Source of the DNA: Hyalangium gracile
GTDB taxonomy: Bacteria; Myxococcota; Myxococcia; Myxococcales; Myxococcaceae
NCBI RefSeq assembly: GCF_020103725.1
Contig: NZ_JAHXBG010000020.1
Coordinates: forward strand, 1-64,000
Length of the DNA stretch: 64,000 nucleotides
Direction of reading: 5' to 3'
The position numbers and the translations under genes are program-made. Within the stretch, counting starts at the first letter, position 1; every line of letters begins with the position of its first letter. Below are positions 1 to 64,000 of the stretch, piece after piece. The notes under the pieces were generated by a model. That model ran no database searches. It worked only from the letters and a program-made list of their open reading frames with translations, and was not told the DNA's origin.

Positions 1-71
1 ACGGAAGTTAAGCCCTCCAGAGCCGATGGTACTCCGCGGGAAACCGCGTGGGAGAGTAGGTCGCTGCCGGA
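1..71 (+). rRNA. 5S ribosomal RNA, 3' part
   Basis: The first bases match the conserved 3' half of bacterial 5S rRNA: GGAAGTTAAGCCCTCCAG, then GATGGTACT, then GGGAGAGTAGGTCGCTGCC. The 5' part lies outside the window. The RNA probably ends at about position 71, just before a T-rich stretch. It implies that a 16S-23S-5S operon lies to the left, read rightwards. Confidence 0.93.
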
Positions 72-82
72 TTTTTTTCTTC

Positions 83-127
83 GCGCCCCTGGCGCCCTTC
101 ACTGGGCTCCAGGGGCGCTTTTTTTTT
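83..127 (+). terminator. Rho-independent terminator of the rRNA operon
   Basis: A perfect 10-bp stem (83-92 with 109-118) is extended by an inner GCCC/GGGC pairing at 94-97 and 104-107. A run of nine T follows at 119-127. It lies directly downstream of the 5S 3' end and is the clearest intrinsic terminator in the window. Confidence 0.92.
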
Positions 128-240
128 GCCGCCACAGTGTCTCCACAGTGTCCGCGTTGCATCAGGCGCGATTCATTGTCTGGCGACTCGCTCCCGGGCC
201 TGCTTGAGTGCTGGCTCCCTCGCATCCCAGGAGCCATCGC

Positions 241-684
241 ATGAAACGACTTCGTCTCTTCTGCCTCGGCGGTGTCCTCGCGGTCGGGCTGTTTCTGGCC
301 CCCACTCCCTCCGAGGCTGCAAACATCCGCCTCGGGCTCGGAGCGGATTACTGGTTCGTCGAGAGCGCCACCTTCCAGTTCACCCTCGGCGTGGAGACTC
401 ACCTGGCGGGCCCGCTTCACCTCGGCGGGCGGTTCGGCGCGATGCTCGTGAGCTCGCCCGATACGCTCGGCGTTCCCATCGATCTGGTGCTGCACCTCAA
501 GCTCACTCGCAACTTCTACATTGAGGGCCTGGCCGGGCCGTGGATCCTCTTCGAAGGGGATACCTTCCGAGCTCACGGCGCCTTCGGCTTCGGACTCCAG
601 AGCGGCAAGCTGACCTTCGGTGTCGAGGTGGGATACATCTCACCCGAGCCGGCCATCGGGCTGCGGCTCGGATACAAGTTCTGA
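241..684 (+). CDS. Secreted outer-membrane beta-barrel-like protein
   Basis: The protein has 147 aa. The first 26 residues form a Sec signal peptide: basic MKRLR, a hydrophobic core, then a cleavage site near PSEA. The mature part alternates hydrophobic and polar residues with many Gly and aromatics (LGLGADYWFVE, FGFGLQSGKLTFGVEVGY) and ends in YKF, a terminal aromatic as in outer-membrane barrels. The start at 241 is chosen over an in-frame ATG at 208 because AGGAG lies 7 nt upstream and the signal peptide starts there. It is short for a barrel, about eight strands at most. No specific family is recognised. A hairpin at 700-725 separates it from the convergent SlyX-like gene. Confidence 0.8.
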   Translation: MKRLRLFCLGGVLAVGLFLAPTPSEAANIRLGLGADYWFVESATFQFTLGVETHLAGPLHLGGRFGAMLVSSPDTLGVPIDLVLHLKLTRNFYIEGLAGPWILFEGDTFRAHGAFGFGLQSGKLTFGVEVGYISPEPAIGLRLGYKF

Positions 685-699
685 CAGCTCGGTGGTGCA

Positions 700-725
700 G
701 GGCGGGGAGCTCGAGCCCCTCGCCC
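700..725. terminator. Possible bidirectional terminator hairpin
   Basis: GGGCGGGG (700-707) pairs with CCCCTCGCCC (716-725) around an inner palindrome, between two convergent genes and touching the stop codon of the SlyX-like gene. It has no T-run on either side, so it may be only a GC-rich hairpin. Confidence 0.35.
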
Positions 726-925
726 TAGTAGTGCGGTGGGCGCTCCTGCTGCCTGGCGTCCACCAGCCCCGGCTCTCCCTCCAGCTTGCGCTTGAGGGAC
801 TCCACCTCCGCCCGGAGGGTGTCCAGGGCCTGCTGCTGGGCATACAGCACGTCGCTGAGCTGCTGCAGAAGCTCCGACTGCTGCATGTAGCGCAGCTCCA
901 GCTCGATGAGGCGCGACTCGTCCAT
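725..925 (-). CDS. slyX: SlyX family protein
   Basis: A 66-aa protein that is almost entirely a predicted coiled coil (LIELELRYMQQSELLQQLSD and onward), ending in a Pro-rich tail with a PPHY terminus. Length, N-terminal E-x-R-L/I-x-x-L-E pattern and the PPHY end match the SlyX family, small cytosolic proteins of unknown biochemical role. It is divergent from the gene at 1001, and the 75-nt spacer must hold both promoters. Confidence 0.85.
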   Translation of the reverse strand: MDESRLIELELRYMQQSELLQQLSDVLYAQQQALDTLRAEVESLKRKLEGEPGLVDARQQERPPHY

Positions 926-1000
926 GCCCTCAGGGATATCTCATTCCGCCTCGGCTCGTCCCGTGCCCGTGTGCCCGGCGCCTGGCTCGAGGCCCTCGCC

Positions 1001-1297
1001 ATGAAGACCCTCGAACACATCCAGCGCTCTCGGGAGCTGCTCGCTCGCGGGCAGGAAGAGCTCGCCGAGGCTGCTCTCAGCGATGCCATCGATGCCGCTG
1101 TCGCTGACGAGAATCTCGTGCTCCTCACCCAGGCGAGGATGGCGCTCGGGGAGCTGATGTTCGAGCAGGGCCGCCACGAAGAGGCCGTCCCCTTCCTTCA
1201 GGCCGTCGTCCGGACCGAGATCGCCGATGGCTCCGTCGATGCCGAGGTCAAACGCTCCGCGCACCTGCTGCGGCGCATCCGGGGCATCGAGCCCTGA
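1001..1297 (+). CDS. Small TPR-like helical protein
   Basis: A 98-aa helical protein with Ala/Glu/Leu-rich repeats resembling tetratricopeptide motifs (ALGELMFEQGRHEEAVPFLQ is a good TPR helix pair). No signal peptide or membrane segment is seen, so it is probably a cytosolic adaptor. The ATG at 1001 starts a compact helical protein; longer in-frame extensions upstream run antisense to the SlyX gene and look non-coding. No specific function is recognised. Confidence 0.7.
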   Translation: MKTLEHIQRSRELLARGQEELAEAALSDAIDAAVADENLVLLTQARMALGELMFEQGRHEEAVPFLQAVVRTEIADGSVDAEVKRSAHLLRRIRGIEP

Positions 1298-1318
1298 GCC
1301 GGCGAGCCTCGAGAGCGG

Positions 1319-2308
1319 TCAGCGGCTCTGCCGGCACGCCTCTCGGATGAGCTCCGCCTGGCCCTGGAAGCGCCGCTCCAGGTCCATCTTCGTCACGAGC
1401 GCCGCCTCGTGCCGGCCTGCCTTCATCTGCATCGCGCACAGCGTCGCCAGCGGCCGCGGGTCCGCCACGTTCAGCCGGTCCGCCTCGCGCAGCTCCTCCT
1501 CGGCCTTGTCCACCTCTCCCAGCCGGAACTGCGCCACTCCCAGGTGGTAGTGCGCCACGGCCGAGCGAGGGCCTTCCGCCACGGCTCGCGCGAAGAAGAC
1601 CCGTGCCTCCTCGTTCCGGCCTTCCTTTCCGCGCAGCTCCCCCAGCTCCAGGAACAGCTTCTCCTTCGAGAGCCTCGGCTCCAGCTCCCAGAGGACCTTC
1701 TCCGCCGCTTCCGCCCTGCCCGCCGCGCTCAGCAGCTTCGAGTACCGCAGGTGCAGTGCCAGGTTCTCGGGCGCCTTCTTCCGCGCCCGGTCGAGCGCCT
1801 CCACCGCCCCCGCCAGGTCTCCGTCCTGCTCGCGCATGTCCGCCCAGAGTACGTCCGGCCTCGCGTCTCCTGGCGCCAGCCGCACCGCCGCCTCGAATGA
1901 TTCCCGCACGCAGCGGTCCATCCGCTCCAGCCGGCAGATTCTTGCTCGCAAGAGGTGGGTCTCCACCAGGCCGGGCTCCCGCCGGTCCGCCTCGTCGAGC
2001 AGCTCTCGCGCGTCCGCCGGAGCTCCTTCCAACAGGAGCTCCGCGGCCTCTCTCAGCTCCGCTCCGGTCGCCTTCGGGTGGTTCTTCAAGGGCTTCAGCA
2101 CCGGCACCCGGTTCCGGGCCTCCGGCGTCGCCCTCGCGATGGCCAGCTCCTGCTCAGGCAGGTTCCTCGGCAGGAAGAGTGGGATCAGGTGCACCAGGAA
2201 GGCCACGAAGCACACGCCCAGTACGCCTCGTATCGCCTGGCTCATCCTCCACCGCCTCGACGGTGGCTCGGTGCCCGTTCCTACCGTCTCCTCCAAGCGC
2301 TCCTCCAC
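1319..2308 (-). CDS. Membrane-anchored tetratricopeptide repeat protein
   Basis: The protein has 329 aa. A short cytosolic N-terminus is followed by one membrane segment at about residues 25-47 (GVLGVCFVAFLVHLIPLFL). The rest is TPR units (for example AVAHYHLGVAQFRLGEVDKA), five or more up to the C-terminus. By topology the TPR part would be periplasmic. It resembles CcmH/NrfG-like scaffolds, but no cytochrome-maturation genes are nearby, so a general protein-interaction role is all that can be inferred. It converges on the gene ending at 1297. Confidence 0.8.
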   Translation of the reverse strand: MEERLEETVGTGTEPPSRRWRMSQAIRGVLGVCFVAFLVHLIPLFLPRNLPEQELAIARATPEARNRVPVLKPLKNHPKATGAELREAAELLLEGAPADARELLDEADRREPGLVETHLLRARICRLERMDRCVRESFEAAVRLAPGDARPDVLWADMREQDGDLAGAVEALDRARKKAPENLALHLRYSKLLSAAGRAEAAEKVLWELEPRLSKEKLFLELGELRGKEGRNEEARVFFARAVAEGPRSAVAHYHLGVAQFRLGEVDKAEEELREADRLNVADPRPLATLCAMQMKAGRHEAALVTKMDLERRFQGQAELIREACRQSR

Positions 2309-2420
2309 TGCTGGACCCGTCTCCGGTCCTCCTCTGGATCCCTAGCTTCCTCCGGGCCCGCTCGCCAGCACTCCCGCCACTTCCCGGCTTCCGGGCAACA
2401 GCGCTCGGCGGCTCGAAGGA

Positions 2421-2768
2421 CTACGGCACGGCCCGGAGCCGAGGCCTCAGCGCGGAGGGCAAATCCACACCGCAGTTCCAGCACAGCTCGAAGTTCCCCG
2501 GGTTCTCCTCGCGACAGCGCGGGCAGCTCACCTCACGCCCCGCCGCCTCCCGGTTCTCCTCCAACTCGGCCAGCAGCTGTCGCGCCGCCTCCACGTCGCT
2601 CGGCCACAGCCACAGCTCGACCCATGTCTCCGTGCTCGGAATCTCTCCACTCAGCGGCGCCAGCGACTCTCCGCGCACCTCCACGGACAGCCCCGCCGCT
2701 TCCAGCAGTCCCGCCAGCAGCCGAGCCTCACCCACCGTGCGATGGACCGCGAACCGAACCCGCGTCAT
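2421..2768 (-). CDS. DUF2007-like signal-transducing protein with zinc ribbon
   Basis: The protein has 115 aa. Residues 1-75 resemble the DUF2007 fold (TVGEARLLAGLLEAAGLSVEVRGE, then WVELWLWPSDVEAARQLLAE). The C-terminus has two Cys pairs, CPRC and CWNC, separated by about 11 residues, which form a zinc ribbon. This pairing of a DUF2007 domain with a ribbon is common. The role is unknown and often annotated as putative signal transduction. Confidence 0.75.
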   Translation of the reverse strand: MTRVRFAVHRTVGEARLLAGLLEAAGLSVEVRGESLAPLSGEIPSTETWVELWLWPSDVEAARQLLAELEENREAAGREVSCPRCREENPGNFELCWNCGVDLPSALRPRLRAVP

Positions 2769-2852
2769 CTCCTCTCTGTGTCACGCTCAGGCTCGCCCAG
2801 CAACAGGGGCGAGCCTCCGCTCCCGAGCAGGCGGCCTGGCTTGCTGACAGGC

Positions 2853-3275
2853 TCATTCCTCCACGCGCAGCATGTGCGGCAACACCGCGTGAGCGTGCCG
2901 GGGGGCTCGAGTGTGCAGCTCCGCTGTCAGTAGCGCGTCCAGCTCCTCCAGCAGCTCATCGTACAGCTCGCCTGCTCCCCGGGCAGGAAGCCGCTTGGCC
3001 TTGAGCCGGACCCGGGGCGCCTCCTCGTCCTCGAAGGCCAGCGTGACGGCCAGCCCGTTCGGGCCCCCCGCCGCCGGTGGTACCACCACTGGCGCCGGCT
3101 GCCTCGCGGCCGCTTCCATCAGCGGCGCCAGCCGGTCCACCTCCTCGGGCGTCAGTTCCCGCTCACTGATTTCCTCTCCCTGCTCCAGCACGCGCAGGTG
3201 GCGCAGTCCCTCGACTCGCACCGCCTGCGCACCTGTGTTCGTCGGCCCGCTGCGCTCGTAGGTCACCGTTCGCAC
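2853..3275 (-). CDS. Hypothetical protein
   Basis: A 140-aa acidic soluble protein with no signal peptide. A beta-rich N-terminal half (VTYERSGPTNTGAQAVRVEG) is followed by a Pro/Ala linker and a helical C-terminal half ending LRVEE. GC3 bias and codon use agree with real coding. No family is recognised. It is on the same strand as its neighbours with spacers of about 85 and 170 nt. Confidence 0.6.
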   Translation of the reverse strand: MRTVTYERSGPTNTGAQAVRVEGLRHLRVLEQGEEISERELTPEEVDRLAPLMEAAARQPAPVVVPPAAGGPNGLAVTLAFEDEEAPRVRLKAKRLPARGAGELYDELLEELDALLTAELHTRAPRHAHAVLPHMLRVEE

Positions 3276-3445
3276 CTGCTCTACCTCCCTCCCAGTCAGC
3301 TATGCACTGGCGAGCAGGTTGGCACCGGGCAACACGACCGGCGCCACGCCTGAGCCGCTCTGCCTCACACAGCCAGTGCTGCCTGGCTGACACCTCTCCT
3401 GGCTCCCGAGCTTCAATGCCGCGGGGGACTCCGCTCGGGCTCGCG

Positions 3446-5719
3446 TCAGAAGAAGAAGGTGACGCTGGCCTGGGCGTTGAACGGGGCTCCCGGCGTGAAG
3501 TGCAGGTCCTCGCACCCCTCGAAGCTGTCTTCACCCGCCGGCCGCGTCCCCGCCGGGCAGCTCTCCGGCCCTGTCTCGTCCGGCAGCCGAGACACGTTCG
3601 CGAACTGTGCCTCCCGCCACTCGGTGTTCAGCACGTTCTGTAGCCCCAGCGTCGCCTCGAACCACGTGGCCCGGTAGCCCACCGTCGCGTCCACCCGCGT
3701 GAAGCCCTCCGCCGTCAGGAAGCGATCCTCCGTCGCTGGCCGGTCTGCCAGGTGCAGCACCCCCAGGCGGCCGTACAGCCCGCTCGGGTGCCGGGCCGAC
3801 ACGCCGCCCGCCAGAATCAGGGTCGGCGCCAGTGCCACCGCGTCCGCGTTGCCCGCGTTCTCCACGTACGTGGCTCGAGACACCGTGAGGTCCGCGTCCG
3901 CGAAGAGCCACGGCAGGATGCGCAGCCGTGCCTCCGCCTCCAGCCCCCGGCGCCGCGTCGGGCCTCGCGCCTCCGTCGTCCCCTCGTCCCCCACCCACAC
4001 GAGCTCGCTGTCCAGGTCCAGGATGAAGTACGAGCCGGCCAAGTCCAGCGCGTCGAACAGCCGCGTCCTTGCGCCCACTTCGTAGCCTCGTGCCCGCGTC
4101 AGCGGCGTCACCGGAGCCGGCTCGCGCACCACTCCGCGCGCGTCGTTCGAGTGGAAGCCCGTGCCCGCGTTCAGGTACAGCTCCGTCTCCGGGATGGCTC
4201 CGAAGACCAGGCTCGCCTTGGGCGACACTCGCGACGCCTGACGGACTCCCGAGGACTTCGTGCCCTGCGTCGTCGAGTCCTCCAGCCGGTCGTCCACGTC
4301 GAAGCCGAAGAGGTCTCCCCTCAGCCCCAGCACCGCCCGCAGCCACGGCGTGAAGGTGATGTCCTCCTGCGCGTACAGGCCCAGGCTCCCCTCTCGCACG
4401 CTCGCGTCCACCACCGTGGACAGGCGCTCTCGCGCTCGGTCGTTGTAGAGGCTGTTGGCGATGCTGTCCGTGCGCAGCTGCGTGCCCATCGTCGTCTCGA
4501 AGGAGATGCCGCGCCACTCCCGCCGGAAGCGGTAGCTGGCCTGCAACCCCGCCAGCGTCCGCGCGTCGTGCTGCTCGATCATGTCTCCGTTCTCCGGATC
4601 CCCGCTGAAGAACGTGAAGTTCGAGAAGAGGTTCAGCCGGTACTGCACCGCGTACGCCAGCACGCTCACCTCTCCCTCGTCGTCCGTCCTCGCCCGGAAG
4701 GTGCCGTAGATGCTGTGGCGCTGGGAGTTCCCTCCCTCCGTCGGATCGATCGTTCCGAAGCGGTCCAGCCGGCCCGCCTCCACCTCGCGCAGGGGAATCT
4801 GGCCGCTCGCGTTCCAGCCACTGCCGTACGACGTCAGTGTCACCGACACCGTGGAGCGCTCGGACAGCGCTCGCGTCACCTGCGTGAAGAGGCTGAAGCG
4901 CTGGAGCCGCTCCGGGTTCTCGAATGGACCGTTCGTGCCGTACACCTGCCCCGCGATGATGGGGGACCAGCCCTCCACCTCCGGCGCGGCGACGAACAGC
5001 CCTCGCCACGTGTCGAACGAGCCTCCACCCAGCTCCACCTGGCTCTTCTCGAAGTTCTTCCTCGTCACCAGGTTGATGGCTCCCGCCGTGGCGAAGTCTC
5101 CGAACTGCGCGAAGTAGGGACCCTTGGCCACTTCCACCCGCTCGATGAGCTCGGGGATGAGCCAGTTCAGGTCCGCGTACCCCTGGCCGTGCCCGTGGCT
5201 CACCATGTTCACCGGCACTCCGTCCACGAAGAGCGCCACGTCCGTGCCGTGGTCCGCGTCGAACCCTCGCAGGAAGTACTGGTTGGCCTTGCCTCCTCCC
5301 GCATGCTGGTTCGTGTACAGGCCCGGCACCACCTGCAGGATGTCCACCGGACGCGGGTGCGGACGCAGCAGGAAGTCCCGGTCTCTCACCGTCGACGAGG
5401 AGGCCGCTGTGAAGGACCTCCGAGCCGTGACCGTCGTCTCCCGTGACCGAGGATTCTCGGGCGTCGTGGGAGGCGGCGCTTCGACCTGCGCCGGTGGCGC
5501 CGCGGGCTCGGTGGGGGACGGGGACTCCGGGACGGGGGCGGATGGCTCCGGTTGTGGCGCTGGAGCTGGAGCCGCGTCGCCAGGCGTCGGCGGGGGCTCG
5601 ACGACAGCTGGCGTTTCGGGCGCAGGGGCCGGCGGGGACGGGGACTGGGCGAAGACGGGAGAGACTGCACACACCAATGCTGCGAGCACGGCCCGGTGGG
5701 CCGCGCGAAGGCGCGACAT
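3446..5719 (-). CDS. TonB-dependent receptor
   Basis: A 757-aa outer-membrane receptor. The chosen start (5719) gives signal peptide MSRLRAAHRAVLAALVCAV ending VFAQ; a longer in-frame start 52 codons upstream lacks one. A Pro/Ala-rich spacer (about 25-110) leads to a TonB-box-like ETTVTARRS, a plug domain (about 130-250: VDILQVVPGL, QYFLRGFDADHGTD, GGKANQYFLRG, ATAGAINLVTRKN) and a 22-strand-type barrel ending in Phe (ASVTFFF). The plug has several His (DADHGTD, VSHGHGQGY). The gene lies 62 nt downstream of a His-rich membrane protein on the same strand, which suggests a transition metal (Zn, Cu or Ni) as substrate. The metal is inferred. Confidence 0.92.
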   Translation of the reverse strand: MSRLRAAHRAVLAALVCAVSPVFAQSPSPPAPAPETPAVVEPPPTPGDAAPAPAPQPEPSAPVPESPSPTEPAAPPAQVEAPPPTTPENPRSRETTVTARRSFTAASSSTVRDRDFLLRPHPRPVDILQVVPGLYTNQHAGGGKANQYFLRGFDADHGTDVALFVDGVPVNMVSHGHGQGYADLNWLIPELIERVEVAKGPYFAQFGDFATAGAINLVTRKNFEKSQVELGGGSFDTWRGLFVAAPEVEGWSPIIAGQVYGTNGPFENPERLQRFSLFTQVTRALSERSTVSVTLTSYGSGWNASGQIPLREVEAGRLDRFGTIDPTEGGNSQRHSIYGTFRARTDDEGEVSVLAYAVQYRLNLFSNFTFFSGDPENGDMIEQHDARTLAGLQASYRFRREWRGISFETTMGTQLRTDSIANSLYNDRARERLSTVVDASVREGSLGLYAQEDITFTPWLRAVLGLRGDLFGFDVDDRLEDSTTQGTKSSGVRQASRVSPKASLVFGAIPETELYLNAGTGFHSNDARGVVREPAPVTPLTRARGYEVGARTRLFDALDLAGSYFILDLDSELVWVGDEGTTEARGPTRRRGLEAEARLRILPWLFADADLTVSRATYVENAGNADAVALAPTLILAGGVSARHPSGLYGRLGVLHLADRPATEDRFLTAEGFTRVDATVGYRATWFEATLGLQNVLNTEWREAQFANVSRLPDETGPESCPAGTRPAGEDSFEGCEDLHFTPGAPFNAQASVTFFF

Positions 5720-5781
5720 GAGAAACCTCGAGGAAGAAGAACGCGTAGGAGAGACGGACCACTGCGTGATGCAGGGGCCCC

Positions 5782-6219
5782 CTACGGGCCTTGAGGCATC
5801 GCCGTCGGCCGCAGCGGCGCGACGGACACCCACTCCGGGCTTCGCGTCACCTCCGCTCGCAGCGGCAGCCACCACACCTGCGGCGCCAGCACCACCGCGC
5901 GCGCTACCGCTACCGCCGTGAGGTGCTCCACCGAGCCCAGCTGGTGCCGATGCGCGTGGCCCTTCCCGGGCTCATGCCCCGCCGCGTCCCCGTGCGCATC
6001 GCCGTGCTCGTGGCCGTGCTCATGGCCAGCGGCCTCGCGCTCGTGCCGGGGCGCCGACGTCCTTTGGTGGTCCAACCACCCCTGGGACGTAGCCGGGAGC
6101 TTCCACCCTCCCGCGTGCCCCTCCACCGCGTGGAGCACCGGAGCCACCACGAGCCCGTACACCAGGACCATCAGGCCCAGGCGTGCCAGATCGCGTTGAT
6201 CTCGGATGTCCCTCACCAC
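5782..6219 (-). CDS. Histidine-rich membrane or secreted protein, probable metal binding
   Basis: A 145-aa protein with one N-terminal hydrophobic segment (about residues 13-30, LARLGLMVLVYGLVVAPVL). A His/Glu/Gly cluster at about residues 57-93 (AAGHEHGHEHGDAHGDAAGH, then KGHAHRH) is typical of metal-binding linkers and of small proteins next to metallophore or metal receptors. It precedes the TonB-dependent receptor on the same strand, so the two probably form an operon. No Zur- or Fur-like palindrome was recognised upstream. Function as a periplasmic metal-binding accessory is inferred. Confidence 0.75.
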   Translation of the reverse strand: MVRDIRDQRDLARLGLMVLVYGLVVAPVLHAVEGHAGGWKLPATSQGWLDHQRTSAPRHEREAAGHEHGHEHGDAHGDAAGHEPGKGHAHRHQLGSVEHLTAVAVARAVVLAPQVWWLPLRAEVTRSPEWVSVAPLRPTAMPQGP

Positions 6220-6433
6220 AGTGGATGGCTCCGCGGGTTCTTCTCGGAAGAGCGGCCCGCCTGCCTAGCCACCTTTCGCTCGCCTTGCAAGGCACTCAGG
6301 CGCGCCGCCCTCTCTCTACGGTGCCGACTGATGGACGGATTCATGGCCTCGCGAAGCCAGGCTCCGTCCCCCGCCTGACGCGCTGCGTGCACATTCCCTG
6401 CCGTCTCGCGGGTCCCGCCATTACACTCGGCCC

Positions 6434-8128
6434 GTGCGTCAAGAATCCGCTGCCCTCATCCGCACCTCTTCCGAGCAGGAGACTCCGCCTCCGCCGCCCT
6501 CCCGCGCCGAGCGGCTGCGTGCCCTCGCCTCCGAGGCGTTCGATCTGCTCATCATCGGTGGTGGCGTCACCGGGGCCGGCGCCGCGCGCGATGCCGCCCT
6601 GCGCGGACTGCGCGTGGCCCTCGTGGAGCGCGAGGACTTCGCCAGTGGAACCTCCAGCCGCTCCTCCCGCCTCATCCACGGCGGCGTGCGCTACCTCGAG
6701 CATGGCCACCTCGGCCTCGTCTTCGAGTCCAGCATCGAGCGCGCCCGCCTGCTGCGTCTGGCTCCCCACCTCGTCCGGCCGCTCGCCTTCACCTGGCCCG
6801 TCTATCGCGGCGCGCGCATCCCCCGCTGGAAGCTCAACGCCGGCCTCATGCTCTATGACGCCCTGGCCCTCTTCCGGAACGTCAAGGGCCACCGCGGCCT
6901 CAACGCCCGCCAGGTGCTCCAGGCCGAGCCCGGCCTGCTCCCACAAGGGCTCAAGGGCGGCGCCTGCTACTACGACGCCGCCACCGACGACGCGCGCCTC
7001 ACCTTCGCCAACGCGCTCGGCGCCTCCGAGGCCGGCGCCACCGTCCTCAACCACGCCTCCGTGCGTCGGCTCCTCATCGAGGAGGGCAAGGCTCGCGGCG
7101 CCATCGTCGTGGACCACCTCACCGGCCAGGAGCACACCGTCCGCGCTCGGGCGATCGTCAACGCCACCGGCCCGTGGAGCGATGAGATTCGCAGGCTCGA
7201 TGGCGCCGCCGAGGCTCCCGCCGTGCGCGGCAGCAAGGGCGTCCACATCGCCGTGCCTCGCGAGCGCCTGGGCAACCGCGACGCCCTCACGCTCCTGTCT
7301 CCCGTGGACGGGCGCGTCATGTTCGTCCTCCCCGCCGACAAGCACGCCATCATCGGCACCACCGAGACGGCCACCCGCGCCCACCCCGCCGAGGTGCGCG
7401 CCAGCGAGAAGGATGTGGAGTACCTCCTGGCCTCCGCCAACGCCTTCTTCCCCGAGGCGAAGCTGGTGCGCGCCGACGTCGTCAGCGCCTGGGCCGGCAT
7501 CCGCCCCCTGGTGGCGCGCGGCTACGGCGGCGCCGGAGATGCCGGCAGCGCCAGTCGCGAGCACGCCATCGACGTCAGCCCCACCGGCGTCATCACCATC
7601 AGCGGCGGCAAGCTCACCACCTACCGCGTCATGGCCCGGGACGTGGTGAATGCCGTGGAGCGCCAGCTCGGCGTGCCCCACCGCAAGCCCGTCACCGAGA
7701 CCCTGCCCCTGCCCGGCGGAGAGCTGCGCTCCGTGGACTCGGGCCTGGAGGCCGCCCTGCCCGAGGTGGGCCAGCCGGAGGTGGCGCTCCACCTGGTGCG
7801 CGCCTTCGGCAGCCGCTGGCGCCAGGTGTGGGGCCTCACCCGGGAGGAGGCCGCGCTCGCCCGGCCGCTCGTCCCCGGGCTGCCCTACCTGCGCGCCGAG
7901 GCCGCCTACGGCGTCACCCACGAGTTCGTCCACTCGCTGGCGGATCTGCTCATCCGCCGCCTCAAGGTCGCCTTCGAGACACGGGACCAGGGCGCCGAGG
8001 CCGCTCGCGCCGCCGCCGAAGTCATGGCCCCCCGCCTGGGCTGGGATGCCGCCGAGACGGAGCGCCAGCTCGAGGCCTATACCCGGGACGCCGCCCGCAT
8101 CTTCAACGTCGACCCGGCCGATGGTTGA
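6434..8128 (+). CDS. glpD: Aerobic glycerol-3-phosphate dehydrogenase
   Basis: A 564-aa FAD-dependent enzyme that oxidises sn-glycerol 3-phosphate to dihydroxyacetone phosphate and feeds electrons to quinone at the inner membrane. The N-terminal FAD motif is IIGGGVTGAGAARDAALRG at about residues 39-57. It is followed by the family signature SSRSSRLIHGGVRYLEHG and later by the conserved ISGGKLTTYR near residue 390. The C-terminal domain (about 400-560) is helical. The start is a GTG at 6434 with a 25-residue Pro-rich leader before the FAD fold. No glpK or glpF lies nearby. It is divergent from the His-rich gene. Confidence 0.95.
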   Translation: MRQESAALIRTSSEQETPPPPPSRAERLRALASEAFDLLIIGGGVTGAGAARDAALRGLRVALVEREDFASGTSSRSSRLIHGGVRYLEHGHLGLVFESSIERARLLRLAPHLVRPLAFTWPVYRGARIPRWKLNAGLMLYDALALFRNVKGHRGLNARQVLQAEPGLLPQGLKGGACYYDAATDDARLTFANALGASEAGATVLNHASVRRLLIEEGKARGAIVVDHLTGQEHTVRARAIVNATGPWSDEIRRLDGAAEAPAVRGSKGVHIAVPRERLGNRDALTLLSPVDGRVMFVLPADKHAIIGTTETATRAHPAEVRASEKDVEYLLASANAFFPEAKLVRADVVSAWAGIRPLVARGYGGAGDAGSASREHAIDVSPTGVITISGGKLTTYRVMARDVVNAVERQLGVPHRKPVTETLPLPGGELRSVDSGLEAALPEVGQPEVALHLVRAFGSRWRQVWGLTREEAALARPLVPGLPYLRAEAAYGVTHEFVHSLADLLIRRLKVAFETRDQGAEAARAAAEVMAPRLGWDAAETERQLEAYTRDAARIFNVDPADG

Positions 8129-8333
8129 CACCTCCCCGGCCTCCACCGTTCGTCGCCTTACGCCCCTGCTGTGAAGTGGTGTGCGCGCCTGTGGGTGGCA
8201 GCTCCCTTCGCGGGCGGCCATCCGGGCACCGTGATTAACATCGCAGGGGAACGCGGTTGCCCGTCCGCCCGTTCACTCCGGCTGGCACGGGGCCGGCAGT
8301 CGTAGCAGCCCTCGAGGGCGAAAGAGAGCGACT

Positions 8334-10142
8334 ATGAAGCGTTGGGTCTGGCTGGGATTGGTGGGTTGTCTGGCGGCCTGCAAGGAGGAGCCTCTGCCAG
8401 CTCCCGTGGAGGAGCAGGACTGCACGACCCAGGGCTCCGAGGGCCAGGCACTGCCTTCGCCGGTACCGACCTTCGCGAGCCAGTCGCTCGAGTCCGCCGA
8501 GGCTTCCGCGGATGGCCGACAGCCCGTCATCATCCGCTACCGCCGCACCGTGTCCGCCGCCTCGGCCGCGCAGGCCGCGTCGGACGTCGTGACGCGCGCT
8601 GGCGGTGTGGTGACGGCGCGCCTGGGCAACATCGGCGCCGTGGCCGCCCGGGTGACGCCCGAGCAGCGGGCGGAGCTGCTGCGCAACCCGGAGGTGCTCA
8701 CCGTCGAGCCGGATCGCCCCGTGTACGCCCTGGCCCGGCCGCCGCTGGTGACGACCGGCGCCGTGGGCGAGTACACCGAGGGGCTTCTGATGGTGCAGGC
8801 CCCGAAGGTGTGGGACGCCAACAATGACGGTGTGCTCGATGCCAACGCGCCCAACGGGACGGGCATCCGCGTGTGCGTCGTCGACAGCGGCTGGGACAAC
8901 CGTCACCCGGAGCTGAAGGCCGCGTACGTGGGCGGCAAGGACTTCGTCGACGGGGATGAGGATCCGCTCGACAAGGAGAAGGACACCAACCTGGGCCCTG
9001 GGAAGTGGGGCGGCGGCCATGGCACGCACACGGCGGCCACCATCGTCGCGCAGCTGGGTTCGGCCGGCTCGGTGAACCCCGGTGACGAGCCCAACGGCGT
9101 GGTGGGCGTGGCGCCCGGCGTGGAGCTGCTCGTGGCCCGCGTGCTCAACACCAAGGGCACCGGCAGCACCACGAGCATCATCGCCGCGCTGCAGTGGTGC
9201 CAGCTGCAGGGCGCGAGGATCGTCTCGCTGTCGCTGGGCGCTCCGGAGCGGAGCGAGGCCGAGAACGATGCCTTCCAGGTCGCCATCAAGGCAGGGCTGC
9301 TCCCCATCGCCGCCAGCGGCAACAGCGGCACGGGGGACCTGGCCGCCGACGAGGCGCTCGGCATCGCCTACCCCGCTGGCTATGACGGCGTGGTCGCCGT
9401 GGGTGCGGTGAACTTCAGCGGCGAGCATGCCCCCTTCTCGCAGATCGGCCAGAACCTGTCCCTGGTGGCTCCGGGCAGGGACGTGCTCTCCGCGGTGATC
9501 GTCGGCGCCGAGTCCTACTCCGTGGTGGATGTGGACGGCGTGTCCTTCGAGTCCAGCTCGGTCGAGCTCGCCCCGCTGGGTGAGTACACCGGCAAGATGC
9601 TCACCTGCGGGGTGGGAGATTCGATCAAGTCCTGCGGGGAGGAGGCCACCTGCAGCGGCTTCGTCGCGTACGTGGACCGCGGCGGCCAGGACGCGCAGGG
9701 CGCCGGCCTCACCTTCGCCAAGAAGGTGGACTTCATGCGCCGGGCTGGCGCGCGCGCCGTCATCATCGGCAACAACGATCCGAAGGACGGCGTCGGCAGG
9801 TTCACGCTGGGCAACGAGGGCACGTGGGTGCCCACGGCCTCCGTCTCCAACCTGGACTCCGTCGCCGTGAAGGCGCTGAGGGGCAAGGACGCCAAGGTGA
9901 AGCTCATCGGCGTGGACTACGCGAAGCAGGACGGCACCTCCATGGCCACGCCCCACGTCAGCGGTGTGGCCGCGCTGGTGTGGAGCGCGCGCCCCTCGCT
10001 CACGGCGACCCAGGTGCGCGAGCTGATCGAGGACTCCGCCAAGGACCTGGGGCCCACCGGGCGTGACAAGGTGTTCGGCCACGGCCTGGTGCAGGCCGAG
10101 GACGCGATGCGCCTGCTGCAGAGCCGCTTCCCGGCGCCCTGA
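8334..10142 (+). CDS. Subtilisin-family (S8) serine protease lipoprotein
   Basis: A 602-aa secreted protease. The signal peptide ends in a lipobox (LVGCLAAC), so it is a predicted lipoprotein. An inhibitor-I9-like prodomain spans about 60-125 (VIIRYRRTVSA). Catalytic residues are Asp in VCVVDSGW (about 184), His in GGHGTHTA (about 230) and Ser in GTSMATPHVSG (about 538). Between His and Ser is an insertion of about 130 residues (about 395-520) that looks like a PA domain (GFVAYVDRGGQDAQG, ARAVIIGNND), as in large subtilases. It is likely a surface or extracellular protease for predation or nutrient release. It converges on the anti-sigma gene. Confidence 0.93.
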   Translation: MKRWVWLGLVGCLAACKEEPLPAPVEEQDCTTQGSEGQALPSPVPTFASQSLESAEASADGRQPVIIRYRRTVSAASAAQAASDVVTRAGGVVTARLGNIGAVAARVTPEQRAELLRNPEVLTVEPDRPVYALARPPLVTTGAVGEYTEGLLMVQAPKVWDANNDGVLDANAPNGTGIRVCVVDSGWDNRHPELKAAYVGGKDFVDGDEDPLDKEKDTNLGPGKWGGGHGTHTAATIVAQLGSAGSVNPGDEPNGVVGVAPGVELLVARVLNTKGTGSTTSIIAALQWCQLQGARIVSLSLGAPERSEAENDAFQVAIKAGLLPIAASGNSGTGDLAADEALGIAYPAGYDGVVAVGAVNFSGEHAPFSQIGQNLSLVAPGRDVLSAVIVGAESYSVVDVDGVSFESSSVELAPLGEYTGKMLTCGVGDSIKSCGEEATCSGFVAYVDRGGQDAQGAGLTFAKKVDFMRRAGARAVIIGNNDPKDGVGRFTLGNEGTWVPTASVSNLDSVAVKALRGKDAKVKLIGVDYAKQDGTSMATPHVSGVAALVWSARPSLTATQVRELIEDSAKDLGPTGRDKVFGHGLVQAEDAMRLLQSRFPAP

Positions 10143-10166
10143 GGTAGGCCGCAGGCCCGCGGGGGC

Positions 10167-10694
10167 TCAGTAGGAGTCCACCGCGGGCGTGGCGATGAGG
10201 CACGCGCTGAAGCGATCCTCCAGCGCCGCCACCGCCTCGCCGCTCGGATCCACGCAGGCCTGCAGCAGCCCGGAGGCGAGCACTTCCTGGCTCCACGGCT
10301 CCTCCAGGGAGTGCGCCGGACGCACCTGCGCCAGCCCGAAGGTGATGAAGGCCACGGCCGCCGCGGCGCCCATCGCCATCATCCCCCGGTGGGACCAGTG
10401 CGGACGGCGCGGCTCGGACCGCACGGCGCGACGCGGCTCGGCCATGGGCCTGGGCGCGGGGGCGCCATTCTTCGCGGCCAGCCGGGCCTCGAGGGCGGCG
10501 AAGTTCAGGGCGGGACGCGCGGGCATGCGGCGCGCCCGCTGGGCCATCCACCCTCGCTCCAGCTTCAGCCACGCCAGCGCATGAGCGCACGCGGCGCAGC
10601 CCTCGGCGTGAGCGCGCACGCGCTCGGCGTCCGTCGGGGACAGCTCTCCGGCCAGAAGCAGATCCAGCTCTTGCTCGCGGCAGGCGAAGCTCAT
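10167..10694 (-). CDS. Zinc-finger anti-sigma factor
   Basis: A 175-aa protein. The N-terminal zinc-binding anti-sigma motif is H-x3-C-x2-C (HAEGCAAC, about residues 29-36) preceded by the Cys at residue 5. A membrane segment follows (about 105-125, MMAMGAAAAVAFITFGLAQV), then a short periplasmic tail carrying two Cys (LLQACVD, RFSACLI) that could sense redox state. Its start overlaps the sigma gene stop (ATGA, 4 nt), so the two are translationally coupled. Known role of the family: it holds the partner ECF sigma factor inactive at the membrane until a cell-envelope signal. Confidence 0.88.
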   Translation of the reverse strand: MSFACREQELDLLLAGELSPTDAERVRAHAEGCAACAHALAWLKLERGWMAQRARRMPARPALNFAALEARLAAKNGAPAPRPMAEPRRAVRSEPRRPHWSHRGMMAMGAAAAVAFITFGLAQVRPAHSLEEPWSQEVLASGLLQACVDPSGEAVAALEDRFSACLIATPAVDSY

Positions 10695-11317
10695 GGGTGA
10701 CCTCCAATATGCGCGGCCAGCCGCTCGCGGAGCTGCAGCCGCGCGCGGTGGATCTCGTTCTTCACCTTGGGCAGGGACCAGCCCATCACCTGGGCAATCT
10801 CCTCGTACGGCAGGCCATGGTCGATGCGCAGCAGCAGCGCCGAGCGCCGCTCCTCGCGCAGGTGCCCGAGCGCCTCCGCCAGCAGCGCCTCGGTCTCCTG
10901 ATCCAGCAGCAGGTCCTCCGGAGAGGGCGTGGGCAGCACCGCCTCCACCAGCCCCTCGCTGTCCTCGCCATCCACGTCCAGGTGGACGCCTCGCGCGCGG
11001 CGGGACTCCAGGAACACCAGCCGGGCGATGCCCAGCAGCCACGAGGCCAGCCGGTCCTCGTCCTTCAATGTGCCGAGCCGCCCGTGGGCGCGGACGAACG
11101 TCTCCTGCGTGGCCTCGTCCGCGGCGGGCTCGTCCCGGAAGCAGTCCTTGAGGAAGCGCCAGACGGCTGGGGAGTGCCGCTCGAAGAGGATCCGGAACGC
11201 GGTCGGATCTCCCGCGCGGGCCCGGCGCAGCAGGGTGCGCTCCCCTTCTCTGGCCTCGGGGGCCTCGTCCTGGGCGGCGAACATTCGCAAGGCAAGCAAG
11301 GGAGCCACGGACCCCAT
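10691..11317 (-). CDS. ECF-family RNA polymerase sigma factor
   Basis: A 208-aa sigma-70 family protein. Region 2 is at about residues 30-100 (GDPTAFRILFERHSPAVW, ADEATQETFVRAH) and region 4 at about 150-200 (GLPYEEIAQVMGWSLPKVKN, a helix-turn-helix). Alternative starts at 11317 and 11284 exist; the longer is listed. It is paired with the membrane anti-sigma gene. A GGAAC at 11365-11369 on the minus strand resembles an ECF -35 element, but a convincing -10 was not found, so autoregulation is only possible. It is divergent from two envelope-protein paralogues that may be targets. Confidence 0.9.
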   Translation of the reverse strand: MGSVAPLLALRMFAAQDEAPEAREGERTLLRRARAGDPTAFRILFERHSPAVWRFLKDCFRDEPAADEATQETFVRAHGRLGTLKDEDRLASWLLGIARLVFLESRRARGVHLDVDGEDSEGLVEAVLPTPSPEDLLLDQETEALLAEALGHLREERRSALLLRIDHGLPYEEIAQVMGWSLPKVKNEIHRARLQLRERLAAHIGGHP

Positions 11318-11490
11318 GTGACACGAGCCGGCCGGTGGTTTCAGCGCTCCCGCCTTTTCTTCGCGTTCCCCCGGCCCCGCCAGCGTGCCTCAAGTGCGTC
11401 GAGAGGGAAACCCACTTGCTCCCACCTCCGGGGGGCAGGGGGGCAGGAGGGGGCCGGGCGTCGCGGCCGGGCGTCCTGCACCGACCCGAT

Positions 11491-11502
11491 CCCACCTTGT
11501 GC
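11491..11502 (+). promoter_or_regulatory. Shared upstream block, copy 1 (CCCACCTTGTGC)
   Basis: CCCACCTTGTGC ends 27 nt before the start codon of the first tandem paralogue. The same block with one change occurs before the second paralogue at 12451-12462. It may be a promoter element, an operator, or residue of the duplication. No known consensus is recognised. Confidence 0.3.
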
Positions 11503-11529
11503 CGTGGAGGGGGAGCAAAGGAGCGACAC

Positions 11530-12351
11530 ATGCGAAGAGGAGTCTGGGTGGTGCTCGGCCTCGTGGGGTTGGCTCCTGTCGGGGCCCTGGCCGAGGAGGC
11601 GCGACGGCAGCCAGCCGAGCAGGCACAGGGGGGCCCGCAGGCTCAGGGGCAGGAGGCCTCTCCGGAGGTCCTCCAGCAGCAGATCTCCGAGCTGTGGCAG
11701 GACGTCCGGGTGCTGCACCAGGAGGTGGCCTCGCTGCGTGAGCAGTCCGGAGGGACGGCGGCGGCCCCCGCGGTGGGAGGCGCTGGCCAGCAGGGGACTG
11801 CGCCCGCGAATGCCAGCGGCGGCCCCGCGACGGACGACATCGCCGTCTACGGCCCGATGGGCAGTGACGCGGGAGGCGCGGGCTCGGCGGGGGGCGGAGC
11901 CACGACGGTGACGGCGGAGCAGGCGGGCACGGCGCTGGCGGAGGACGCCGACACCTCGGGGATCATCGTGGAGATTCCCAGGGGCGGAGTCCGGTTCCCG
12001 GGCATCGAGGGCGCCCGGCGGAGCCAGGTGAACGAGCCCGGCACGGCGACCGGAGGCAGCGGGAGGACCGAGAGCGCTTCACCCTGGAGCAACGTGCCCA
12101 ACGAGGAGGTCTTCGTGGGGACGCTGCGGTCCGCGACGCGAGAGCGGCTGCTCATGGTGGGGCCGGAGGGCCGTGTCTATGAGTTCGGCATGGGTGAGCG
12201 CACGCGGGTGCTCGACCTGAACGGAGCCGCCATGTCGCTGCAGGCCCTGCGGGAGGGGACTCCCGTGCGGACGGTGACGCGACCCGGGGCGCTCGAGAAC
12301 CAGGTCATCACCCTCCAGGCGCTGGGACAGGCTCCGGCGCCCTCGCGCTGA
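11530..12351 (+). CDS. Secreted protein, tandem paralogue A
   Basis: The protein has 273 aa. A signal peptide (MRRGVWVVLGLVGLAPVGALA) is followed by a Gln/Glu-rich coiled-coil segment (about 35-75, LQQQISELWQDVRVLHQEVA). A Gly/Ala/Thr-rich linker comes next (about 80-185). A small beta-rich C-terminal domain spans about 200-265 (VFVGTLRSATRERLLMVGPE, RVYEFGMGERTRVLDLNGA). The layout and C-terminal domain match the next gene (12483-13283), so they arose by duplication. The C-terminal domain resembles DUF5666-type OB-like domains; that match is tentative. The start at 11530 follows AAAGGAG. Confidence 0.78.
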   Translation: MRRGVWVVLGLVGLAPVGALAEEARRQPAEQAQGGPQAQGQEASPEVLQQQISELWQDVRVLHQEVASLREQSGGTAAAPAVGGAGQQGTAPANASGGPATDDIAVYGPMGSDAGGAGSAGGGATTVTAEQAGTALAEDADTSGIIVEIPRGGVRFPGIEGARRSQVNEPGTATGGSGRTESASPWSNVPNEEVFVGTLRSATRERLLMVGPEGRVYEFGMGERTRVLDLNGAAMSLQALREGTPVRTVTRPGALENQVITLQALGQAPAPSR

Positions 12352-12450
12352 TCCACGAGCGGCGGGCGCGGTGCAGGGGGAGCGGGTGAGCGAGCGGTGC
12401 TCGCAGCCCGTGCCTTCTCTCGAGCACCGTTGCCCGGAAACGTCCAGCGG

Positions 12451-12462
12451 CCAACCTTGTGC
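12451..12462 (+). promoter_or_regulatory. Shared upstream block, copy 2 (CCAACCTTGTGC)
   Basis: CCAACCTTGTGC ends 20 nt before the start codon of paralogue B and differs by one base from the block upstream of paralogue A. A GGAAAC (ECF -35-like) lies just upstream at 12436-12441, but copy 1 has no equivalent, so the block rather than the -35 is what is shared. Confidence 0.3.
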
Positions 12463-12482
12463 GGGGACGGGGAGGCACGGCA

Positions 12483-13283
12483 ATGCGGAAGGTCATGCTG
12501 ACGGTGGTGGGGCTGGTGGGTGCGTCGCTGCTGCTCTGTGGCTCGGTGGAGCTGCTGGCGCAGACCGACACGACGACCGAGGTGGGCACCACGGTGGGGC
12601 GGGATGCGACGGACACCCGGCTCCAAGGGCCTTCCGGAGGCACCCGCGCGGGCACCACGGGCACCTCGGACACCTCGGACCCAGGAACGGTGGGCACCGG
12701 CGGCGCCGGCACGGCGAGCGGCACGGGCACGGCTGCCACCGGCACGGCGCAGACGACCGGGGGCGCGGGCCCTGGCGTGGCGGAGCTGCCGTTGTCCGTC
12801 ATGCAGCTCCAGCAGGAGGTGGCTCAGGTCCGGCAGGATGTGGCCCAGCTTCGCGAGCAGCTGGAGAGCATGAACCAGAACATGGGCGTGGGAGGCTCCG
12901 GGCAGGCTGGCACCTCGGACACCCAGGCCCCCGCGGCCAGTGGGACGACGCCTCAGGACATGGTGAGGACGCCGCCAGACGAGCCGCTCCGGGCGGGGAC
13001 GGCGCAGGAGACGGGAGCCCGCAGCACTCCGGACACCGGCGAGGCCGTGGTGAATGCCATCTACACGGGCACCGTGCGCTCGGTGGCCAACGGGCGGCTC
13101 GTGCTGCTGGACGATGCGGGCCAGTCCTTCACCGTGGAGTTGGGGCAGCGGACGCGCATCCTTCGCAATGGCCAGCGCATCTCCGCGCAGGACCTGAAGC
13201 AGGGCACCCGCGTGCGTGCCACGGTGGACATGCTCGCCGGGCACAACCAGGCGATGGAAGTCACCACCCTGCCCGCGCGGTGA
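12483..13283 (+). CDS. Secreted protein, tandem paralogue B
   Basis: The protein has 266 aa. Signal peptide MRKVMLTVVGLVGASLLLCG is followed by a Thr/Gly/Asp/Ala-rich low-complexity region (about 30-105) and a coiled coil (about 112-140, MQLQQEVAQVRQDVAQLREQ). A second linker leads to a C-terminal beta domain (about 195-262, IYTGTVRSVANGRLVLLDDA, FTVELGQRTRILRNGQRIS). It is parallel to paralogue A in every part, and the C-terminal domains align through T-x-R-I/V-L. The start at 12483 is preceded by GGGGAGG. It is probably periplasmic or surface exposed. Function is unknown. Confidence 0.78.
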   Translation: MRKVMLTVVGLVGASLLLCGSVELLAQTDTTTEVGTTVGRDATDTRLQGPSGGTRAGTTGTSDTSDPGTVGTGGAGTASGTGTAATGTAQTTGGAGPGVAELPLSVMQLQQEVAQVRQDVAQLREQLESMNQNMGVGGSGQAGTSDTQAPAASGTTPQDMVRTPPDEPLRAGTAQETGARSTPDTGEAVVNAIYTGTVRSVANGRLVLLDDAGQSFTVELGQRTRILRNGQRISAQDLKQGTRVRATVDMLAGHNQAMEVTTLPAR

Positions 13284-13427
13284 GGACGGGCCCGCCGTCC
13301 GTCACCCCGAGTCGGTGTGCGCTGGGTCCGGGCGCTCGACTCCCGAAGAGGCTTCGCCACCTGAAACGGGTAGAGGACCCGAGTCCGCCCCCGCCGCTGG
13401 TCCGCCCCTGCCGGGAGCAATGGGTCT

Positions 13428-13454
13428 GAACTGGTCTGCTTGTCATACCAGTTC
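13428..13454 (+). repeat. Dispersed hairpin element, copy 1
   Basis: The left arm AACTGGTCTG (13429-13438) and right arm CATACCAGTT (13444-13453) flank the loop CTTGT; one G/C pair extends the stem outward. The left arm has one mismatch to the other two copies (C in place of A). It sits in a 294-bp spacer between convergent genes. The rest of the spacer holds no recognisable gene. See copies at 17254 and 53434. Confidence 0.8.
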
Positions 13455-13577
13455 GGTACCGGTTCGCTCACAGGGCGCCTCCCTGGCCAGGCAGTTCCCT
13501 GGGCATGGGAGCCGCTCTCGAGGGTGCGAGAGCTTCTTCGGACCTGTTGGACTGCACGCGGTAGCGTCCGCGCGGCC

Positions 13578-14192
13578 TCACGCCGGCACGCGGGCTCGCA
13601 GCACCGCGCGCGAGTAGTCCACCACCGCCGCGGTGGCGAGCACCGCCACGACGGCCACCAGGGGCCGCACCAGCGCGGGCGCCAGCAGCGCCGCCAGCAG
13701 CGTCACCGTCTGCACTCCCGTGGTGGCCTTGCCGAGCAGCCGCGCCTTGAGCTCCACCGGGCGCAGCGTGGCCACGAAGCGCGCGACGAGGAAGCCCACC
13801 GCCGTCATCACGTCACGCACCAGCAGCAGGCACACCTGCACGGGCGTGAGCAGCCCGTCGAGCAGCAGCGCGAGGATGGCCGTCACGGCGAAGCCCCGGT
13901 CGCCCACCGGATCGATGAGCGCGCCCAGGCGCGAGGTGAGGTGGGCGTGGCGGGCGATCCAGCCGTCGAGCACGTCCGTCAGGCCCGCCAGCACGATGAG
14001 CCCCGCGCGCAGCAGCGTGTCCGTGGTCATCAGGAAGAACGCCGCCAGCACCAGCCGCGACAGCGAGAGCGAGTGCAGGAGCGCCAGCTGTACCCGCCTG
14101 GGAATCAGGGGCGGGCGGAGCCGCGTCTCCGCGGGCCGGAGCAGAGGCCCGCCGGGCAGGTTGGATGGGCTGAGGAGGGGCGGCCGGCGCAT
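13578..14192 (-). CDS. CDP-alcohol phosphatidyltransferase family protein
   Basis: A 204-aa integral membrane enzyme of phospholipid synthesis, which moves a phosphatidyl group from CDP-diacylglycerol to an alcohol. The family signature D-x2-D-G-x2-A-R-x8-G-x3-D-x3-D is complete at about residues 72-96 (DVLDGWIAR, then GALIDPVGD). Six hydrophobic segments are predicted. The acceptor alcohol (glycerol phosphate, serine, inositol or another) cannot be read from sequence; the length fits PgsA-like enzymes. The N-terminal 30 residues are Pro/Arg rich. Confidence 0.87.
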   Translation of the reverse strand: MRRPPLLSPSNLPGGPLLRPAETRLRPPLIPRRVQLALLHSLSLSRLVLAAFFLMTTDTLLRAGLIVLAGLTDVLDGWIARHAHLTSRLGALIDPVGDRGFAVTAILALLLDGLLTPVQVCLLLVRDVMTAVGFLVARFVATLRPVELKARLLGKATTGVQTVTLLAALLAPALVRPLVAVVAVLATAAVVDYSRAVLRARVPA

Positions 14193-14315
14193 GGTGGGTC
14201 TCGGGCTCTGCCTTCAAGATAAGGAGGAGATTCCTCCTGGCAGGATGTGACGGGCCTCCTCTCCCGCCGGACAGGAGAGGAGGCTGGCGCCCGTCTGCTC
14301 ACCGAGGTGCCGGGC

Positions 14316-14780
14316 TCACTGCGCGGGAGTCAGGGTCTTCTCGTAGTTCTCCAGGGTCTGCCTCACCTTGGGCGCCAGCCTGTGGTCCGGCGCCAGCTCC
14401 AGGAAGGTGCGGTACTCCTTCGCGGCTTCGGAGAAGTTGCTCGTGCCGGCCAGCGCCGCCCCGAGGATCATGTGGCAGTCCGGGTTCTTGGGGTCCGTGT
14501 CCAGACAGCGCCGGGCCAGGGTCTGGGCCTCCGAGTACTGCTTGGCGCGGACCAGGCCGGCCGCATCCTCATAGAGGGCCTTGGACTGCTTGTCGGTCTG
14601 GGCCGTGGCCGCCTTCTCCTTCTTCTTGGTGGCCGCGGGCTTCTTCTTCGAGGGCTGCGCGGCGAGGGCGGGTGTGCCGAGCAGCAACAGCCCGGTCATG
14701 AGCGCGCCCAGCCAGAGGCTGCGTCGGGAAGAAGGACGAGGGTAGGACGTGCGCACTGCTGGCGAGAGGGAGGGGGGCAT
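14316..14780 (-). CDS. Secreted TPR protein with Lys-rich linker
   Basis: The protein has 154 aa. A long basic N-terminus, then a hydrophobic core (LWLGALMTGLLLLG) and PALAAQ make a signal peptide (about 22-42). A Lys/Ala linker follows (SKKKPAATKKKEKAATA). Two TPR-like units are at about 65-140 (LVRAKQYSEAQTLARRCLDT, SNFSEAAKEYRTFLELAPD). It is probably periplasmic. The start could instead be an internal Met nearer the hydrophobic core. Confidence 0.72.
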   Translation of the reverse strand: MPPSLSPAVRTSYPRPSSRRSLWLGALMTGLLLLGTPALAAQPSKKKPAATKKKEKAATAQTDKQSKALYEDAAGLVRAKQYSEAQTLARRCLDTDPKNPDCHMILGAALAGTSNFSEAAKEYRTFLELAPDHRLAPKVRQTLENYEKTLTPAQ

Positions 14781-14805
14781 GCCGCCATCCTACCGTGCCA
14801 TGGAC

Positions 14806-15111
14806 TCAAAGGGACTCGGCCCCGAGAGCCCGGACCACGATGGCTTCCTGCCGGAAGCGCCGCTCCAGCTCGGAGCGATAGCCCTTCCACCACGCGCGAT
14901 CGAGCGTGTCCGTCATCACCTCGAAGAGCACCACCTCGTCGTGCGTCGTCTCCCCCTCCTCCTTCCAGACGCCCGCGGCGGGTGACTGCAGGAAGGCCGT
15001 CACTCCGCCGAAGCGCTCGGTGAGCTCCGAGCGGACCCGCTCGAAGTCCGCCCGAGGGAAGGCCCGGCGCTCGTTGTCTCGCAGTGGCAGCAGGAACTGG
15101 ACGAGGTACAT
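14806..15111 (-). CDS. Conserved small protein of unknown function
   Basis: A 101-aa soluble protein beginning MYLVQFLLPLRDN with conserved-looking blocks GGVTAFLQSPAAGVWK, VVLFEVMTDTLDRAWWKGY and RRFRQEAIVVRA. Similar small proteins occur widely in proteobacteria without assigned function. The compact mixed alpha/beta pattern suggests a ferredoxin-like fold; that is inference. It starts 6 nt after the stop of the DUF2171-like gene upstream, so the two form an operon. Confidence 0.72.
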   Translation of the reverse strand: MYLVQFLLPLRDNERRAFPRADFERVRSELTERFGGVTAFLQSPAAGVWKEEGETTHDEVVLFEVMTDTLDRAWWKGYRSELERRFRQEAIVVRALGAESL

Positions 15112-15117
15112 CCCGGG

Positions 15118-15717
15118 CTAGTAGCGGGTGGGGGCCTTGGGGTCCGGGCCGCTCGTGAGTGGCTGCTCCTTCTCTTCCTCGTCCACGCTCAGCGGATCCC
15201 ACCCCGGGCCCGCGGCGCGGCGCTCCGCCATCGCCGGCTCGTGAGGCGGCGGGATGTACGGAGCCTGCGGAGGCGACACCCGAGGAGGCAGGTCCTCGCT
15301 CGGCCGCTCCGTCGCGGTGGTGCCGGGGACGGCGTCGCCCGTGGGCCGGAGATCGTACTGCCGGTGGTCCTGGAACTTGGCGCTGTCCATGCGGGCCTCG
15401 GTCAGGTCCGTGGGGCCCAGGCCCAGCCCGCCCTGGGGCGGCGGCGCGGCGATGCCGGCGATGCCCACCGTGCCCTTCTTCGTGCCCTCGTGGGCCTCCG
15501 AGTCCAACCGACGCAGGGCGGCGTGGTCCCTCATGAGGAGGAGCTCATCTCCGCGGACGGTGGAGATGTCCTCGAAGGGGAGCCGGAAGTCCCGGAGGAA
15601 GAACTGGCCCTTCCCGATGATGATGCCGTCGGTCGTCACGTCGATGACGCGTCCCATCTGGACGCCGTCGCTGCTCATGACGGCCATGCCTCTCTGGATG
15701 TTGGTGCGCTGGTACAT
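15118..15717 (-). CDS. DUF2171/PRC-barrel-like protein with long disordered tail
   Basis: The protein has 199 aa. Residues 1-75 form the beta-rich DUF2171 type domain (GMAVMSSDGVQMGRVIDVTT, FFLRDFRLPFEDISTVRGDE). Residues 80-199 are Pro/Gly/Asp-rich and probably disordered. A second, shorter DUF2171-like gene occurs at 21103. The same frame runs upstream into the decayed cytochrome, so the start at 15717 (MYQRTN) is chosen because the domain begins there. It is probably co-transcribed with the 101-aa gene. Confidence 0.78.
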   Translation of the reverse strand: MYQRTNIQRGMAVMSSDGVQMGRVIDVTTDGIIIGKGQFFLRDFRLPFEDISTVRGDELLLMRDHAALRRLDSEAHEGTKKGTVGIAGIAAPPPQGGLGLGPTDLTEARMDSAKFQDHRQYDLRPTGDAVPGTTATERPSEDLPPRVSPPQAPYIPPPHEPAMAERRAAGPGWDPLSVDEEEKEQPLTSGPDPKAPTRY

Positions 15718-15859
15718 CGCTCGCTCCTCCGCTCTCTCGAGGTGAAAGCCAGGGCGGGGACCGGGCAGGCCCTGGCGCGTTCCCACTCGAAAGATGGGGA
15801 CTGCCCCGGGCGGGGGGAGAGGGGAGTTCCTGCTTGCTGGCGGCTCCATGGCCGCTCGC

Positions 15860-16557
15860 TCAGCGGGCCTGCAGCAGCACGAGTAGGTCCGCGGAGTACG
15901 GCTGCAGGTCCAGCGCCTGCTCGAGCTGCTGGGTCGCCGTGGGCACATCCTTGCGGCGCGGCGCGAGGCCAGCAGCTCGAGCGCCGCCACGCCGCGCGAG
16001 TCCCCCAGCTGCGCCAGCGCGAGCGCCGAGGCCTGGCGCGCCCAGAGGGACGAGTCCTTCAGCAGGGGCACGAGCTCCTCGGAAGTGGTCCAGCACGCCG
16101 GAGCCCTGGCAGGTGGCCTGGTTGGCGCTCACCCGCGCCGGAGCGTCCTTGCGGAGCTGAATCTCGTTGGGCGCGTGCTTGTCGTGGGGCGCGCTGTGGC
16201 ACGTCAGGCAGGTGGCGCCGCCCTTCATGTGGCAGAGCGACTGGGTGAGGGCCTGGTTCTCGAAGCTGCTGGTGCTGGGGCGCCCGTCCTCGAAGTAGTC
16301 CCCGGAGAGCTCTCCGGCCACCAGCAGCACCATGGGCTGGGCGGAAGCGGTGGGCCGCGTCCAGCAGGGGGAAGAGCGTCCGGCGCGGCCCGTGGCACTG
16401 GGCGCACACGGCCAGGCCGAGCTCGGGCGACAGGTGCCGGGGCTGGAGGATGTCCTTGGGGTCCTGCGTCTCGGCGTGGCGGGCCCCGGGGCCGTGGCAG
16501 CTCTCGCAGGCGACTCCGGCGTCCGCGAACGTCGTCTTCCACTGGTGGGAGCCGCCC
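15860..16557 (-). pseudogene. Decayed multihaem cytochrome c with HEAT/TPR tail
   Basis: Read on the minus strand, one frame gives HQWKTTFADAGVACESCHGP and AVCAQCHGP (two CxxCH haem sites). A frame change near 16350 gives MVLLVAGELSGDYF and ATCLTCHSAPHDKH (a third CxxCH). Near 16080 the frame changes again to a HEAT-like repeat (VPLLKDSSLWARQASALALA), and near 15960 to a TPR-like end (QQLEQALDLQPYSADLLVLL) with a TGA at 15860. At least three frame changes and no start codon or signal peptide remain. Intact relatives are much longer periplasmic multihaem proteins. It is a relic, not a working gene. Confidence 0.85.
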
Positions 16558-16559
16558 GC

Positions 16560-17201
16560 TCACGCGCCTTGCGAGAGGAAGCGGAAGTGCTCGGGCTGAC
16601 GCTGGCAGCGGAACAGGTAGCCTCGGCCGTTGTCCCCGAAGTCGAGACCGAACGGCATTGCCGACAGCTGCGCCACGAAGCGCGCGGGCTCTCCGCAGCA
16701 CTCGGGGGGCGCGTCCCCATTCAGCCACACGGGCACCCCGCCCACCTTGCTCTCCGGCGCGTCCTCCTGCGCCCGATCCAGGGCCTGGAGCTGCTCGCTG
16801 GTCGCCTCGTTCACGTCCACCGAGAGCGTCGCCGTGTCCTCCTCGGCGGGCGCGAAGCCCAGGGTCCACACGTTGTACGGAATGCCCTGGGGGCGATCGC
16901 CTTCCACCTTCGGCTCGCCCGCTCGTACCGGTACCGCGGCGTTCGCCCCGTCGTCCGGCATGGAGCGGTAGCAGACGGTGTCGGGGTTCTCGCACTGGAA
17001 CACGTACACCGCCGCGTGCGGCGACAGATCCAGCTTCCCCGGCACGTGCGGGAGCTGGAAGAGGAAGCGCATCGGCGTGCCGCACATGCGACAGGCCGGC
17101 CAGCGCAGGGAGCCCACGGGCTCGGGTTCGCCGCCCACCTTCGCGAGCGGCACTCCCTTGCCCCCAGGCACCAGCGCCCAGAGAGGAGCGAAGGTGGCCA
17201 T
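16560..17201 (-). CDS. DUF1963/YwqG-like protein (tentative)
   Basis: A 213-aa soluble protein with Cys pairs typical of structural zinc sites: CRMCG (about 38), CENPDTVC (about 70) and PECCGEP (about 165). The phrase MRFLFQLPHVPGKL followed by VYVFQCEN resembles YwqG/DUF1963 proteins, cytosolic proteins of unknown role. The N-terminus is hydrophobic but lacks a signal-peptide cleavage site. Its stop abuts the decayed cytochrome, and a hairpin repeat lies about 53 bp upstream of its start. The gene looks intact; the family name is uncertain. Confidence 0.65.
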   Translation of the reverse strand: MATFAPLWALVPGGKGVPLAKVGGEPEPVGSLRWPACRMCGTPMRFLFQLPHVPGKLDLSPHAAVYVFQCENPDTVCYRSMPDDGANAAVPVRAGEPKVEGDRPQGIPYNVWTLGFAPAEEDTATLSVDVNEATSEQLQALDRAQEDAPESKVGGVPVWLNGDAPPECCGEPARFVAQLSAMPFGLDFGDNGRGYLFRCQRQPEHFRFLSQGA

Positions 17202-17253
17202 CTGCCCTCAGTCTACGCTCAGGTGCCGCCTGGAGCCGCTGGAATTGGTTGCG

Positions 17254-17278
17254 AACTGGTATGACAAGCATACCAGTT
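17254..17278 (-). repeat. Dispersed hairpin element, copy 2
   Basis: Perfect arms AACTGGTATG (17254-17263) and CATACCAGTT (17269-17278) flank loop ACAAG, which is the reverse complement of the loop in copies 1 and 3. It is therefore the same element in the opposite orientation. Flanking bases beyond the arms are partly shared when aligned in that orientation (CAGTTCG). It lies between the YwqG-like gene and a methyltransferase relic. Confidence 0.85.
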
Positions 17279-17349
17279 GGTGGCGCTCTGGCCCGACACG
17301 GCTGGAGGAGGGTTCAGTCCATTCCTCCGAGAAGGAGCGAGCTGGCGCC

Positions 17350-17630
17350 CCTGCAATCTCTCGACGCTCGATGAGGCTCAGATTGGCCCGGTTGAAGAGG
17401 CTTCGGAACTCAGCCTCGGTGCGCTCACGGCCTCCGGTGGAGACCAGCATGTGCAGATCCAGCTAGAAGGGCTCCACCGCGAAGAAGCGCCGCGCGTACA
17501 GGGGCTCTCCAAGGGTGTCCACGTGGTGCCAGCCCTGCATAGCGCTCGGCGTACAGCTCCGTTCCATCGGGGCGGATGTGGAACGCTCCCGCCTCGCTCT
17601 CCACCGCCGCGAGCCCGTCGAGGTGTCCGG
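17350..17630 (-). pseudogene. Remnant of O-methyltransferase with WG-like repeats
   Basis: On the minus strand, GLAAVESEAGAFHIRPDG and ELYAERYAG read as a WG-like repeat. After a frame change comes WHHVDTLGEPLYARRFFAVE, another repeat of the same type. A TAG at 17463 is followed in the same frame by LDLHMLVSTGGRERTEAEF and FRSLFNRANLSLIERREI, the C-terminal end of an acetylserotonin/hydroxyneurosporene-type O-methyltransferase. The SAM-binding core is missing between the two parts. This is a deleted and frameshifted relic of a secondary-metabolism-type enzyme. Confidence 0.75.
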
Positions 17631-17729
17631 CGGGTGGATCCGCTTGGAGCCATGGCCCGCGGACATGGGCAGGCAAGAAAGGGGGCCAGGGGCTGGGCGG
17701 TGGCCCCCCGCTCCGGGCAGAATGGGGCA

Positions 17730-19598
17730 ATGCGGTGCGTCGGTGCGCTCGTGAGCCTGGGAGTCTGTCTCGCCGCGATGTCCGCGCTCGCAGAGCCGGA
17801 TGTCTTCGGCCTGGGCAACGGGCAGCACGGCGCGCTCCGAGTGCAGCAGCTCGACACCACCATCAACGTCGCCACCGCGCTCACCGCCCCCGCCGGCACC
17901 GGCAGCAAGGCCCTCACCGTCGCGAGCGTGACGGGCTTCGCCGCCGGTGAGCTCGTCCTCGTCCACCAGGCCTTCTCCGAGAGCCTCTTGTCCGAGACGG
18001 GCCCCACGCTGTCCCTCGAGAAGGGCTCCTCGGGCGCCGGCCGCTGGGAGCTCGCGCGCGTGGAGTCCGTGGCCGCGGGCCGGCTGACTCTCACCGCGCC
18101 CCTCGTCTCTTCCTTCGCCGCTCCGGGCTCCCAGGTGGTGCGCGTGCCCGAGCACACCACCGTGCACGTCCACCCCCAGGCCTCGCTGGTGGCGCCCGCG
18201 TGGAACGGGACCACCGGCGGCGTGCTCGCCTTCTTCGCCACGGACGCCGTCCTCAACCAGGGGCTGCTCAGCGCCACCGCCGCGGGCTTCCGCGGAGGCA
18301 CCTACGCCTTCAACCGCACGCAGACCTCGGGCTGCACCGAGCTCCACCTGCCCCAGGACAAGGGAGGTGCTCGCAAGGGCGAGGGGCTCTTCTCCGCGGT
18401 GAGCGGTGCCCCCACGCATGGCTACGGAGCGCTCGGCAATGGCGCTGGCGGAGGCAACTGCGGTGAGGGCGGTGGCGGCGGCGGTGGCCACGGCGGCGTG
18501 GGCGGTCAGGGCGGGTACACCTCGGTCGCGGATGGCTCCCGAGACGTGGGCGGCCGCGGCGGCCAGGCCCTGCGCTACTCCCCCCTCAGCCGGATGCTGT
18601 TCGGCGGAGGCGGAGGCGCGGGCGCGGGCGACTCGAACGGCGCGGAGGGCACCACCGGCAGCTCCGGCGGCGCGGGCGGCGGCATCATCTATATGCGGGC
18701 CCGAAGCCTCCAGGGTCAGGGCCTCATCACCGCCAACGGCAAGTCCGCGGACGCATCCCTCAACGACGCCTCTGGAGGAGGAGGCGCCGGCGGCTACATC
18801 TCCCTGCGCGTGGAGGATCGGCTCGACTGCCTCAGCCTCGAGGCCCGCGGCGGCAACGGCGGCAACAACACGGATGGAGATGATGCTCGCGCGCCCGGAG
18901 GAGGAGGAGGCGGCGGCGTGTTGCTGCTGCAGGCGCGGACGCTCGCGTGCGACACCTCCCTGGTGCCAGGGCTCGCGGGCACCGCCGCCGGAGTCCAGGG
19001 CGGAGGCCCGTACGGCGCCACGCCCACCGACATGGTGCAGCTCGACCACCAGGGCGTGCCGACGCTGGTGAATGAGGCCTTCGCCACCCCCGCCGCGCCT
19101 GTCTGGACCACCCCCGCCGAGGGCGAGGCGACGGGGCCTCGGCCCCAGCTCCAGGGCAGGGCGGTGCCAGGCAGCACCGTGCAGGTGTTCCTCGACGAGC
19201 AGCCGCTCGGGAGCGTGGAGGTGGCCATCGACGGCAGCTTCACCTTCCAGCCCTCGGCGGCTCTCCCCGAGGGGCCCCACCAGGCGCGAGCCTCGGCCGA
19301 GCGCCTGGGCGTGCGCGGCGCGCTGTCCGAGCCGCGCGCCTTCACCGTGGGCGCCCTGTCGCCCCTGGCGCTGGAGGTGGGCTGTGGCTGCGGCAGCACC
19401 CCGGCCAACGGGGGCCTGTGGCTGGCGCTGGCCTGCCTGCTGCTCGGGGTGTCACGCCGCCGGCCCGCCGCGAGGGGCTCGAGGCGCCCAATACTGGCGG
19501 AACGGGGGCCTCCTGGCATACACCTCTACCCCGGGGCTCCGGCCAGGCTTCCTGGGCACCGCAACTCCGCAGGTCGGTGCGGTAGAGCAGGAGGGTAA
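17730..19598 (+). CDS. AgmC-like secreted glycine-rich protein with MYXO-CTERM-like tail
   Basis: A 622-aa exported protein. The signal peptide is about residues 1-22 (ending SALAEP). The N-terminal domain starts DVFGLGNGQHGALRV and holds LTVASVTGFAAGELVLVHQA, as in myxobacterial AgmC-type proteins. A strongly Gly-rich region spans about 225-425. An Ig-like domain spans about 450-535. Near residue 550 CGCGSTPANGG plus the hydrophobic LWLALACLLLGV and SRRR form a MYXO-CTERM-like sorting signal. About 44 residues (PAARGSRRP to the end) follow the Arg cluster, which is unusual and overlaps the cheB ribosome-binding site. Predicted surface protein; a gliding role is inferred only from similarity. 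Confidence 0.82.
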   Translation: MRCVGALVSLGVCLAAMSALAEPDVFGLGNGQHGALRVQQLDTTINVATALTAPAGTGSKALTVASVTGFAAGELVLVHQAFSESLLSETGPTLSLEKGSSGAGRWELARVESVAAGRLTLTAPLVSSFAAPGSQVVRVPEHTTVHVHPQASLVAPAWNGTTGGVLAFFATDAVLNQGLLSATAAGFRGGTYAFNRTQTSGCTELHLPQDKGGARKGEGLFSAVSGAPTHGYGALGNGAGGGNCGEGGGGGGGHGGVGGQGGYTSVADGSRDVGGRGGQALRYSPLSRMLFGGGGGAGAGDSNGAEGTTGSSGGAGGGIIYMRARSLQGQGLITANGKSADASLNDASGGGGAGGYISLRVEDRLDCLSLEARGGNGGNNTDGDDARAPGGGGGGGVLLLQARTLACDTSLVPGLAGTAAGVQGGGPYGATPTDMVQLDHQGVPTLVNEAFATPAAPVWTTPAEGEATGPRPQLQGRAVPGSTVQVFLDEQPLGSVEVAIDGSFTFQPSAALPEGPHQARASAERLGVRGALSEPRAFTVGALSPLALEVGCGCGSTPANGGLWLALACLLLGVSRRRPAARGSRRPILAERGPPGIHLYPGAPARLPGHRNSAGRCGRAGG

Positions 19599-19601
19599 CG
19601 G

Positions 19602-20642
19602 GTGTCCGCGCTCCGCATCCTCATCGTGGAAGACTCGGTGATGGTCCGCCGGCGCCTGGCGGATGCCTTCGCCGCGGACCCCAGCTTCACCGTGGTCGGC
19701 GAGGCGGGGGATGGCGAGCGCGCCTTCGAGCTGTGCCAGCGCCTGCGTCCGGACGTGGTGACGATGGACCTGATGCTGCCCGGCATGAACGGCGTGGAGA
19801 CGACCCGCCGCATCATGGCCCATTGCCCCACCCCCATCGTCGTCTTCTCCGGGCTGGAGAACCGGACGATGGGCCTGTACCTGCTGGACGCGCTGACGGC
19901 GGGCGCGGTGGACGCGGTGGAGAAGCCCACCCGCTTCATCTCCTCGGAGTGGGCGGAGGAGTTGCTGACGCGGGTGAAGCAGGCCGCGCGCACGCCGGCG
20001 GCCCTGGTGCCCGAGCACCTGCGGCCCGAGCCGGCCTGGCCCCGCTTCGCGCCGCGAGTGGCCGTCATCGGCGCGTCCACCGGAGGCCCCGCGGCCATGC
20101 GCAGCATCATCCAGGCGCTCCCGGCGGACTTCCCCCTGCCCATCCTCCTGGTGATGCACCTGTCCGAGAAGTTCGAGACGTCCATGGTGGACTGGCTGGG
20201 CAAGAGCGCCACCTTCCCCGTGCGGCACGCGGTGGACGGCGAGCTGCTGCCACCCGTGGGCCGCCCCGTGCTGCTGATGGCGCGAGCCAACCGGCACCTG
20301 GCCATGCGCGACGGCCGGCTGTGGCTGACCAACGCGCCGGAGCGGCACTCCAGCCGCCCCTCGGTGGACGTGCTCTTCGAGTCCGTGGCGAAGGAGGTGG
20401 GCACGCGGGCCATCGGCTGCCTGCTCACGGGCATGGGCCGGGATGGCGCCGAGGGGATGCTGGCGCTGCGGCGCGCGGGCGCGATGACGCTGGCGCAGGA
20501 CGAGACCAGCAGCGTCGTGTTCGGCATGCCGCTGGAGGCCATCCGCCTGGGCGCCGTCCGTCACGTGCTCGCGCTGAAGGACATCCCCTCGTGGCTGGAC
20601 GGCTTCGCGCGCCGTCGCCCCGACACCAACCCGCAGGCCTGA
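19602..20642 (+). CDS. cheB: Chemotaxis protein-glutamate methylesterase CheB
   Basis: A 346-aa protein. The N-terminal receiver (1-125) keeps EDSVMV (acidic pocket), TMDLMLPGMNG (phospho-Asp about 56) and the Lys in VEKPT. The C-terminal methylesterase domain (about 150-335) has catalytic Ser in GASTGGP, His in VMHLSEKFETS and Asp in TGMGRDGAEG. It removes methyl groups from chemoreceptor glutamates, and also deamidates, when phosphorylated. The start is GTG with a strong AGGAGG upstream. No cheA, cheW, cheR or receptor gene lies in the window, so it is an orphan or distant part of a Che system. It follows the AgmC-like gene by 3 nt. Confidence 0.93.
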   Translation: MSALRILIVEDSVMVRRRLADAFAADPSFTVVGEAGDGERAFELCQRLRPDVVTMDLMLPGMNGVETTRRIMAHCPTPIVVFSGLENRTMGLYLLDALTAGAVDAVEKPTRFISSEWAEELLTRVKQAARTPAALVPEHLRPEPAWPRFAPRVAVIGASTGGPAAMRSIIQALPADFPLPILLVMHLSEKFETSMVDWLGKSATFPVRHAVDGELLPPVGRPVLLMARANRHLAMRDGRLWLTNAPERHSSRPSVDVLFESVAKEVGTRAIGCLLTGMGRDGAEGMLALRRAGAMTLAQDETSSVVFGMPLEAIRLGAVRHVLALKDIPSWLDGFARRRPDTNPQA

Positions 20643-20708
20643 GGCCTCTGCGCCCGCCCCGGCCGGAGGACGGGAGCCGCAACGGAGGCCCCCGCGCCCC
20701 CCTGCCGC

Positions 20709-20906
20709 TCAGGCGTAGGCGGAGTCGGACTCGACCGGGATGTCCAGGCGCCGGTTGAGCTGCTCCAGCCTGTCGTAGCGCTCGCGGAGCATGTCCCGGT
20801 AGGCGCGCTGATCGGCGTGGGCAATCTCTTCCAGCAGCTGGCGCAGGGCGCTCTCCAGGGCCTGCTTGAGCTCGCGTGCTTCGGGTGCGGACAGTTCCAA
20901 GAGCAT
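20709..20906 (-). CDS. Small helical hypothetical protein
   Basis: A 65-aa helical, charged protein (LKQALESALRQLLEEIAHAD, YRDMLRERYDRLEQLNRRLD). The start at 20906 is preferred over an in-frame start 10 codons upstream because GAGGAGG lies 7 nt before it. No family name is known. It converges on cheB. Confidence 0.7.
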   Translation of the reverse strand: MLLELSAPEARELKQALESALRQLLEEIAHADQRAYRDMLRERYDRLEQLNRRLDIPVESDSAYA

Positions 20907-21102
20907 GGTGGCCCTCCTCGACTCAAAGATAGCCATGCCACCGAGGCGCTCACCGGGGCCGCTCGTCCGCAGCGGGCCACGGCGTCAGGTGGGGCCCTGG
21001 GAGTGCCGCCCGGCTCCCGAGCACACGGGCAGGGGGTACCTGTCCTCCCGTGGCCGCGATGAGGAGGTTCGGAGGAGACCGAGCCCGTGAAGGAGGCCAT
21101 GC

Positions 21103-21411
21103 ATGGTTCAGCCAGGAGAGATTCGCGAGGGGATGGTGGTGCGAGCCGCGGACGGTCGCCAGGTCGGCCGCGTGGCCGCTGTCGGGGACGTGCACTTCGA
21201 GCTCGAGTCGGGGCTCCTGCCGATTCCGCGGCGCGACTTCCTGGTGGAGTACACCGACGTGGCCGCCGTGCACGGCGACGAGGTGCTCCTGGAGACGGGA
21301 GCCCACCTGACGCTGGAGGTCGACGACGACGGGGGCGCAATCCCGCCGCGCTCCCACGGCAACGTGGACCGCGAGCCGGTGAACGCCGAGGAGCGCCCGC
21401 CCGGCCTCTGA
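21103..21411 (+). CDS. DUF2171-like protein
   Basis: A 102-aa protein: GEIREGMVVRAADGRQVGRV, then a beta-rich core with IPRRDFLVEYTDVAAVHGDE, and an acidic tail. It is the same domain as residues 1-75 of the product at 15118-15717 (R-x-G-M-x-V, then D-G-x-Q-x-G-R-V, then RGDE/HGDE), without the long disordered tail. DUF2171 domains are PRC-barrel relatives with no assigned function. Confidence 0.8.
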   Translation: MVQPGEIREGMVVRAADGRQVGRVAAVGDVHFELESGLLPIPRRDFLVEYTDVAAVHGDEVLLETGAHLTLEVDDDGGAIPPRSHGNVDREPVNAEERPPGL

Positions 21412-21431
21412 GCGGCCCGGGCCGGGAGGGC

Positions 21432-23835
21432 TCAGGCGAACAGGCGCTGAACGAAGCTGCGCAGGCGCTCCGGCTCGAAGGGCTTCTCCAGGAACTCGCC
21501 CGAGTAGGAGCCCAATAGCTCGCGGGTGGGCGTGGAGAACGTCCCGCTGGACATGAAGCCGGTGCGGCGCGCCAGCCCGGGCTCGCGCTGCTCCAGCTCT
21601 CGCAGCAGGTCCACCCCGCTCATGCGCGGCAGCACCACGTCGCAGAGCACGGCGTCATAGCGCTCGCCGCGCGACAGCAGGTGCAGCGCCATGCTCACGT
21701 CCTGCACGGAGTGCACCTCGTGCGCCTCCTGCAGCAGCCGGCGCACGGAGGTGCCCACCGCGGGCTCGGCGTCGATGAGCAGCAGCCGCCGGCGAGGCCC
21801 CTTGCTCTCCACCGGCGCCTGGCGGGCGTGGGACTCGGCGCGCTCGCGCGCCTGGGTGGCCGGCAGCACCAGCCGGAACACGCTGCCGCGCCCCAGCGCG
21901 CTCTCCACCTCGATGCGGCCGCCCATGGACTGGATGATGGACTGGCAGATGGCCAGCCCCAGCCCGGTGCCCTCTCCGGCCGGCTTGGTGGTGAAGAACG
22001 GATCGAAGATGTGCTGGCGCACCTCCGGCGTCATGCCCGGCCCGTTGTCCTCCACCTCGATGATGACCGAGTCCTTGCCCTCGCTCCGGGTGGCGAGCCG
22101 CACGCGGTTGCGCGCCGGATCATTCTGGGGGAAGGCCTGCAGCGCGTTGACCAGCAGGTTCACCAGCACCTGCCCCAGCCGGCCCTCGTTGCCGAGGATG
22201 GCGGGCACCGGCTCCAGCGCGCGCTCCAGCTGGGCGCGGTACTGCAGCTCCTTGCGGACCAGCCGCAGCGCCCCGTCGATGGCGCGGTGCACCTCCACCG
22301 GCCCGGTGTGGTTCTCGTCCGCGCGCGCGAAGCTCTTCACCCCCTGGGCGATGCTGCGCACGCGCTGGATGCCCTCCTGCGTCTCCGCCAGCACCTCGCG
22401 CAGCTCCGGCAGCTCCTCGGCGGAGATGGCCGGCTGCGCCAGCGACTTCTCCAGGAAGGAGAGGTTGGAGCAGACATAGGCCAGCGGGTTGTTGATTTCA
22501 TGCACCACGCCGGCGGCCAGCGTGCCGATGGAGGAGAGCCGATCGGCCAGCTGCAGCTGCGTCTCCAGGCGCTTGCGGTCGGTGATGTCGCGGAAGACGG
22601 CGATGAGGAAGGCCGAGCCGCCGGGCTCGGTGAACACCGCCTTCTTGATGATGGTCGTCCGGCGCGAGCCGTCCTTGCCGTCCTCGAAGACGCGCTGGTA
22701 CTCGACGGGCTGGCCGCTGGTGAAGAGCTGCTCGTCCTGCTCCCAGAAGGCCTCCGCCTCCCGGGCGGGGAACACGTCCCGGGCGGAGCTGCCCAGCAGC
22801 TCCTGCTCGGTGCGCCCCAAAAACTCGCAGAAGGCGCGGTTGACCATCACCCAGCGGTGCGCCCGGTCCATCACGAAGAGCGGATCCGGCACCGCGTTCA
22901 GCGTGTTGCGCAGGAAGTCCCGCGTGCGCTCCAGCTCCTCCTGCGCGCGGATGCGCTCCAGCTCCGCGCCCGCGCGCGCCGCGAAGGCCGCCAGCAGCGC
23001 GTGCTCCAGCGGACCGGCCTCCAGCGGCTGGTGGTGCAGGATGGCCAGCACGCCGATGGCGTTGCCATTGCCGTCCTTCAGGGCCGCCCCCAGGTACCCG
23101 CGCATGCTCAGCTTGGTGAGCATCTCGTCCTCGGGGTAGCGCTCCGCCACCCCGTCCGGGCAGTGGCAGACGGACTTGCGGATGGCCTCGTCGCACGGCG
23201 TGCCGCTCAGCGAGTACACCACGCCCCGCTGCAGGCTGCCGTTGAGGTAGAAGGCCAGGGTGCGGATCGAATCCCGCTCCGGCAGCAGCTCGCCCACCAG
23301 CACGCACGAGGCGCCGTAGACCGCCGACAGCTGCTCCACCAGCTTGCTGAAGAAGAGGTAGCCCAGGTCCGCCGAGGTGCTGTCCAGCAGGGCCCGCAGG
23401 GCGGCTCGGAGCGAGAGCCCCTCGGTGGGGGACTCCTCGGCCGGCAGCGCAGGGGGGGGCGACTCCCAGCGCGACCAGGCGCCGGGACACCGTCGTCATC
23501 CGGGCCAGCCAGTCGCCGCCCGGCGGGGCCACGCACTCGTCGGCGCCGGCCTGGATCAGCGCGCGGCGCTCCGCGTCCAAGCGCTCCGTCAGGACCACCA
23601 TGTGGGTGCGCAGGATGTTGCGGCGGGCGTGCAGCTCGCGGCACAGCTGCTCCACCTCCGTCATCGAGCGGCCCGGATCCCCCAGCACCACGAGCCCCTC
23701 GGGCAGCTGCCGGGGCAGCTCATCGAGAGTGCGGGCATAGAGCCGGGCGCACCCGTCGAGCAGTCCTTGGGACTCGAGCTCGCGCTCGAAACCATCCCGG
23801 ACACTCGGGGGGATGCCCAGCAGGGTGACATGCAT
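21432..23835 (-). CDS. Hybrid sensor histidine kinase, frameshifted at a C8 tract
   Basis: Translation from ATG 23835 gives a receiver-like N-terminal domain (MHVTLLGIPPSVRDGFERE, THMVVLTERLDAERRALIQA) of about 125 aa, ending at a run of eight C on the coding strand (23452-23459). Past the run the frame changes. With one C fewer it would continue into a GAF-like domain (LGYLFFSKLVEQL), PAS (LDAV-type block NTLNAVPDPLFVMDRAH), HisKA with VVHEINNPLAY (phospho-His), HATPase with NLLVNALQ, VEDNGPGM and GTGLGLAIC, and a C-terminal receiver (AVLCDVVLPRMSG). The second part has no good start of its own. It may be a pseudogene, a phase-variable gene or an assembly error. Confidence 0.82.
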
Positions 23836-24032
23836 TGGAACGCCTCGCGAACGCAGGTGTTGCCGGAGTCTACAAGAACCGCGCTTGCGAGGCGCCCGGG
23901 GCGCCCCCGTCGGTCCGCCCGAGATGTTGGCTTTGCCAACCTTTGGAGCCGCGCGAGTTGCAGGCCCTCCCACCAGGCGCTCTCGGCGTGGTCCGGCCAG
24001 CCTCTGGCGGACTCAGCGCCGCACGAGCGCGC

Positions 24033-24719
24033 TCAGGGCTTGAGCTCGTACTCTCCGCCCGGGTAGGCGAAGGAGTCCCGGGGCGCGTACCAGCACCAGC
24101 CCTCCACGCGCTGCAGGGGGCTCGCGGGCCGCAGCGCGTACACCGGGTGCTCCGGCGCGAGGAACTCGAGCGAGAGCAGCTCGAACGGAGCGGCGATCTC
24201 CCCCACGTAGGGGTAGTTGCCGGCCATCAGCTTGTTGCCCACCTTCGTCACGTACATGAGCTGGCCGCGAGCCACGGAGCCGACGGTGTTGCCCACCCGC
24301 GCGGTGGTGCGGATGAGGGGCTTGCCCCCCGCGTGCGTGGTGGCGACGAGCTCCTGGCCCCTGAGCTCCAGCGTGGTGTGGCCCTCGGTGGCCGGCACGC
24401 CGCGCTCGCGCGCGTAGTGGCGCATGCCCTCGGCGGAGTTGAAGTAGTGGGTGAAGAAGCGCCCGGGCGTCACCCCGTCCGGGGCCTTGTGGTCCGCCAG
24501 GTCCAGGCCCAGGTACGTCAGCGAGTACGCGCCGAAGGCCGACGTCTGATCCGCCGAGTCCACCACGTACTGGTTCATGTAGATGGCCCGGTTGGCGGCG
24601 GGCTTCAGCCCCTGGGGGAGCAGCGCCGCGGCGGCGGCCGGATCCGCGGGGATCCAGCTCGAGTAGAGCATGCGGCTGTTGATGACGAGCTGCGGCGGGG
24701 CAATCGATGTGCTGGCCAT
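24033..24719 (-). CDS. Acetoacetate decarboxylase-like protein
   Basis: A 228-aa soluble protein whose layout fits the acetoacetate decarboxylase superfamily: SWIPADPAAAAALLPQGLKP (the LP-G-L pattern), MNQYVVDSADQTSAFGAYSL, then KLMAGNYPYVGE and a C-terminal beta region. The catalytic Lys is not identified with certainty, so true decarboxylase activity is open; many members act on other beta-keto acids. It stands alone, about 95 nt downstream of the next gene on the same strand. Confidence 0.65.
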   Translation of the reverse strand: MASTSIAPPQLVINSRMLYSSWIPADPAAAAALLPQGLKPAANRAIYMNQYVVDSADQTSAFGAYSLTYLGLDLADHKAPDGVTPGRFFTHYFNSAEGMRHYARERGVPATEGHTTLELRGQELVATTHAGGKPLIRTTARVGNTVGSVARGQLMYVTKVGNKLMAGNYPYVGEIAAPFELLSLEFLAPEHPVYALRPASPLQRVEGWCWYAPRDSFAYPGGEYELKP

Positions 24720-24813
24720 GAGTCTCCCAAGGGGCCAGGCAATGGATGGGCCACCCGCATTCGCGCGGAAGTGCCCCCCTGACCCGGCCCGGAGACTAAC
24801 GGCTGCCCACGCC

Positions 24814-25554
24814 TCAGGCGAGCGTATCGCCCACGCGGCGCAGCTGATCCGCGTTCTCCTTCATGCTCACCGCCACCTGGGCGATGATGGTGAAGAAGCG
24901 GCCGCTGCGCTCGACGATGTCCTCGGACTGCTGGTTGCGCTCCTTGAGCGCGGCGGCGCCGTCGAAGAGCGTCTCCAGCATCACCTTGAGGATGGAGACG
25001 AAGTCGAAGCTGCGCAGCACCTCGGCGGGAGCCACCTCGCGGGCGCCCACGAGGGTGTCGCCGCTGACACGCAGCGAGTCCTTGAGGTACCAGGTGCCCA
25101 CCGTCTCCACGGTGACGAGCCGGCCGTCGGTGAGCATGAAGAGCTCGCGCCGCAGCTCGCCGCCGCTCTCGACGGGAGAGGCGCCGCGCGGCTCCAGCCT
25201 CCGGGACGTCCCGGCCAGGCGCACGGCGGGCTCGTGGATCCACGACACGCCGCGCTCGCGGACGGTGACGCCGAACTGCTGCTCGAGCACCTCGGGAGCG
25301 CGCGCATCCCCGGAGCTCTTGGGGCGGATGGGCTGGGCGAGGGCCCGGGCCTCGGGCAGGAGCAGATCCACCAGCTCCTCGATGATGCCGGCCTTGGCGT
25401 CCTGCTCCTCCTGGCCATAGTCGAGCACGGACAGGAAGAAGTCGCGCGCCATCTGCGGCGTGAACTGATCGGCCTCCTCGACGGCGGGCGCGGCGGGGGC
25501 GGTCGCCCCCTGGGGCGCTGGCGACTCCTCGGAACGCTTCGGTTCTTCGTTCAT
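24814..25554 (-). CDS. Hypothetical protein
   Basis: A 246-aa soluble protein starting MNEEPKRSEESPAPQG. A Pro/Ala-rich leader (about 1-28) is followed by helices (MARDFFLSVLDYGQEEQDAK), a central mixed region (about 85-165) and a helical C-terminus (VAVSMKENADQLRRVGDTLA). The start at 25554 is preferred over in-frame extensions that show no coding bias. No domain is recognised. The 283-bp spacer upstream, shared with the lipase gene, holds no gene. Confidence 0.62.
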   Translation of the reverse strand: MNEEPKRSEESPAPQGATAPAAPAVEEADQFTPQMARDFFLSVLDYGQEEQDAKAGIIEELVDLLLPEARALAQPIRPKSSGDARAPEVLEQQFGVTVRERGVSWIHEPAVRLAGTSRRLEPRGASPVESGGELRRELFMLTDGRLVTVETVGTWYLKDSLRVSGDTLVGAREVAPAEVLRSFDFVSILKVMLETLFDGAAALKERNQQSEDIVERSGRFFTIIAQVAVSMKENADQLRRVGDTLA

Positions 25555-25837
25555 GGGGGCGCACGTTATCAGGCGTTTTCCGCTCTCACGCCTCTTCAGG
25601 TAGTGGATTGGCAGCCGCTGTACACCGGTCGTGAGCCCTCTCCCGCCACTGCCAGTGCGGCTGCCCCGGGCGGGCCAGGCCTGCCTCGGAAGAGGAGAAA
25701 ACCCAGTTGTGTCAAGGCCTTGGCGCAACAGGCAAAGTTGAATGCTGATTCAGGTCGCAGCTTGCGCAACTTCAGGGAGGAAAGAGGCGACAATGTAGGT
25801 GTTGGAGCGACTTTTTCCACCTTCGAGGTGATCCGTC

Positions 25838-26725
25838 ATGGCTCGCATCCCTTCCCAGCCGAACACTTCCGCCGCGGTCCGCACGAGCCGGGCCAGTGAG
25901 GCGAGCGTGTCGAGGGGCTCGCGCTTCTCGAACGACTTCCAGAAGTGGCTGCACGAGAACGGCTACGGGAAGTACGAGTTTGCCAAGGGCAACGTGCCGG
26001 CGTTCGGGGGCAAGGCGCAGGCGGGCGAGAAGGTGACGAAGGAGCCGGTCATCTTCATCCACGGCAACTCGGACAGCGCGGCGGGGTGGAAGGGCTCCAT
26101 CGAGACGTTCGCGAAGAATGGCTACAAGCCGTCGGAGATGTACGCGATGACGTGGGGCCCGGCCAACCCGCTGAAGTCGGGGCAGCAGTACCACTCGGAG
26201 AAGTACCTCGAGGAGGTGCGGGCGTTCATCGAGGCGGTGAAGGAGTACACGGGCGCGGAGAAGGTGGACGTCATCGGCCACTCGATGGGCGTGACGCTGG
26301 CGCGCAAGGCGATTCAAGGCGGGGACGGGTTCGACTCGCGGACGCGCCAGAAGTTCGACCTGGGCAAGCCGCTGACGGACAGCGTGGACACGTTCGTGGG
26401 CATCGCCGGAGCCAACCACGGGCTGACGTCGGCGCTGTTCACGGGGGACATGGTGCCCACGACGAACAAGCAGGACGGGCTGCACCCGGCCTCGAAGTTC
26501 CTGGAGGACATCAACGCGGTGAACCACGACGAGGGCGCGCACGTCTTCAGCATGTGGTCCCACGTGGACGAGCTGGTGGGGGTGGGGGCGGCGGGCTTCA
26601 CCTCGCCCATCCCCGGGCAGGACGGGCAGAAGGTGTACGGCACCTTCCCGTACGGCCACATGGGGCTGAAGAACCTGACGGGCGAGGCGCAGCTCGCCAT
26701 GGTGCGCGACCACGTGGTGCGCTGA
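25838..26725 (+). CDS. Class-2-type lipase / alpha-beta hydrolase
   Basis: A 295-aa alpha/beta hydrolase. Oxyanion region VIFIHGNSDSAAGW is at about residue 70. The nucleophile elbow VIGHSMGVTLAR gives Ser at about 149. Asp is likely in WSHVDELVG (about 243) and His in YGHMGL near the C-terminus (about 274). It resembles class-2 (LipA/nematode-type) triacylglycerol lipases. No signal peptide is seen; the N-terminal 25 residues are Ser/Arg-rich. The start at 25838 has AGGTGA upstream. It converges on the membrane-protein gene at 26744. Confidence 0.8.
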   Translation: MARIPSQPNTSAAVRTSRASEASVSRGSRFSNDFQKWLHENGYGKYEFAKGNVPAFGGKAQAGEKVTKEPVIFIHGNSDSAAGWKGSIETFAKNGYKPSEMYAMTWGPANPLKSGQQYHSEKYLEEVRAFIEAVKEYTGAEKVDVIGHSMGVTLARKAIQGGDGFDSRTRQKFDLGKPLTDSVDTFVGIAGANHGLTSALFTGDMVPTTNKQDGLHPASKFLEDINAVNHDEGAHVFSMWSHVDELVGVGAAGFTSPIPGQDGQKVYGTFPYGHMGLKNLTGEAQLAMVRDHVVR

Positions 26726-26743
26726 GCCGCGCCGGACGGGCGC

Positions 26744-27793
26744 TCAGGTCTGCTGCTCTTTCTTCTTCTCCTTGTCCTTCTTCGCCTCGGTCTCGGGCGG
26801 CTGGCCGCCGGTGATGCGGGCGTTGACGACCTTGTTCAGGATGTCGAACCAGAACGGCGCGCCCATGGACACGGCGAAGACGGTGAACAGCAGGCCGACG
26901 AGCTTGGCCATCCAGCCCATCACGTCCCAGCCGGGGATGCGGCGGGGGTCAGGCATCCCTCCCAGCATCGCATCGGGGCCCGCCCAGCCGATGGGCAGGC
27001 GCAGATCATTGAGCTGATCCCGGACCTCCCGGAGCTGCTTCACGCTGTCCGTGACATGGAGGTTCCCCGGGGGGAGCTGAGCGTTGGCCTGCACGTACTG
27101 CTCCGCGGCGGCGACCACCCCGGCCCTCAGCGCCGAGTCATGCGCCAGGCTCCGCACGATCATCACGCTGTCCGCGTTGCCGATACCCACCACGGTCGCG
27201 GCAACGGCGAGCACGATGATTTGAGCGCGCCGCTTGTACCAGCCCGACACGCGCTCCATGGAGTCGTCGAACCACTTCTCCACGCGCGCCCGGGCCTCCC
27301 GGACGTTCGTCACCGTGTCGTCGAGCACCGCCTCGAGCTGCTGGCGGATCTCGCTCTCCGGGGGGAGCTTCGCGATGGCGTCGCGCAGCTTCTGCATCGC
27401 GTCCTTCTGGGGGCCGTCCCGCGGCCCCTCCTCCCTCCCCGCGAGGTTCCTCAGCACGTCCAGGAAGGCGGCGGCGAAGATGTGCTTGGGGATGTACGAG
27501 GGATACCTGTTGCCGTGCGTCATCCCCTGGATGAGGGGATGGGCGTAGAGCGTGCTGGTGACGTTCTGCGCCTGGTTCTGGAGGGCGACGCCCTTGTCGA
27601 ACATCGCCTTGAGCCGGGCGTTCTGCTGCACCAGGCTCTTGCAGGCGTCATCCTTCAACAGCGTCTCGATGCCGTCCCGTAGCGTGCTGGCGCGCAGGTT
27701 GAGGAACCAGGCGACGATCTCACTGAGCGCCGAGCAGATGAGGCTGAAGAGCAGATAGACGAAGATGAGGCCAATCGCGGCTTCGAGCACCAT
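26744..27793 (-). CDS. Hypothetical membrane protein
   Basis: The protein has 349 aa. An N-terminal hydrophobic segment (about 5-25, AIGLIFVYLLFSLICSALSE) is followed by a large helical region (about 30-190). A second segment (about 194-215, IIVLAVAATVVGIGNADSVM) and a third (about 295-318, LVGLLFTVFAVSMGAPFWFD) follow. The end is a charged Lys/Glu tail (KKDKEKKKEQQT). Similar membrane proteins occur in diverse bacteria without known role. No catalytic motif is seen. Confidence 0.72.
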   Translation of the reverse strand: MVLEAAIGLIFVYLLFSLICSALSEIVAWFLNLRASTLRDGIETLLKDDACKSLVQQNARLKAMFDKGVALQNQAQNVTSTLYAHPLIQGMTHGNRYPSYIPKHIFAAAFLDVLRNLAGREEGPRDGPQKDAMQKLRDAIAKLPPESEIRQQLEAVLDDTVTNVREARARVEKWFDDSMERVSGWYKRRAQIIVLAVAATVVGIGNADSVMIVRSLAHDSALRAGVVAAAEQYVQANAQLPPGNLHVTDSVKQLREVRDQLNDLRLPIGWAGPDAMLGGMPDPRRIPGWDVMGWMAKLVGLLFTVFAVSMGAPFWFDILNKVVNARITGGQPPETEAKKDKEKKKEQQT

Positions 27794-27852
27794 GCGTCCC
27801 CCTTCATGCGAGCAGGGGGACGAGCCTACCGCCAGGGACCCACGCGCAGAAG

Positions 27853-28863
27853 TCAGACGGTGATGACCACCTTGCCGAAGTGGGCGCCCTCCTGCATGTA
27901 GCGCAGGGCGTCGCGGGCCTGCTCGAAGGGGAAGACCCGGTCGATGACGGGCTTCAGCCGGTGCTGGGCCATGGCGCGGTTCATCTCCTCGAACATGACG
28001 CGGCTGCCCACGTAGATGGGGTGAAGCTGGAGCTTCCTGGCCTCGGCCTGGGCGTCGGGCTTGCCGAAGCCACCCGTGAGCAGGCCGATGAGGTGGATGT
28101 GCCCCTCGGGCCGCGTGGCGCGCACCGACTGCGGCAGCGTCTGCTCGCCGCCCACCTCGACGACGTGGTCCACCCCCTTGCCGCCCGTCAGCTCCAGGAC
28201 CTTCTGCTCCCAGTCGGGGTTCTTCTTGTAGTTGAGGGTGCTCTCCGCGCCGAGCGCCCGGGCGCGCTCCAGCTTCTCGTCACTGCTGGAGGTGATGATG
28301 ACGCGCGCGCCCAGCATGCGGCCGAACTGGAGCGCGAAGATGGACACGCCGCCGGTGCCCTGGGCCAGCACGGTCTGTCCCGCCTGGAGGCGCCCCTGGG
28401 ACACCAGCGCGTTCCAGACCGTGACGGCCGCGCAGGGCAGGGTGGCGCCGTCCTCGAAGGACAGGTGCTCGGGCAGGTGCACGAGCCCCTCCGCGTCCAG
28501 GACCACGTACTGCGCCAGCACGCCGTCGATGTTCCCGCCGAGCGCCTTGGCCGTCTTCTCCGGAGTGGCCGAGCCGTCCGTCCACGTCTGGAAGAAGGTG
28601 GGAGCCACGCGGTCCCCGGGCTTCACCCGCGTCACGCCGTCACCCACGGCGACCACCTCTCCCGCGCCGTCCGACACGGGGATCACGGGAAGCGGGAGGG
28701 GAACCCGGCCATAGCTGCCCCGCGCGATGATCAGATCCCGATAGTTGAGGGAGACAGCCCGGATGCGGACCAGCGCCTGACCGGGGCCGGGCTTCGGCTC
28801 GGGCCTGTCCACTTGTACCCAGCCTTCGATGCCACTCGTCTTCTGGAGTTCGTACGCCTTCAT
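27853..28863 (-). CDS. Zinc-independent NAD(P)-dependent alcohol dehydrogenase / quinone oxidoreductase
   Basis: A 336-aa MDR-superfamily enzyme. The N-terminal catalytic domain contains NYRDLIIARGSYG and VSDGAGEVVAVGDGV. The Rossmann motif is GTGGVSIFALQFG (about residue 165). The C-terminal part has DRVFPFEQARDALRYMQEG. The four-Cys structural zinc lobe is absent, as in quinone-oxidoreductase types. The start at 28863 (MKAYEL) is chosen over an in-frame start 24 codons upstream because MDR proteins begin this way and GGAGG precedes it. It is divergent from the acyl-CoA synthetase gene; the substrate is unknown. Confidence 0.86.
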   Translation of the reverse strand: MKAYELQKTSGIEGWVQVDRPEPKPGPGQALVRIRAVSLNYRDLIIARGSYGRVPLPLPVIPVSDGAGEVVAVGDGVTRVKPGDRVAPTFFQTWTDGSATPEKTAKALGGNIDGVLAQYVVLDAEGLVHLPEHLSFEDGATLPCAAVTVWNALVSQGRLQAGQTVLAQGTGGVSIFALQFGRMLGARVIITSSSDEKLERARALGAESTLNYKKNPDWEQKVLELTGGKGVDHVVEVGGEQTLPQSVRATRPEGHIHLIGLLTGGFGKPDAQAEARKLQLHPIYVGSRVMFEEMNRAMAQHRLKPVIDRVFPFEQARDALRYMQEGAHFGKVVITV

Positions 28864-29031
28864 GGAAATGGTTGCCTCCGCGCTGCGGGGAAGGATTGGC
28901 GCGGATGAGTAGCCAGGGAAGCGCGCCACTGCCACGTCAATTTGAGCGGGGTTGCTGACTTCTCACACTGACGAGGCGCTGGCGTCATCGGCCGTCTCGC
29001 GGGAAGGTGGCGCGAGCGGAGGAGCATCGAC

Positions 29032-30561
29032 ATGGAGCGGGCGGACACCATCGCAGGCCTCATGGAGCACGGCGCCGAGGCCGACGCCGCGCTCGGAGCC
29101 CCGGGACGGCCGGCGCTGACCTACGGTGGCTTACGAGGCCTGGCGCGGAGCACGGCAGCGGCCTTGAACGGCATGGGCATCGGCCGAGGCGACCGCGTGG
29201 CCCTGGTGCTGCCGAACGGGCCGGAGATGGCGACGGCCTTCCTCTGTATCGCTTGTGGCACCACCACCGCGCCGCTCAACCCGGCCTATCAAACCCAGGA
29301 GTTCGAGTTCTATCTCTCGGACCTGAACGCCCGGGCGCTCGTCATCCAGGAGGGCCAGGAGAGCCCGGCCCGAGCCGTCGCCGCGGCGCGAGGCATCCCG
29401 GTGGTGGAGCTGGTCCCCGACACCCAGGGCCCCGCCGGGGGCTTCACGCTGCGGCCCGAGCGACCGCTCTCCGGCTCCCCAGCCCGAGCCGGCTTCGCCT
29501 CGCCGGAGGACGAGGCCCTGGTGCTCCACACCTCGGGGACGACGTCACGGCCCAAGCTGGTGCCGCTGAGCCACCTCAACCTCACGGCCTCGGCGGGCCA
29601 CATCGTCCGCACGCTTCAGCTCGGGCGCGGGGATGTCTGCCTCAACATCATGCCGCTCTTCCACATCCACGGGCTCATCGCGGCGGTGCTGTCGAGCATC
29701 GCGGCGGGCGGCTCCGTGGTCTGCACGCCGGGCTTCAATGCCCTCAAGTTCTTCTCCTGGTTCGAGGAGGTCCGGCCCACCTGGTACACGGCGGTGCCCA
29801 CCATGCACCAGGCCATCCTCGGGCGCGCGGGCCGCAACACCGCCAGCCTCCAGGGCGGGAGGCTGCGCTTCATCCGCTCCTCCTCCGCGTCGCTGCCGCC
29901 GCAAGTGATGGAGGCGCTCGAGCAGGCCTTCGGGGTGCCGGTCATCGAGAGCTACGGCATGACGGAGGCCTCGCACCAGATGGCATCGAACCCGCTGCCG
30001 CCGAGGCCCAGGTACGCGGGCTCGGTGGGCATCGCGGCGGGGCCGGAGGTGGCCATCATGGACGAGGAAGGCCGCCTGCTGCCCCCGGGCGCCGTGGGCG
30101 AGGTCGTCATCCGCGGCCGCAACGTCACGGTCGGCTACGAGAACAACCCGGAGGCCAACGCCAAGGCGTTCACCCACGGCTGGTTCCACACCGGAGACCA
30201 GGGCACGCTCGATGAGGCGGGCTATCTGCGGCTGACCGGTCGGCTCAAGGAGCTCATCAACCGGGGCGGAGAGAAGATCAGCCCGCTCGAGGTGGACACG
30301 GTGCTGATGGACCATCCGGCGGTGCAGCAGGTGGTCACCTTCGCCATGCCCCACTCGAAGCTCGGCGAGGAGGTGGCCGCCGCCGTGGTGCTCCGCGAGG
30401 GCGCGAGCGCTGGGGAGCGCGAGCTCCGCGAGTTCGCCGCGCGCCAGCTGGCCGACTTCAAGGTGCCGAGGAAGATCGTCTTCCTGACGGAGATCCCCAA
30501 GGGACCGACGGGCAAGCTGCAGCGCATCGGCCTCGCCGAGCGGCTGGGGCTCACGCCATGA
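29032..30561 (+). CDS. AMP-forming acyl-CoA synthetase
   Basis: A 509-aa adenylate-forming enzyme. The P-loop-like core HTSGTTSRPKLVPLSH is at about residue 165, IESYGMTEASHQM near 305, FHTGDQG near 385, GRLKELINRGGEK near 405 and the catalytic-Lys region GPTGKLQR near 495. The pattern resembles Pcs60/AAE3-type ligases, some of which are oxalate-CoA ligases, but substrate cannot be read from sequence. It overlaps the next gene by 4 nt (ATGA), so the two are coupled. Confidence 0.86.
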   Translation: MERADTIAGLMEHGAEADAALGAPGRPALTYGGLRGLARSTAAALNGMGIGRGDRVALVLPNGPEMATAFLCIACGTTTAPLNPAYQTQEFEFYLSDLNARALVIQEGQESPARAVAAARGIPVVELVPDTQGPAGGFTLRPERPLSGSPARAGFASPEDEALVLHTSGTTSRPKLVPLSHLNLTASAGHIVRTLQLGRGDVCLNIMPLFHIHGLIAAVLSSIAAGGSVVCTPGFNALKFFSWFEEVRPTWYTAVPTMHQAILGRAGRNTASLQGGRLRFIRSSSASLPPQVMEALEQAFGVPVIESYGMTEASHQMASNPLPPRPRYAGSVGIAAGPEVAIMDEEGRLLPPGAVGEVVIRGRNVTVGYENNPEANAKAFTHGWFHTGDQGTLDEAGYLRLTGRLKELINRGGEKISPLEVDTVLMDHPAVQQVVTFAMPHSKLGEEVAAAVVLREGASAGERELREFAARQLADFKVPRKIVFLTEIPKGPTGKLQRIGLAERLGLTP

Positions 30562-31541
30562 GGATCGCCATCTTCGGAGCCGGAGCCATTGGAGGCTTCC
30601 TGGGCGTGAAGCTGCTCCAGGCCGGCGCGGATGTCACCTTCATCGCCCGAGGGGCCCACCTGGAGGCGATGCGCACCCGAGGCGTCACGCTGACGAGCGG
30701 CGGCGAGACCGTCACCCTGAAGCCGCGCTGCACGAGCGAGCCCGAGGAAGCGGGGCCACAGGACTACGTCTTCGTCACGCTGAAGGCGCACTCGCTCCCG
30801 GCGGCGGCGCCACGGATTGCCCGGCTGCTGGGAGAGGAGACGGCGCTCGTCACCGGCATCAACGGCATTCCCTACTGGTACTTCCATGGGCTCGACGGCC
30901 CGTACCGGGACCGCCGGGTGGAGAGCGTGGATCCGGGGGGAAGGCTCTGGGAGCAGCTGCCGCCCTCGCGCGTCATCGGCTCGGTGGTCTACCCCTCGGC
31001 GGAAGTGGTCGAGCCCGGCGTCATCGTCCATGTGGAGGGAGATCGCTTCACCCTGGGGGAGCCCGATGGCAGCAAGAGCCCCCGGACGCTGGCGCTGTCG
31101 AAGCTGATGATCCAGGCCGGGCTGAAGGCCCCGGTGCGGCCGCGCATCCGTGACGAGCTCTGGGTGAAGCTCTGGGGGAACCTCGCCTTCAACCCGCTGT
31201 CGGCGCTGACGGGAGCGACGCTCGACCGGCTGGCGGGCGCGGGCGAGCTGCGAGCCGTGGCCCGCACCATGATGGTCGAGGCGCAGGCGGTGGCCGAGGC
31301 GCTGGGAGTCCGCTTCCTCATAGACATCGATCAGCGCATCGCGGGCGCGGCGGAGGTCGGCGCGCACAAGACGTCCATGCTGCAGGACCTGGAGCGAGGG
31401 CGGCCGATGGAGATCGACGCGCTGCTCGGCGCGGTGGTCGAGCTCGGGCAGCTCGTGGGCCGACCGATGCCCGCCTGTGAGCTGGTCCTGGCGCTGGTGC
31501 GCGAGCGCGCGCGACAGGCGGGGTGCTACCCGAGCGGGTGA
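30558..31541 (+). CDS. 2-dehydropantoate 2-reductase family protein
   Basis: The protein has 327 aa. N-terminal Rossmann motif IFGAGAIGGFLGVKLLQAGA binds NADP. LKAHSLP, TGINGIPYWYF and ELWVKLWGNLAFNPLSALTG (with the catalytic Lys of the family) follow, and a C-terminal helical domain holds HKTSMLQDLERGRPMEID. It may be a true ketopantoate reductase (pantothenate pathway) or one of the many paralogues reducing other 2-oxo acids. Its coupling to an acyl-CoA synthetase, with no panB or panC nearby, argues for a paralogue. Confidence 0.85.
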   Translation: MRIAIFGAGAIGGFLGVKLLQAGADVTFIARGAHLEAMRTRGVTLTSGGETVTLKPRCTSEPEEAGPQDYVFVTLKAHSLPAAAPRIARLLGEETALVTGINGIPYWYFHGLDGPYRDRRVESVDPGGRLWEQLPPSRVIGSVVYPSAEVVEPGVIVHVEGDRFTLGEPDGSKSPRTLALSKLMIQAGLKAPVRPRIRDELWVKLWGNLAFNPLSALTGATLDRLAGAGELRAVARTMMVEAQAVAEALGVRFLIDIDQRIAGAAEVGAHKTSMLQDLERGRPMEIDALLGAVVELGQLVGRPMPACELVLALVRERARQAGCYPSG

Positions 31542-31550
31542 CTCCCGTCA

Positions 31551-32159
31551 CTACTGCTTCTTCCCGGCCCGAGCGTCCTCTCGCGCCTGCCTGGCGGCGG
31601 CGGCCCGCTCGACCTGGGCCTGCTTCTTCTTCAGCGTGGAGAGCAGCCCGTTGAAGCCCTGGGTGGCGACGAGCTGTCGGAACTGCGTCCGATAGTCCTC
31701 GAGCAGCGACACCTGGTTCGTCACGATGTCGTAGATGCGCCAGCCGCCCGCCTTCCGGGTCGACTTGTAGAGCCTGTAGTCGATGGGCACCCGGGTTCCC
31801 TGCACCACGACGACGGTGCTGACCCGGGCCTCCCCCTCCTCGAGGAGCTCCTGGCCATACTGCACCTCGGCCTCACCGAGCCCCAGGGTCCGCTCGGCGT
31901 AGAAGGCGCGCAGCATGCCGCGCATCGCTCGGGTGAAGGCCTTTCGCTGGGCGGGGGTGATCGTCTCCCACGTCTCGCCCAGGGCCCGCCTGGCCAGCTC
32001 CTCGAAGTCGACGAACTTGTCGACGGCGGCGGAGAGCTGGTCCACGGTGGCCCCGGGCGCGCGGGCGGTGGCCTGGACATCCTCGTAGCCGGAACGGACG
32101 ACCTCCAGCGGGCCCGGCGCGGCGGCGAGCAGGGTGACGGCGACGAGCGACGCGATCAT
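31551..32159 (-). CDS. MlaC/Ttg2D family phospholipid-binding protein
   Basis: The protein has 202 aa with a short signal peptide (MIASLVAVTLLAAAPG). The family layout is clear: FVDFEELARRALGETWETIT, FTRAMRGMLRAFYAERTL, GTRVPIDYRLYKSTRKAGGW, RIYDIVTNQVSLLEDYRTQF. The end is a charged Lys/Arg/Ala tail. MlaC proteins carry phospholipids across the periplasm between MlaA and the MlaFEDB complex. No other mla gene is present here. It lies 16 nt downstream of the SDR gene and is probably co-transcribed. Confidence 0.85.
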   Translation of the reverse strand: MIASLVAVTLLAAAPGPLEVVRSGYEDVQATARAPGATVDQLSAAVDKFVDFEELARRALGETWETITPAQRKAFTRAMRGMLRAFYAERTLGLGEAEVQYGQELLEEGEARVSTVVVVQGTRVPIDYRLYKSTRKAGGWRIYDIVTNQVSLLEDYRTQFRQLVATQGFNGLLSTLKKKQAQVERAAAARQAREDARAGKKQ

Positions 32160-32175
32160 CGGCCTTCGAGCCTCC

Positions 32176-33033
32176 TTACGGCGCTACGCGGTTCACGAGC
32201 TGCTCGGAGACATCCCACAGCCGCTCGCGGGCGGCCGCATCCAGCGCCTGGCGGTTCACCTTCCGCTCCTTGCGCCGGATGAAGTACTTGCCCGTCACGC
32301 CCTCCACCTCGGGGCTGGAGGCCAGCCACACCGGAGTGTCGGCTCCCTGCTCCGGCCTCAGCGTGAACGGGCGGAGCAGCGGGCCGATGAGCTTCCCCAT
32401 GAGGCCAAGGTTCCCCTGGCCGAAGTTGGTGAGCACCATGCCCGGGTGCACGCAGGTGGCGGTGACGTTGCGGCCCTGGAGCCTCCTGGCCAGCTCGAGC
32501 GTGAACATGACGTTGGCCAGCTTGGAGCGGCTGTAGGCCCGCATCCCGGTGTAGCTCCGCTCCGTCATCAAGTCGTCGAAGTCGATGCGGGCCATGGAGT
32601 GCACGGCCGAGGCGAGGTTCACCACGCGGGAGGGAGCGCCGCGGCCCAGCAGCTCCAGCAGGTCTCGCGTGAGCGCGAAGTACGCCAGGTGGTTGAGGGC
32701 GAACGTCCGCTCGTACCCCTCCGACGTCAGCTGTCGCTGGCCGAAGAGGGCCCCCGCGTTGTTGAGCAGCACGTCCAGCCGGGAGTAGCGGCTCGAGTAC
32801 TCCCGAGCCACCCGGCGCACCTCCTCGAGGAGCGCCAGGTCCCCCACGATGGCCTCCACCTCCGGGTTGCCGCTCTGCTGCCGGAGCGCCTGTACCGTCT
32901 CCTGGGTCCGCGCCGGATCCCTCCCGACGATGACCACGCTCGCTCCGGCCTTCGCCAGCTCCAGCGCCGCGACCCGGCCGATGCCTTGCGTCGCTCCGGT
33001 AACGAGGCACCGCTTGCCCTTCATGTCCGCCAT
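32176..33033 (-). CDS. Short-chain dehydrogenase/reductase, retinol-dehydrogenase-like
   Basis: A 285-aa SDR. NAD(P) motif TGATQGIG is at about residue 13, DVLLNNAGALFG near 85, catalytic Ser in VVNLASAVHS and Tyr/Lys in YSRSKLAN near 163. The order and spacing resemble RDH/WW-domain oxidoreductase types that often act on lipids or retinoids. The start at 33033 (MADMKGK) is preferred over one 10 codons upstream. It shares an operon with an MlaC-like gene, which is consistent with lipid metabolism but does not prove it. Confidence 0.85.
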   Translation of the reverse strand: MADMKGKRCLVTGATQGIGRVAALELAKAGASVVIVGRDPARTQETVQALRQQSGNPEVEAIVGDLALLEEVRRVAREYSSRYSRLDVLLNNAGALFGQRQLTSEGYERTFALNHLAYFALTRDLLELLGRGAPSRVVNLASAVHSMARIDFDDLMTERSYTGMRAYSRSKLANVMFTLELARRLQGRNVTATCVHPGMVLTNFGQGNLGLMGKLIGPLLRPFTLRPEQGADTPVWLASSPEVEGVTGKYFIRRKERKVNRQALDAAARERLWDVSEQLVNRVAP

Positions 33034-33127
33034 CGGCTCTTTCCCCCCACGTGTCGCCGGCATGCTGCCCGAGGCCCGGTGCGTCCGCCACGAGCAGCAC
33101 TGCCCGTGGAGGACGCCCGGCCTGGAG

Positions 33128-36100
33128 TTACTGGCAGATGCCCTGGTCGGGCAGGGGGTTGATGTGGCCCTCGGCGTTGCCGGTGAGCGACACGGCGTAG
33201 ATGCCGCCGTCCCAGCTGCCGTTGTTGAAGGTGATGTTGGCGTAGGGGGCGAGCACCGTGCCCGGGAAGCCGATGCCGTGGGCGTTGATGGTGGTGGCGT
33301 CCGGGAAGTTGAAGAGCACGGTGCGCTGGTCGAGCCCGCCGCTGAACGCGAAGCCGATGCCGTTGATCGTCGCCGAGGTGCCTCGGATGTTGATGATCGC
33401 CAGCGAGTTGGGCGGCGCGGAGGTGGACAGCGTGGTGGCGCCGACGAAGTCGCTGGCGTTCACGTTGAACACGTTCACGGTCGGGTGCGTGCCCTTCAGG
33501 ATGATGCCGCCCCAGGACTCGCGCGTCGTGGTGCCGTTGATGGCCATCCCCGCCAGCTGCGAGGTGAGGGTCCGCAGCTCGGAGAAGCGGGAGGCGAAGT
33601 TGATGGGAGTGCCCTTGGTGAGGGTGCCTCGGTGGAAGACCACGTCCGCGTCGGCGCTGTAGGTGCCCCCGTACCAGGTGTCGCCCCAGACGCCGCCGTG
33701 GTTGAGCGTGAGGTTGCCACCCACCACCAGGACCTGGGAGGTGTTGGTCTCGTGCAGGCCCGCGCCGACGGTGAAGCGGTCGAGGAAGAGGTTGCCGGCG
33801 ACGGCCACCTTGCCCTGCACGTCGTGGCCGCCGTTGTAGTCCCCGAGCAGGAAGAGGTTGAAGTCGTTCAGGCGGATCTGCGTGCCCTGCACCGTGATGG
33901 GACGCACGGCGGTGCTCGTGTGGCCCGCGTTGTCCGACACGGTATAGGTGATGGTGTACTGGCCGGCGCGCGTCTGATCGAGGTTGCTGGTGGTGATGAT
34001 GCTCGAGGTCAGGTTGCCGGCGCAGAGGTCCGACGCCGTGGCGCCCGGATCCACGTAGGGCGAGCCGTTGCACGGCAGGACGGAGGGCCCGGGGAGGACC
34101 TGGATCTGCGGGGGCAGGGTGTCGCGCACGGCCACCGCGCGGCTGGCGCTGGCGCCATGGCCGGACGGGTCCGCCACCGAGTAGCTCACCGTGTAGTTGC
34201 CAGGCGTGCCCGAGCTGACGGAGCCGGTGGTGGTGACGGGCAGCGTCCCGGCGCAGACGTCGGTGGCCTTGGCGCCGGCATCGGAGTAGGGCGTGCCGCA
34301 CTCGTGCTGGAGGCTGAGCGGGCCGTTGACGGTGAGGGTCGGCGGCAGCGTGTCCGCCACGCTCACCGTGCGGGAGACGGGAGGAGCGCTCCGGCCCGAG
34401 GGATCCGTGACGTTGTAGGTGAGGGTGTAGCTGCCCGGGGCGCCGGCGCTCACGGAGCCGGTGCGGGTGATGCGGCTGGTGATGTCTCCGAAGCAGGCGT
34501 CGTTGGCCGTGGCCCAGGGGTCGGTGTAGGGCGAGCCGCACTCCAGCGACTGGGTGGCCGGGCCGAGCAGCGTCAGCGTGGGCGGCAGCGTGTCGTTCAC
34601 CGTCACCGTGCGAGCGCCATACAGCGTGGCCTTGTTCCCGGACGGATCCGTCGCGGTGTAGGTGACGAGGTAGCTGCCCGGCGCGTTCGGGTTGGCCGTG
34701 GTGGAGGTGACAGTGGAGACGGGGCCGGCGCAGGCGTCCGTCGCCGTGGCGCCCGGATCCATGTACGTGCTGCCGCACTCCACGGTCTGGTTCGGCGAGC
34801 CGTTCATGGAGATGATCGGGGGTAGCGTGTCACGCACGTTGACGGTGCGAGCCACCTCGGGGGCGGCGTTGTTGCTGGGGTCCTTCACGTTGTAGCGGAG
34901 CGTGTAGGGGCCGAGCACCAGGGTGTTCACCGTGCCGGTCTTCACGATCTGGCTCGTCAGGTTGCCGGCGCACTGATCGATGGCCGTGGCGCCCGGGTCG
35001 TTGAACGCCGAGGCGCACTCCTGGGGCATGGTGGCCGAGCCGTTGAGCGTCAGCGTCGGCCCCAGGGTGTCGGCCACGGTGACGGTGCGGTTGGGCGAGG
35101 TGCCCACGTTGCCGGACGGATCCGTCGCCTTGTAGTTGATGGTGTAGCTGCCCGTCGCGCCCATGTTGAGGGTGCTGACGTTGACGACGGCGGTCAGCGT
35201 GCCGGCGCACTGGTCGGTGGCCGTGGCGCCCGGGTCCGCGTAGGTGCCGCCGCACTCCGCCGTCTGGCTGGTGGGCGTGTTGAGCGTCACGGTGGGCGCC
35301 TGCCGGTCGCGGATGAAGACGGCGCGCGTCACCTCCTGGGCGGACAGGCCGGCCGCGTCCTTCACGTTGTAGCGGAGCACGTAGTCGCCCACGGTCTCGG
35401 TGTTCACCGTGCCGGTGCGGACGATCTTGCTGGTCAGCACGCCGTCGCACTGGTCGTTGGCGGTGGCCCCCTGGTCCATGTAGTTGTAGCCGCACTCGCG
35501 CGTCACATCGGTACCGATGCGGGTGATGACGGGCGCCAGCGTGTCGCTCACCGTCACCGAGCGCGTCGCGACCGCCGAGGTGTTCCCGGCCGAGTCCGCG
35601 GCCTGATAGCTCAGCGAGTAGGTGCTCGGGGCTCCCATGCTCACCGAGCCGGTGCGCGTGACGCTGCTCTGCGGCAGGGTCCCCTCGCACGCGTCGATGG
35701 CGCTGTAGCCCGGGTCGGCGTACGTGCCGTTCTTGATGCACTCCAGCGACTGGCTCAGCGGGGCGGTCAGCGTCACCGTCGGCGCCAGGGTGTCGCTCAC
35801 GGTGACGGTGCGGTTGGGCGAGGTGCCCACGTTGCCGGACGGATCCGTCGCCTTGTAGTTGATGGTGTAGCTGCCCGGCGTGCTCGTGTTGACGGTGTTG
35901 GTGTTGACGACGGCGGTCAGCGTGCCGACGCACTGGTCATAGGCCGTGGCGCCCGGGTCCACATACGTGCCGGCGCACTCCACCGTCTGGGTGGTGGGCG
36001 TGTTGGGCGTCACGGTGGGGGCCTGCCGGTCGCGGATGAAGATGGTGCGCGTCACCTCCTGGGCGGAGCGACCGGCCGCGTCCTTCACGTTGTAGCGGAG

Positions 36101-37867
36101 CACGTAGTCGCCCACCGCCTCGGTGTTCACCGTGCCGGTGCGGACGATCTTGCTGGTCAGCACGCCATCGCACTGGTCGTTGGCGGTGGCCCCCTGGTCC
36201 ATGTAGTTGTAGCCGCACTCGCGCGTCACATCGGTACCGATACGGGTGATGACGGGCGCCAGCGTGTCGCTCACCGTCACCGAGCGCGTCGCGACCGCCG
36301 AGGTGTTCCCGGCCGAGTCCGCGGCCTGATAGCTCAGCGAGTAGGTGCTCGGGGCTCCCATGCTCACCGAGCCGGTGCGCGTGACGCTGCTCTGCGGCAG
36401 GGTCCCCTCGCACGCGTCGATGGCGCTGTAGCCCGGGTCGGCGTACGTGCCGTTCTTGATGCACTCCAGCGACTGGCTCAGCGGGGCGGTCAGCGTCACC
36501 GTCGGCGGCCCCTTGTCCGTCACCGTCACCACGCCGGTGCACGCGGCCGAGTGGTTCGCCCGGTCCGTGCACGTCAGCGTCACGGTGGTGGAGCCGATGC
36601 CGTACGGGCCGGCCGGGCTCTGCGTGCAGCCCACCAGATCGTTGTCCACGTCGAACGAGCCGTTGTTGATGTCGGCGGCCATGCCGCAGGTGTTCGTCGC
36701 CTGCACCGTCACGTCCCGGCAGAGCGCGGTCGGCGGACGGTTCTGGGGGATGTTGGGGAGCTTGCAGAACGAGGTGCACGTGCCGATGGAGCCGGAGGAG
36801 TCACGGGTGCGGCCGTTGTCGATGCCGTTGTCGCACTCCTCGCCGAAGTCCGAGTCCACATGGCCATCGCCGCACCACTGGAGGTGGCACGTCCACGAGC
36901 AGGTCTGCCCGGGCAGCTGCCCGCCGGTGGCGGGGCTGCCGTTGATGCCGTCGCCCAGGTCGCACTCCTCGTTCCCCGAGGACTCGGGGATGCCGCAGCC
37001 GGCGCCCAGCGGCATCGCCCCGCGCACGAGCAGGTAGGGCGTGCCCGTGAAGGGGGTCGCGAAGCCAGGGTCGTAGGTGAAGTCGGTATAGGTCTTCTGT
37101 CCGGGCAGGGGCGCTCCGGAGGAGTCGATCGCGAGCGCCGTGAACGAGAAGGTGCGGTCCGGGTAGTAGGTGAACACCGAGCGCGCCGCGCAGCCGTCCA
37201 GGCCCGGGAGCATCCCATCCATCATGTCCCGGGAGATGAGATCATTGTGCATCTGGAAGATGTGTCCGTAGTCGGCGCAGACCGGCAGGCCCTGCACCCG
37301 GAAGTCGCCGAACGGCTCGAGCAGCGTCACCTGGGTGTTGGCCGGGGCGCTCTGGTAGGCGCAGCCCAGCGAGAGGTACATGCCGGTCGTGTACTGCACC
37401 GAGTTGAGGACGAAGCGGATGGCGCTCTCCACCAGCAGCTCGGTGCCGTTGGAGGATGCGTCCGTGGAGAGCAGGGCGACGTCTCCATCGACGATGGCGC
37501 CCCAGGTGTCGCGGTTGTCGATGGCGGCCTGGAACGCGGCGGTGCCGCTCTGGCACGCCGCGTCGCCGATGATGATGGCCCGGTAGGACATGAACTGCTC
37601 GGCCGTCAGCGTGCTCCACTTCTCGGGCGTGACGATCTCGGGCTCGATGCCGGCGTAGGTCCGCACCGCCTGGGCCTCGCGGCTGGTGGCGCCGGTGACG
37701 CTGCTGCCGAGGATCAGCACCTTGTTGGTGCTGCGCACCTCCTGGCGCGTGGTGTGGGGGGCGCTCGGAGTCGGCTCCGGCAGGGATGGGCTCGGGCTCT
37801 CACCACAGGAAACCGCGCTCAGCGCAGCTACCAGCAGGAGGGCTCTTGCTACGGCTCGCAGTGTCAT
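33128..37867 (-). CDS. Giant surface lipoprotein: Cys-rich, 11 DUF5011-like repeats, choice-of-anchor A domain
   Basis: A 1579-aa lipoprotein. The lipobox is VAALSAVSC (residue about 21). An N-terminal domain (about 45-290) is followed by a Cys-rich segment with two DUF4215-like motifs (GNEECDLGDGINGSPATGG, CGDGHVDSDFGEECDNGID). Next come an HYR-like domain and 11 immunoglobulin-like DUF5011 repeats (about 450-1300), each with D-T-L-x-P, an E-C, Y-x-D-P-G-x-x-A-x-D-x-C and a closing V-x-D. The C-terminal domain (LNDFNLFLLGDYNGGHDVQG onwards) is the choice-of-anchor A type. Two three-repeat blocks (35065-36508) are near identical. It is probably a long adhesive surface stalk. Its 290-bp upstream region holds no gene. 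Confidence 0.88.
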   Translation of the reverse strand: MTLRAVARALLLVAALSAVSCGESPSPSLPEPTPSAPHTTRQEVRSTNKVLILGSSVTGATSREAQAVRTYAGIEPEIVTPEKWSTLTAEQFMSYRAIIIGDAACQSGTAAFQAAIDNRDTWGAIVDGDVALLSTDASSNGTELLVESAIRFVLNSVQYTTGMYLSLGCAYQSAPANTQVTLLEPFGDFRVQGLPVCADYGHIFQMHNDLISRDMMDGMLPGLDGCAARSVFTYYPDRTFSFTALAIDSSGAPLPGQKTYTDFTYDPGFATPFTGTPYLLVRGAMPLGAGCGIPESSGNEECDLGDGINGSPATGGQLPGQTCSWTCHLQWCGDGHVDSDFGEECDNGIDNGRTRDSSGSIGTCTSFCKLPNIPQNRPPTALCRDVTVQATNTCGMAADINNGSFDVDNDLVGCTQSPAGPYGIGSTTVTLTCTDRANHSAACTGVVTVTDKGPPTVTLTAPLSQSLECIKNGTYADPGYSAIDACEGTLPQSSVTRTGSVSMGAPSTYSLSYQAADSAGNTSAVATRSVTVSDTLAPVITRIGTDVTRECGYNYMDQGATANDQCDGVLTSKIVRTGTVNTEAVGDYVLRYNVKDAAGRSAQEVTRTIFIRDRQAPTVTPNTPTTQTVECAGTYVDPGATAYDQCVGTLTAVVNTNTVNTSTPGSYTINYKATDPSGNVGTSPNRTVTVSDTLAPTVTLTAPLSQSLECIKNGTYADPGYSAIDACEGTLPQSSVTRTGSVSMGAPSTYSLSYQAADSAGNTSAVATRSVTVSDTLAPVITRIGTDVTRECGYNYMDQGATANDQCDGVLTSKIVRTGTVNTETVGDYVLRYNVKDAAGLSAQEVTRAVFIRDRQAPTVTLNTPTSQTAECGGTYADPGATATDQCAGTLTAVVNVSTLNMGATGSYTINYKATDPSGNVGTSPNRTVTVADTLGPTLTLNGSATMPQECASAFNDPGATAIDQCAGNLTSQIVKTGTVNTLVLGPYTLRYNVKDPSNNAAPEVARTVNVRDTLPPIISMNGSPNQTVECGSTYMDPGATATDACAGPVSTVTSTTANPNAPGSYLVTYTATDPSGNKATLYGARTVTVNDTLPPTLTLLGPATQSLECGSPYTDPWATANDACFGDITSRITRTGSVSAGAPGSYTLTYNVTDPSGRSAPPVSRTVSVADTLPPTLTVNGPLSLQHECGTPYSDAGAKATDVCAGTLPVTTTGSVSSGTPGNYTVSYSVADPSGHGASASRAVAVRDTLPPQIQVLPGPSVLPCNGSPYVDPGATASDLCAGNLTSSIITTSNLDQTRAGQYTITYTVSDNAGHTSTAVRPITVQGTQIRLNDFNLFLLGDYNGGHDVQGKVAVAGNLFLDRFTVGAGLHETNTSQVLVVGGNLTLNHGGVWGDTWYGGTYSADADVVFHRGTLTKGTPINFASRFSELRTLTSQLAGMAINGTTTRESWGGIILKGTHPTVNVFNVNASDFVGATTLSTSAPPNSLAIINIRGTSATINGIGFAFSGGLDQRTVLFNFPDATTINAHGIGFPGTVLAPYANITFNNGSWDGGIYAVSLTGNAEGHINPLPDQGICQ
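35065..36508 (-). repeat. Tandem 723-bp coding duplication
   Basis: The sequence at 35065-35785 recurs at 35788-36508 with an offset of exactly 723 bp (241 codons), as checked at TGCCCAC (35101 and 35824) and GCGCGTCACA (35498 and 36221). Each unit codes for three DUF5011-like repeats. The last 260 bp or so of the unit (about 35515-35785 and 36238-36508) appears almost identical, which implies recent duplication or gene conversion within the lipoprotein gene. Confidence 0.88.
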
Positions 37868-38157
37868 TGGGGGTCCCCCTCGATGGGCTGCGCGGCGCAG
37901 TCACATCCGAGAACAGCTCCACACTGGGGTCCCAGGTAATCCTCGAGACAGCCGGGGATCCGCGTCCAGTGAGAGTTGTCGAAAAGCGTTGCTCGCACGG
38001 TGAAAAACGGCAAGCCGAAAAGAAAAGAAACTCGGGTGGTGGGGCGAGGGCCTACCCCCACGCGAGCCATCCGCGTGAATCATTCCGTGACGTCTGGATC
38101 AGGACGCTCGGGGCGGGGCTGGGTTGATCTCCCGAGCGAGAGCTGATCCGCGCACTT

Positions 38158-39492
38158 CTAGGGCTTGTAGACCTGGATGCGGGCCTCGGGGACGCGCCGG
38201 GCCAGGTGCTCCATGTGGCGAGCCACCTCGGTGAGGACGCGGGCCTTGTCGAGGGTGAGGAGCTGGCGGTCGCGCATGAGGATGCGGCCGTCGACCATGA
38301 CGGTCTGCACGTCGCTGGCGCGGGCGCTGTACACGAGGCCTGCGGCGAGGTTGTGGGGCGGCTGCCAGTGGGCGCCGCGGGTGTCCACGAGGATGATGTC
38401 GGCGAGGAAGCCGGGGGCGAGCTGGCCGAGCCGATCCGCCATGCCGAGCACGGCGGCGCTGCCGCGCGTGGCGATGTCGAGCGCCTCGGGGATGGGGAGC
38501 ACCTCGGGGTCGCTCGCGTCGTGCTTCTGCATCATGGCCATGAGGCGCAGGCTCTCGAGGATGTCGAGCGTGTTGTTGCTGACGGCGCCATCGGTGGCCA
38601 GGCCCACGGGGATGCCGACGCGGCGCAGCGCGGGGATGGGGGTGAGGCCCATGGCGAGCTTGAGGTACGTCTTGGGGGCGTGGGCGATGCCCACGTGGTC
38701 TCGGTAGCGGGCCAGACGGGCGGTGTCCTCGGGGAGCAGGCCGCAGCCATGGGCGATGATGACGGGGACGCTGAGCACGCCCGTGTCGTCGAGGACCTGG
38801 ATGGGCGTCATCTCGCGGCGCTCGAGGCTGGCGCGGGTCTGGTTCATGTCCTCGGCGGCGTGGATGTGGATGCCGACGCCCAGTCGCTTCGCGTGCTCGA
38901 CGGAGGCGCGCAGGAAGCCGTCGTCACAGGTGTAGGGGGCGTGGGGCGCCATGCAGGTGGTGATGCGGCCGTCGGCGCCGCCCTTCCAGCGCTGGACGAA
39001 CTCGGCGGTCTCGTCGAGCACCTTGCGGCCGCGGCTGGCGAAGACGGCCCAGCCGAGGTGGGCGCGGGTGCCGGCCTGCTCGACGGCGCGGGCCACCTGA
39101 TCCATGAAGAAGTAGTGGTCGGCGACGGTGGTGACGCCGCCCTCGATCATCTCGATGAGGCCCAGCTGCATGCCCCAGTACACGGCCTCCTCGGAGAGGT
39201 TGCTCTCGAGGGGCCAGATGAACTCGTTGAACCAGCGCTCGATGGGGACGTCCTCGGCGAGGCCGCGGAAGAGCACCATGGGGACATGGGAGTGGGTGTT
39301 GATGAGCCCGGGCATGGCGAGCTGCTCGTGGCATTCGATGACGGTGACGTCGGGCTCGGGAGGCTGGCCGGTGGGGCGGATGGCGGAGATGCGGTTGCCC
39401 TGGACGAGGATGTCCTGGTTGCGCGCGATGGTGGGCACGCCGCGCTCACCGGGCACGAGCGCGTGACAGTTGCGGAAGAGGGTGTTCGTCAT
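38158..39492 (-). CDS. Amidohydrolase, MtaD/TrzN-like deaminase family
   Basis: A 444-aa metal-dependent amidohydrolase. NTHSHVPM (H-x-H metal ligands) is at about residue 66, APHAPYTC near 195, GIHIHAAED (metal His) near 220, IIAHGCGL near 257 and the metal Asp in ATDGAVSNN near 305. The pattern fits 5-methylthioadenosine/S-adenosylhomocysteine deaminases and related aminohydrolases. The start at 39492 is preferred over one 25 codons upstream because the family begins this way. The exact substrate is not read from sequence. Confidence 0.87.
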   Translation of the reverse strand: MTNTLFRNCHALVPGERGVPTIARNQDILVQGNRISAIRPTGQPPEPDVTVIECHEQLAMPGLINTHSHVPMVLFRGLAEDVPIERWFNEFIWPLESNLSEEAVYWGMQLGLIEMIEGGVTTVADHYFFMDQVARAVEQAGTRAHLGWAVFASRGRKVLDETAEFVQRWKGGADGRITTCMAPHAPYTCDDGFLRASVEHAKRLGVGIHIHAAEDMNQTRASLERREMTPIQVLDDTGVLSVPVIIAHGCGLLPEDTARLARYRDHVGIAHAPKTYLKLAMGLTPIPALRRVGIPVGLATDGAVSNNTLDILESLRLMAMMQKHDASDPEVLPIPEALDIATRGSAAVLGMADRLGQLAPGFLADIILVDTRGAHWQPPHNLAAGLVYSARASDVQTVMVDGRILMRDRQLLTLDKARVLTEVARHMEHLARRVPEARIQVYKP

Positions 39493-39642
39493 CGAGGGCT
39501 CGTGGCTGGAGGGAGCGGCTGGCGTGAAGGAGAGGAGGCTGCACTCGAGGCGACTGCTCGTGTACACGTAGCAGAGACGCGCCCTTGGCTACACCCCCTG
39601 CCTTGACCTGAAGCGCCCACGCTTGATTGAAAGGACGCGGCC

Positions 39643-40557
39643 ATGCCTCACCGAACGTGCAGCGTCCTCCTGCTCCTGCTCTCAGCCTGCGCCACGATGG
39701 CTCCGAGTCCGGGAGAGCCGGAGGTTCCGAGCCCGAAACTCGCCAATCTTCAGCGTGCGGCACTGTACCCCTGGACGGATGAGGGGCAGTGCGTGGTGCG
39801 CGAAGCCTCCAACGAATGGCCCGTCCTGGCGGAGCGGTGCTTTCACGCGCTCGAGCGCGACAGGGTGAGGTTCCGGGATGTCTCCGGGAGATGCGCTGTC
39901 GCCTCTGCGCCTGCGGCAGCGGTTGCCGTGCCCATGGCCGTAGCGCTCTGCGTCTTTGCGTCGCCGGTAGTCGTCACTGGAGCAGTGATTGTGATTGGAA
40001 CCGTGGTGGTGGCGGTTGTCATCAAAGAAGGGCTGGATGCTCATGAGCGGAACGCATCCCGTGAGCGCGCGAAGCGCACGGCTCAGACACGACCATCCAG
40101 TGAGCAGGAACCGGTAGCGAACAGAGAGCCAACGCCGAGGGGCTTGGGTCGGGACTGGCTCCCACCCGCAACATCCGACCCCTCGGAACGCCCGGAGTGT
40201 GAGCCCATCCCGGTGCGGCACGCGGGCGAAGATGTCCCGCATAACGAGTGCGCCGATAGGTTTCCGCCCAATCGTTATCCCGGCATGGATGTACTCGTGG
40301 GCGATGAGCGCTTCGATGCGCTGCAGGTCGGCGTGCGCGTGCTGTGGGAGATCAAGACCCATCAATTCGACACATACAATGACTTCATCCGGGATCGAGA
40401 GATTGAAAAGGAAATTGTGCAACTACATGAAGAGCGCAATGCCGCGATTGCCTGTGGATACGACTTCGTCGTTGGCGTGAGCACCGAAGCGCACAGGCAA
40501 GCACTGCTCGATAGAGATCCCGAATTCAACATCGTCGTCACGGGGTGCCCACGATGA
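39643..40557 (+). CDS. Lipoprotein with DUF6310-like nuclease-type C-terminus, candidate toxin
   Basis: The protein has 304 aa. Signal peptide and lipobox are MPHRTCSVLLLLLSAC (lipid Cys about 16). A conserved-looking block PWTDEGQCVVREASNEWPVL follows, then two hydrophobic stretches (about 85-125). A Ser/Arg-rich linker leads to the C-terminal domain (about 195-304): MDVLVGDERFDALQ, VRVLWEIKTHQFD, IEKEIVQLHEERNAAI, CGYDFVVGVSTEAHRQAL. The D-x(n)-E-x-K arrangement suggests a PD-(D/E)xK nuclease; the domain name is tentative. The next gene overlaps by 4 nt. A lipoprotein with a toxin-like C-terminus and coupled partner matches the layout of SitA toxins delivered by outer-membrane exchange; that role is inferred. 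Confidence 0.75.
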   Translation: MPHRTCSVLLLLLSACATMAPSPGEPEVPSPKLANLQRAALYPWTDEGQCVVREASNEWPVLAERCFHALERDRVRFRDVSGRCAVASAPAAAVAVPMAVALCVFASPVVVTGAVIVIGTVVVAVVIKEGLDAHERNASRERAKRTAQTRPSSEQEPVANREPTPRGLGRDWLPPATSDPSERPECEPIPVRHAGEDVPHNECADRFPPNRYPGMDVLVGDERFDALQVGVRVLWEIKTHQFDTYNDFIRDREIEKEIVQLHEERNAAIACGYDFVVGVSTEAHRQALLDRDPEFNIVVTGCPR

Positions 40558-41309
40558 CCGCTCGAAAGCGGCTCATTCTCATCACTCATGGGCCTGCGCT
40601 CGTGGATGACGGAGGTCGCGCACTCGCTGTTGTCCAGGGAATGGAGCGGGCGCTCCCCGGCTTGCGCCTGGAGTGGAGAGTTACCGAGGGGCGACAGCTT
40701 GCCGCGGTGCCACAACGCGACGAATGGCTCGCTGGAGCAACCAGGGACGGCGAGTTCCCTTTCCTGTGCAACGGGGACGAGAGTTACCCGGTGACGATCT
40801 CTGGTCTGCAAAAACCGGCAGGCCTCAGCCCGGGCGGCCAGCCCCTGTTTGAAGTGCATGCAAAGCTGCCACTGGACGCAGCAGGGATCGCTGCTGCGGC
40901 GAATGCTCTGGAGGCCGTGGCGGAGGGCGCACGCGCGTACTGGGGGCATGCGTCACCGGAGGGCTATGGTTCAGAGGTTTCAGGGCAGATGCGCCGCTCT
41001 GCTCATGGGCCGGAGCGTTCACCCCGTGGGCTTCCCATGCTCAATTTGTCACGGCATATCCCTTCACCTGAGATTCCGCACTACCTCGGGTGGCTGAACT
41101 ACTGGTCTGCCGCTGCCGCGAAGGCCATCGGATTCCCGGATCCTGCTCGGGATGCGGAGTTACTCACACGAGCGCGGCGCACGGCATCGGGCGGGTGGAG
41201 CGTGCAGCTCACGGATGCGCCGCTCGATTACGACAACCCCGCCCACCTGGACGCGCTCCTGCGGGCCTACGAGCGCTTCCCGGCGATCGGCGGGCGCGCG
41301 GCACAGTGA
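40554..41309 (+). CDS. DUF5953-like protein, candidate immunity partner
   Basis: The protein has 251 aa and is soluble, with no signal peptide. It begins MTARKRLILITHGPALVDDG and contains RLEWRVTEGRQLAAVPQRDE, then ANALEAVAEGARAYWGHASP and MLNLSRHIPSPEIPHYLGWL. The pattern is that of DUF5953-like proteins found beside DUF6310 genes in myxobacteria (assignment from memory of such pairs). The start at 40554 overlaps the previous stop (ATGA), so it is made together with the lipoprotein. A cytosolic immunity role is inferred from the architecture. Confidence 0.72.
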   Translation: MTARKRLILITHGPALVDDGGRALAVVQGMERALPGLRLEWRVTEGRQLAAVPQRDEWLAGATRDGEFPFLCNGDESYPVTISGLQKPAGLSPGGQPLFEVHAKLPLDAAGIAAAANALEAVAEGARAYWGHASPEGYGSEVSGQMRRSAHGPERSPRGLPMLNLSRHIPSPEIPHYLGWLNYWSAAAAKAIGFPDPARDAELLTRARRTASGGWSVQLTDAPLDYDNPAHLDALLRAYERFPAIGGRAAQ

Positions 41310-41456
41310 CCGATCTGCTCGGGTCTCGCTTGGCTGGCCGGGAGTGATCTCGCGATCGAGCAGACGATTTGGCGTGCGGCGACCTTCATGCAGGGAGACC
41401 TCGAAGCGGTCACGGCTATCCAAAGGGTGGGCCGGAAGTAGTGGGGCGCCCTGAAG

Positions 41457-41510
41457 TGCCCCTGACGGGATTCGAACCCGTGGAGGAGGGGTGTCCTAAA
41501 CCCGCGACGG
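41457..41510 (-). other. 3' half of a tRNA gene, possible attachment-site relic
   Basis: On the minus strand there is an anticodon-arm-like GGGTTTAGGACACCC, then a T-arm with perfect ACGGG/CCCGT stem around loop TTCGAAT, then a CAGGGGC acceptor strand and A as discriminator (41457). No D-arm or 5' acceptor strand (GCCCCTG would be needed) is seen within 150 bp upstream. It is therefore a 3' half. The anticodon reads TAG (Leu) or AGG depending on loop frame. Such halves typically arise where an element integrated into a tRNA gene. Confidence 0.6.
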
Positions 41511-41612
41511 CATACGCCTTTCGAGGAATCGCGAGTGAATCCGGCCACTTCGAATCCTCGGGCCCGTCCTCGCCAGTCTCACCTGTCCCTCCGAGTCCCC
41601 TCCAATCCTGGA

Positions 41613-41715
41613 GACATTTTGGAGGACGTGGGCCCTGGGGACCTGGAATGTGGCGTGCTGGCGCATGGCTTCGCGCGGGTGCGCTGCGAGAGTTGCAAGG
41701 ACGAGCTTCTCGCCG
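41613..41715 (+). mobile_element. N-terminal fragment of an IS91-type transposase
   Basis: The translated fragment ILEDVGPGDLECGVLAHGFA, then RVRCESCKDELL, matches the N-terminal zinc-binding region of IS91/IS801-family transposases (CGxLxxGFARVRCxxC-DELL). The downstream zinc residues and the rolling-circle catalytic domain are absent. It is a short relic fused in frame upstream of an unrelated coding region. Confidence 0.7.
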
Positions 41716-41765
41716 CGCAGCAGAGAGCACGAGGACAGGGCCTCGGCAGGGGGCAGGTCGGGGCG

Positions 41766-43100
41766 GTGTCATTCGTCCCGTTCTTCGGCTATACGCGGGT
41801 GAAAACGGCGGAGCGATCCGCGATCCTCGTTTGGGACGGCCGAGAAATCCCTCGCCGAAAGGTCAGGTGTGGGATGCCACTCTTCGACAATGGCGCCTTC
41901 GACGGTGATCTCGCCGAGCTGATCCAGCGCTGCATGCAGTTCGTGCCTGCTCCGGAGCGGCTCGCCGAAGCAGACCAGTGGCTGGCGAGTCTGGAGGAGG
42001 ACGGCCGGCTTCTCCCGGTGCGCAAGTTCGCCGGACGCCCCACACGCGGCGAGCTCTTTGCGGTCGGCCGTCGCCGCTTCGTCCCGATCGACAACGAGAC
42101 CCTCGTGCACCTCTACCGGGAACTGCTGGAAGGGGGCGTGCCGGAGGGGGACTTCGAGGACCTGTACCGACGCGGTGCGCTTACCGTCTCGTGGAAGCTG
42201 GACACTGAGACATCCGCCCTGGGAAGCCAGATTCGAAAGGGGCAGGTCGCAGCGCCCTTCCGGGATGAAGGGCTCAAACTCGCGCACCTCATCGACGCTG
42301 CGCGGGGACTCGCGGGCGAAACCGAACCAGATCTGGTCCAGCGCTTTCGATTGACCCTGAACCCGCTCAACTGCATCCCGTTTCCAAGCCCGAAGCGATA
42401 CCGGTTCGAGCCTATGCGCGGCTACTTCGATCCGGGAGAGGCGCCGCACATCCAGGCGCTGCTGGCAGCCGCGCTCGCCGAGTATGCCGGGGCACCGTTC
42501 CTAGCGTATCGTGCTCGGGTTGGAGGGAATCGCGAGCCGTTGCCGAGCCGGTGGAGAGAGTTGGCGCGCGACATCCGCGTCCGGTTCACGTTGCGTCAGA
42601 GTCAGCAGGCTCGACCGATATTCGCCAAGGCCTCCGCACAAACGGGGCGTCTCGAGCGGGACTCGTGGGGGGTGATCGATTCGGACGTGGACGCGATCAC
42701 GCCCCGCGGGAGCCCTCTACGCTTCGCGAACATGGCCGCACTGATGGATGCGCTCCGCGAGTGGCGGCATGAGTGTCCGAATGCCGAGCGCCTCCACGGA
42801 CACCGTACGTTCTTGAAAATGAACCGCCGGACAGGAAGACAAACGATTAGCTCCAGTGATCCGAAAGCGTACGTCTACTTCCACATCACGCCGAAATGCG
42901 TGCTGGGCGCTTGTGACCATGTGCTTCGCGAGTGGCACTTGAACGGAGATACCAGCGTGAGCGCGATCGACGAGCTGATCGGTCTGTACGAAGCGCAGGA
43001 CCAATTTGACGCAATCTTCATGTTCGAAGCAGTGAAGACGCAGGACAAGCTGATGTTGCAAGGGAACGAGAGATCGAACGGGCTCTACTGTTATGGCTGA
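41766..43100 (+). CDS. Hypothetical protein of accessory region
   Basis: A 444-aa protein if started at the GTG 41766 (VSFVPFFGYTRVK), which has AGGGGG upstream; the frame is open further left into the transposase relic. It contains LVWDGREIPRRKVRCGMPLF, GVIDSDVDAITPRGSPLRFA and KAYVYFHITPKCVLGACDHV, and ends SNGLYCYG. It has no signal peptide or membrane segment. Base composition is less GC-biased than the neighbours, as in acquired DNA. No family is recognised. Confidence 0.55.
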   Translation: MSFVPFFGYTRVKTAERSAILVWDGREIPRRKVRCGMPLFDNGAFDGDLAELIQRCMQFVPAPERLAEADQWLASLEEDGRLLPVRKFAGRPTRGELFAVGRRRFVPIDNETLVHLYRELLEGGVPEGDFEDLYRRGALTVSWKLDTETSALGSQIRKGQVAAPFRDEGLKLAHLIDAARGLAGETEPDLVQRFRLTLNPLNCIPFPSPKRYRFEPMRGYFDPGEAPHIQALLAAALAEYAGAPFLAYRARVGGNREPLPSRWRELARDIRVRFTLRQSQQARPIFAKASAQTGRLERDSWGVIDSDVDAITPRGSPLRFANMAALMDALREWRHECPNAERLHGHRTFLKMNRRTGRQTISSSDPKAYVYFHITPKCVLGACDHVLREWHLNGDTSVSAIDELIGLYEAQDQFDAIFMFEAVKTQDKLMLQGNERSNGLYCYG

Positions 43101-43140
43101 GCGCCAGCGCTCCGGTAGCATGGAGATCACGACGGCACGA

Positions 43141-43318
43141 TCACAATAGGTCGTCGCTTCTCATCTGGCGTCCGTGGAAGCGGACATCGCGGTGCTTCTC
43201 AAGAGACTCATAGGGCGGGTCGGTGATCGCGAGGTACACCGACCCGGACGGGATCTCGCCAAGCCACTTGATGGCGTCGAGCTGCGCGAGGCGGAATCCG
43301 ATGAGCTTCAGGGCAGTG
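43141..43318 (-). pseudogene. N-terminal remnant of a DNA methyltransferase
   Basis: The minus-strand frame reads LKLIGFRLAQLDAIKWLGEI, PSGSVYLAITDPPYESLEKH and then stops at 43141. The DPPY motif IV of N4/N6 (alpha-class) methyltransferases is intact with the normal preceding region, but the AdoMet-binding motif I and the rest are missing. It lies directly downstream of a small zinc-ribbon gene on the same strand. Confidence 0.7.
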
Positions 43319-43516
43319 TCAGGTTCGCTCCAGGAGAATGCTATTGTACGCTCCGCAGAGTGGGCAGCGCATATGGCGCTCGACCTTCTTGTCACCGAGG
43401 GCCTGGTCCATGACCTCCAGTGGAGCCCGCTGGCAGGCGGGGCACATGACCACCACCTTGGGTTCCTTGGCCAGGATGATCCCTGCCTCTACCCACCGCC
43501 GCGTCTCGTCCTTCAC
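43319..43516 (-). CDS. Small zinc-ribbon protein
   Basis: A 65-aa protein with a GTG start at 43516 (GGGGGGAG about 5 nt upstream). Residues 20-60 hold CPACQ and CPLCG pairs, a classic two-CxxC ribbon, with VERHMRCPLCGAYN between. It is probably a DNA- or RNA-binding accessory protein of a mobile or modification locus, given the methyltransferase remnant that follows it by about one codon. Confidence 0.62.
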   Translation of the reverse strand: MKDETRRWVEAGIILAKEPKVVVMCPACQRAPLEVMDQALGDKKVERHMRCPLCGAYNSILLERT

Positions 43517-44012
43517 CGTCTCCCCCCTTCCAAGACTGCCTGGAAGGCTCGGTCCGCGAATCTCCTGGCAGCCTGAGTTTCGCTGTGAACCGTAGCCATC
43601 GTAGCCCCCTCGGCTCGAACGACACTCGTCGTCAGCCGGTGAAGTTCATGTATACCCTCTGACCATGACTCCTCGCAGGCACGCTACGGGAGCGCGCCCC
43701 AGAGAGGATCATGCTCCGTGTCCCATCCTCCATTCCTCAACCTGAGGGTGAAACTGCCCCGCCTCTCTCCACAGTGCACCGTGGTCCGGAAAATCTCCGC
43801 TCTCAGGCGGGATAGGGATCGAGGAGAAGGCTTCGTCCCCGTATCTGTCATGGTGCGGGCGAGGCGTGATCAGTCGGGCGGGAAGGGGGTGAACGCCATG
43901 CTGAGCGCCGTGAGGAAGCTGCTGGCCTCGACACTCACGCGGAGGATGACGGCGGGAGGAGGCCCGTTGCGGATGCTGCGGGGCTCCTCATGTCCTTGGA
44001 GAAGACCCGCTG
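43517..44012. other. 496-bp region with no supported gene
   Basis: Between the zinc-ribbon gene and the Ser/Thr kinase, no frame combines a start, ribosome-binding site and coding bias. A minus-strand frame around 43800-44060 (SFLTALSMAFTPFPPD) is broken by stops and could be a decayed fragment. A plus-strand open frame 43718-44242 runs antisense into the kinase gene and is Arg/Ser-rich like a shadow. Confidence 0.5.
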
Positions 44013-45572
44013 CTAAGGATCCGAGGTCGGCCGGCGCTGGGTTGGGAACACAGGGACGTAGCACCTGCCTTTGTACACGTAACCCTCATCGCGGCAGGTA
44101 TCGAGATCTGTGTTCACGTCCAACCAGCACCCTCCATTTATCGCGACATGGATCCTTTGAGGGCAGCGACCGTCCCCGTCGGATCGGATCTGCCCTGGCA
44201 ATGGTTTTTGGGGGAGATCCAAGGCGATCAAATGTCCGCTGAGGGGGATAGGGAGGCTCCCCCCGGGTGTCACGGTCGTGGTGTCTCCGATGCCAGCGGA
44301 GCCCGCGTCGCTCTGATGAGGGCTCTCTTCGAGCTGCGCCACGACAGGCTCCTCCAGCCGGCGAGGAGTCTCGCCCCAGCGGATGCACAGCAGCACCGTC
44401 AGCACTAGAGGGATCGCTACCAGCAAGGGTCGCAGCCGAGAGGTCCACTCTCCGGACTCGACGCGCTCGGGACTGTCGTGGCGGTGAGCACCTCGGCTTC
44501 CCGGTGCTCGGATGCGACTCCTCCGTCGCCGCTTCGTGGGTCGCAGCCGCGCCTTGTTGCCCAGGAGCTTCAAACGCAGAGCATGGCCCAACAGCGCCGC
44601 GAAGGGTGTCTCCTCGTGACGCTCATCGGAGGGCGACTGCGCATCCTCGGTGAAGAGAGGCTGATCCGCCTTCGGACCCACGCGCTCCACGACCTCTTCG
44701 AGGGCCTCGGCCAGCTCTCGCGCCGTGCCCCGCGCCTCGGGAGCCAGGGAGAGCATGCGGAGGATCAGCGCGCTGAGCCGCGGCTCCACACGTGGATTGA
44801 GCTCCAGCGGAGGACGATACTCCGCTTCCTCCAGGTCCCACCTGCCCGCCTCGTCCTGTCTCGGCTCCGCGGGTGGAAGGTACTCGCGGGTGACGAGCCG
44901 GTAGGCCGTGACCCCCAGCGCGAACACGTCATCCGCCGGCCCGGGAGCGTAGGCCACCGGAGGGAACTGACGAGGCTGCAGGGAGAACCGCCACGCCTCC
45001 GGTGAGCGGTACGCCGGTGTCCCGGGAGGAAATGGAGGCGGCGTCAGCGGACGAGCGTCCGGGTAGTGTCCCGAGCCAAAGTCCATGAGCAGGGCGCGCT
45101 GGTCCGCGAGCCGCACCAGCACGTTGTCTCCCTTGACGTCTCGGTGCACGCCCACCGCGTGGACGGCGGCGAGCGCCCCCGCAAGCTGTGCCAGGAGCCG
45201 AGCCACCTGGCGCGAGGAGGCAGCGTGCCGGCGTGCCCAGCCGTACAGGGGCTCGCCCTCCACCCAATCCATGACGAGGTAGGGGTACACGCTCCCCATC
45301 GGCTGCCGCCAGTGCCCCTCGTCCAGAAGCCGCGGCACGCTCGGATGGTGGAGGCGGGAGAGCAGCTCCGCCTCGCGCTCGAAGCGGGGATCCTCGGCGT
45401 ACATGCCCAGCTTGAGCGCCACCGGGCCTTGTGCCTCCGTGCCCACCTGCTCGGCGCGATAGACGGCCCCGTAGGTCCCCAGCCCCGACATGTGCAGCAC
45501 ACGCCACGGTCCTATCTCGGTTCCGGGAGGAAGACTGGCTGGATGCAGGTGGGGTGCGTGAACCCTCTCCAT
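44013..45572 (-). CDS. Transmembrane serine/threonine protein kinase
   Basis: A 519-aa Hanks-type kinase. Gly-rich loop SGLGTYGAVYRAE, Lys in VALKLG, catalytic loop VHRDVKGDNVLV, DFG in MDFGSGHY, and APE-type PAYRSPEAW lie in residues 20-285. A basic juxtamembrane region (RPTKRRRRSRIR) is followed by one membrane segment (about 395-410, PLLVAIPLVLTVLLCIRWG). The outer tail contains KPLPGQIRSDGDGRCP, AINGGCWLDV and GYVYKGRCYVPVF, a Cys-rich tail common in myxobacterial kinases. It probably senses an envelope signal. The catalytic HRD is present, so it should be active. Confidence 0.93.
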   Translation of the reverse strand: MERVHAPHLHPASLPPGTEIGPWRVLHMSGLGTYGAVYRAEQVGTEAQGPVALKLGMYAEDPRFEREAELLSRLHHPSVPRLLDEGHWRQPMGSVYPYLVMDWVEGEPLYGWARRHAASSRQVARLLAQLAGALAAVHAVGVHRDVKGDNVLVRLADQRALLMDFGSGHYPDARPLTPPPFPPGTPAYRSPEAWRFSLQPRQFPPVAYAPGPADDVFALGVTAYRLVTREYLPPAEPRQDEAGRWDLEEAEYRPPLELNPRVEPRLSALILRMLSLAPEARGTARELAEALEEVVERVGPKADQPLFTEDAQSPSDERHEETPFAALLGHALRLKLLGNKARLRPTKRRRRSRIRAPGSRGAHRHDSPERVESGEWTSRLRPLLVAIPLVLTVLLCIRWGETPRRLEEPVVAQLEESPHQSDAGSAGIGDTTTVTPGGSLPIPLSGHLIALDLPQKPLPGQIRSDGDGRCPQRIHVAINGGCWLDVNTDLDTCRDEGYVYKGRCYVPVFPTQRRPTSDP

Positions 45573-45681
45573 GAAGCACCTCGTGAGTGGAGCCCGCGGC
45601 GAGCGCCGCCGGTGCCAGCCTACTCCACACGTAGGCGAACACGAGAGTCATCTGAAAGGTTGGGTTCCGAATCCCGGGGAC

Positions 45682-48225
45682 TCACGGGCCGGCGTCGGGA
45701 GACGCCAGGGGCAGCTCGACCGTGAACGTCGCCCCCTGGCCCTGTGTGCTCTCCACCCGGACGGTGCCGCCGAGCGCCTCGACTATCTGCCGGGTGATGT
45801 AGAGCCCCAGCCCCAGCCCGCCGTAGTGCCGCTCGGACACGGCGCGCTCGAAGCGCCCGAAGATGCGAGACAGCGCCTCGGGCGCGATGCCGATGCCCTC
45901 GTCCCTCACCGTCAGCCGCGCATGCGTGCTGTCCACGCCCGCCCCCAGGAACACGCGCCCTCCCGCCCCGTACTTGATGGCGTTGCTCAGCAGGTTGGTG
46001 ACGACCTGCTCCAGCCGGAGCCGATCCCAGCGGCCGATGATCGGGCCCTCCGCGTCGATGTGGAGCGGCGAGTGGGCCTGGGCCGCCTGCGCCTCGAACC
46101 GGAGCGCCACCTCGCGCACCACCGAGGCCAGGTCCACCTCCTCCCACGTCACGTGCAGGCTCCCCGCAGTGATGCGCGAGATGTCCAGCAGCTCGTTGAT
46201 GAGCACCCCCAGCTTCCCGACGACCCGCTCCACCTCCTCCAGCCGCGAGCGGAGCTTCTCGGGCGTCACGCTCGGCCCCATCCCGCTCGCCGCGCGCAGC
46301 AGCGACTGCACGTGCAGCTTGAGCGAGGTGGTCGGGGTGCGCAGCTCGTGGGCCGCCACCTGCAGGAACTCGTCTCGCAGGCTGATCGCCAGCTGGGCCT
46401 GCCGGTACAGCAGCGAGTTGTCCAACGCCACGGCGGCCTGTGCCGCCAGCCCCTCCACCAGCTGCTCGTGCTCCCGCCGGAAGCGCCCCGGCTCCGGGTG
46501 CCCGAAGAACAGTCCCCCCAGCACCACTCCGGAGCGGCTCTTCACCGGCACGGCCAGATAGCTCCTCACCGGCAGGTGCCCCTCCGGCATCCCTTGATAG
46601 GGCGGATTGGCGCCGTAGTCCGGAGACTGAGTCACATCGTCCAGCCGCACCGTCGCCGTGCCCTCGAACGTGGGGCGGAAGATGCGCGTCTTGCGCGGCA
46701 TGGGGAACCGCTCGAACGCCTCGCGGGGCGCTCCCGACAGCGTGTACAGCAGGTAGGACTCGCCCTTGTCGTTGGTGAAGTTGTGGAAGAAGGCCCCGAA
46801 GGACGCGCCCGTCAGCCCGGTCGCCTCGTCCGTCACGCGCTGGACGAGCTTGTCCCGGTCCAGCTCCGAGGCGAACGCCAGGCCCAGCCGGGAGAACGTC
46901 TCCGCCGTGCGCTTCTCCTTCTCCGCGCGCAGCACGGCCTGCTGCGCCTCGTGGAAGAGCCGGCGCGTCTCCATGGCGCCCGCCACGCGCCGGGCCAGCT
47001 CCTCGGCCATGCCTGGCGCGTCCTCGTCGAAGCGCTGGCGGGGCGAGCAGACGCCCAGGAGCATGAGGCCCAGCTTCCGGTCCTGGCCGTGGAGCGGCGC
47101 CAGGATGACGCCGTGCACGGTGAGCGCCTCGAGCGGCAGCAGGTGCTCGGCGGCCTGGGAGAGCTGCTCTCGCGTGAAGAGGGCCGCCTTGCCGCTGTCC
47201 AGCACGCGGTGCACGGGGCTCTGGGCGTCGCGTCGGGGCGGAACGCGCAGGCCCTTCCGGAGCAGCGGGGCCTGCAGCGCATCCCGGTGAGCCACCGCCA
47301 CCCGGCTCAGCGAGCCGTCCTCCCGCAGCAGGTCCACCACGCAGAGCTCCGCGAAGGACTCCGTGGCGAACAGGGCCACCTGCTGGAGGAGCCCCTCGAG
47401 CTCGTCCGTGCTCTCCACGAGCAGGCGGCTCGCGTCCGCCAGCAAGCGCAGCTTCTGCTCGGCCTTCTTGCGCGCGGTGATGTTCTTGCTCACCCCGATG
47501 AAGCCGATCGCCTGGCCGCTGTCGTCGTGCATCTGGCGCGTGGTGATGTCCACCCAGATGTCGGTGCCATCCTTGCGGCGTCCCCGCCACTCGCCGACGT
47601 AGTCCTGGCCGTCGGTGATGCGGGCCAGGTCCTTCGCCAGGATCGAGATGTCCTGGTCCGGGTAGAGCATGGCCGGTGTCTGGCCCAGCATCTCCTCGGC
47701 CGAGTACCCGAAGAGCGCCTCCGCGCCCTGGCTCCAGTGCACGATGTGGCCGGAGAAGTCCGTGACGATGATGCTGTCCTGCACGCTGTGCAGGATGGTG
47801 TCCTGGAAGAGGAGCCGCTCCTCGGCGCGCATGCGGGCCGCATGCAGGCTCACGAAGACGGACAGCTTGGTGCGGAGGATGTCCGTGTCGAGCGGTGGGG
47901 CGATGACGTCCACCGCGCCCAGGGCATGGGCCTGGCGGACCTGCGCGAACTCCAGGGCCGCGTCGCTGAGGATGAGCAGGGGAGGGTAGGCGCCGCGCAT
48001 GCGCCGCTGGATGAGCCGCGCCTGCTCGAGGCCCTCCGAGCCCAGCGCTCGCACGCGCAGGAGCACGGCGGCGAGCTCCCGAGGGCGCAGTGGCTGGAGC
48101 GCCTCCTCGCTGGGAGCCGCCTTCACCAGTCGCTGGCCCAGGGGCACGAGGCCCTGCTCGAGCGCCTCGAGGCTGGCCAGGTCGTCCCCCACCAGGAGGA
48201 TGGTGCCTACCCTCGACTTTGCCAC
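45682..48225 (-). CDS. Sensor histidine kinase with degenerate receiver, PAS and two GAF domains
   Basis: An 847-aa protein with no membrane segment. An N-terminal receiver (1-130) has [11 protein letters not shown] but the usual phospho-Asp is replaced ([14 protein letters not shown]), and the usual Lys-Pro is absent ([10 protein letters not shown]). PAS follows (about 140-260, [20 protein letters not shown]), then two GAF domains (about 275-430 and 445-600). HisKA is [15 protein letters not shown] (phospho-His about 620); HATPase has [18 protein letters not shown] and [10 protein letters not shown]. It is 31 nt downstream of the BMP-type binding protein and may be co-transcribed with that importer. 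The receiver is likely a non-phosphorylated scaffold. Confidence 0.9.
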
Positions 48226-48256
48226 CGCTCTGCTCCTCGCCTCGACATGGAGTCGG

Positions 48257-49408
48257 CTACCTGGGCTCGTCGGCGACCGGGCCCACCACGCCAGGAACCA
48301 CCCACTGCATCTGGTTGAGCTCCTGCACCGTCATCGTCTTGTCCGCGGGCAGGCGCGTCACGCCGTGGCGATCCTGCAGCGGCCCGGTGAACGGATCGAA
48401 CGTGGGCTTGCTCGAGGACATGTCCTTGAGCAGCTCCATCACCCGGTCGTACACGGACACCTGCTTGCCCCCCACCGTCATCTGCGCCTTCTTCAGCGCC
48501 TCGACGTACTTGGGGTTGATGGGCATGCCGGGCTGGCCGCCCATCTCCACCGCGCCCTCGCGCAGCAGCCACCAGTAGTCCACGTCCCGCAGCTTGCCCG
48601 GAGCGTAGGTGCCGTCGCGCACCTTGCTCAGGAAGTCGATGTAGATCTTCTCCCAGTGCACCAGCTGTCCGGACACCACGAAGTCCGGCGCGAAGCGGTG
48701 CATGGGCGAGTAGTGCGCGAAGCTGGGCACCTTCCGGCGGCCCGCCACCTGCACCACCGTGGCCGTGTCCTCGGTGAAGGCGAGCACGTCATTGCCCTCG
48801 GCGATGAGCGCCTCGGCCGCCTCGCGCGCCTTCACCGGGCTGACCCAGGCGTTGATCCACTTCACGTTCACCGTGGCGTTGGGCTTCACCGCCCGCACGC
48901 CCAGCGCGAACGCCGAGATGTGGCGCTTGAGCTCGGGGATGGGGAAGGCCGCCACGTAGCCCACCTTGCCCGAGGTGGTGAGCGCTCCGGCCATCAGGCC
49001 GTTGAGGTAGTAGACTTGATAGAAGTCGGCCATGAAGGTGGCCATGTTCGGCGCCCGCTTGAAGCCCGAGGTGTGGGCGAACACCACCTGGGGATACTTC
49101 TTCGCCGCCTCCAGCGTCTGATCCATGAAGCCGAAGCTGGTGGTGAAGACGACGTTGCAGCCGCCCTTCACCAGCCGGTCGATGACGGGCAGCGCCTGGC
49201 CCTCGGGCACGGCCTCCACGTACTGCGTCGTCAGCCCGGGCAGCGCCTTCTCGGTGAGCTTGCGTGCCTCGTCGTGGGCGTAGCTCCAGCCGATGTCTCC
49301 CACCGGCCCCACGTAGATGAAGCACGCCTTGAGCTTCGAGTCCGCGGCCCGCGCCGGGCCCGCAAGGGCCAGCGCCAGCAGTGCCAGCCACAACACCTGT
49401 GTCTTCAT
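48257..49408 (-). CDS. BMP-family ABC transporter substrate-binding protein
   Basis: A 383-aa periplasmic protein. Signal peptide MKTQVLWLALLALALAGPAR is followed by KACFIYVGPVGDIGWSYAHD, the typical start of BMP/PnrA/Med-type nucleoside-binding proteins, then NVVFTTSFGFMDQTLEAAKK, GKVGYVAAFPIPELKRHISA and FAHYSPMHRFAPDFVVSG. The family binds nucleosides or related purines. No lipobox Cys is present, so it should be free in the periplasm. It is the last importer gene, 13 nt after the second permease. Confidence 0.9.
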   Translation of the reverse strand: MKTQVLWLALLALALAGPARAADSKLKACFIYVGPVGDIGWSYAHDEARKLTEKALPGLTTQYVEAVPEGQALPVIDRLVKGGCNVVFTTSFGFMDQTLEAAKKYPQVVFAHTSGFKRAPNMATFMADFYQVYYLNGLMAGALTTSGKVGYVAAFPIPELKRHISAFALGVRAVKPNATVNVKWINAWVSPVKAREAAEALIAEGNDVLAFTEDTATVVQVAGRRKVPSFAHYSPMHRFAPDFVVSGQLVHWEKIYIDFLSKVRDGTYAPGKLRDVDYWWLLREGAVEMGGQPGMPINPKYVEALKKAQMTVGGKQVSVYDRVMELLKDMSSSKPTFDPFTGPLQDRHGVTRLPADKTMTVQELNQMQWVVPGVVGPVADEPR

Positions 49409-49421
49409 TCCGTGCTCCTCC

Positions 49422-50285
49422 TCATCGCTCGCCCCGGTGGTAGGGCCTGCCCAGCGCCGCGGGAGCCGAGCCCTGGGTGCGGCGCAGTCCCGCCAGGGCC
49501 AGTACCACGATGACCAGCAGATAGGGCATGGCGGCGAACAGCTCGGTGGGGATGTGACTCTGATCCTGCAGCCGGAACTGCAGGTAGTACAGAAGTCCGA
49601 AGAACACCGAGCCGAGCACCGCGCGCAGCGGGCTCCAGCCGACGAAGATGACCAGGGCCACGGCGATCCACCCCAGCCCCGCCGTCATCCCATCCGTCCA
49701 CGCGGGGCGGTAGGCCAGGGACAGGAAGGCCCCGGCCAGCCCGGCGAGCGCCCCGCCGAAGGCCACCGCCCCGTAGCGCACCGCCACCACGTTCACGCCC
49801 AGCACGTCCGCCGCCGCCGGGTTCTCTCCCACCGAGCGCAGCACCAGCCCCGGCCGGGTGGCGTGCAGGAAGGCCCAGAGCAGCACGGCCAGCACGCCGG
49901 CCGCCACGGTGAAGGGCAGCTCGGGAGCGGGCTCGAAGAGGATGGCGCCCTCGTAGCGCTTGCCCAGCAGCCCCGCCACGCCCAGGCCCAGCATCGCCAG
50001 GGCCAGCCCGGACACGTAGGCGTTGGCGCGCAGGGTGAGGGTGACGAAGCCGTGCAGCAGCGCGGCCAGCGCTCCCACCGCCATGGCCAGGCCCACCGCC
50101 AGGCTCAGCGACTCGGCCTCCGAGGCCACCCCGAAGGCGGCCAGCGCCCCCACGGCCATCATCCCCTCCACGCCCAGGTTCACCACCCCGGCGCGCTCGT
50201 TGACGAGCACGCCCAGCGTGGCCAGCAGCAGCGGCGTCCCGAAGGAGAGGGCGCGCGCCAGCGCCTGGAGGAGCTCCTCGATCAT
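49422..50285 (-). CDS. ABC transporter permease, BMP-type importer (second)
   Basis: A 287-aa integral membrane protein with about eight hydrophobic segments. It starts MIEELLQALARALSFGTPLL and contains NERAGVVNLGVEGMMAVGA, the branched-chain/nucleoside permease signature, and GENPAAADVLGVNV, the EAA-like loop that contacts the ATPase. The start at 50285 overlaps the first permease by 4 nt. It pairs with the product of 50282-51337. Confidence 0.9.
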   Translation of the reverse strand: MIEELLQALARALSFGTPLLLATLGVLVNERAGVVNLGVEGMMAVGALAAFGVASEAESLSLAVGLAMAVGALAALLHGFVTLTLRANAYVSGLALAMLGLGVAGLLGKRYEGAILFEPAPELPFTVAAGVLAVLLWAFLHATRPGLVLRSVGENPAAADVLGVNVVAVRYGAVAFGGALAGLAGAFLSLAYRPAWTDGMTAGLGWIAVALVIFVGWSPLRAVLGSVFFGLLYYLQFRLQDQSHIPTELFAAMPYLLVIVVLALAGLRRTQGSAPAALGRPYHRGER

Positions 50286-51337
50286 GGCGACCACCTCACC
50301 CGGTAGCGCGCCAGGGACTCGCCGGCGATGAGGCACAGCAGCATGAGCCCGCTGAAGACGTCGATGACCCGGAAGGGCATGTTGAGGCTGATCTTCAGCA
50401 GGTCTCCTCCCGCGAGGATGACGCCCATCAGGGGCGCGGTGAGCAGCACCAGGGCCGGGTGGCCTCGGGCCAGCCACGCCACGATGATGGCGGTGAAGCC
50501 GTAGCCCAGGGAGAGCTGCGACGGGTCCAGCAGTCGGTGGTGGATGCCGGCCACCTCGCCCACGCCGGCCAGCCCGGCGGCTCCGCCCGACAGCAGCCCG
50601 GTGAGCAGCACCACCCGGGGAATGGGCATGCCGACGTAGCGCGCGGCACGGGGGCTGGCGCCCACCACGCGCAGCTCGTAGCCCAGCGGCGTCCGCGTGA
50701 GCAGCACCTGGAGCGCCACCGCCAGCACCGCGCCCAGCGCCAGCGTGGGCCAGTGCACCAGCGAGTCCCCCAGCAGCGGCAGCCAGGCCGGCGCGGGGAA
50801 CTCGTCGGTATAGGTGTAGCCCTGCACCTGCTCGCCTCGCCACGGGCCGCTGACCAGGTAGAGGACGAGGGAGCCCGCCACCGCGTTCAGCATCAGCGTG
50901 GTGAGGATCTCGTTCACGTCCACGCGCGCCCGCAGCCACGCGGCCGGCAGCGTCCACAGTCCGCCCGCCACCGCGCCCGCCAGGAACATCAGGGGCAGGC
51001 TCAGGGCGCTCGAGGGCACAAAGAGGGCGACGGCGCTGCCCGCCGCCGCGCCCAGCAGGAGCTGTCCCTCCGCGCCGATGTTGAAGAAGCTCACCCGGAA
51101 GGCCAGCGTCAGCCCGCTGCCGATGAGCAGCAGCGGGATGGTGCGGCGCAGCACCTCGGCCAGGCCCTGGCCATCGGCCAGCGTGCCCTCCAGCAGCGTG
51201 CCGTAGGCCTCCAGCGGGCCCACGCCGTAGGCGGCGAACACTGCGCCCGCCAGCGTGAAGGCGAGCGCCAGCACTCCCAGGTACACCCCGAGCACCTTGG
51301 CCCGACGCGGCAGCGGATCCTGCTCGAGGCGGATCAT
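50282..51337 (-). CDS. ABC transporter permease, BMP-type importer (first)
   Basis: A 351-aa permease with about eight or nine membrane segments. SFFNIGAEGQLLLGAAAGSA is the conserved permease motif, and VGASPRAARYVGMPI is the cytosolic coupling loop. The start overlaps the ATPase gene by 4 nt and its stop overlaps the next permease by 4 nt, so the three are translationally coupled. It is the longer of the two unequal permeases, as usual for this family. Confidence 0.9.
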   Translation of the reverse strand: MIRLEQDPLPRRAKVLGVYLGVLALAFTLAGAVFAAYGVGPLEAYGTLLEGTLADGQGLAEVLRRTIPLLLIGSGLTLAFRVSFFNIGAEGQLLLGAAAGSAVALFVPSSALSLPLMFLAGAVAGGLWTLPAAWLRARVDVNEILTTLMLNAVAGSLVLYLVSGPWRGEQVQGYTYTDEFPAPAWLPLLGDSLVHWPTLALGAVLAVALQVLLTRTPLGYELRVVGASPRAARYVGMPIPRVVLLTGLLSGGAAGLAGVGEVAGIHHRLLDPSQLSLGYGFTAIIVAWLARGHPALVLLTAPLMGVILAGGDLLKISLNMPFRVIDVFSGLMLLCLIAGESLARYRVRWSP

Positions 51338-52842
51338 CCCGCTCCCTCCGCCGCCTGCGTCATCATCCTCCCGAGCCGCTCCAGGTCCACCTCTCCGGCG
51401 GGCCAGGGGCCGCGCAGCTCTCCCTGGTAGAGCGCGGCCACCCGGTGCGAGAGGGCGAACAGCTCGTCCAGGTCCTCCGTCACCAGCAGCACCGACATGC
51501 CCTCCTGGGCCCGCTGGATGAGGAGCCGGTGCACCTGCTCGGTGGCGCCCACGTCCACGCCGTACGTGGGGTGCACCGCGATCAGCAGCCGAGGCGAGCC
51601 CGCCAGCTCCCGCGCGAGCACCGCGCGCTGGATGTTGCCGCCGGAGAGCAGGCGCAGCGGCGCAGCCGGGCTCGGAGTGGCGATCTGATAGGTCTGGATG
51701 AGCTCGGTGGCCTTTCGCTCCAGGCGCTGGCGATCCAGCCAGGGCCCGCGTCGCAGCTCCGTGCGGAAGGTGCGCAGGGCCAGGTTCTCCGCCACGCTCA
51801 TGGAGGGTACGGTGCCCGCGGGCCGCTCCTCGGGGACGTGGGCCACGCCTCGGGCGAAGAGCCGGGCCGGCGAGCGCTCGTCCAGGGGCTGTCCCTCCAG
51901 CAGCACCTCCCCACCGAAGGGGCGCAGGCCCGTGAGCGCCTCCACCAGCTCGCGCTGCCCACTGCCCGCCACGCCCGCGATGCCCAGGATCTCTCCGGGC
52001 GCCACGCTGAAGCGCACCTTGCGCACCGCGGGCAGCCCGCGATCCGAGCGCACCTCCAGCTCTTTCACCTCCAGCCGCACGCCCGGCTGAGGCGGAGCGA
52101 GCCGCGGCCGAGGCACGGCCTCACGCCCCAGCATCAGCTTCACCAGCTGCTCGCGGGTGGCCTCGCGCGCTGGCAGCTCGCCGACCTTTCGGCCCGAGCG
52201 CAGCACGGTGACGCGGTCGGCATGCGCGAGCACCTCATCGAGCTTGTGGCTGATGAACAGGATGGCCATACCCTGGGCCTTGAGCCGGGCGAGCTGCTCG
52301 AAGAGCGGCGCCACCTCCTGGGGCGTGAGCACGCTGGTGGGCTCGTCGAGGATGAGGACACGAGCGCCCCGCAGGAGCGCGCGGAGGATCTCCAGCCGCT
52401 GCTTCTCTCCCGCGGAGAGGTTCTCCACCCGGGCCTCGAGGTCCACCCTCAGCGGGTGGTCCGCCAGCCGCTCCCGGAGCGTTGCCAGCAGCCGGCGTCG
52501 CGTCAGCAGGAAGCCGCCGCGCAGCCCGAGCGCCAGGTTCTCCGCCACGGTGTGCCGCTCCACGAGCAGCGGGTGCTGGGGCACCAGGGCGATGCCCAGC
52601 CTCAGCGCCTGCGCGGGCGAGCCGATGCGCACCAAACGTCCCTCGAGGAGGATCTCCCCCGAGTCCGGCGCGTACAGGCCATAGAGGATGTTCATCAGCG
52701 TCGTCTTGCCCGCCCCGTTCTCGCCGAGCAGGGCGTGCACCTCGCCGGCGTGGAAGTCCACGCTCACCCGATCATTGGCGACGACGCCGGGGAAGCGCCG
52801 GGTGATGGCGGACAGCCTGAGGAGCGGAGGGGACGTCTCCAT
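51334..52842 (-). CDS. ABC transporter ATP-binding protein, two-domain, BMP-type importer
   Basis: A 502-aa protein with two nucleotide-binding domains in tandem. The first has Walker A LLGENGAGKTTLMN, signature LSAGEKQRLEI and Walker B VLILDEPTSVLT. The second has degenerate Walker A AGVAGSGQRELVEA, signature LLSGGNIQRAVLA and HPTYGVDVGA replacing the usual Walker B. One weak and one good site is normal for sugar/nucleoside importers of this type. It is the first gene of the importer operon and starts 6 nt after the small upstream open frame. Confidence 0.93.
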   Translation of the reverse strand: METSPPLLRLSAITRRFPGVVANDRVSVDFHAGEVHALLGENGAGKTTLMNILYGLYAPDSGEILLEGRLVRIGSPAQALRLGIALVPQHPLLVERHTVAENLALGLRGGFLLTRRRLLATLRERLADHPLRVDLEARVENLSAGEKQRLEILRALLRGARVLILDEPTSVLTPQEVAPLFEQLARLKAQGMAILFISHKLDEVLAHADRVTVLRSGRKVGELPAREATREQLVKLMLGREAVPRPRLAPPQPGVRLEVKELEVRSDRGLPAVRKVRFSVAPGEILGIAGVAGSGQRELVEALTGLRPFGGEVLLEGQPLDERSPARLFARGVAHVPEERPAGTVPSMSVAENLALRTFRTELRRGPWLDRQRLERKATELIQTYQIATPSPAAPLRLLSGGNIQRAVLARELAGSPRLLIAVHPTYGVDVGATEQVHRLLIQRAQEGMSVLLVTEDLDELFALSHRVAALYQGELRGPWPAGEVDLERLGRMMTQAAEGAG

Positions 52843-52848
52843 GTCTCC

Positions 52849-53283
52849 CTAGCGTCGCCTGGGCGGCTCGAGCGCCTCGCGGGCCATGGCGTCCCGCGCC
52901 TCGCGGAACTCCTCCGGCATGTGGCTCGAGCCCGGATGCCACGGTGGTGACCAGGTCCAGTAGTCCATCCCCCAGGGCACCCACGGATAGCGCTCGATCT
53001 CCTTCCCGTCGATGAAGGCGAAGTGCAGTGGGTCGCGGCCGTTCTGCTGAACCTTCAGATACGCCAGCTGCGTCTCCTTGATGTAGGCGAACCGCCGGTC
53101 ATCCGGTGAGAAGGCCATGGACTCGATCGAGCCGGTGTCGAGCTGTTGGCCATCCAGGACCAGCCGGACCTCGCCGACGCAGGCACCCGAGCAATACCCC
53201 CGCGCTTCGCGGCTGCCCTGGGGCGAGGCGAGGCGCTTCCGCGGATATCCGAAGACATCATCTGGCTGGAGCCCGACTGGCAC
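52849..53283 (-). CDS. Hypothetical protein with WD40-like segment, possibly truncated
   Basis: A 144-aa frame from GTG 53283. It contains SIESMAFSPDDRRFAYIKET, a WD40/PD40-type block, then HFAFIDGKEIERYPWVPWGM and WSPPWHPGSSHM. Only one propeller-like repeat is present and there is no signal peptide, so it looks like the C-terminal end of a larger protein. The stop is 6 nt before the importer ATPase start. Start and integrity are doubtful. Confidence 0.5.
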   Translation of the reverse strand: MPVGLQPDDVFGYPRKRLASPQGSREARGYCSGACVGEVRLVLDGQQLDTGSIESMAFSPDDRRFAYIKETQLAYLKVQQNGRDPLHFAFIDGKEIERYPWVPWGMDYWTWSPPWHPGSSHMPEEFREARDAMAREALEPPRRR

Positions 53284-53433
53284 GACATGCTCCCGGGAAG
53301 AGGCACTCCGCGAGACGCGAGCATGCCATAGCGCCGCCCCTCAACCACCTGGTCCCGGTACGCGGCGCGCACACCGCACCCGAGTCCCCGCCGCCTTCCC
53401 ATGGAGGGGCCCATGTCGGGTCAGAGCGCCAGC

Positions 53434-53458
53434 AACTGGTATGCTTGTCATACCAGTT
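53434..53458 (+). repeat. Dispersed hairpin element, copy 3
   Basis: Perfect arms AACTGGTATG (53434-53443) and CATACCAGTT (53449-53458) flank loop CTTGT. The core is identical to copy 2 reversed and differs by one base from copy 1. It lies in a 317-bp spacer between the small WD40-like frame and the amidase gene; no gene is recognised in the rest of the spacer. Confidence 0.85.
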
Positions 53459-53600
53459 CACGACACGTCCGACCGACAGGGAGGGCCTGGTCCACACCCG
53501 GGCCTCCAGGGACTGGCGCCGTCTCCCTGAACTCCCAGGCCATGGTGCAGGCGGCGCTCAGCGGGCTCTCCTTACGCCGCCTGCATCCATCGGACAGGGG

Positions 53601-55217
53601 CTAGCGGACGCGGATGGCGTCCGCGATGACGACGGCGCCCTCGGCGGCCCAGCGGCTGACCTGGACCTCGTTCCAGCCGGCGGGGAAGTTGTAGGTGCCC
53701 AGCGTCTGCCACGCACCGCCGCCGGTCTGCTGGTTCTTGTACACCGTGCCCAGCTTGTTGTTGTTCGCGTCCCAGATGATGAACGGCGTCGCCGTGGAGC
53801 GGTTGGTGCCCGCCGTCCACCACGCGTCGATGGTCCGCGTCGCCGGCGCCGACAGGTAGAAGGAGAACGTCACCGGATCCGAGATGGCCTCGGTGGACGC
53901 GAAGGCATAGCCGGTGCCGTAGTAGCCGGCCGTGCCAGAGGAGGTGACCCAGGTGGACGAGCCGCTGAACTTGGCCACCGTGGTGTTGTTGTTGGCGTTG
54001 TCGCTGTCCACGATGATGCTGGTGGGCGTCGGGGTGCCACCGCCGGTGCCGCAGTAGGAGTTGACCTTGCTGATGTAGCTGGACCACGGCCAGTTCGGGC
54101 CCGGGTCCGTGCGGTTGGACGGCTGCAGCCGCCCGTGCGCCACGATGTGGTAGCTGTCGCGGGTGATGACCTGATCCTTCGAGATGTTGCAGGACAGCTT
54201 CGCCGAGGCGTCGATCTGCCCCGCGGGGAACGAGGACTGGCTGGCGAAGCCGCCGTGCTCGATGCCCACCGAGAAGTGGTTCACCGACACGCCGTTGAGC
54301 CCGCAGTCCTTGCTGCCGTTGAGGCTGCAGCTATAGGAGGCCGCCACGTGCCAGGCGCGGTTGGACTCGCGCACCAGCTGAGTAATCTCGCTGCCGCTCT
54401 CGTTCACCACGTAGTGGGCCGAGGCGCCCGCCGCCGAGTTCGTCAGCCAGCTCCAGCACCCGGAGTAGTTCCCCTCGCAGGTGTGGATGACGATCATCGA
54501 GATGTTGGTGCCCGCCGGGCGCGCGTTGTAGTTGGGCGAGGGGCGCCAGATGGAGGCGGTGTAGTCGGGGCCGGCCGCCAGGGCGTGCAGCGAGGGCGCC
54601 GCGAACTTCGCCTCCACCTGCGTGGGCATGATGGACGCGGTCACCTGGCCGTCCGCGCCCTCGGCCACCACGCCGCTGCGCAGCGTGGCGTACACCTGCT
54701 TGTGGATGTACTCGGCCTGCGCGTCCGTGTTGTCGATGCCGCTCAGCCGCGCCACCGCCGGGGCCCACGCGCCCAGGTCCGCGCGGTCCACCTTCAGCTC
54801 GTCTGCGTGGGAGGACAGCAGCGCCGCCGCCGCGCGGATGTTGGCCGCCGCGTCGTCGCGCACCTGCTCGGCGGAGACACCCACCAGGGCCGCGCCGCGC
54901 TCGATGGCCTGGCCGCGCAGGGCCATCACGCCGTGGGCGGCCGGCATGCCGGCGAACTCCTCTTCACCGTGGACCATCTCCCAGCGCGTCTCGCTGTAGG
55001 AGATGGCCTTGAGCAGATCGGCCGGGACGTTGAACTCGCGGGCCGCTTCATCGAAGAGCGGATCCAGCTGGCCGGTGGAGCCGCGGTTGAGGACGTCCTG
55101 CGCCGAGTCGATGGCGCTGGAGGGAGTCTGCGCGGGCTCCGGGTTCTGCTGAGGACCACAGGCGGCCAGGGAGAGGGCGGCGGCGGTGGTCGCGAGCGCT
55201 TGGCGCAACGTGAACAT
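53601..55217 (-). CDS. N-acetylmuramoyl-L-alanine amidase lipoprotein with golvesin-like C-terminal domain
   Basis: A 538-aa lipoprotein. Lipobox ALSLAAC gives lipid Cys about 20. An N-terminal SLT-like helical domain (about 50-180, LFDEAAREFNVPADLLKAIS, MPAAHGVMALRGQA) resembles lysozyme-type folds, with an ETRWE glutamate. Amidase_2 domain follows (about 210-370, IVIHTCEGNYSG, ASAHYVVNESGSEITQLV, GIEHGG, AHGRLQPSNRTDPG), with zinc ligands His, His and Cys/Asp plausible. The C-terminal beta domain (about 385-538, IIVDSDNANNNTTVAKFSG) is golvesin-like. The start at 55217 has AAGGAG upstream. It cleaves peptidoglycan stem peptides, in own-wall turnover or prey lysis. Confidence 0.88.
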   Translation of the reverse strand: MFTLRQALATTAAALSLAACGPQQNPEPAQTPSSAIDSAQDVLNRGSTGQLDPLFDEAAREFNVPADLLKAISYSETRWEMVHGEEEFAGMPAAHGVMALRGQAIERGAALVGVSAEQVRDDAAANIRAAAALLSSHADELKVDRADLGAWAPAVARLSGIDNTDAQAEYIHKQVYATLRSGVVAEGADGQVTASIMPTQVEAKFAAPSLHALAAGPDYTASIWRPSPNYNARPAGTNISMIVIHTCEGNYSGCWSWLTNSAAGASAHYVVNESGSEITQLVRESNRAWHVAASYSCSLNGSKDCGLNGVSVNHFSVGIEHGGFASQSSFPAGQIDASAKLSCNISKDQVITRDSYHIVAHGRLQPSNRTDPGPNWPWSSYISKVNSYCGTGGGTPTPTSIIVDSDNANNNTTVAKFSGSSTWVTSSGTAGYYGTGYAFASTEAISDPVTFSFYLSAPATRTIDAWWTAGTNRSTATPFIIWDANNNKLGTVYKNQQTGGGAWQTLGTYNFPAGWNEVQVSRWAAEGAVVIADAIRVR

Positions 55218-55407
55218 GAACACTCCTTGAGGGGGGAAATGAGGGCTGCGAGGACTGCGCCCTCTTCTGCCGGAGGGCGGGGTCTGCTCAGCAGCCTTCG
55301 TGCCAGCGAGCACTCCCCTCGGAGACAGGCCCGGGCGCCCGCTAGAAGTGGAGCATCCATGCACCAGTCATGCTGTAGACATTGAGAGAGCTTCCCCCGG
55401 GGCCTGC

Positions 55408-55506
55408 GTGCAAGCCCTTGAGCTCACGGGGGAAATGGCATCGCCAGCGCACGCCGCGCGCGTTCTCGCGGAGTGGGGAGCGGATGTCGCAGTTGTCCTG
55501 ATTTAA
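55408..55506 (+). pseudogene. N-terminal remnant of a class III CoA-transferase (tentative)
   Basis: The plus-strand frame reads VQALELTGEMASPAHAARVL, then AEWGADVAVVLI and a stop at 55506. The pattern LELxGxxAxPxxxRVLAEWGADV matches the first 30 residues of CaiB/BaiF CoA-transferases. Nothing after the stop continues the family. The 353-bp spacer around it holds no other gene. Confidence 0.4.
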
Positions 55507-55570
55507 GACGCTTTCCGCGATAGCAGGTTTTCTGCTGGGCGCGGTAAGTAAGGAGGTCGCCTCGGGGTGC

Positions 55571-55933
55571 TCAGCCGAAGATGGGCGAGGGGTCGAGGTG
55601 CGCGAGGTAGCGCTGGATGCGCTGCTCCTTCATGTCGAACACGTTGCAGAAGGGCAGGGTGATGCGGCGGCCGTCCTTGATGCGGTTCATGGAGAGCTCG
55701 CCGCGCACCACGACACCTTGAGGGGTCTGCCAGACGTCGATGAGCTCGTGCCGGAGGTTCTGGGCGAGGGAGAGGATGGCGTTGATGACCTGCTTGGCGC
55801 CCTGGGGACCGGAGACGGGAACGCCGCTGCCCATGCGGAAGGAGGCGTCCTCGGAGAGGTAGGCGGCCCAACCTTCGATGTCGCCCTGGTCGAACTTCGC
55901 GAACAGCTCGTGCACCCAGGAATGGTCGGCCAT
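55571..55933 (-). CDS. SnoaL-like / NTF2-fold protein
   Basis: A 120-aa protein of the NTF2-like fold: WVHELFAKFDQGDIEGWAAY, LSEDASFRMGSG, DVWQTPQGVVVRGELSMNRI and ITLPFCNVFDMKEQRIQRYL, the full length of a SnoaL domain. The start at 55933 has GGAGGGG upstream and is preferred over one 29 codons further. Such proteins are isomerases, hydratases or binding proteins. No catalytic residue is assigned. Confidence 0.8.
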   Translation of the reverse strand: MADHSWVHELFAKFDQGDIEGWAAYLSEDASFRMGSGVPVSGPQGAKQVINAILSLAQNLRHELIDVWQTPQGVVVRGELSMNRIKDGRRITLPFCNVFDMKEQRIQRYLAHLDPSPIFG

Positions 55934-56102
55934 GTCCCCTCCTACAGAGTGACGTAGTACATCTGATCGCCGCCTGCGTTTTCCGTCAAGCCACCCCCGG
56001 GAAATTCGTGCAGAAGTCACTACCTGTGGGGTCGCCCTGGAGTTTGGCGAGGCGCGTTACGCTCGGCGGAGCGGGCCGTGCGGGCGCTCGCGGGAGAGGA
56101 CC

Positions 56103-57659
56103 ATGGAGCACGAGAAGAGCATCCGGGAGCAGGGGCGCTTCGTGCAGCGGCTGGCCGAGGACATGCGCGCCCTGCTCGAGGCGGTGCCGTTCGGCGCGGA
56201 GGTGTCTCGGAGCGGAAATGACGTGGTGCGGCTAGCCCGGCCGGTGCTGGCGGTGACGGGCGCGGCCGGGGTGGGGAAGAGCACGCTCCTCCAGGTTCTC
56301 GACTCGGCGGGGGCCGTGGCTCGCAGTGCCTCTGCCGCTGATCCGGGCGTCTCCGAGCCGGCGGCGGCCCCACGGCCGTGGGAGGGGCTGGAGGTGGCGA
56401 AGGACGCGCCTGCCTCGGAGTTGAGCGGTGCACCGGCCAGGGTCTGGGTGCTCGTCACGTCCGCGCTTCAGCCGCTGACGCTGGGTGAGCTGACGCGGCT
56501 CCATGCGCTGGCGGAGACCGTTCCGGATGTGGCGCTGCGGGTGGTGCTCACGCGCGCCGACGAGGTGCCGGCGGAGGAGCTCCCGGCGGTGAAGGAGCGC
56601 GTCCGCAACCTGCTGGCGGAGGCGCTGCCGGGCCGGAGCATCTCGTTCTCGGTCGTCTCCGGCCGGACGGGCGAGGGGACTGCGGAGCTGCGCGCGGACC
56701 TGATGGCGGCGCTCTTCCGGGGGCAGCGGGATCGGCTGCTGGAGGAGGTGGAGGCGTGGGGGGCGGCGCTCTCGGACCTTCGCGCGCTGCTGGAGATGAG
56801 GGAGCTGGCGGCGGTGAAGCCGGAGACGCTCGAGCGCGTGCGCACGCGGCTGGATGAGCTGCTGCTGGAGGAGGGGGCGCGGCTGAGGAGCCAGCTCCCC
56901 GGACTGGCGGAGCAGTTCCAGCGAGAGCTGGAGCCGAAGCTGCCGCGCTCCCGGCGCCAGCTGACGAACGCCTTCAAGGAGACGCTGGTGGCGAGGCTCC
57001 AGGCGGGAGTGGAGGGCGTGCACCAGCGGCTCAACCAGGAGCTGACGGCCGCGCTGCGAGCGGACGTGGACTCGGCGACGACGCTGGCGCTCACGGACAG
57101 GTTCGAGGGTGTCTTGAGGGCCGGGCCGCGCTTCTTCGACTGGCAGTCGGCGAAGAAGGTGGGCGCGGTGGGAGCGGCGGGGGCGGCGCTGCTGGCGGGA
57201 GCGGCGGGCAAGCCCTCGGGCTGGGCGCTGGCGGGGGCCCTGCTGCTGGGAGGACTGCTGGGCGGGCTCATGGGCAATGCGTCCACGGTGGGGACGCCAG
57301 GCGAGCTCCGCGAGCAGGTGACGGAGCCGCTGCTGCGAGACGCCGAGCAGCGGTTGAGCCAGGCCACGCAGTCCTCGCGGGAGGATCTCTCGCGGCTGTG
57401 CGAGCTGCTGCGCAAGGTCATCCGGGTCTTCACGGAGCCGAAGGCGGGGGCGTACGACGTGGCCTCGCTGCAGCGGGTGGTGTCCCTGGCGGAGGTCAGC
57501 CACAAGCAGCTCGCCGACGAGGTGCGCGCCTTCGTGCGGAACCTCGAGGCGGAGGAGCTGCTGGAGAAGCTGAACCTCCAGATGCCCTTCGAGAAGCGCC
57601 CGGCGGACGCGGCGCCGAAGACGCCTGGGACGCTGCCGGCCGGCACGGGGCAGGCGTAG
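56103..57659 (+). CDS. Dynamin-like GTPase with hydrophobic hairpin
   Basis: A 518-aa protein. G1/Walker A is GAAGVGKST (about 54-62). The G3 region is poorly defined; a TRADE motif (about 155) stands in for the TKxD of G4. A long helical region (about 200-350, LLEEGARLRSQLPGLAEQFQ) precedes a hydrophobic Gly/Ala stretch (about 358-400, AGAALLAGAAGKPSGW, LLGGLLGGLMGNA), then a second helical region to the end. This order (GTPase, stalk, membrane hairpin, stalk) fits bacterial dynamin-like proteins. The degenerate G-domain suggests weak GTP binding. It stands alone, without the usual second dynamin partner. Confidence 0.72.
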   Translation: MEHEKSIREQGRFVQRLAEDMRALLEAVPFGAEVSRSGNDVVRLARPVLAVTGAAGVGKSTLLQVLDSAGAVARSASAADPGVSEPAAAPRPWEGLEVAKDAPASELSGAPARVWVLVTSALQPLTLGELTRLHALAETVPDVALRVVLTRADEVPAEELPAVKERVRNLLAEALPGRSISFSVVSGRTGEGTAELRADLMAALFRGQRDRLLEEVEAWGAALSDLRALLEMRELAAVKPETLERVRTRLDELLLEEGARLRSQLPGLAEQFQRELEPKLPRSRRQLTNAFKETLVARLQAGVEGVHQRLNQELTAALRADVDSATTLALTDRFEGVLRAGPRFFDWQSAKKVGAVGAAGAALLAGAAGKPSGWALAGALLLGGLLGGLMGNASTVGTPGELREQVTEPLLRDAEQRLSQATQSSREDLSRLCELLRKVIRVFTEPKAGAYDVASLQRVVSLAEVSHKQLADEVRAFVRNLEAEELLEKLNLQMPFEKRPADAAPKTPGTLPAGTGQA

Positions 57660-57885
57660 CATCCAGGGGATGAAGGCCTGGTTCCACGAACCAGCGGAGT
57701 CCACCTGGGGCCGCGGACTTCGAGCCGTGCGTCTTCCCGAAGCGAGCGGGTTGGCATGGGCGGACCCACTTCTCACACTCCGCGTCGATGGGACTGATCT
57801 CGACGGGAGGTGGTGGAGCTCGCTCAGCTCGCAGGAGCATGTTTCCCCGCTGAGCTCCATCTGGAAGGAAGCATCTTCTTCCGCG

Positions 57886-57909
57886 AGGAGGCTCGGATTC
57901 GAGCCTCCT
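57886..57909 (-). terminator. Hairpin downstream of the metallo-hydrolase gene
   Basis: A perfect 10-bp stem AGGAGGCTCG/CGAGCCTCCT (57886-57895 and 57900-57909) with loop GATT lies 37 bp beyond the metallo-hydrolase stop on the minus strand. It has no T-run, so termination efficiency is uncertain. The rest of the 57660-57945 spacer holds no gene. Confidence 0.5.
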
Positions 57910-57945
57910 TCCAGGACCTGCTTTGAGTGGCGCCTCGGCAGACGC

Positions 57946-58839
57946 TCAGGAGGACTTGAGCTCGCCGTCCTCGCTCGTGGGGCGGAAGAGGTTGAGCGGC
58001 AGGTGGAGGTAGCGGCGCCCGTTGGCGTGAGGCCTGGGCAGCCGGCCCGCGTCGATGTTCACCTGGACGCTCTGGAAGAGCAGGCGGGGCGGCGTCAGCG
58101 TGGCGTCGCGCTTCTGGCGGAAGGTGACGTACTCGTCCTTCGGGGTCTCCGCCCGGAGCTGGACGTTCTGCCGCTTGGAGGCGCCGATGGTCGTCTCGTA
58201 GCGCAGGGGCCGGCCGTTGGGCTGGTAGTCGTGGCCCACGAAGACGCGCGTCTCGTCCGGCAGCGCGTAGAGCCGATCATGCACGGAGCGGTAGAGCGCC
58301 TCGGCGCTGCCGCGCGGGAAGTCGCAGCGGCCCGTGCCGTAGTCCTCGATGAAGAGGGCATCTCCGGTGAAGACGGCGTCGCCGATGCGGTACGTGACGC
58401 AGGCGGGCGTATGGCCGGGCGTGTGGATGACCTCGATGCGCAGCGAGCCGGCCTGGAACGTCTCGCCATCCTTCAGCAGGCGATCGAACTGGCTGCCATC
58501 CGCCTTGAACTCGGGGCTGAGGTCGAACAGCTCCTTGAAGGTCTGCTGCACCGTGGTGATGTGCTCACCGATGGCGATGGGGGCCTCGAAGCGGCGCTTG
58601 AGGTACTGCGAGCCGGACAGGTGGTCGGCGTGGGCATGCGTCTCGAGGATGAAGCGTGGCCGGAGCTGGTTCTCCACCAGGAAGGCGGCCACCTTCTCGG
58701 CCGACTCGGTGGAGGTCTGCGAGGCGAGCGGCTCGTAGTCGAGCACGGGATCGATGACGACGGCATCGCGGGTGGCCTCATCCCAGACGACGTAGGTGAG
58801 GGTGTACGTCTTGGGGTCGAAGAAGGGCTCGATCTTCAT
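57946..58839 (-). CDS. MBL-fold metallo-hydrolase, persulfide-dioxygenase-like
   Basis: A 297-aa enzyme. The metal site is [11 protein letters not shown] (about residue 70), [12 protein letters not shown] near 145, the Asp in [12 protein letters not shown] near 168 and the His in VFVGHDYQP near 210. The layout, including [17 protein letters not shown], matches ETHE1/Blh-type persulfide dioxygenases that oxidise glutathione persulfide in sulfide detoxification. The start at 58839 (MKIEPFF) is preferred over one 23 codons upstream. No sqr or rhodanese gene is next to it, so the role rests on motifs. Confidence 0.87.
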
Positions 58840-59013
58840 GGCGTGATTCCTCTCGGTACAGGCGGGTTCATGCACCGTGAGAGCCAGCGCCCACGCGGAA
58901 GGATTCACGCCCCGGGCCTGCCCGAAGGGGTAGGTTCTTCGTCCGGCTCACAGAGTCTGTGGAAGGAGCCTGGGCGGCTCGACGCGGCAGGGGAGGGACA
59001 TTATCTTTCTGAC

Positions 59014-59250
59014 ATGACGCGCCGCGCTCGCCAGGTGCTCGATGAGGCCCTCAAGCTCTCGCCCGAGGAGCAGTCACTCGTCCTGCGTGAGCTACTGGTT
59101 CGGCTCGAAGGAGAGCCTGAGCCGGAGGCCGAAGCCGCATGGGCCCAGGAGATCGAGCTTCGGGCACAGCAGGCGCGGGCCGGCGCTCCGTCCGCAGGGG
59201 ACTGGGAGACGGTCTGCGACGAGATTGAAGCCGAGCTGACCCGGAAATGA
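59014..59250 (+). CDS. Antitoxin of a ParE-type module (addiction module component)
   Basis: A 78-aa protein: MTRRARQVLDEALKLSPEEQ, then SLVLRELLVRLEGEPEPEAE and a helical acidic C-terminus. The pattern L-x-L-S-x-x-E-x-x-x-L and length match the putative addiction-module component family, which pairs with ParE-type toxins. It overlaps the toxin gene by 4 nt. The antitoxin should bind its own promoter and the toxin. Confidence 0.85.
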   Translation: MTRRARQVLDEALKLSPEEQSLVLRELLVRLEGEPEPEAEAAWAQEIELRAQQARAGAPSAGDWETVCDEIEAELTRK

Positions 59251-59555
59251 GCTCGAAGTTGACGCTCTCGGCGGAGGCCCGCCGTGAGCTTCGCGAGGCA
59301 ACGGTCTGGTATGAGTCACGCAGCTCTGGACTCGGCCGGGAGTTGCTCGCGGCTGCGCGTGACTGCTTCCGCCGCATCGAAGCGAACCCCTCCGCAGGCA
59401 GTCCAGTGCGCGGAATCCCTGATGGCGTGGGGGCTCGCCGCATCCTGTTGAAGCGATTTCCCTACGCCATCGTCTACATCGAACTCGCGGCGGAAGTGCG
59501 CGTGCTGGCCTTTGCGCATCTGCGACGCAAGCCGGGTTATTGGAAGCACCGTTGA
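59247..59555 (+). CDS. ParE/RelE-superfamily toxin
   Basis: A 102-aa protein: LTLSAEARRELREATVWYES, RRIEANPSAGSPVRG, RRILLKRFPYAIVYIELAAE and VRVLAFAHLRRKPGYWKHR. The fold pattern and the RPGYW-type end match ParE toxins, which inhibit DNA gyrase, rather than RelE ribonucleases. ATGA overlap with the antitoxin couples translation. The nearby WD40-ATPase gene converges on it from the right. Confidence 0.88.
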   Translation: MSSKLTLSAEARRELREATVWYESRSSGLGRELLAAARDCFRRIEANPSAGSPVRGIPDGVGARRILLKRFPYAIVYIELAAEVRVLAFAHLRRKPGYWKHR

Positions 59556-59579
59556 TGAGCCAGTGCACGTGCCGAGTGC

Positions 59580-62500
59580 TCACGCGGGCTTGGGCACCTC
59601 GGCCAGGCCGCGGCGGCGCAGGTCCTCGAGGTCCTCGGTGAGCCCCACCTCCAGGCTCCGCTCGGACTCGATGTAGCGCTGCATGAGCGGGACGGGGCAG
59701 TACAGCCGCCCTTCTCCGTCCGGCACCAGCACGTAGCTCAGCTCGCGGTGGTCCATCGCCTCGTCGAAGTCCACCGAGCGGATGTCCGCGCCACGCGCCT
59801 TCAAGGCCTGGCGGACCTCCTCGCGCGTGGGCCGCCCGAGCAGCAGCGCCTGGCGCACCACGGCCCGGTGGAGCGGATGGTCCCCTCGCCAACGGCGCCC
59901 CTGGTCTCGCAAGTCCTTGTCCTCGCGGAAGGCGCGCTCCAGGTGCTCGCGGGTGAGCGTGTGGGTGTCGGACGGCAGCGACTCCACCAGCGCCTTGCAT
60001 GCCAGCACGAGCAGGTTGGCCCTGCGCCCGGCCTGCTCCACCAGGAACTCGGGCGTGGTGGGCGCATCCCACTGCAGAGCCAGGGCCGACATCGGCTCGG
60101 TGACGAGCGCCAGCGCCGAGCGCGGATCCAACGGCTCCAGCCGCAGGTGCTCGCCGAAGTTACGCAGCGGCTGCTTCTCGTCGAGCACCACCGCCCGATA
60201 CAGGTCCCAGAAGCCAGCCAGGATGAAGTAGGCCCGGCCCTCCTCCGCCAGCGCGCGCATCGCCTGCAGCACCGGGTACCCGGCCCTGGCATCCGCGCTG
60301 ATGAAGTCATCCGCCTCGTCGATCAGCCACACGCGCGGGCGGGAAGGCACTCCAGCGGCCACCTCCTCGAAGGGAGGCAGTGGCCCTCCGCCCGGGGGAA
60401 GTCGCTCGCGCTCCCGGGCCAGTCGCCGGTGCAGGTCTCCGTCCGCGAGCTCCACATACTGCGCATCCAGGTCCGAGCGCGCCTGGAGCCGCCGGAGGAC
60501 GGCCAGCAGCAGGCTGCTCTTGCCCATCTGCCTCTGGCCCACCACGAGGAAGTTGCGCACCGTGCGGTCCGCGATGGCGCGCACCTCGCGCTCGCGGCCG
60601 AAGAAGAGGTTCTCCAGCTTCACGCCGCCGGCCACCTGGTACGGCGACAATTCGGAGACGGCGACCTGCTCGGAGATGGTCGTCTCCAGCACGCGCACGG
60701 GCTCCTCGGCCAGCAGCAAGTCCCTCAGTGGGTTGGCGGAGAGCACCACGCTGCGGACACGCGGCACGCCCTCCAGCACCTGGCGGGCGTTCTTCGTGTG
60801 CGTCCGGTCGAGCACCAGCACCTGGCTCGGGCCGCGGCCATCCTGGAAGACATCGGTCATGAGGCGCTCTGCCACGCCGGATTCCAGGCGTGTGCCGTCG
60901 ATGACGACCACGGCGGTGTCTCGCGCGAAGCGCAGCCGGAGTGACGGCAGCGACAGCGCCCAGGCGTTCGAGGCCAGGCTCGCGCCGAGCCTCCCGCCGA
61001 TGGCCTCCGCGAAGGCCGTGGCCGCGGCCTGAGGCTCCTTGGCACCGCGCAGCGCTCGTTCCCAGCGGGTGACGGGAATTCCCGCGGCGGTGATGGTGGA
61101 GTCCAGGCGCCTGGCCCGCCGCAGGGCCTGATCCGCCTCGGCCATCTGCGCCAGCGGGTAGCTCTTGAGCGCGGCAGGTGCCCGCGCCGCCTGCACCACC
61201 ATCGGGTTGCGATACACGCGCGCGTAGTGCACGACGCCGAAGAGCAGCAGCGCCCCCACGGCCAGCAGGGCATACAGCTCGAGCTTGAAGGGAACCTTCA
61301 CCTCGCTCTTGGCGAGCGTCTCCCGCCGAGGCCACTTCTTGTAGGTGGCCGTGAGCTGGACGGACAGCTTGCCGGACAGGTGCAGCTCGTTGTCGGGAGT
61401 GACCGCGAAGATGACAGGCGCCGCGCCGGGCTCGAGGTTCTTGACGAACTGCGGCCGGCTGTTCCGCTCCAATCCTCGCGAGTCCGTGAGCGTCCCCATC
61501 AGCTCGAAATCCCCCGTCCCCTGGCTGCCCTCGTTCGCGATGGGGATGAACACAGTCATTCCGTCGAAGGAGGGCGCGTCCTTCACCACCAGCCGAGGCG
61601 TCCGTACCTGAAGCGTGGCCTCGACGGGGCTCTCCTGGCGGAAGGCATCCACCAGCTTGAGGTGGAGCGAGAGCTTCTCCGGAGCCGCCTCGCCCTCGGG
61701 CTTCAGGTACGAGAGCCCCACATGGACAGGTGTCTCCTCGTCGAGGCGCAGGAGCGTGGGAGGCAGGGTGAGGACGAGCCCTTCTGGCAGGGGCTCCACG
61801 GGCTCCACCCGAAGCCAGTAGGCCCGGCCCGCCCCCGGGGCGTTGGAGAGGGTGAGGACGAGCTTCGACTCGGCGGAGAAATCACGGACCATCGCGTCGG
61901 GCTCGGCCTGGACGGTGAGCTGGGGAGGCGTGCTGTCCTCGGGCGGAGGGACGGCGTGGAGCGCCCTCTTCTCGAGCTCGCGGTAGAGGAACCGTCCTCC
62001 GTCGTGACGGTAGATGGGCCCGTCTCGCAGTCCGCTGATCCAGCCGGTGGGGCCTCCTCGCAGGAACCCGAACGGCACCTTCTCGTTCTGAGTGGTGGAC
62101 CACAGTCGCACGGCCCCATCTTCCCCCGCCGAGGCGAGGGTGCCTCCATCCAGGCTGAATGCCACGGCGGAGATCACCTTCATGGATGGAGCCAGCGCGC
62201 CGTTCAGCTTCATCCGGGGGCGCCACGTGTTCACGTCCCACAGCAGCAGCAGCCCGGTGCTCCCTCCCGAGGCCAGGGTCTTCCCGTCCGGGCTGAAGGC
62301 GATGGACTGGACGGCCCCCTCGAACCCTTGCAGCGACGAGAGGGAGCGCCAGGACCCCCCGGGCTTCGGAACACTCCACAGGCACACCTTCTCGTCGTCT
62401 CCCGCCGAGGCGAGGATGCTCCCGTTCGGGCTGAAGGCCACGGCTCTGACGGGCTTGCTGTGGCACTTCAGGACGGACATGGGCTCGCGCCGGCCCCCCT

Positions 62501-63965
62501 TCGCCGCCGGGGGCCCCTTGCCGCGCTCTCCCCCGGAGCTCCCCTGAGCCCTGGAGCCCAAGGGGTCCTCGACGTCCCACAGCCACACCCTGCCGTCATC
62601 TCCCGCCGCTGCGAGCACGCGCCCGTCCGGGCTGATGGCGAGCGTCCGCAGGGGAGCGCCGCTGCTATTGATGAGCGTGAGCTTCAGCCCGTTCCCGGAG
62701 TCCCACAGCTGCACCACTCCATCCTCGCCAGCCGAAGCCACCACGGTCGTCTCTCTGGGGTGGAAGGCCACGGAGAGCACCGCCTTGCTGTGGCCTCCCG
62801 AGAGCGTGTGGAGCCTGCCTCCGGGGTCCACGTCCCACAGCTGCACCGTTCCATCGTCCGAGCCGGCGGCCACCCTTGAGCCATCCGGGTTGAATGCGAC
62901 GGACCGCACAGTCCCCTTATGTGGACCCAGACACTGGATTTCGTGTCCGGAGTCCAGCGCCCACAGGCGGATCTGCCGGTCGGCCTGAGCGGCGGCGAGG
63001 GTCCGCCGGTTCGGACTGAAGGCCATGGACAGCACGGGGCTGGAGGGAGACGTCATGCGCTGCACTTCGGTCCCGAGGGCCAGCTCGGTGATGCGGATCG
63101 TCTTGTCCGCCAGCGCCCACGCCACGGTCCGTCCATCCGGGCTGAAGGCCGCCGCGGACGCGGGTAGGCCGTCTCTGATGGCGGCCACCTGCAGCTCCAG
63201 CTCCGGCTCATCGCCCGGCTTGTCACCGCGCTCGAGGTCCACCCGCTCCAGCTTCACGGTCCCGTCGAGCTGCGCCGCGGCCAGGATGCGCCCGTTCGGA
63301 CTGAAGGAGACGATGGCCCTCACGTCGCGCGTGGGGCTTCGCTTCGAGCGGCCTTCCTTGGGCGGGGTGTCCCCCTGCCAGGTTTCCACGTTCCCGGTGC
63401 TCCAGCCCGCGGCAAGGGTGCGCCCATCCGGGCTGAAGGCCAGGGATCGCACCTCTCCGGAGTCACCTCTCAGGACGGGCTGCTCTCGCCCAGTCTCCCG
63501 GCGCCATCGCCGGATCGCGCCATTGTTGCCGGACCATGCCAGGGTCTTCCCGTCCGGACTGAAGGTGACGGCCAGGATGGGGCCAAAGCCCACGGGCTCG
63601 AGCACCCGCGGCTTCTCCGTGCCCTGAGTCCACAGCTGGAGCTGCCCGTCGTCTCCGGCCGAGACCAGGAGGCTTCCATCCGGGCTGAAGGTGACGGCCT
63701 GCACGGAGCCCTTGTGGGCATTGGGGGGATGGAGCGCGTCCCCCGTGGCCACCTTCCACATCAGCACCTGCCCATCCTTGCTGCCGGAGGCCACGAGCTG
63801 CCCGTCCGGACTGAAGGCCACGGAGAGCACCTCTTCCCGGTGGCCTTCCAGGATGCGCAGCGCGCGCCCGCTGCTCACGTCCCACAGCCGGACCCGCCCG
63901 TCCTCTCCACCCGCGGCGAGGAGCCGTCCGTTGGCGCTGAAGGCGAGGCTGGCACTCACCTCCAT
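59580..63965 (-). CDS. WD40 repeat / transmembrane / AAA-type ATPase protein
   Basis: A 1461-aa protein from ATG 63965; the frame stays open to the window edge, so the true start may lie outside. Residues 1-640 hold about 14 WD40 repeats (SVAFSPDG and LWDV units). Residues 690-880 are beta-rich Ig-like. A membrane segment is near 895-913 (LYALLAVGALLLFGVVHYA). The C-terminal ATPase has FFGREREVRAIADR, Walker A VGQRQMGKSS (about 1140) and Walker B RVWLIDEADDF (about 1210), then a helical lid and winged-helix-like end. WD40 repeats would face outside and the ATPase inside. A STAND/Orc-like sensor is inferred; its function is unknown. Confidence 0.85.
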   Translation of the reverse strand: MEVSASLAFSANGRLLAAGGEDGRVRLWDVSSGRALRILEGHREEVLSVAFSPDGQLVASGSKDGQVLMWKVATGDALHPPNAHKGSVQAVTFSPDGSLLVSAGDDGQLQLWTQGTEKPRVLEPVGFGPILAVTFSPDGKTLAWSGNNGAIRRWRRETGREQPVLRGDSGEVRSLAFSPDGRTLAAGWSTGNVETWQGDTPPKEGRSKRSPTRDVRAIVSFSPNGRILAAAQLDGTVKLERVDLERGDKPGDEPELELQVAAIRDGLPASAAAFSPDGRTVAWALADKTIRITELALGTEVQRMTSPSSPVLSMAFSPNRRTLAAAQADRQIRLWALDSGHEIQCLGPHKGTVRSVAFNPDGSRVAAGSDDGTVQLWDVDPGGRLHTLSGGHSKAVLSVAFHPRETTVVASAGEDGVVQLWDSGNGLKLTLINSSGAPLRTLAISPDGRVLAAAGDDGRVWLWDVEDPLGSRAQGSSGGERGKGPPAAKGGRREPMSVLKCHSKPVRAVAFSPNGSILASAGDDEKVCLWSVPKPGGSWRSLSSLQGFEGAVQSIAFSPDGKTLASGGSTGLLLLWDVNTWRPRMKLNGALAPSMKVISAVAFSLDGGTLASAGEDGAVRLWSTTQNEKVPFGFLRGGPTGWISGLRDGPIYRHDGGRFLYRELEKRALHAVPPPEDSTPPQLTVQAEPDAMVRDFSAESKLVLTLSNAPGAGRAYWLRVEPVEPLPEGLVLTLPPTLLRLDEETPVHVGLSYLKPEGEAAPEKLSLHLKLVDAFRQESPVEATLQVRTPRLVVKDAPSFDGMTVFIPIANEGSQGTGDFELMGTLTDSRGLERNSRPQFVKNLEPGAAPVIFAVTPDNELHLSGKLSVQLTATYKKWPRRETLAKSEVKVPFKLELYALLAVGALLLFGVVHYARVYRNPMVVQAARAPAALKSYPLAQMAEADQALRRARRLDSTITAAGIPVTRWERALRGAKEPQAAATAFAEAIGGRLGASLASNAWALSLPSLRLRFARDTAVVVIDGTRLESGVAERLMTDVFQDGRGPSQVLVLDRTHTKNARQVLEGVPRVRSVVLSANPLRDLLLAEEPVRVLETTISEQVAVSELSPYQVAGGVKLENLFFGREREVRAIADRTVRNFLVVGQRQMGKSSLLLAVLRRLQARSDLDAQYVELADGDLHRRLARERERLPPGGGPLPPFEEVAAGVPSRPRVWLIDEADDFISADARAGYPVLQAMRALAEEGRAYFILAGFWDLYRAVVLDEKQPLRNFGEHLRLEPLDPRSALALVTEPMSALALQWDAPTTPEFLVEQAGRRANLLVLACKALVESLPSDTHTLTREHLERAFREDKDLRDQGRRWRGDHPLHRAVVRQALLLGRPTREEVRQALKARGADIRSVDFDEAMDHRELSYVLVPDGEGRLYCPVPLMQRYIESERSLEVGLTEDLEDLRRRGLAEVPKPA

Positions 63966-64000
63966 GCGATCCCACGTTACCCCATGGAGGATGGGCGCAG

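Follow-up and report, generated by a model that had tools for sequence, protein, structure and literature searches.

Why is a signalling-kinase gene divided between two reading frames at a run of eight C? The run lies at positions 23452-23459, minus strand, of the window (the whole stretch of DNA that was analysed, 64,000 nucleotides long). An earlier note had claimed that it broke a hybrid histidine kinase in two, and had offered a phase-variable slippage site, a pseudogene, programmed frameshifting or a sequencing error as possible reasons. The parts of the locus, all on the minus strand, were as follows.

23460-23835, minus strand: N-terminal part, a domain with a receiver fold, read in frame from ATG 23835 and ending at the tract (AlphaFold2, Foldseek)
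23452-23459, minus strand: C8 tract, where the frame changes; linker one base longer than in H. versicolor (sequence and alignment)
21432-23451, minus strand: second frame, GAF-PAS-HisKA-HATPase-REC, with TGA at 21432-21434; its open stretch reaches upstream to 23495, and GTG 23339 is the first canonical start
22965-23405, minus strand: GAF-like region (PF13185, 20.6 bits, under the cut-off of 28.6)
22569-22901, minus strand: PAS domain (PF08448, E=2.6e-15)
22314-22526, minus strand: HisKA with H-box HEINNP (PF00512, 27.2 bits against a cut-off of 26.9; motif seen in the translation)
21855-22190, minus strand: HATPase_c (PF02518, E=1.2e-28)
21450-21782, minus strand: C-terminal receiver domain, REC (PF00072, E=2.1e-12)

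The tract was confirmed as the boundary between two reading frames of one kinase gene. The frame of ATG 23835 ran for about 125 residues to the tract and then stayed open for about 320 out-of-frame codons. The second frame carried in one protein the HisKA with a phospho-acceptor histidine, the HATPase_c and the REC that define a hybrid histidine kinase. As the earlier note had said, this second part had no plausible start: the first ATG, GTG or TTG after the frame opens at 23495 was GTG 23339, which fell within the GAF region, and no Shine-Dalgarno-like sequence was found for it. In the present genome no single frame joined the N-terminal domain to the kinase of this locus; a second, intact paralogue of the kinase, 55% identical, was present in the same genome. 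The N-terminal part had been called receiver-like, and this was borne out by structure prediction, but not by Pfam. It gave no match in Pfam or NCBIfam, whereas AlphaFold2 predicted a receiver fold with the beta-alpha order of receivers (pLDDT 89.4), for which the top Foldseek matches in the PDB were the receiver domains of PhoB, KdpE, and CpaE. It had neither the acidic pair nor the Lys of a working receiver, and its D53 was invariant in 12 sequences. Elsewhere in the window, a gene with CxxCH-like motifs (16000-16560, minus strand) seemed to shift frame twice, near 16345 and near 16083, both times at the string CTTCCG and away from any long homopolymer; this is possibly a degraded cytochrome gene.

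Each of the six other genomes of the genus had the kinase orthologue as one continuous frame, about 800 codons long. Two separate orthologous genes with good starts were looked for, and the orthologues were found to be fused. The nearest relative was H. versicolor H56D21 (L043), with 84.7% identity over the N-terminal part and 87.3% over the C-terminal part. Its orthologue (801 aa) differed by one base at the linker, so that the present linker is one base longer than that of a continuous gene, in agreement with the earlier proposal that one C fewer would restore the frame. A comparison of tract length among close relatives found no C run at the linker in any aligned genome (H. versicolor, a MAG, and three further genomes). 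Compared with H. versicolor, dN/dS was about 0.20 in the N-terminal part and about 0.29 in the C-terminal part. With a third genome as outgroup, the synonymous and nonsynonymous changes in the C-terminal part numbered 42 and 36 on the present branch versus 64 and 56 on that of H. versicolor, with no surplus of changes on the present branch. No additional stops, shifts or relaxed selection were seen over the roughly 2.4 kb of the locus. Since selection was not relaxed and no second lesion was found, the break is either very recent or not real, that is, an assembly error. The same observations, together with the continuous frames of the relatives, argue against a programmed shift, an old pseudogene, two functional genes and a conserved phase-variable tract.

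The host is a predatory soil myxobacterium, whose genome is a draft of 11.7 Mb in 81 contigs. It contained about 153 distinct C/G runs of at least eight, of which 122 were exactly eight long and about 31 longer. In the 64-kb window the tract at 23452-23459 was the only such run, and there were no runs of exactly seven. At one run per 64 kb the window matches the usual density of this genome, and the tract by itself is ordinary; the frame break is the notable part. Dinucleotide shuffles of the window gave a mean of 11.5 such runs versus the one observed, indicating that long C/G runs are far rarer than chance. The number of distinct runs differed among genomes, with about 153 in 11.7 Mb here (G000), 153 in 13.6 Mb in H. 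versicolor (G059), and 663 in 10.3 Mb in a further genome (G038).

By codon-usage frame on either side, 150 of the approximately 153 runs were classified. Thirty-seven lay in frame within genes, and most others were intergenic or at gene edges. After reading of the candidates, genes were judged broken at 4 of 41 coding runs of at least eight, the ambiguous L156 being left out of the count. The broken genes other than the kinase were the following.

L158:903-2927: LodA-like oxidase, halves matching LodA_N and LodA_C, at a run of 8-10 G
L163:1714-2320: DUF2378 protein, its halves matching the two halves of DUF2378, at ten G
L181:1542-2805: acyl-CoA dehydrogenase, the halves matching the two halves of one enzyme, at a run of 8-10 G

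In all four genes the frame shifted the same way, as one extra base would shift it; since a survey of runs of at least eight favours finding expansions, this agreement is not independent evidence. Among shorter runs, 122 of six or seven had both flanks in one frame. Three of the five breaks called at length six and the single one at length seven were inspected, and all resembled gene edges; the C6 candidates L142 and L270:4417 lay outside this reading. Broken genes were more frequent at runs of at least eight (4/41) than at runs of six and seven (Fisher p=0.004, assuming every one of the latter to be unbroken). A frame-switch HMM run over 602 kb of coding DNA gave a few switches away from homopolymers, some of them unconvincing. 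In H. versicolor 0 of 13 coding tracts were broken, a small sample, and in G038 one of about 24. The excess over the relatives was not significant (4/41 versus 1/37, p=0.36). The broken gene of G038 (L384, near 1539) seemed to shift frame beside about eleven C. The apparent breaks at L170, L270, L295, L296, L297, and L320, like the C6 cases, were rejected on reading as gene edges, and L187 as it resembled a gene start. Eight-G runs were also seen directly upstream of gene starts, at the position of the ribosome-binding site (L270:4391, L295:2001, L296:1995, and L297:2022), where a change in length could tune translation.

Accumulating slips would predict that mismatch repair is down, and mutS was therefore examined, as the sole gene tested for this prediction. 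It was split into two frames (G000:C2:20669-23301, L447, minus strand) that meet at G000:C2:22363-22375, and at the junction the present genome had C5 versus C6 in the same context in G030. The five other isolate genomes of the genus all had mutS whole, in a single frame; the MAG copy was cut by contigs. On the present branch mutS had no relaxed selection, no greater length and no raised transitions. Since selection was unrelaxed and the branch not longer, the loss of mutS is recent too, and since there was no excess of transitions or changes either, a mutator state, if there is one, can only be very young. Of the marks of a mutator, inactivation of mutS or mutL was present for mutS in the draft sequence. 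An excess of substitutions or transitions on the branch, which is expected only in an old mutator, was found in neither mutS nor the kinase. Judging from the sequence, the strain is probably a mismatch-repair mutator.

On balance, we lean towards a recent +1 slippage frameshift in a conserved hybrid kinase, probably helped by the loss of mutS, over an assembly error. The locus would be one gene, about 800 codons long, for a hybrid histidine kinase with receiver-like, GAF, PAS, HisKA, HATPase, and REC parts. Ordinary replication slippage may have added one base to a C run, specific to this lineage, in the linker that joins the N-terminal domain to GAF. The predicted product is the receiver-like domain followed by a meaningless tail, with no kinase and a presumed loss of function. 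Further slippage could restore the frame, which would make the tract an accidental on/off site, not one selected as such, and slips would collect in this strain as mutS is also broken. We infer that the mutation is real rather than introduced by assembly, that the loss of mutS came first and caused the slip, and that the function of the kinase was lost.

The main rival, which we regard as possible but doubtful, is that the draft has the wrong run length and that the organism carries an unbroken gene. The genome is a draft of 81 contigs, and contig 18 starts with 76 G (L321:1-76), which suggests short reads from two-colour chemistry that were imperfectly trimmed. Short-read platforms do miscount runs of eight, and more often than shorter runs (PMC11140927). 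The unrelaxed selection on the kinase would be expected of a whole gene, and platform bias would likewise give the shared extra-base sign of all four breaks. However, a consensus over many reads should beat single reads, mutS breaks at a run of just five C, and H. versicolor, seemingly a short-read assembly from its contig names, had none of its 13 coding tracts broken, although the sample is small.

The other explanations give the tract a function or the break a greater age. That the C run is maintained by selection as an on/off switch of the kinase is improbable: the type and position of the tract are typical of phase-variable genes, and this genome has four genes turned off at tracts like it, but no relative carries a run at the linker, long C/G runs are rarer than chance in the window, and the four broken genes (kinase, oxidase, DUF2378 protein, and acyl-CoA dehydrogenase) have no common theme. 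No report of homopolymer phase variation in myxobacteria was found in the literature searched. A related scheme, which we consider very improbable, is that mutS itself is switched on and off by its short C run (C6 in frame, C5 out) and that its off-state reshuffles signalling and metabolic genes, the kinase included, through their rare long C/G runs. It is exceedingly improbable that the full-length kinase is made as well, through a programmed +1 shift of the ribosome or slippage of transcription at the C run. CCC-C is a +1-prone sequence, and a +1 shift would keep the linker length of the orthologue; but the slippery site is missing in every relative, all of which make the protein without it, and the zero frame continues for about 320 codons with no stop near the site, unlike typical cases. 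Scarcely credible, too, is an old pseudogene or a pair of separate functional genes; the genome has no full-length frame of this kinase, but about 2.4 kb carry no other lesion, selection is not relaxed, the second part lacks a usable start, and the orthologues are fused. Of the options in the earlier note, recent slippage, which amounts to a newly formed pseudogene allele, is the best supported. The absence of the tract from all relatives and their uniformly continuous frames speak against a programmed shift and against a phase-variable site under selection.

Taken alone, the kinase break is nothing more unusual than a frameshift or a slip of the assembly. With the mutS lesion beside it, the sequenced strain becomes a candidate mutator, which, if true, matters to those who use the strain as the reference of its genus. 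In drafts of this kind, genes broken at C/G runs of at least eight call for a check before they are labelled pseudogenes or phase-variable.

Among known systems, the kinase shares its PAS-HisKA-HATPase-REC core with the EspA- and EspC-type hybrid kinases of myxobacteria (NCBIfam NF052574 and NF052573), which were its best NCBIfam matches (1.8e-128 and 8.4e-114). However, its scores were far under both curated cut-offs (430 versus 1200 bits and 381 versus 1400 bits), so that identity as EspA or EspC was rejected, and it has a receiver-like N-terminus and a GAF region, unlike either. In phase-variable genes of Neisseria, Campylobacter, and Bordetella the frame likewise depends on how long a G/C run within the gene is, whereas here the tract is absent in relatives, with no sign of selection keeping it. 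Broken mutS is shared with two other cases, the mutators that arose when M. xanthus evolved with prey (PMC6754418) and P. fluorescens ATCC948, a natural strain, frameshifted in mutS, with a mutability about 166 times that of a relative (PMC4316635). Compared with these, the present case is known from the draft alone and has as yet no long-branch or transition signature. If the strain is indeed a mutator, it would be a natural myxobacterial counterpart of the mutS mutators observed in the laboratory in predatory myxobacteria. In mismatch-repair-deficient E. coli, indel rates climb exponentially with run length, and runs of eight G.C in tRNA genes are hot spots (PMC8510543); small indels at homopolymers are what is expected of strains deficient in mismatch repair.
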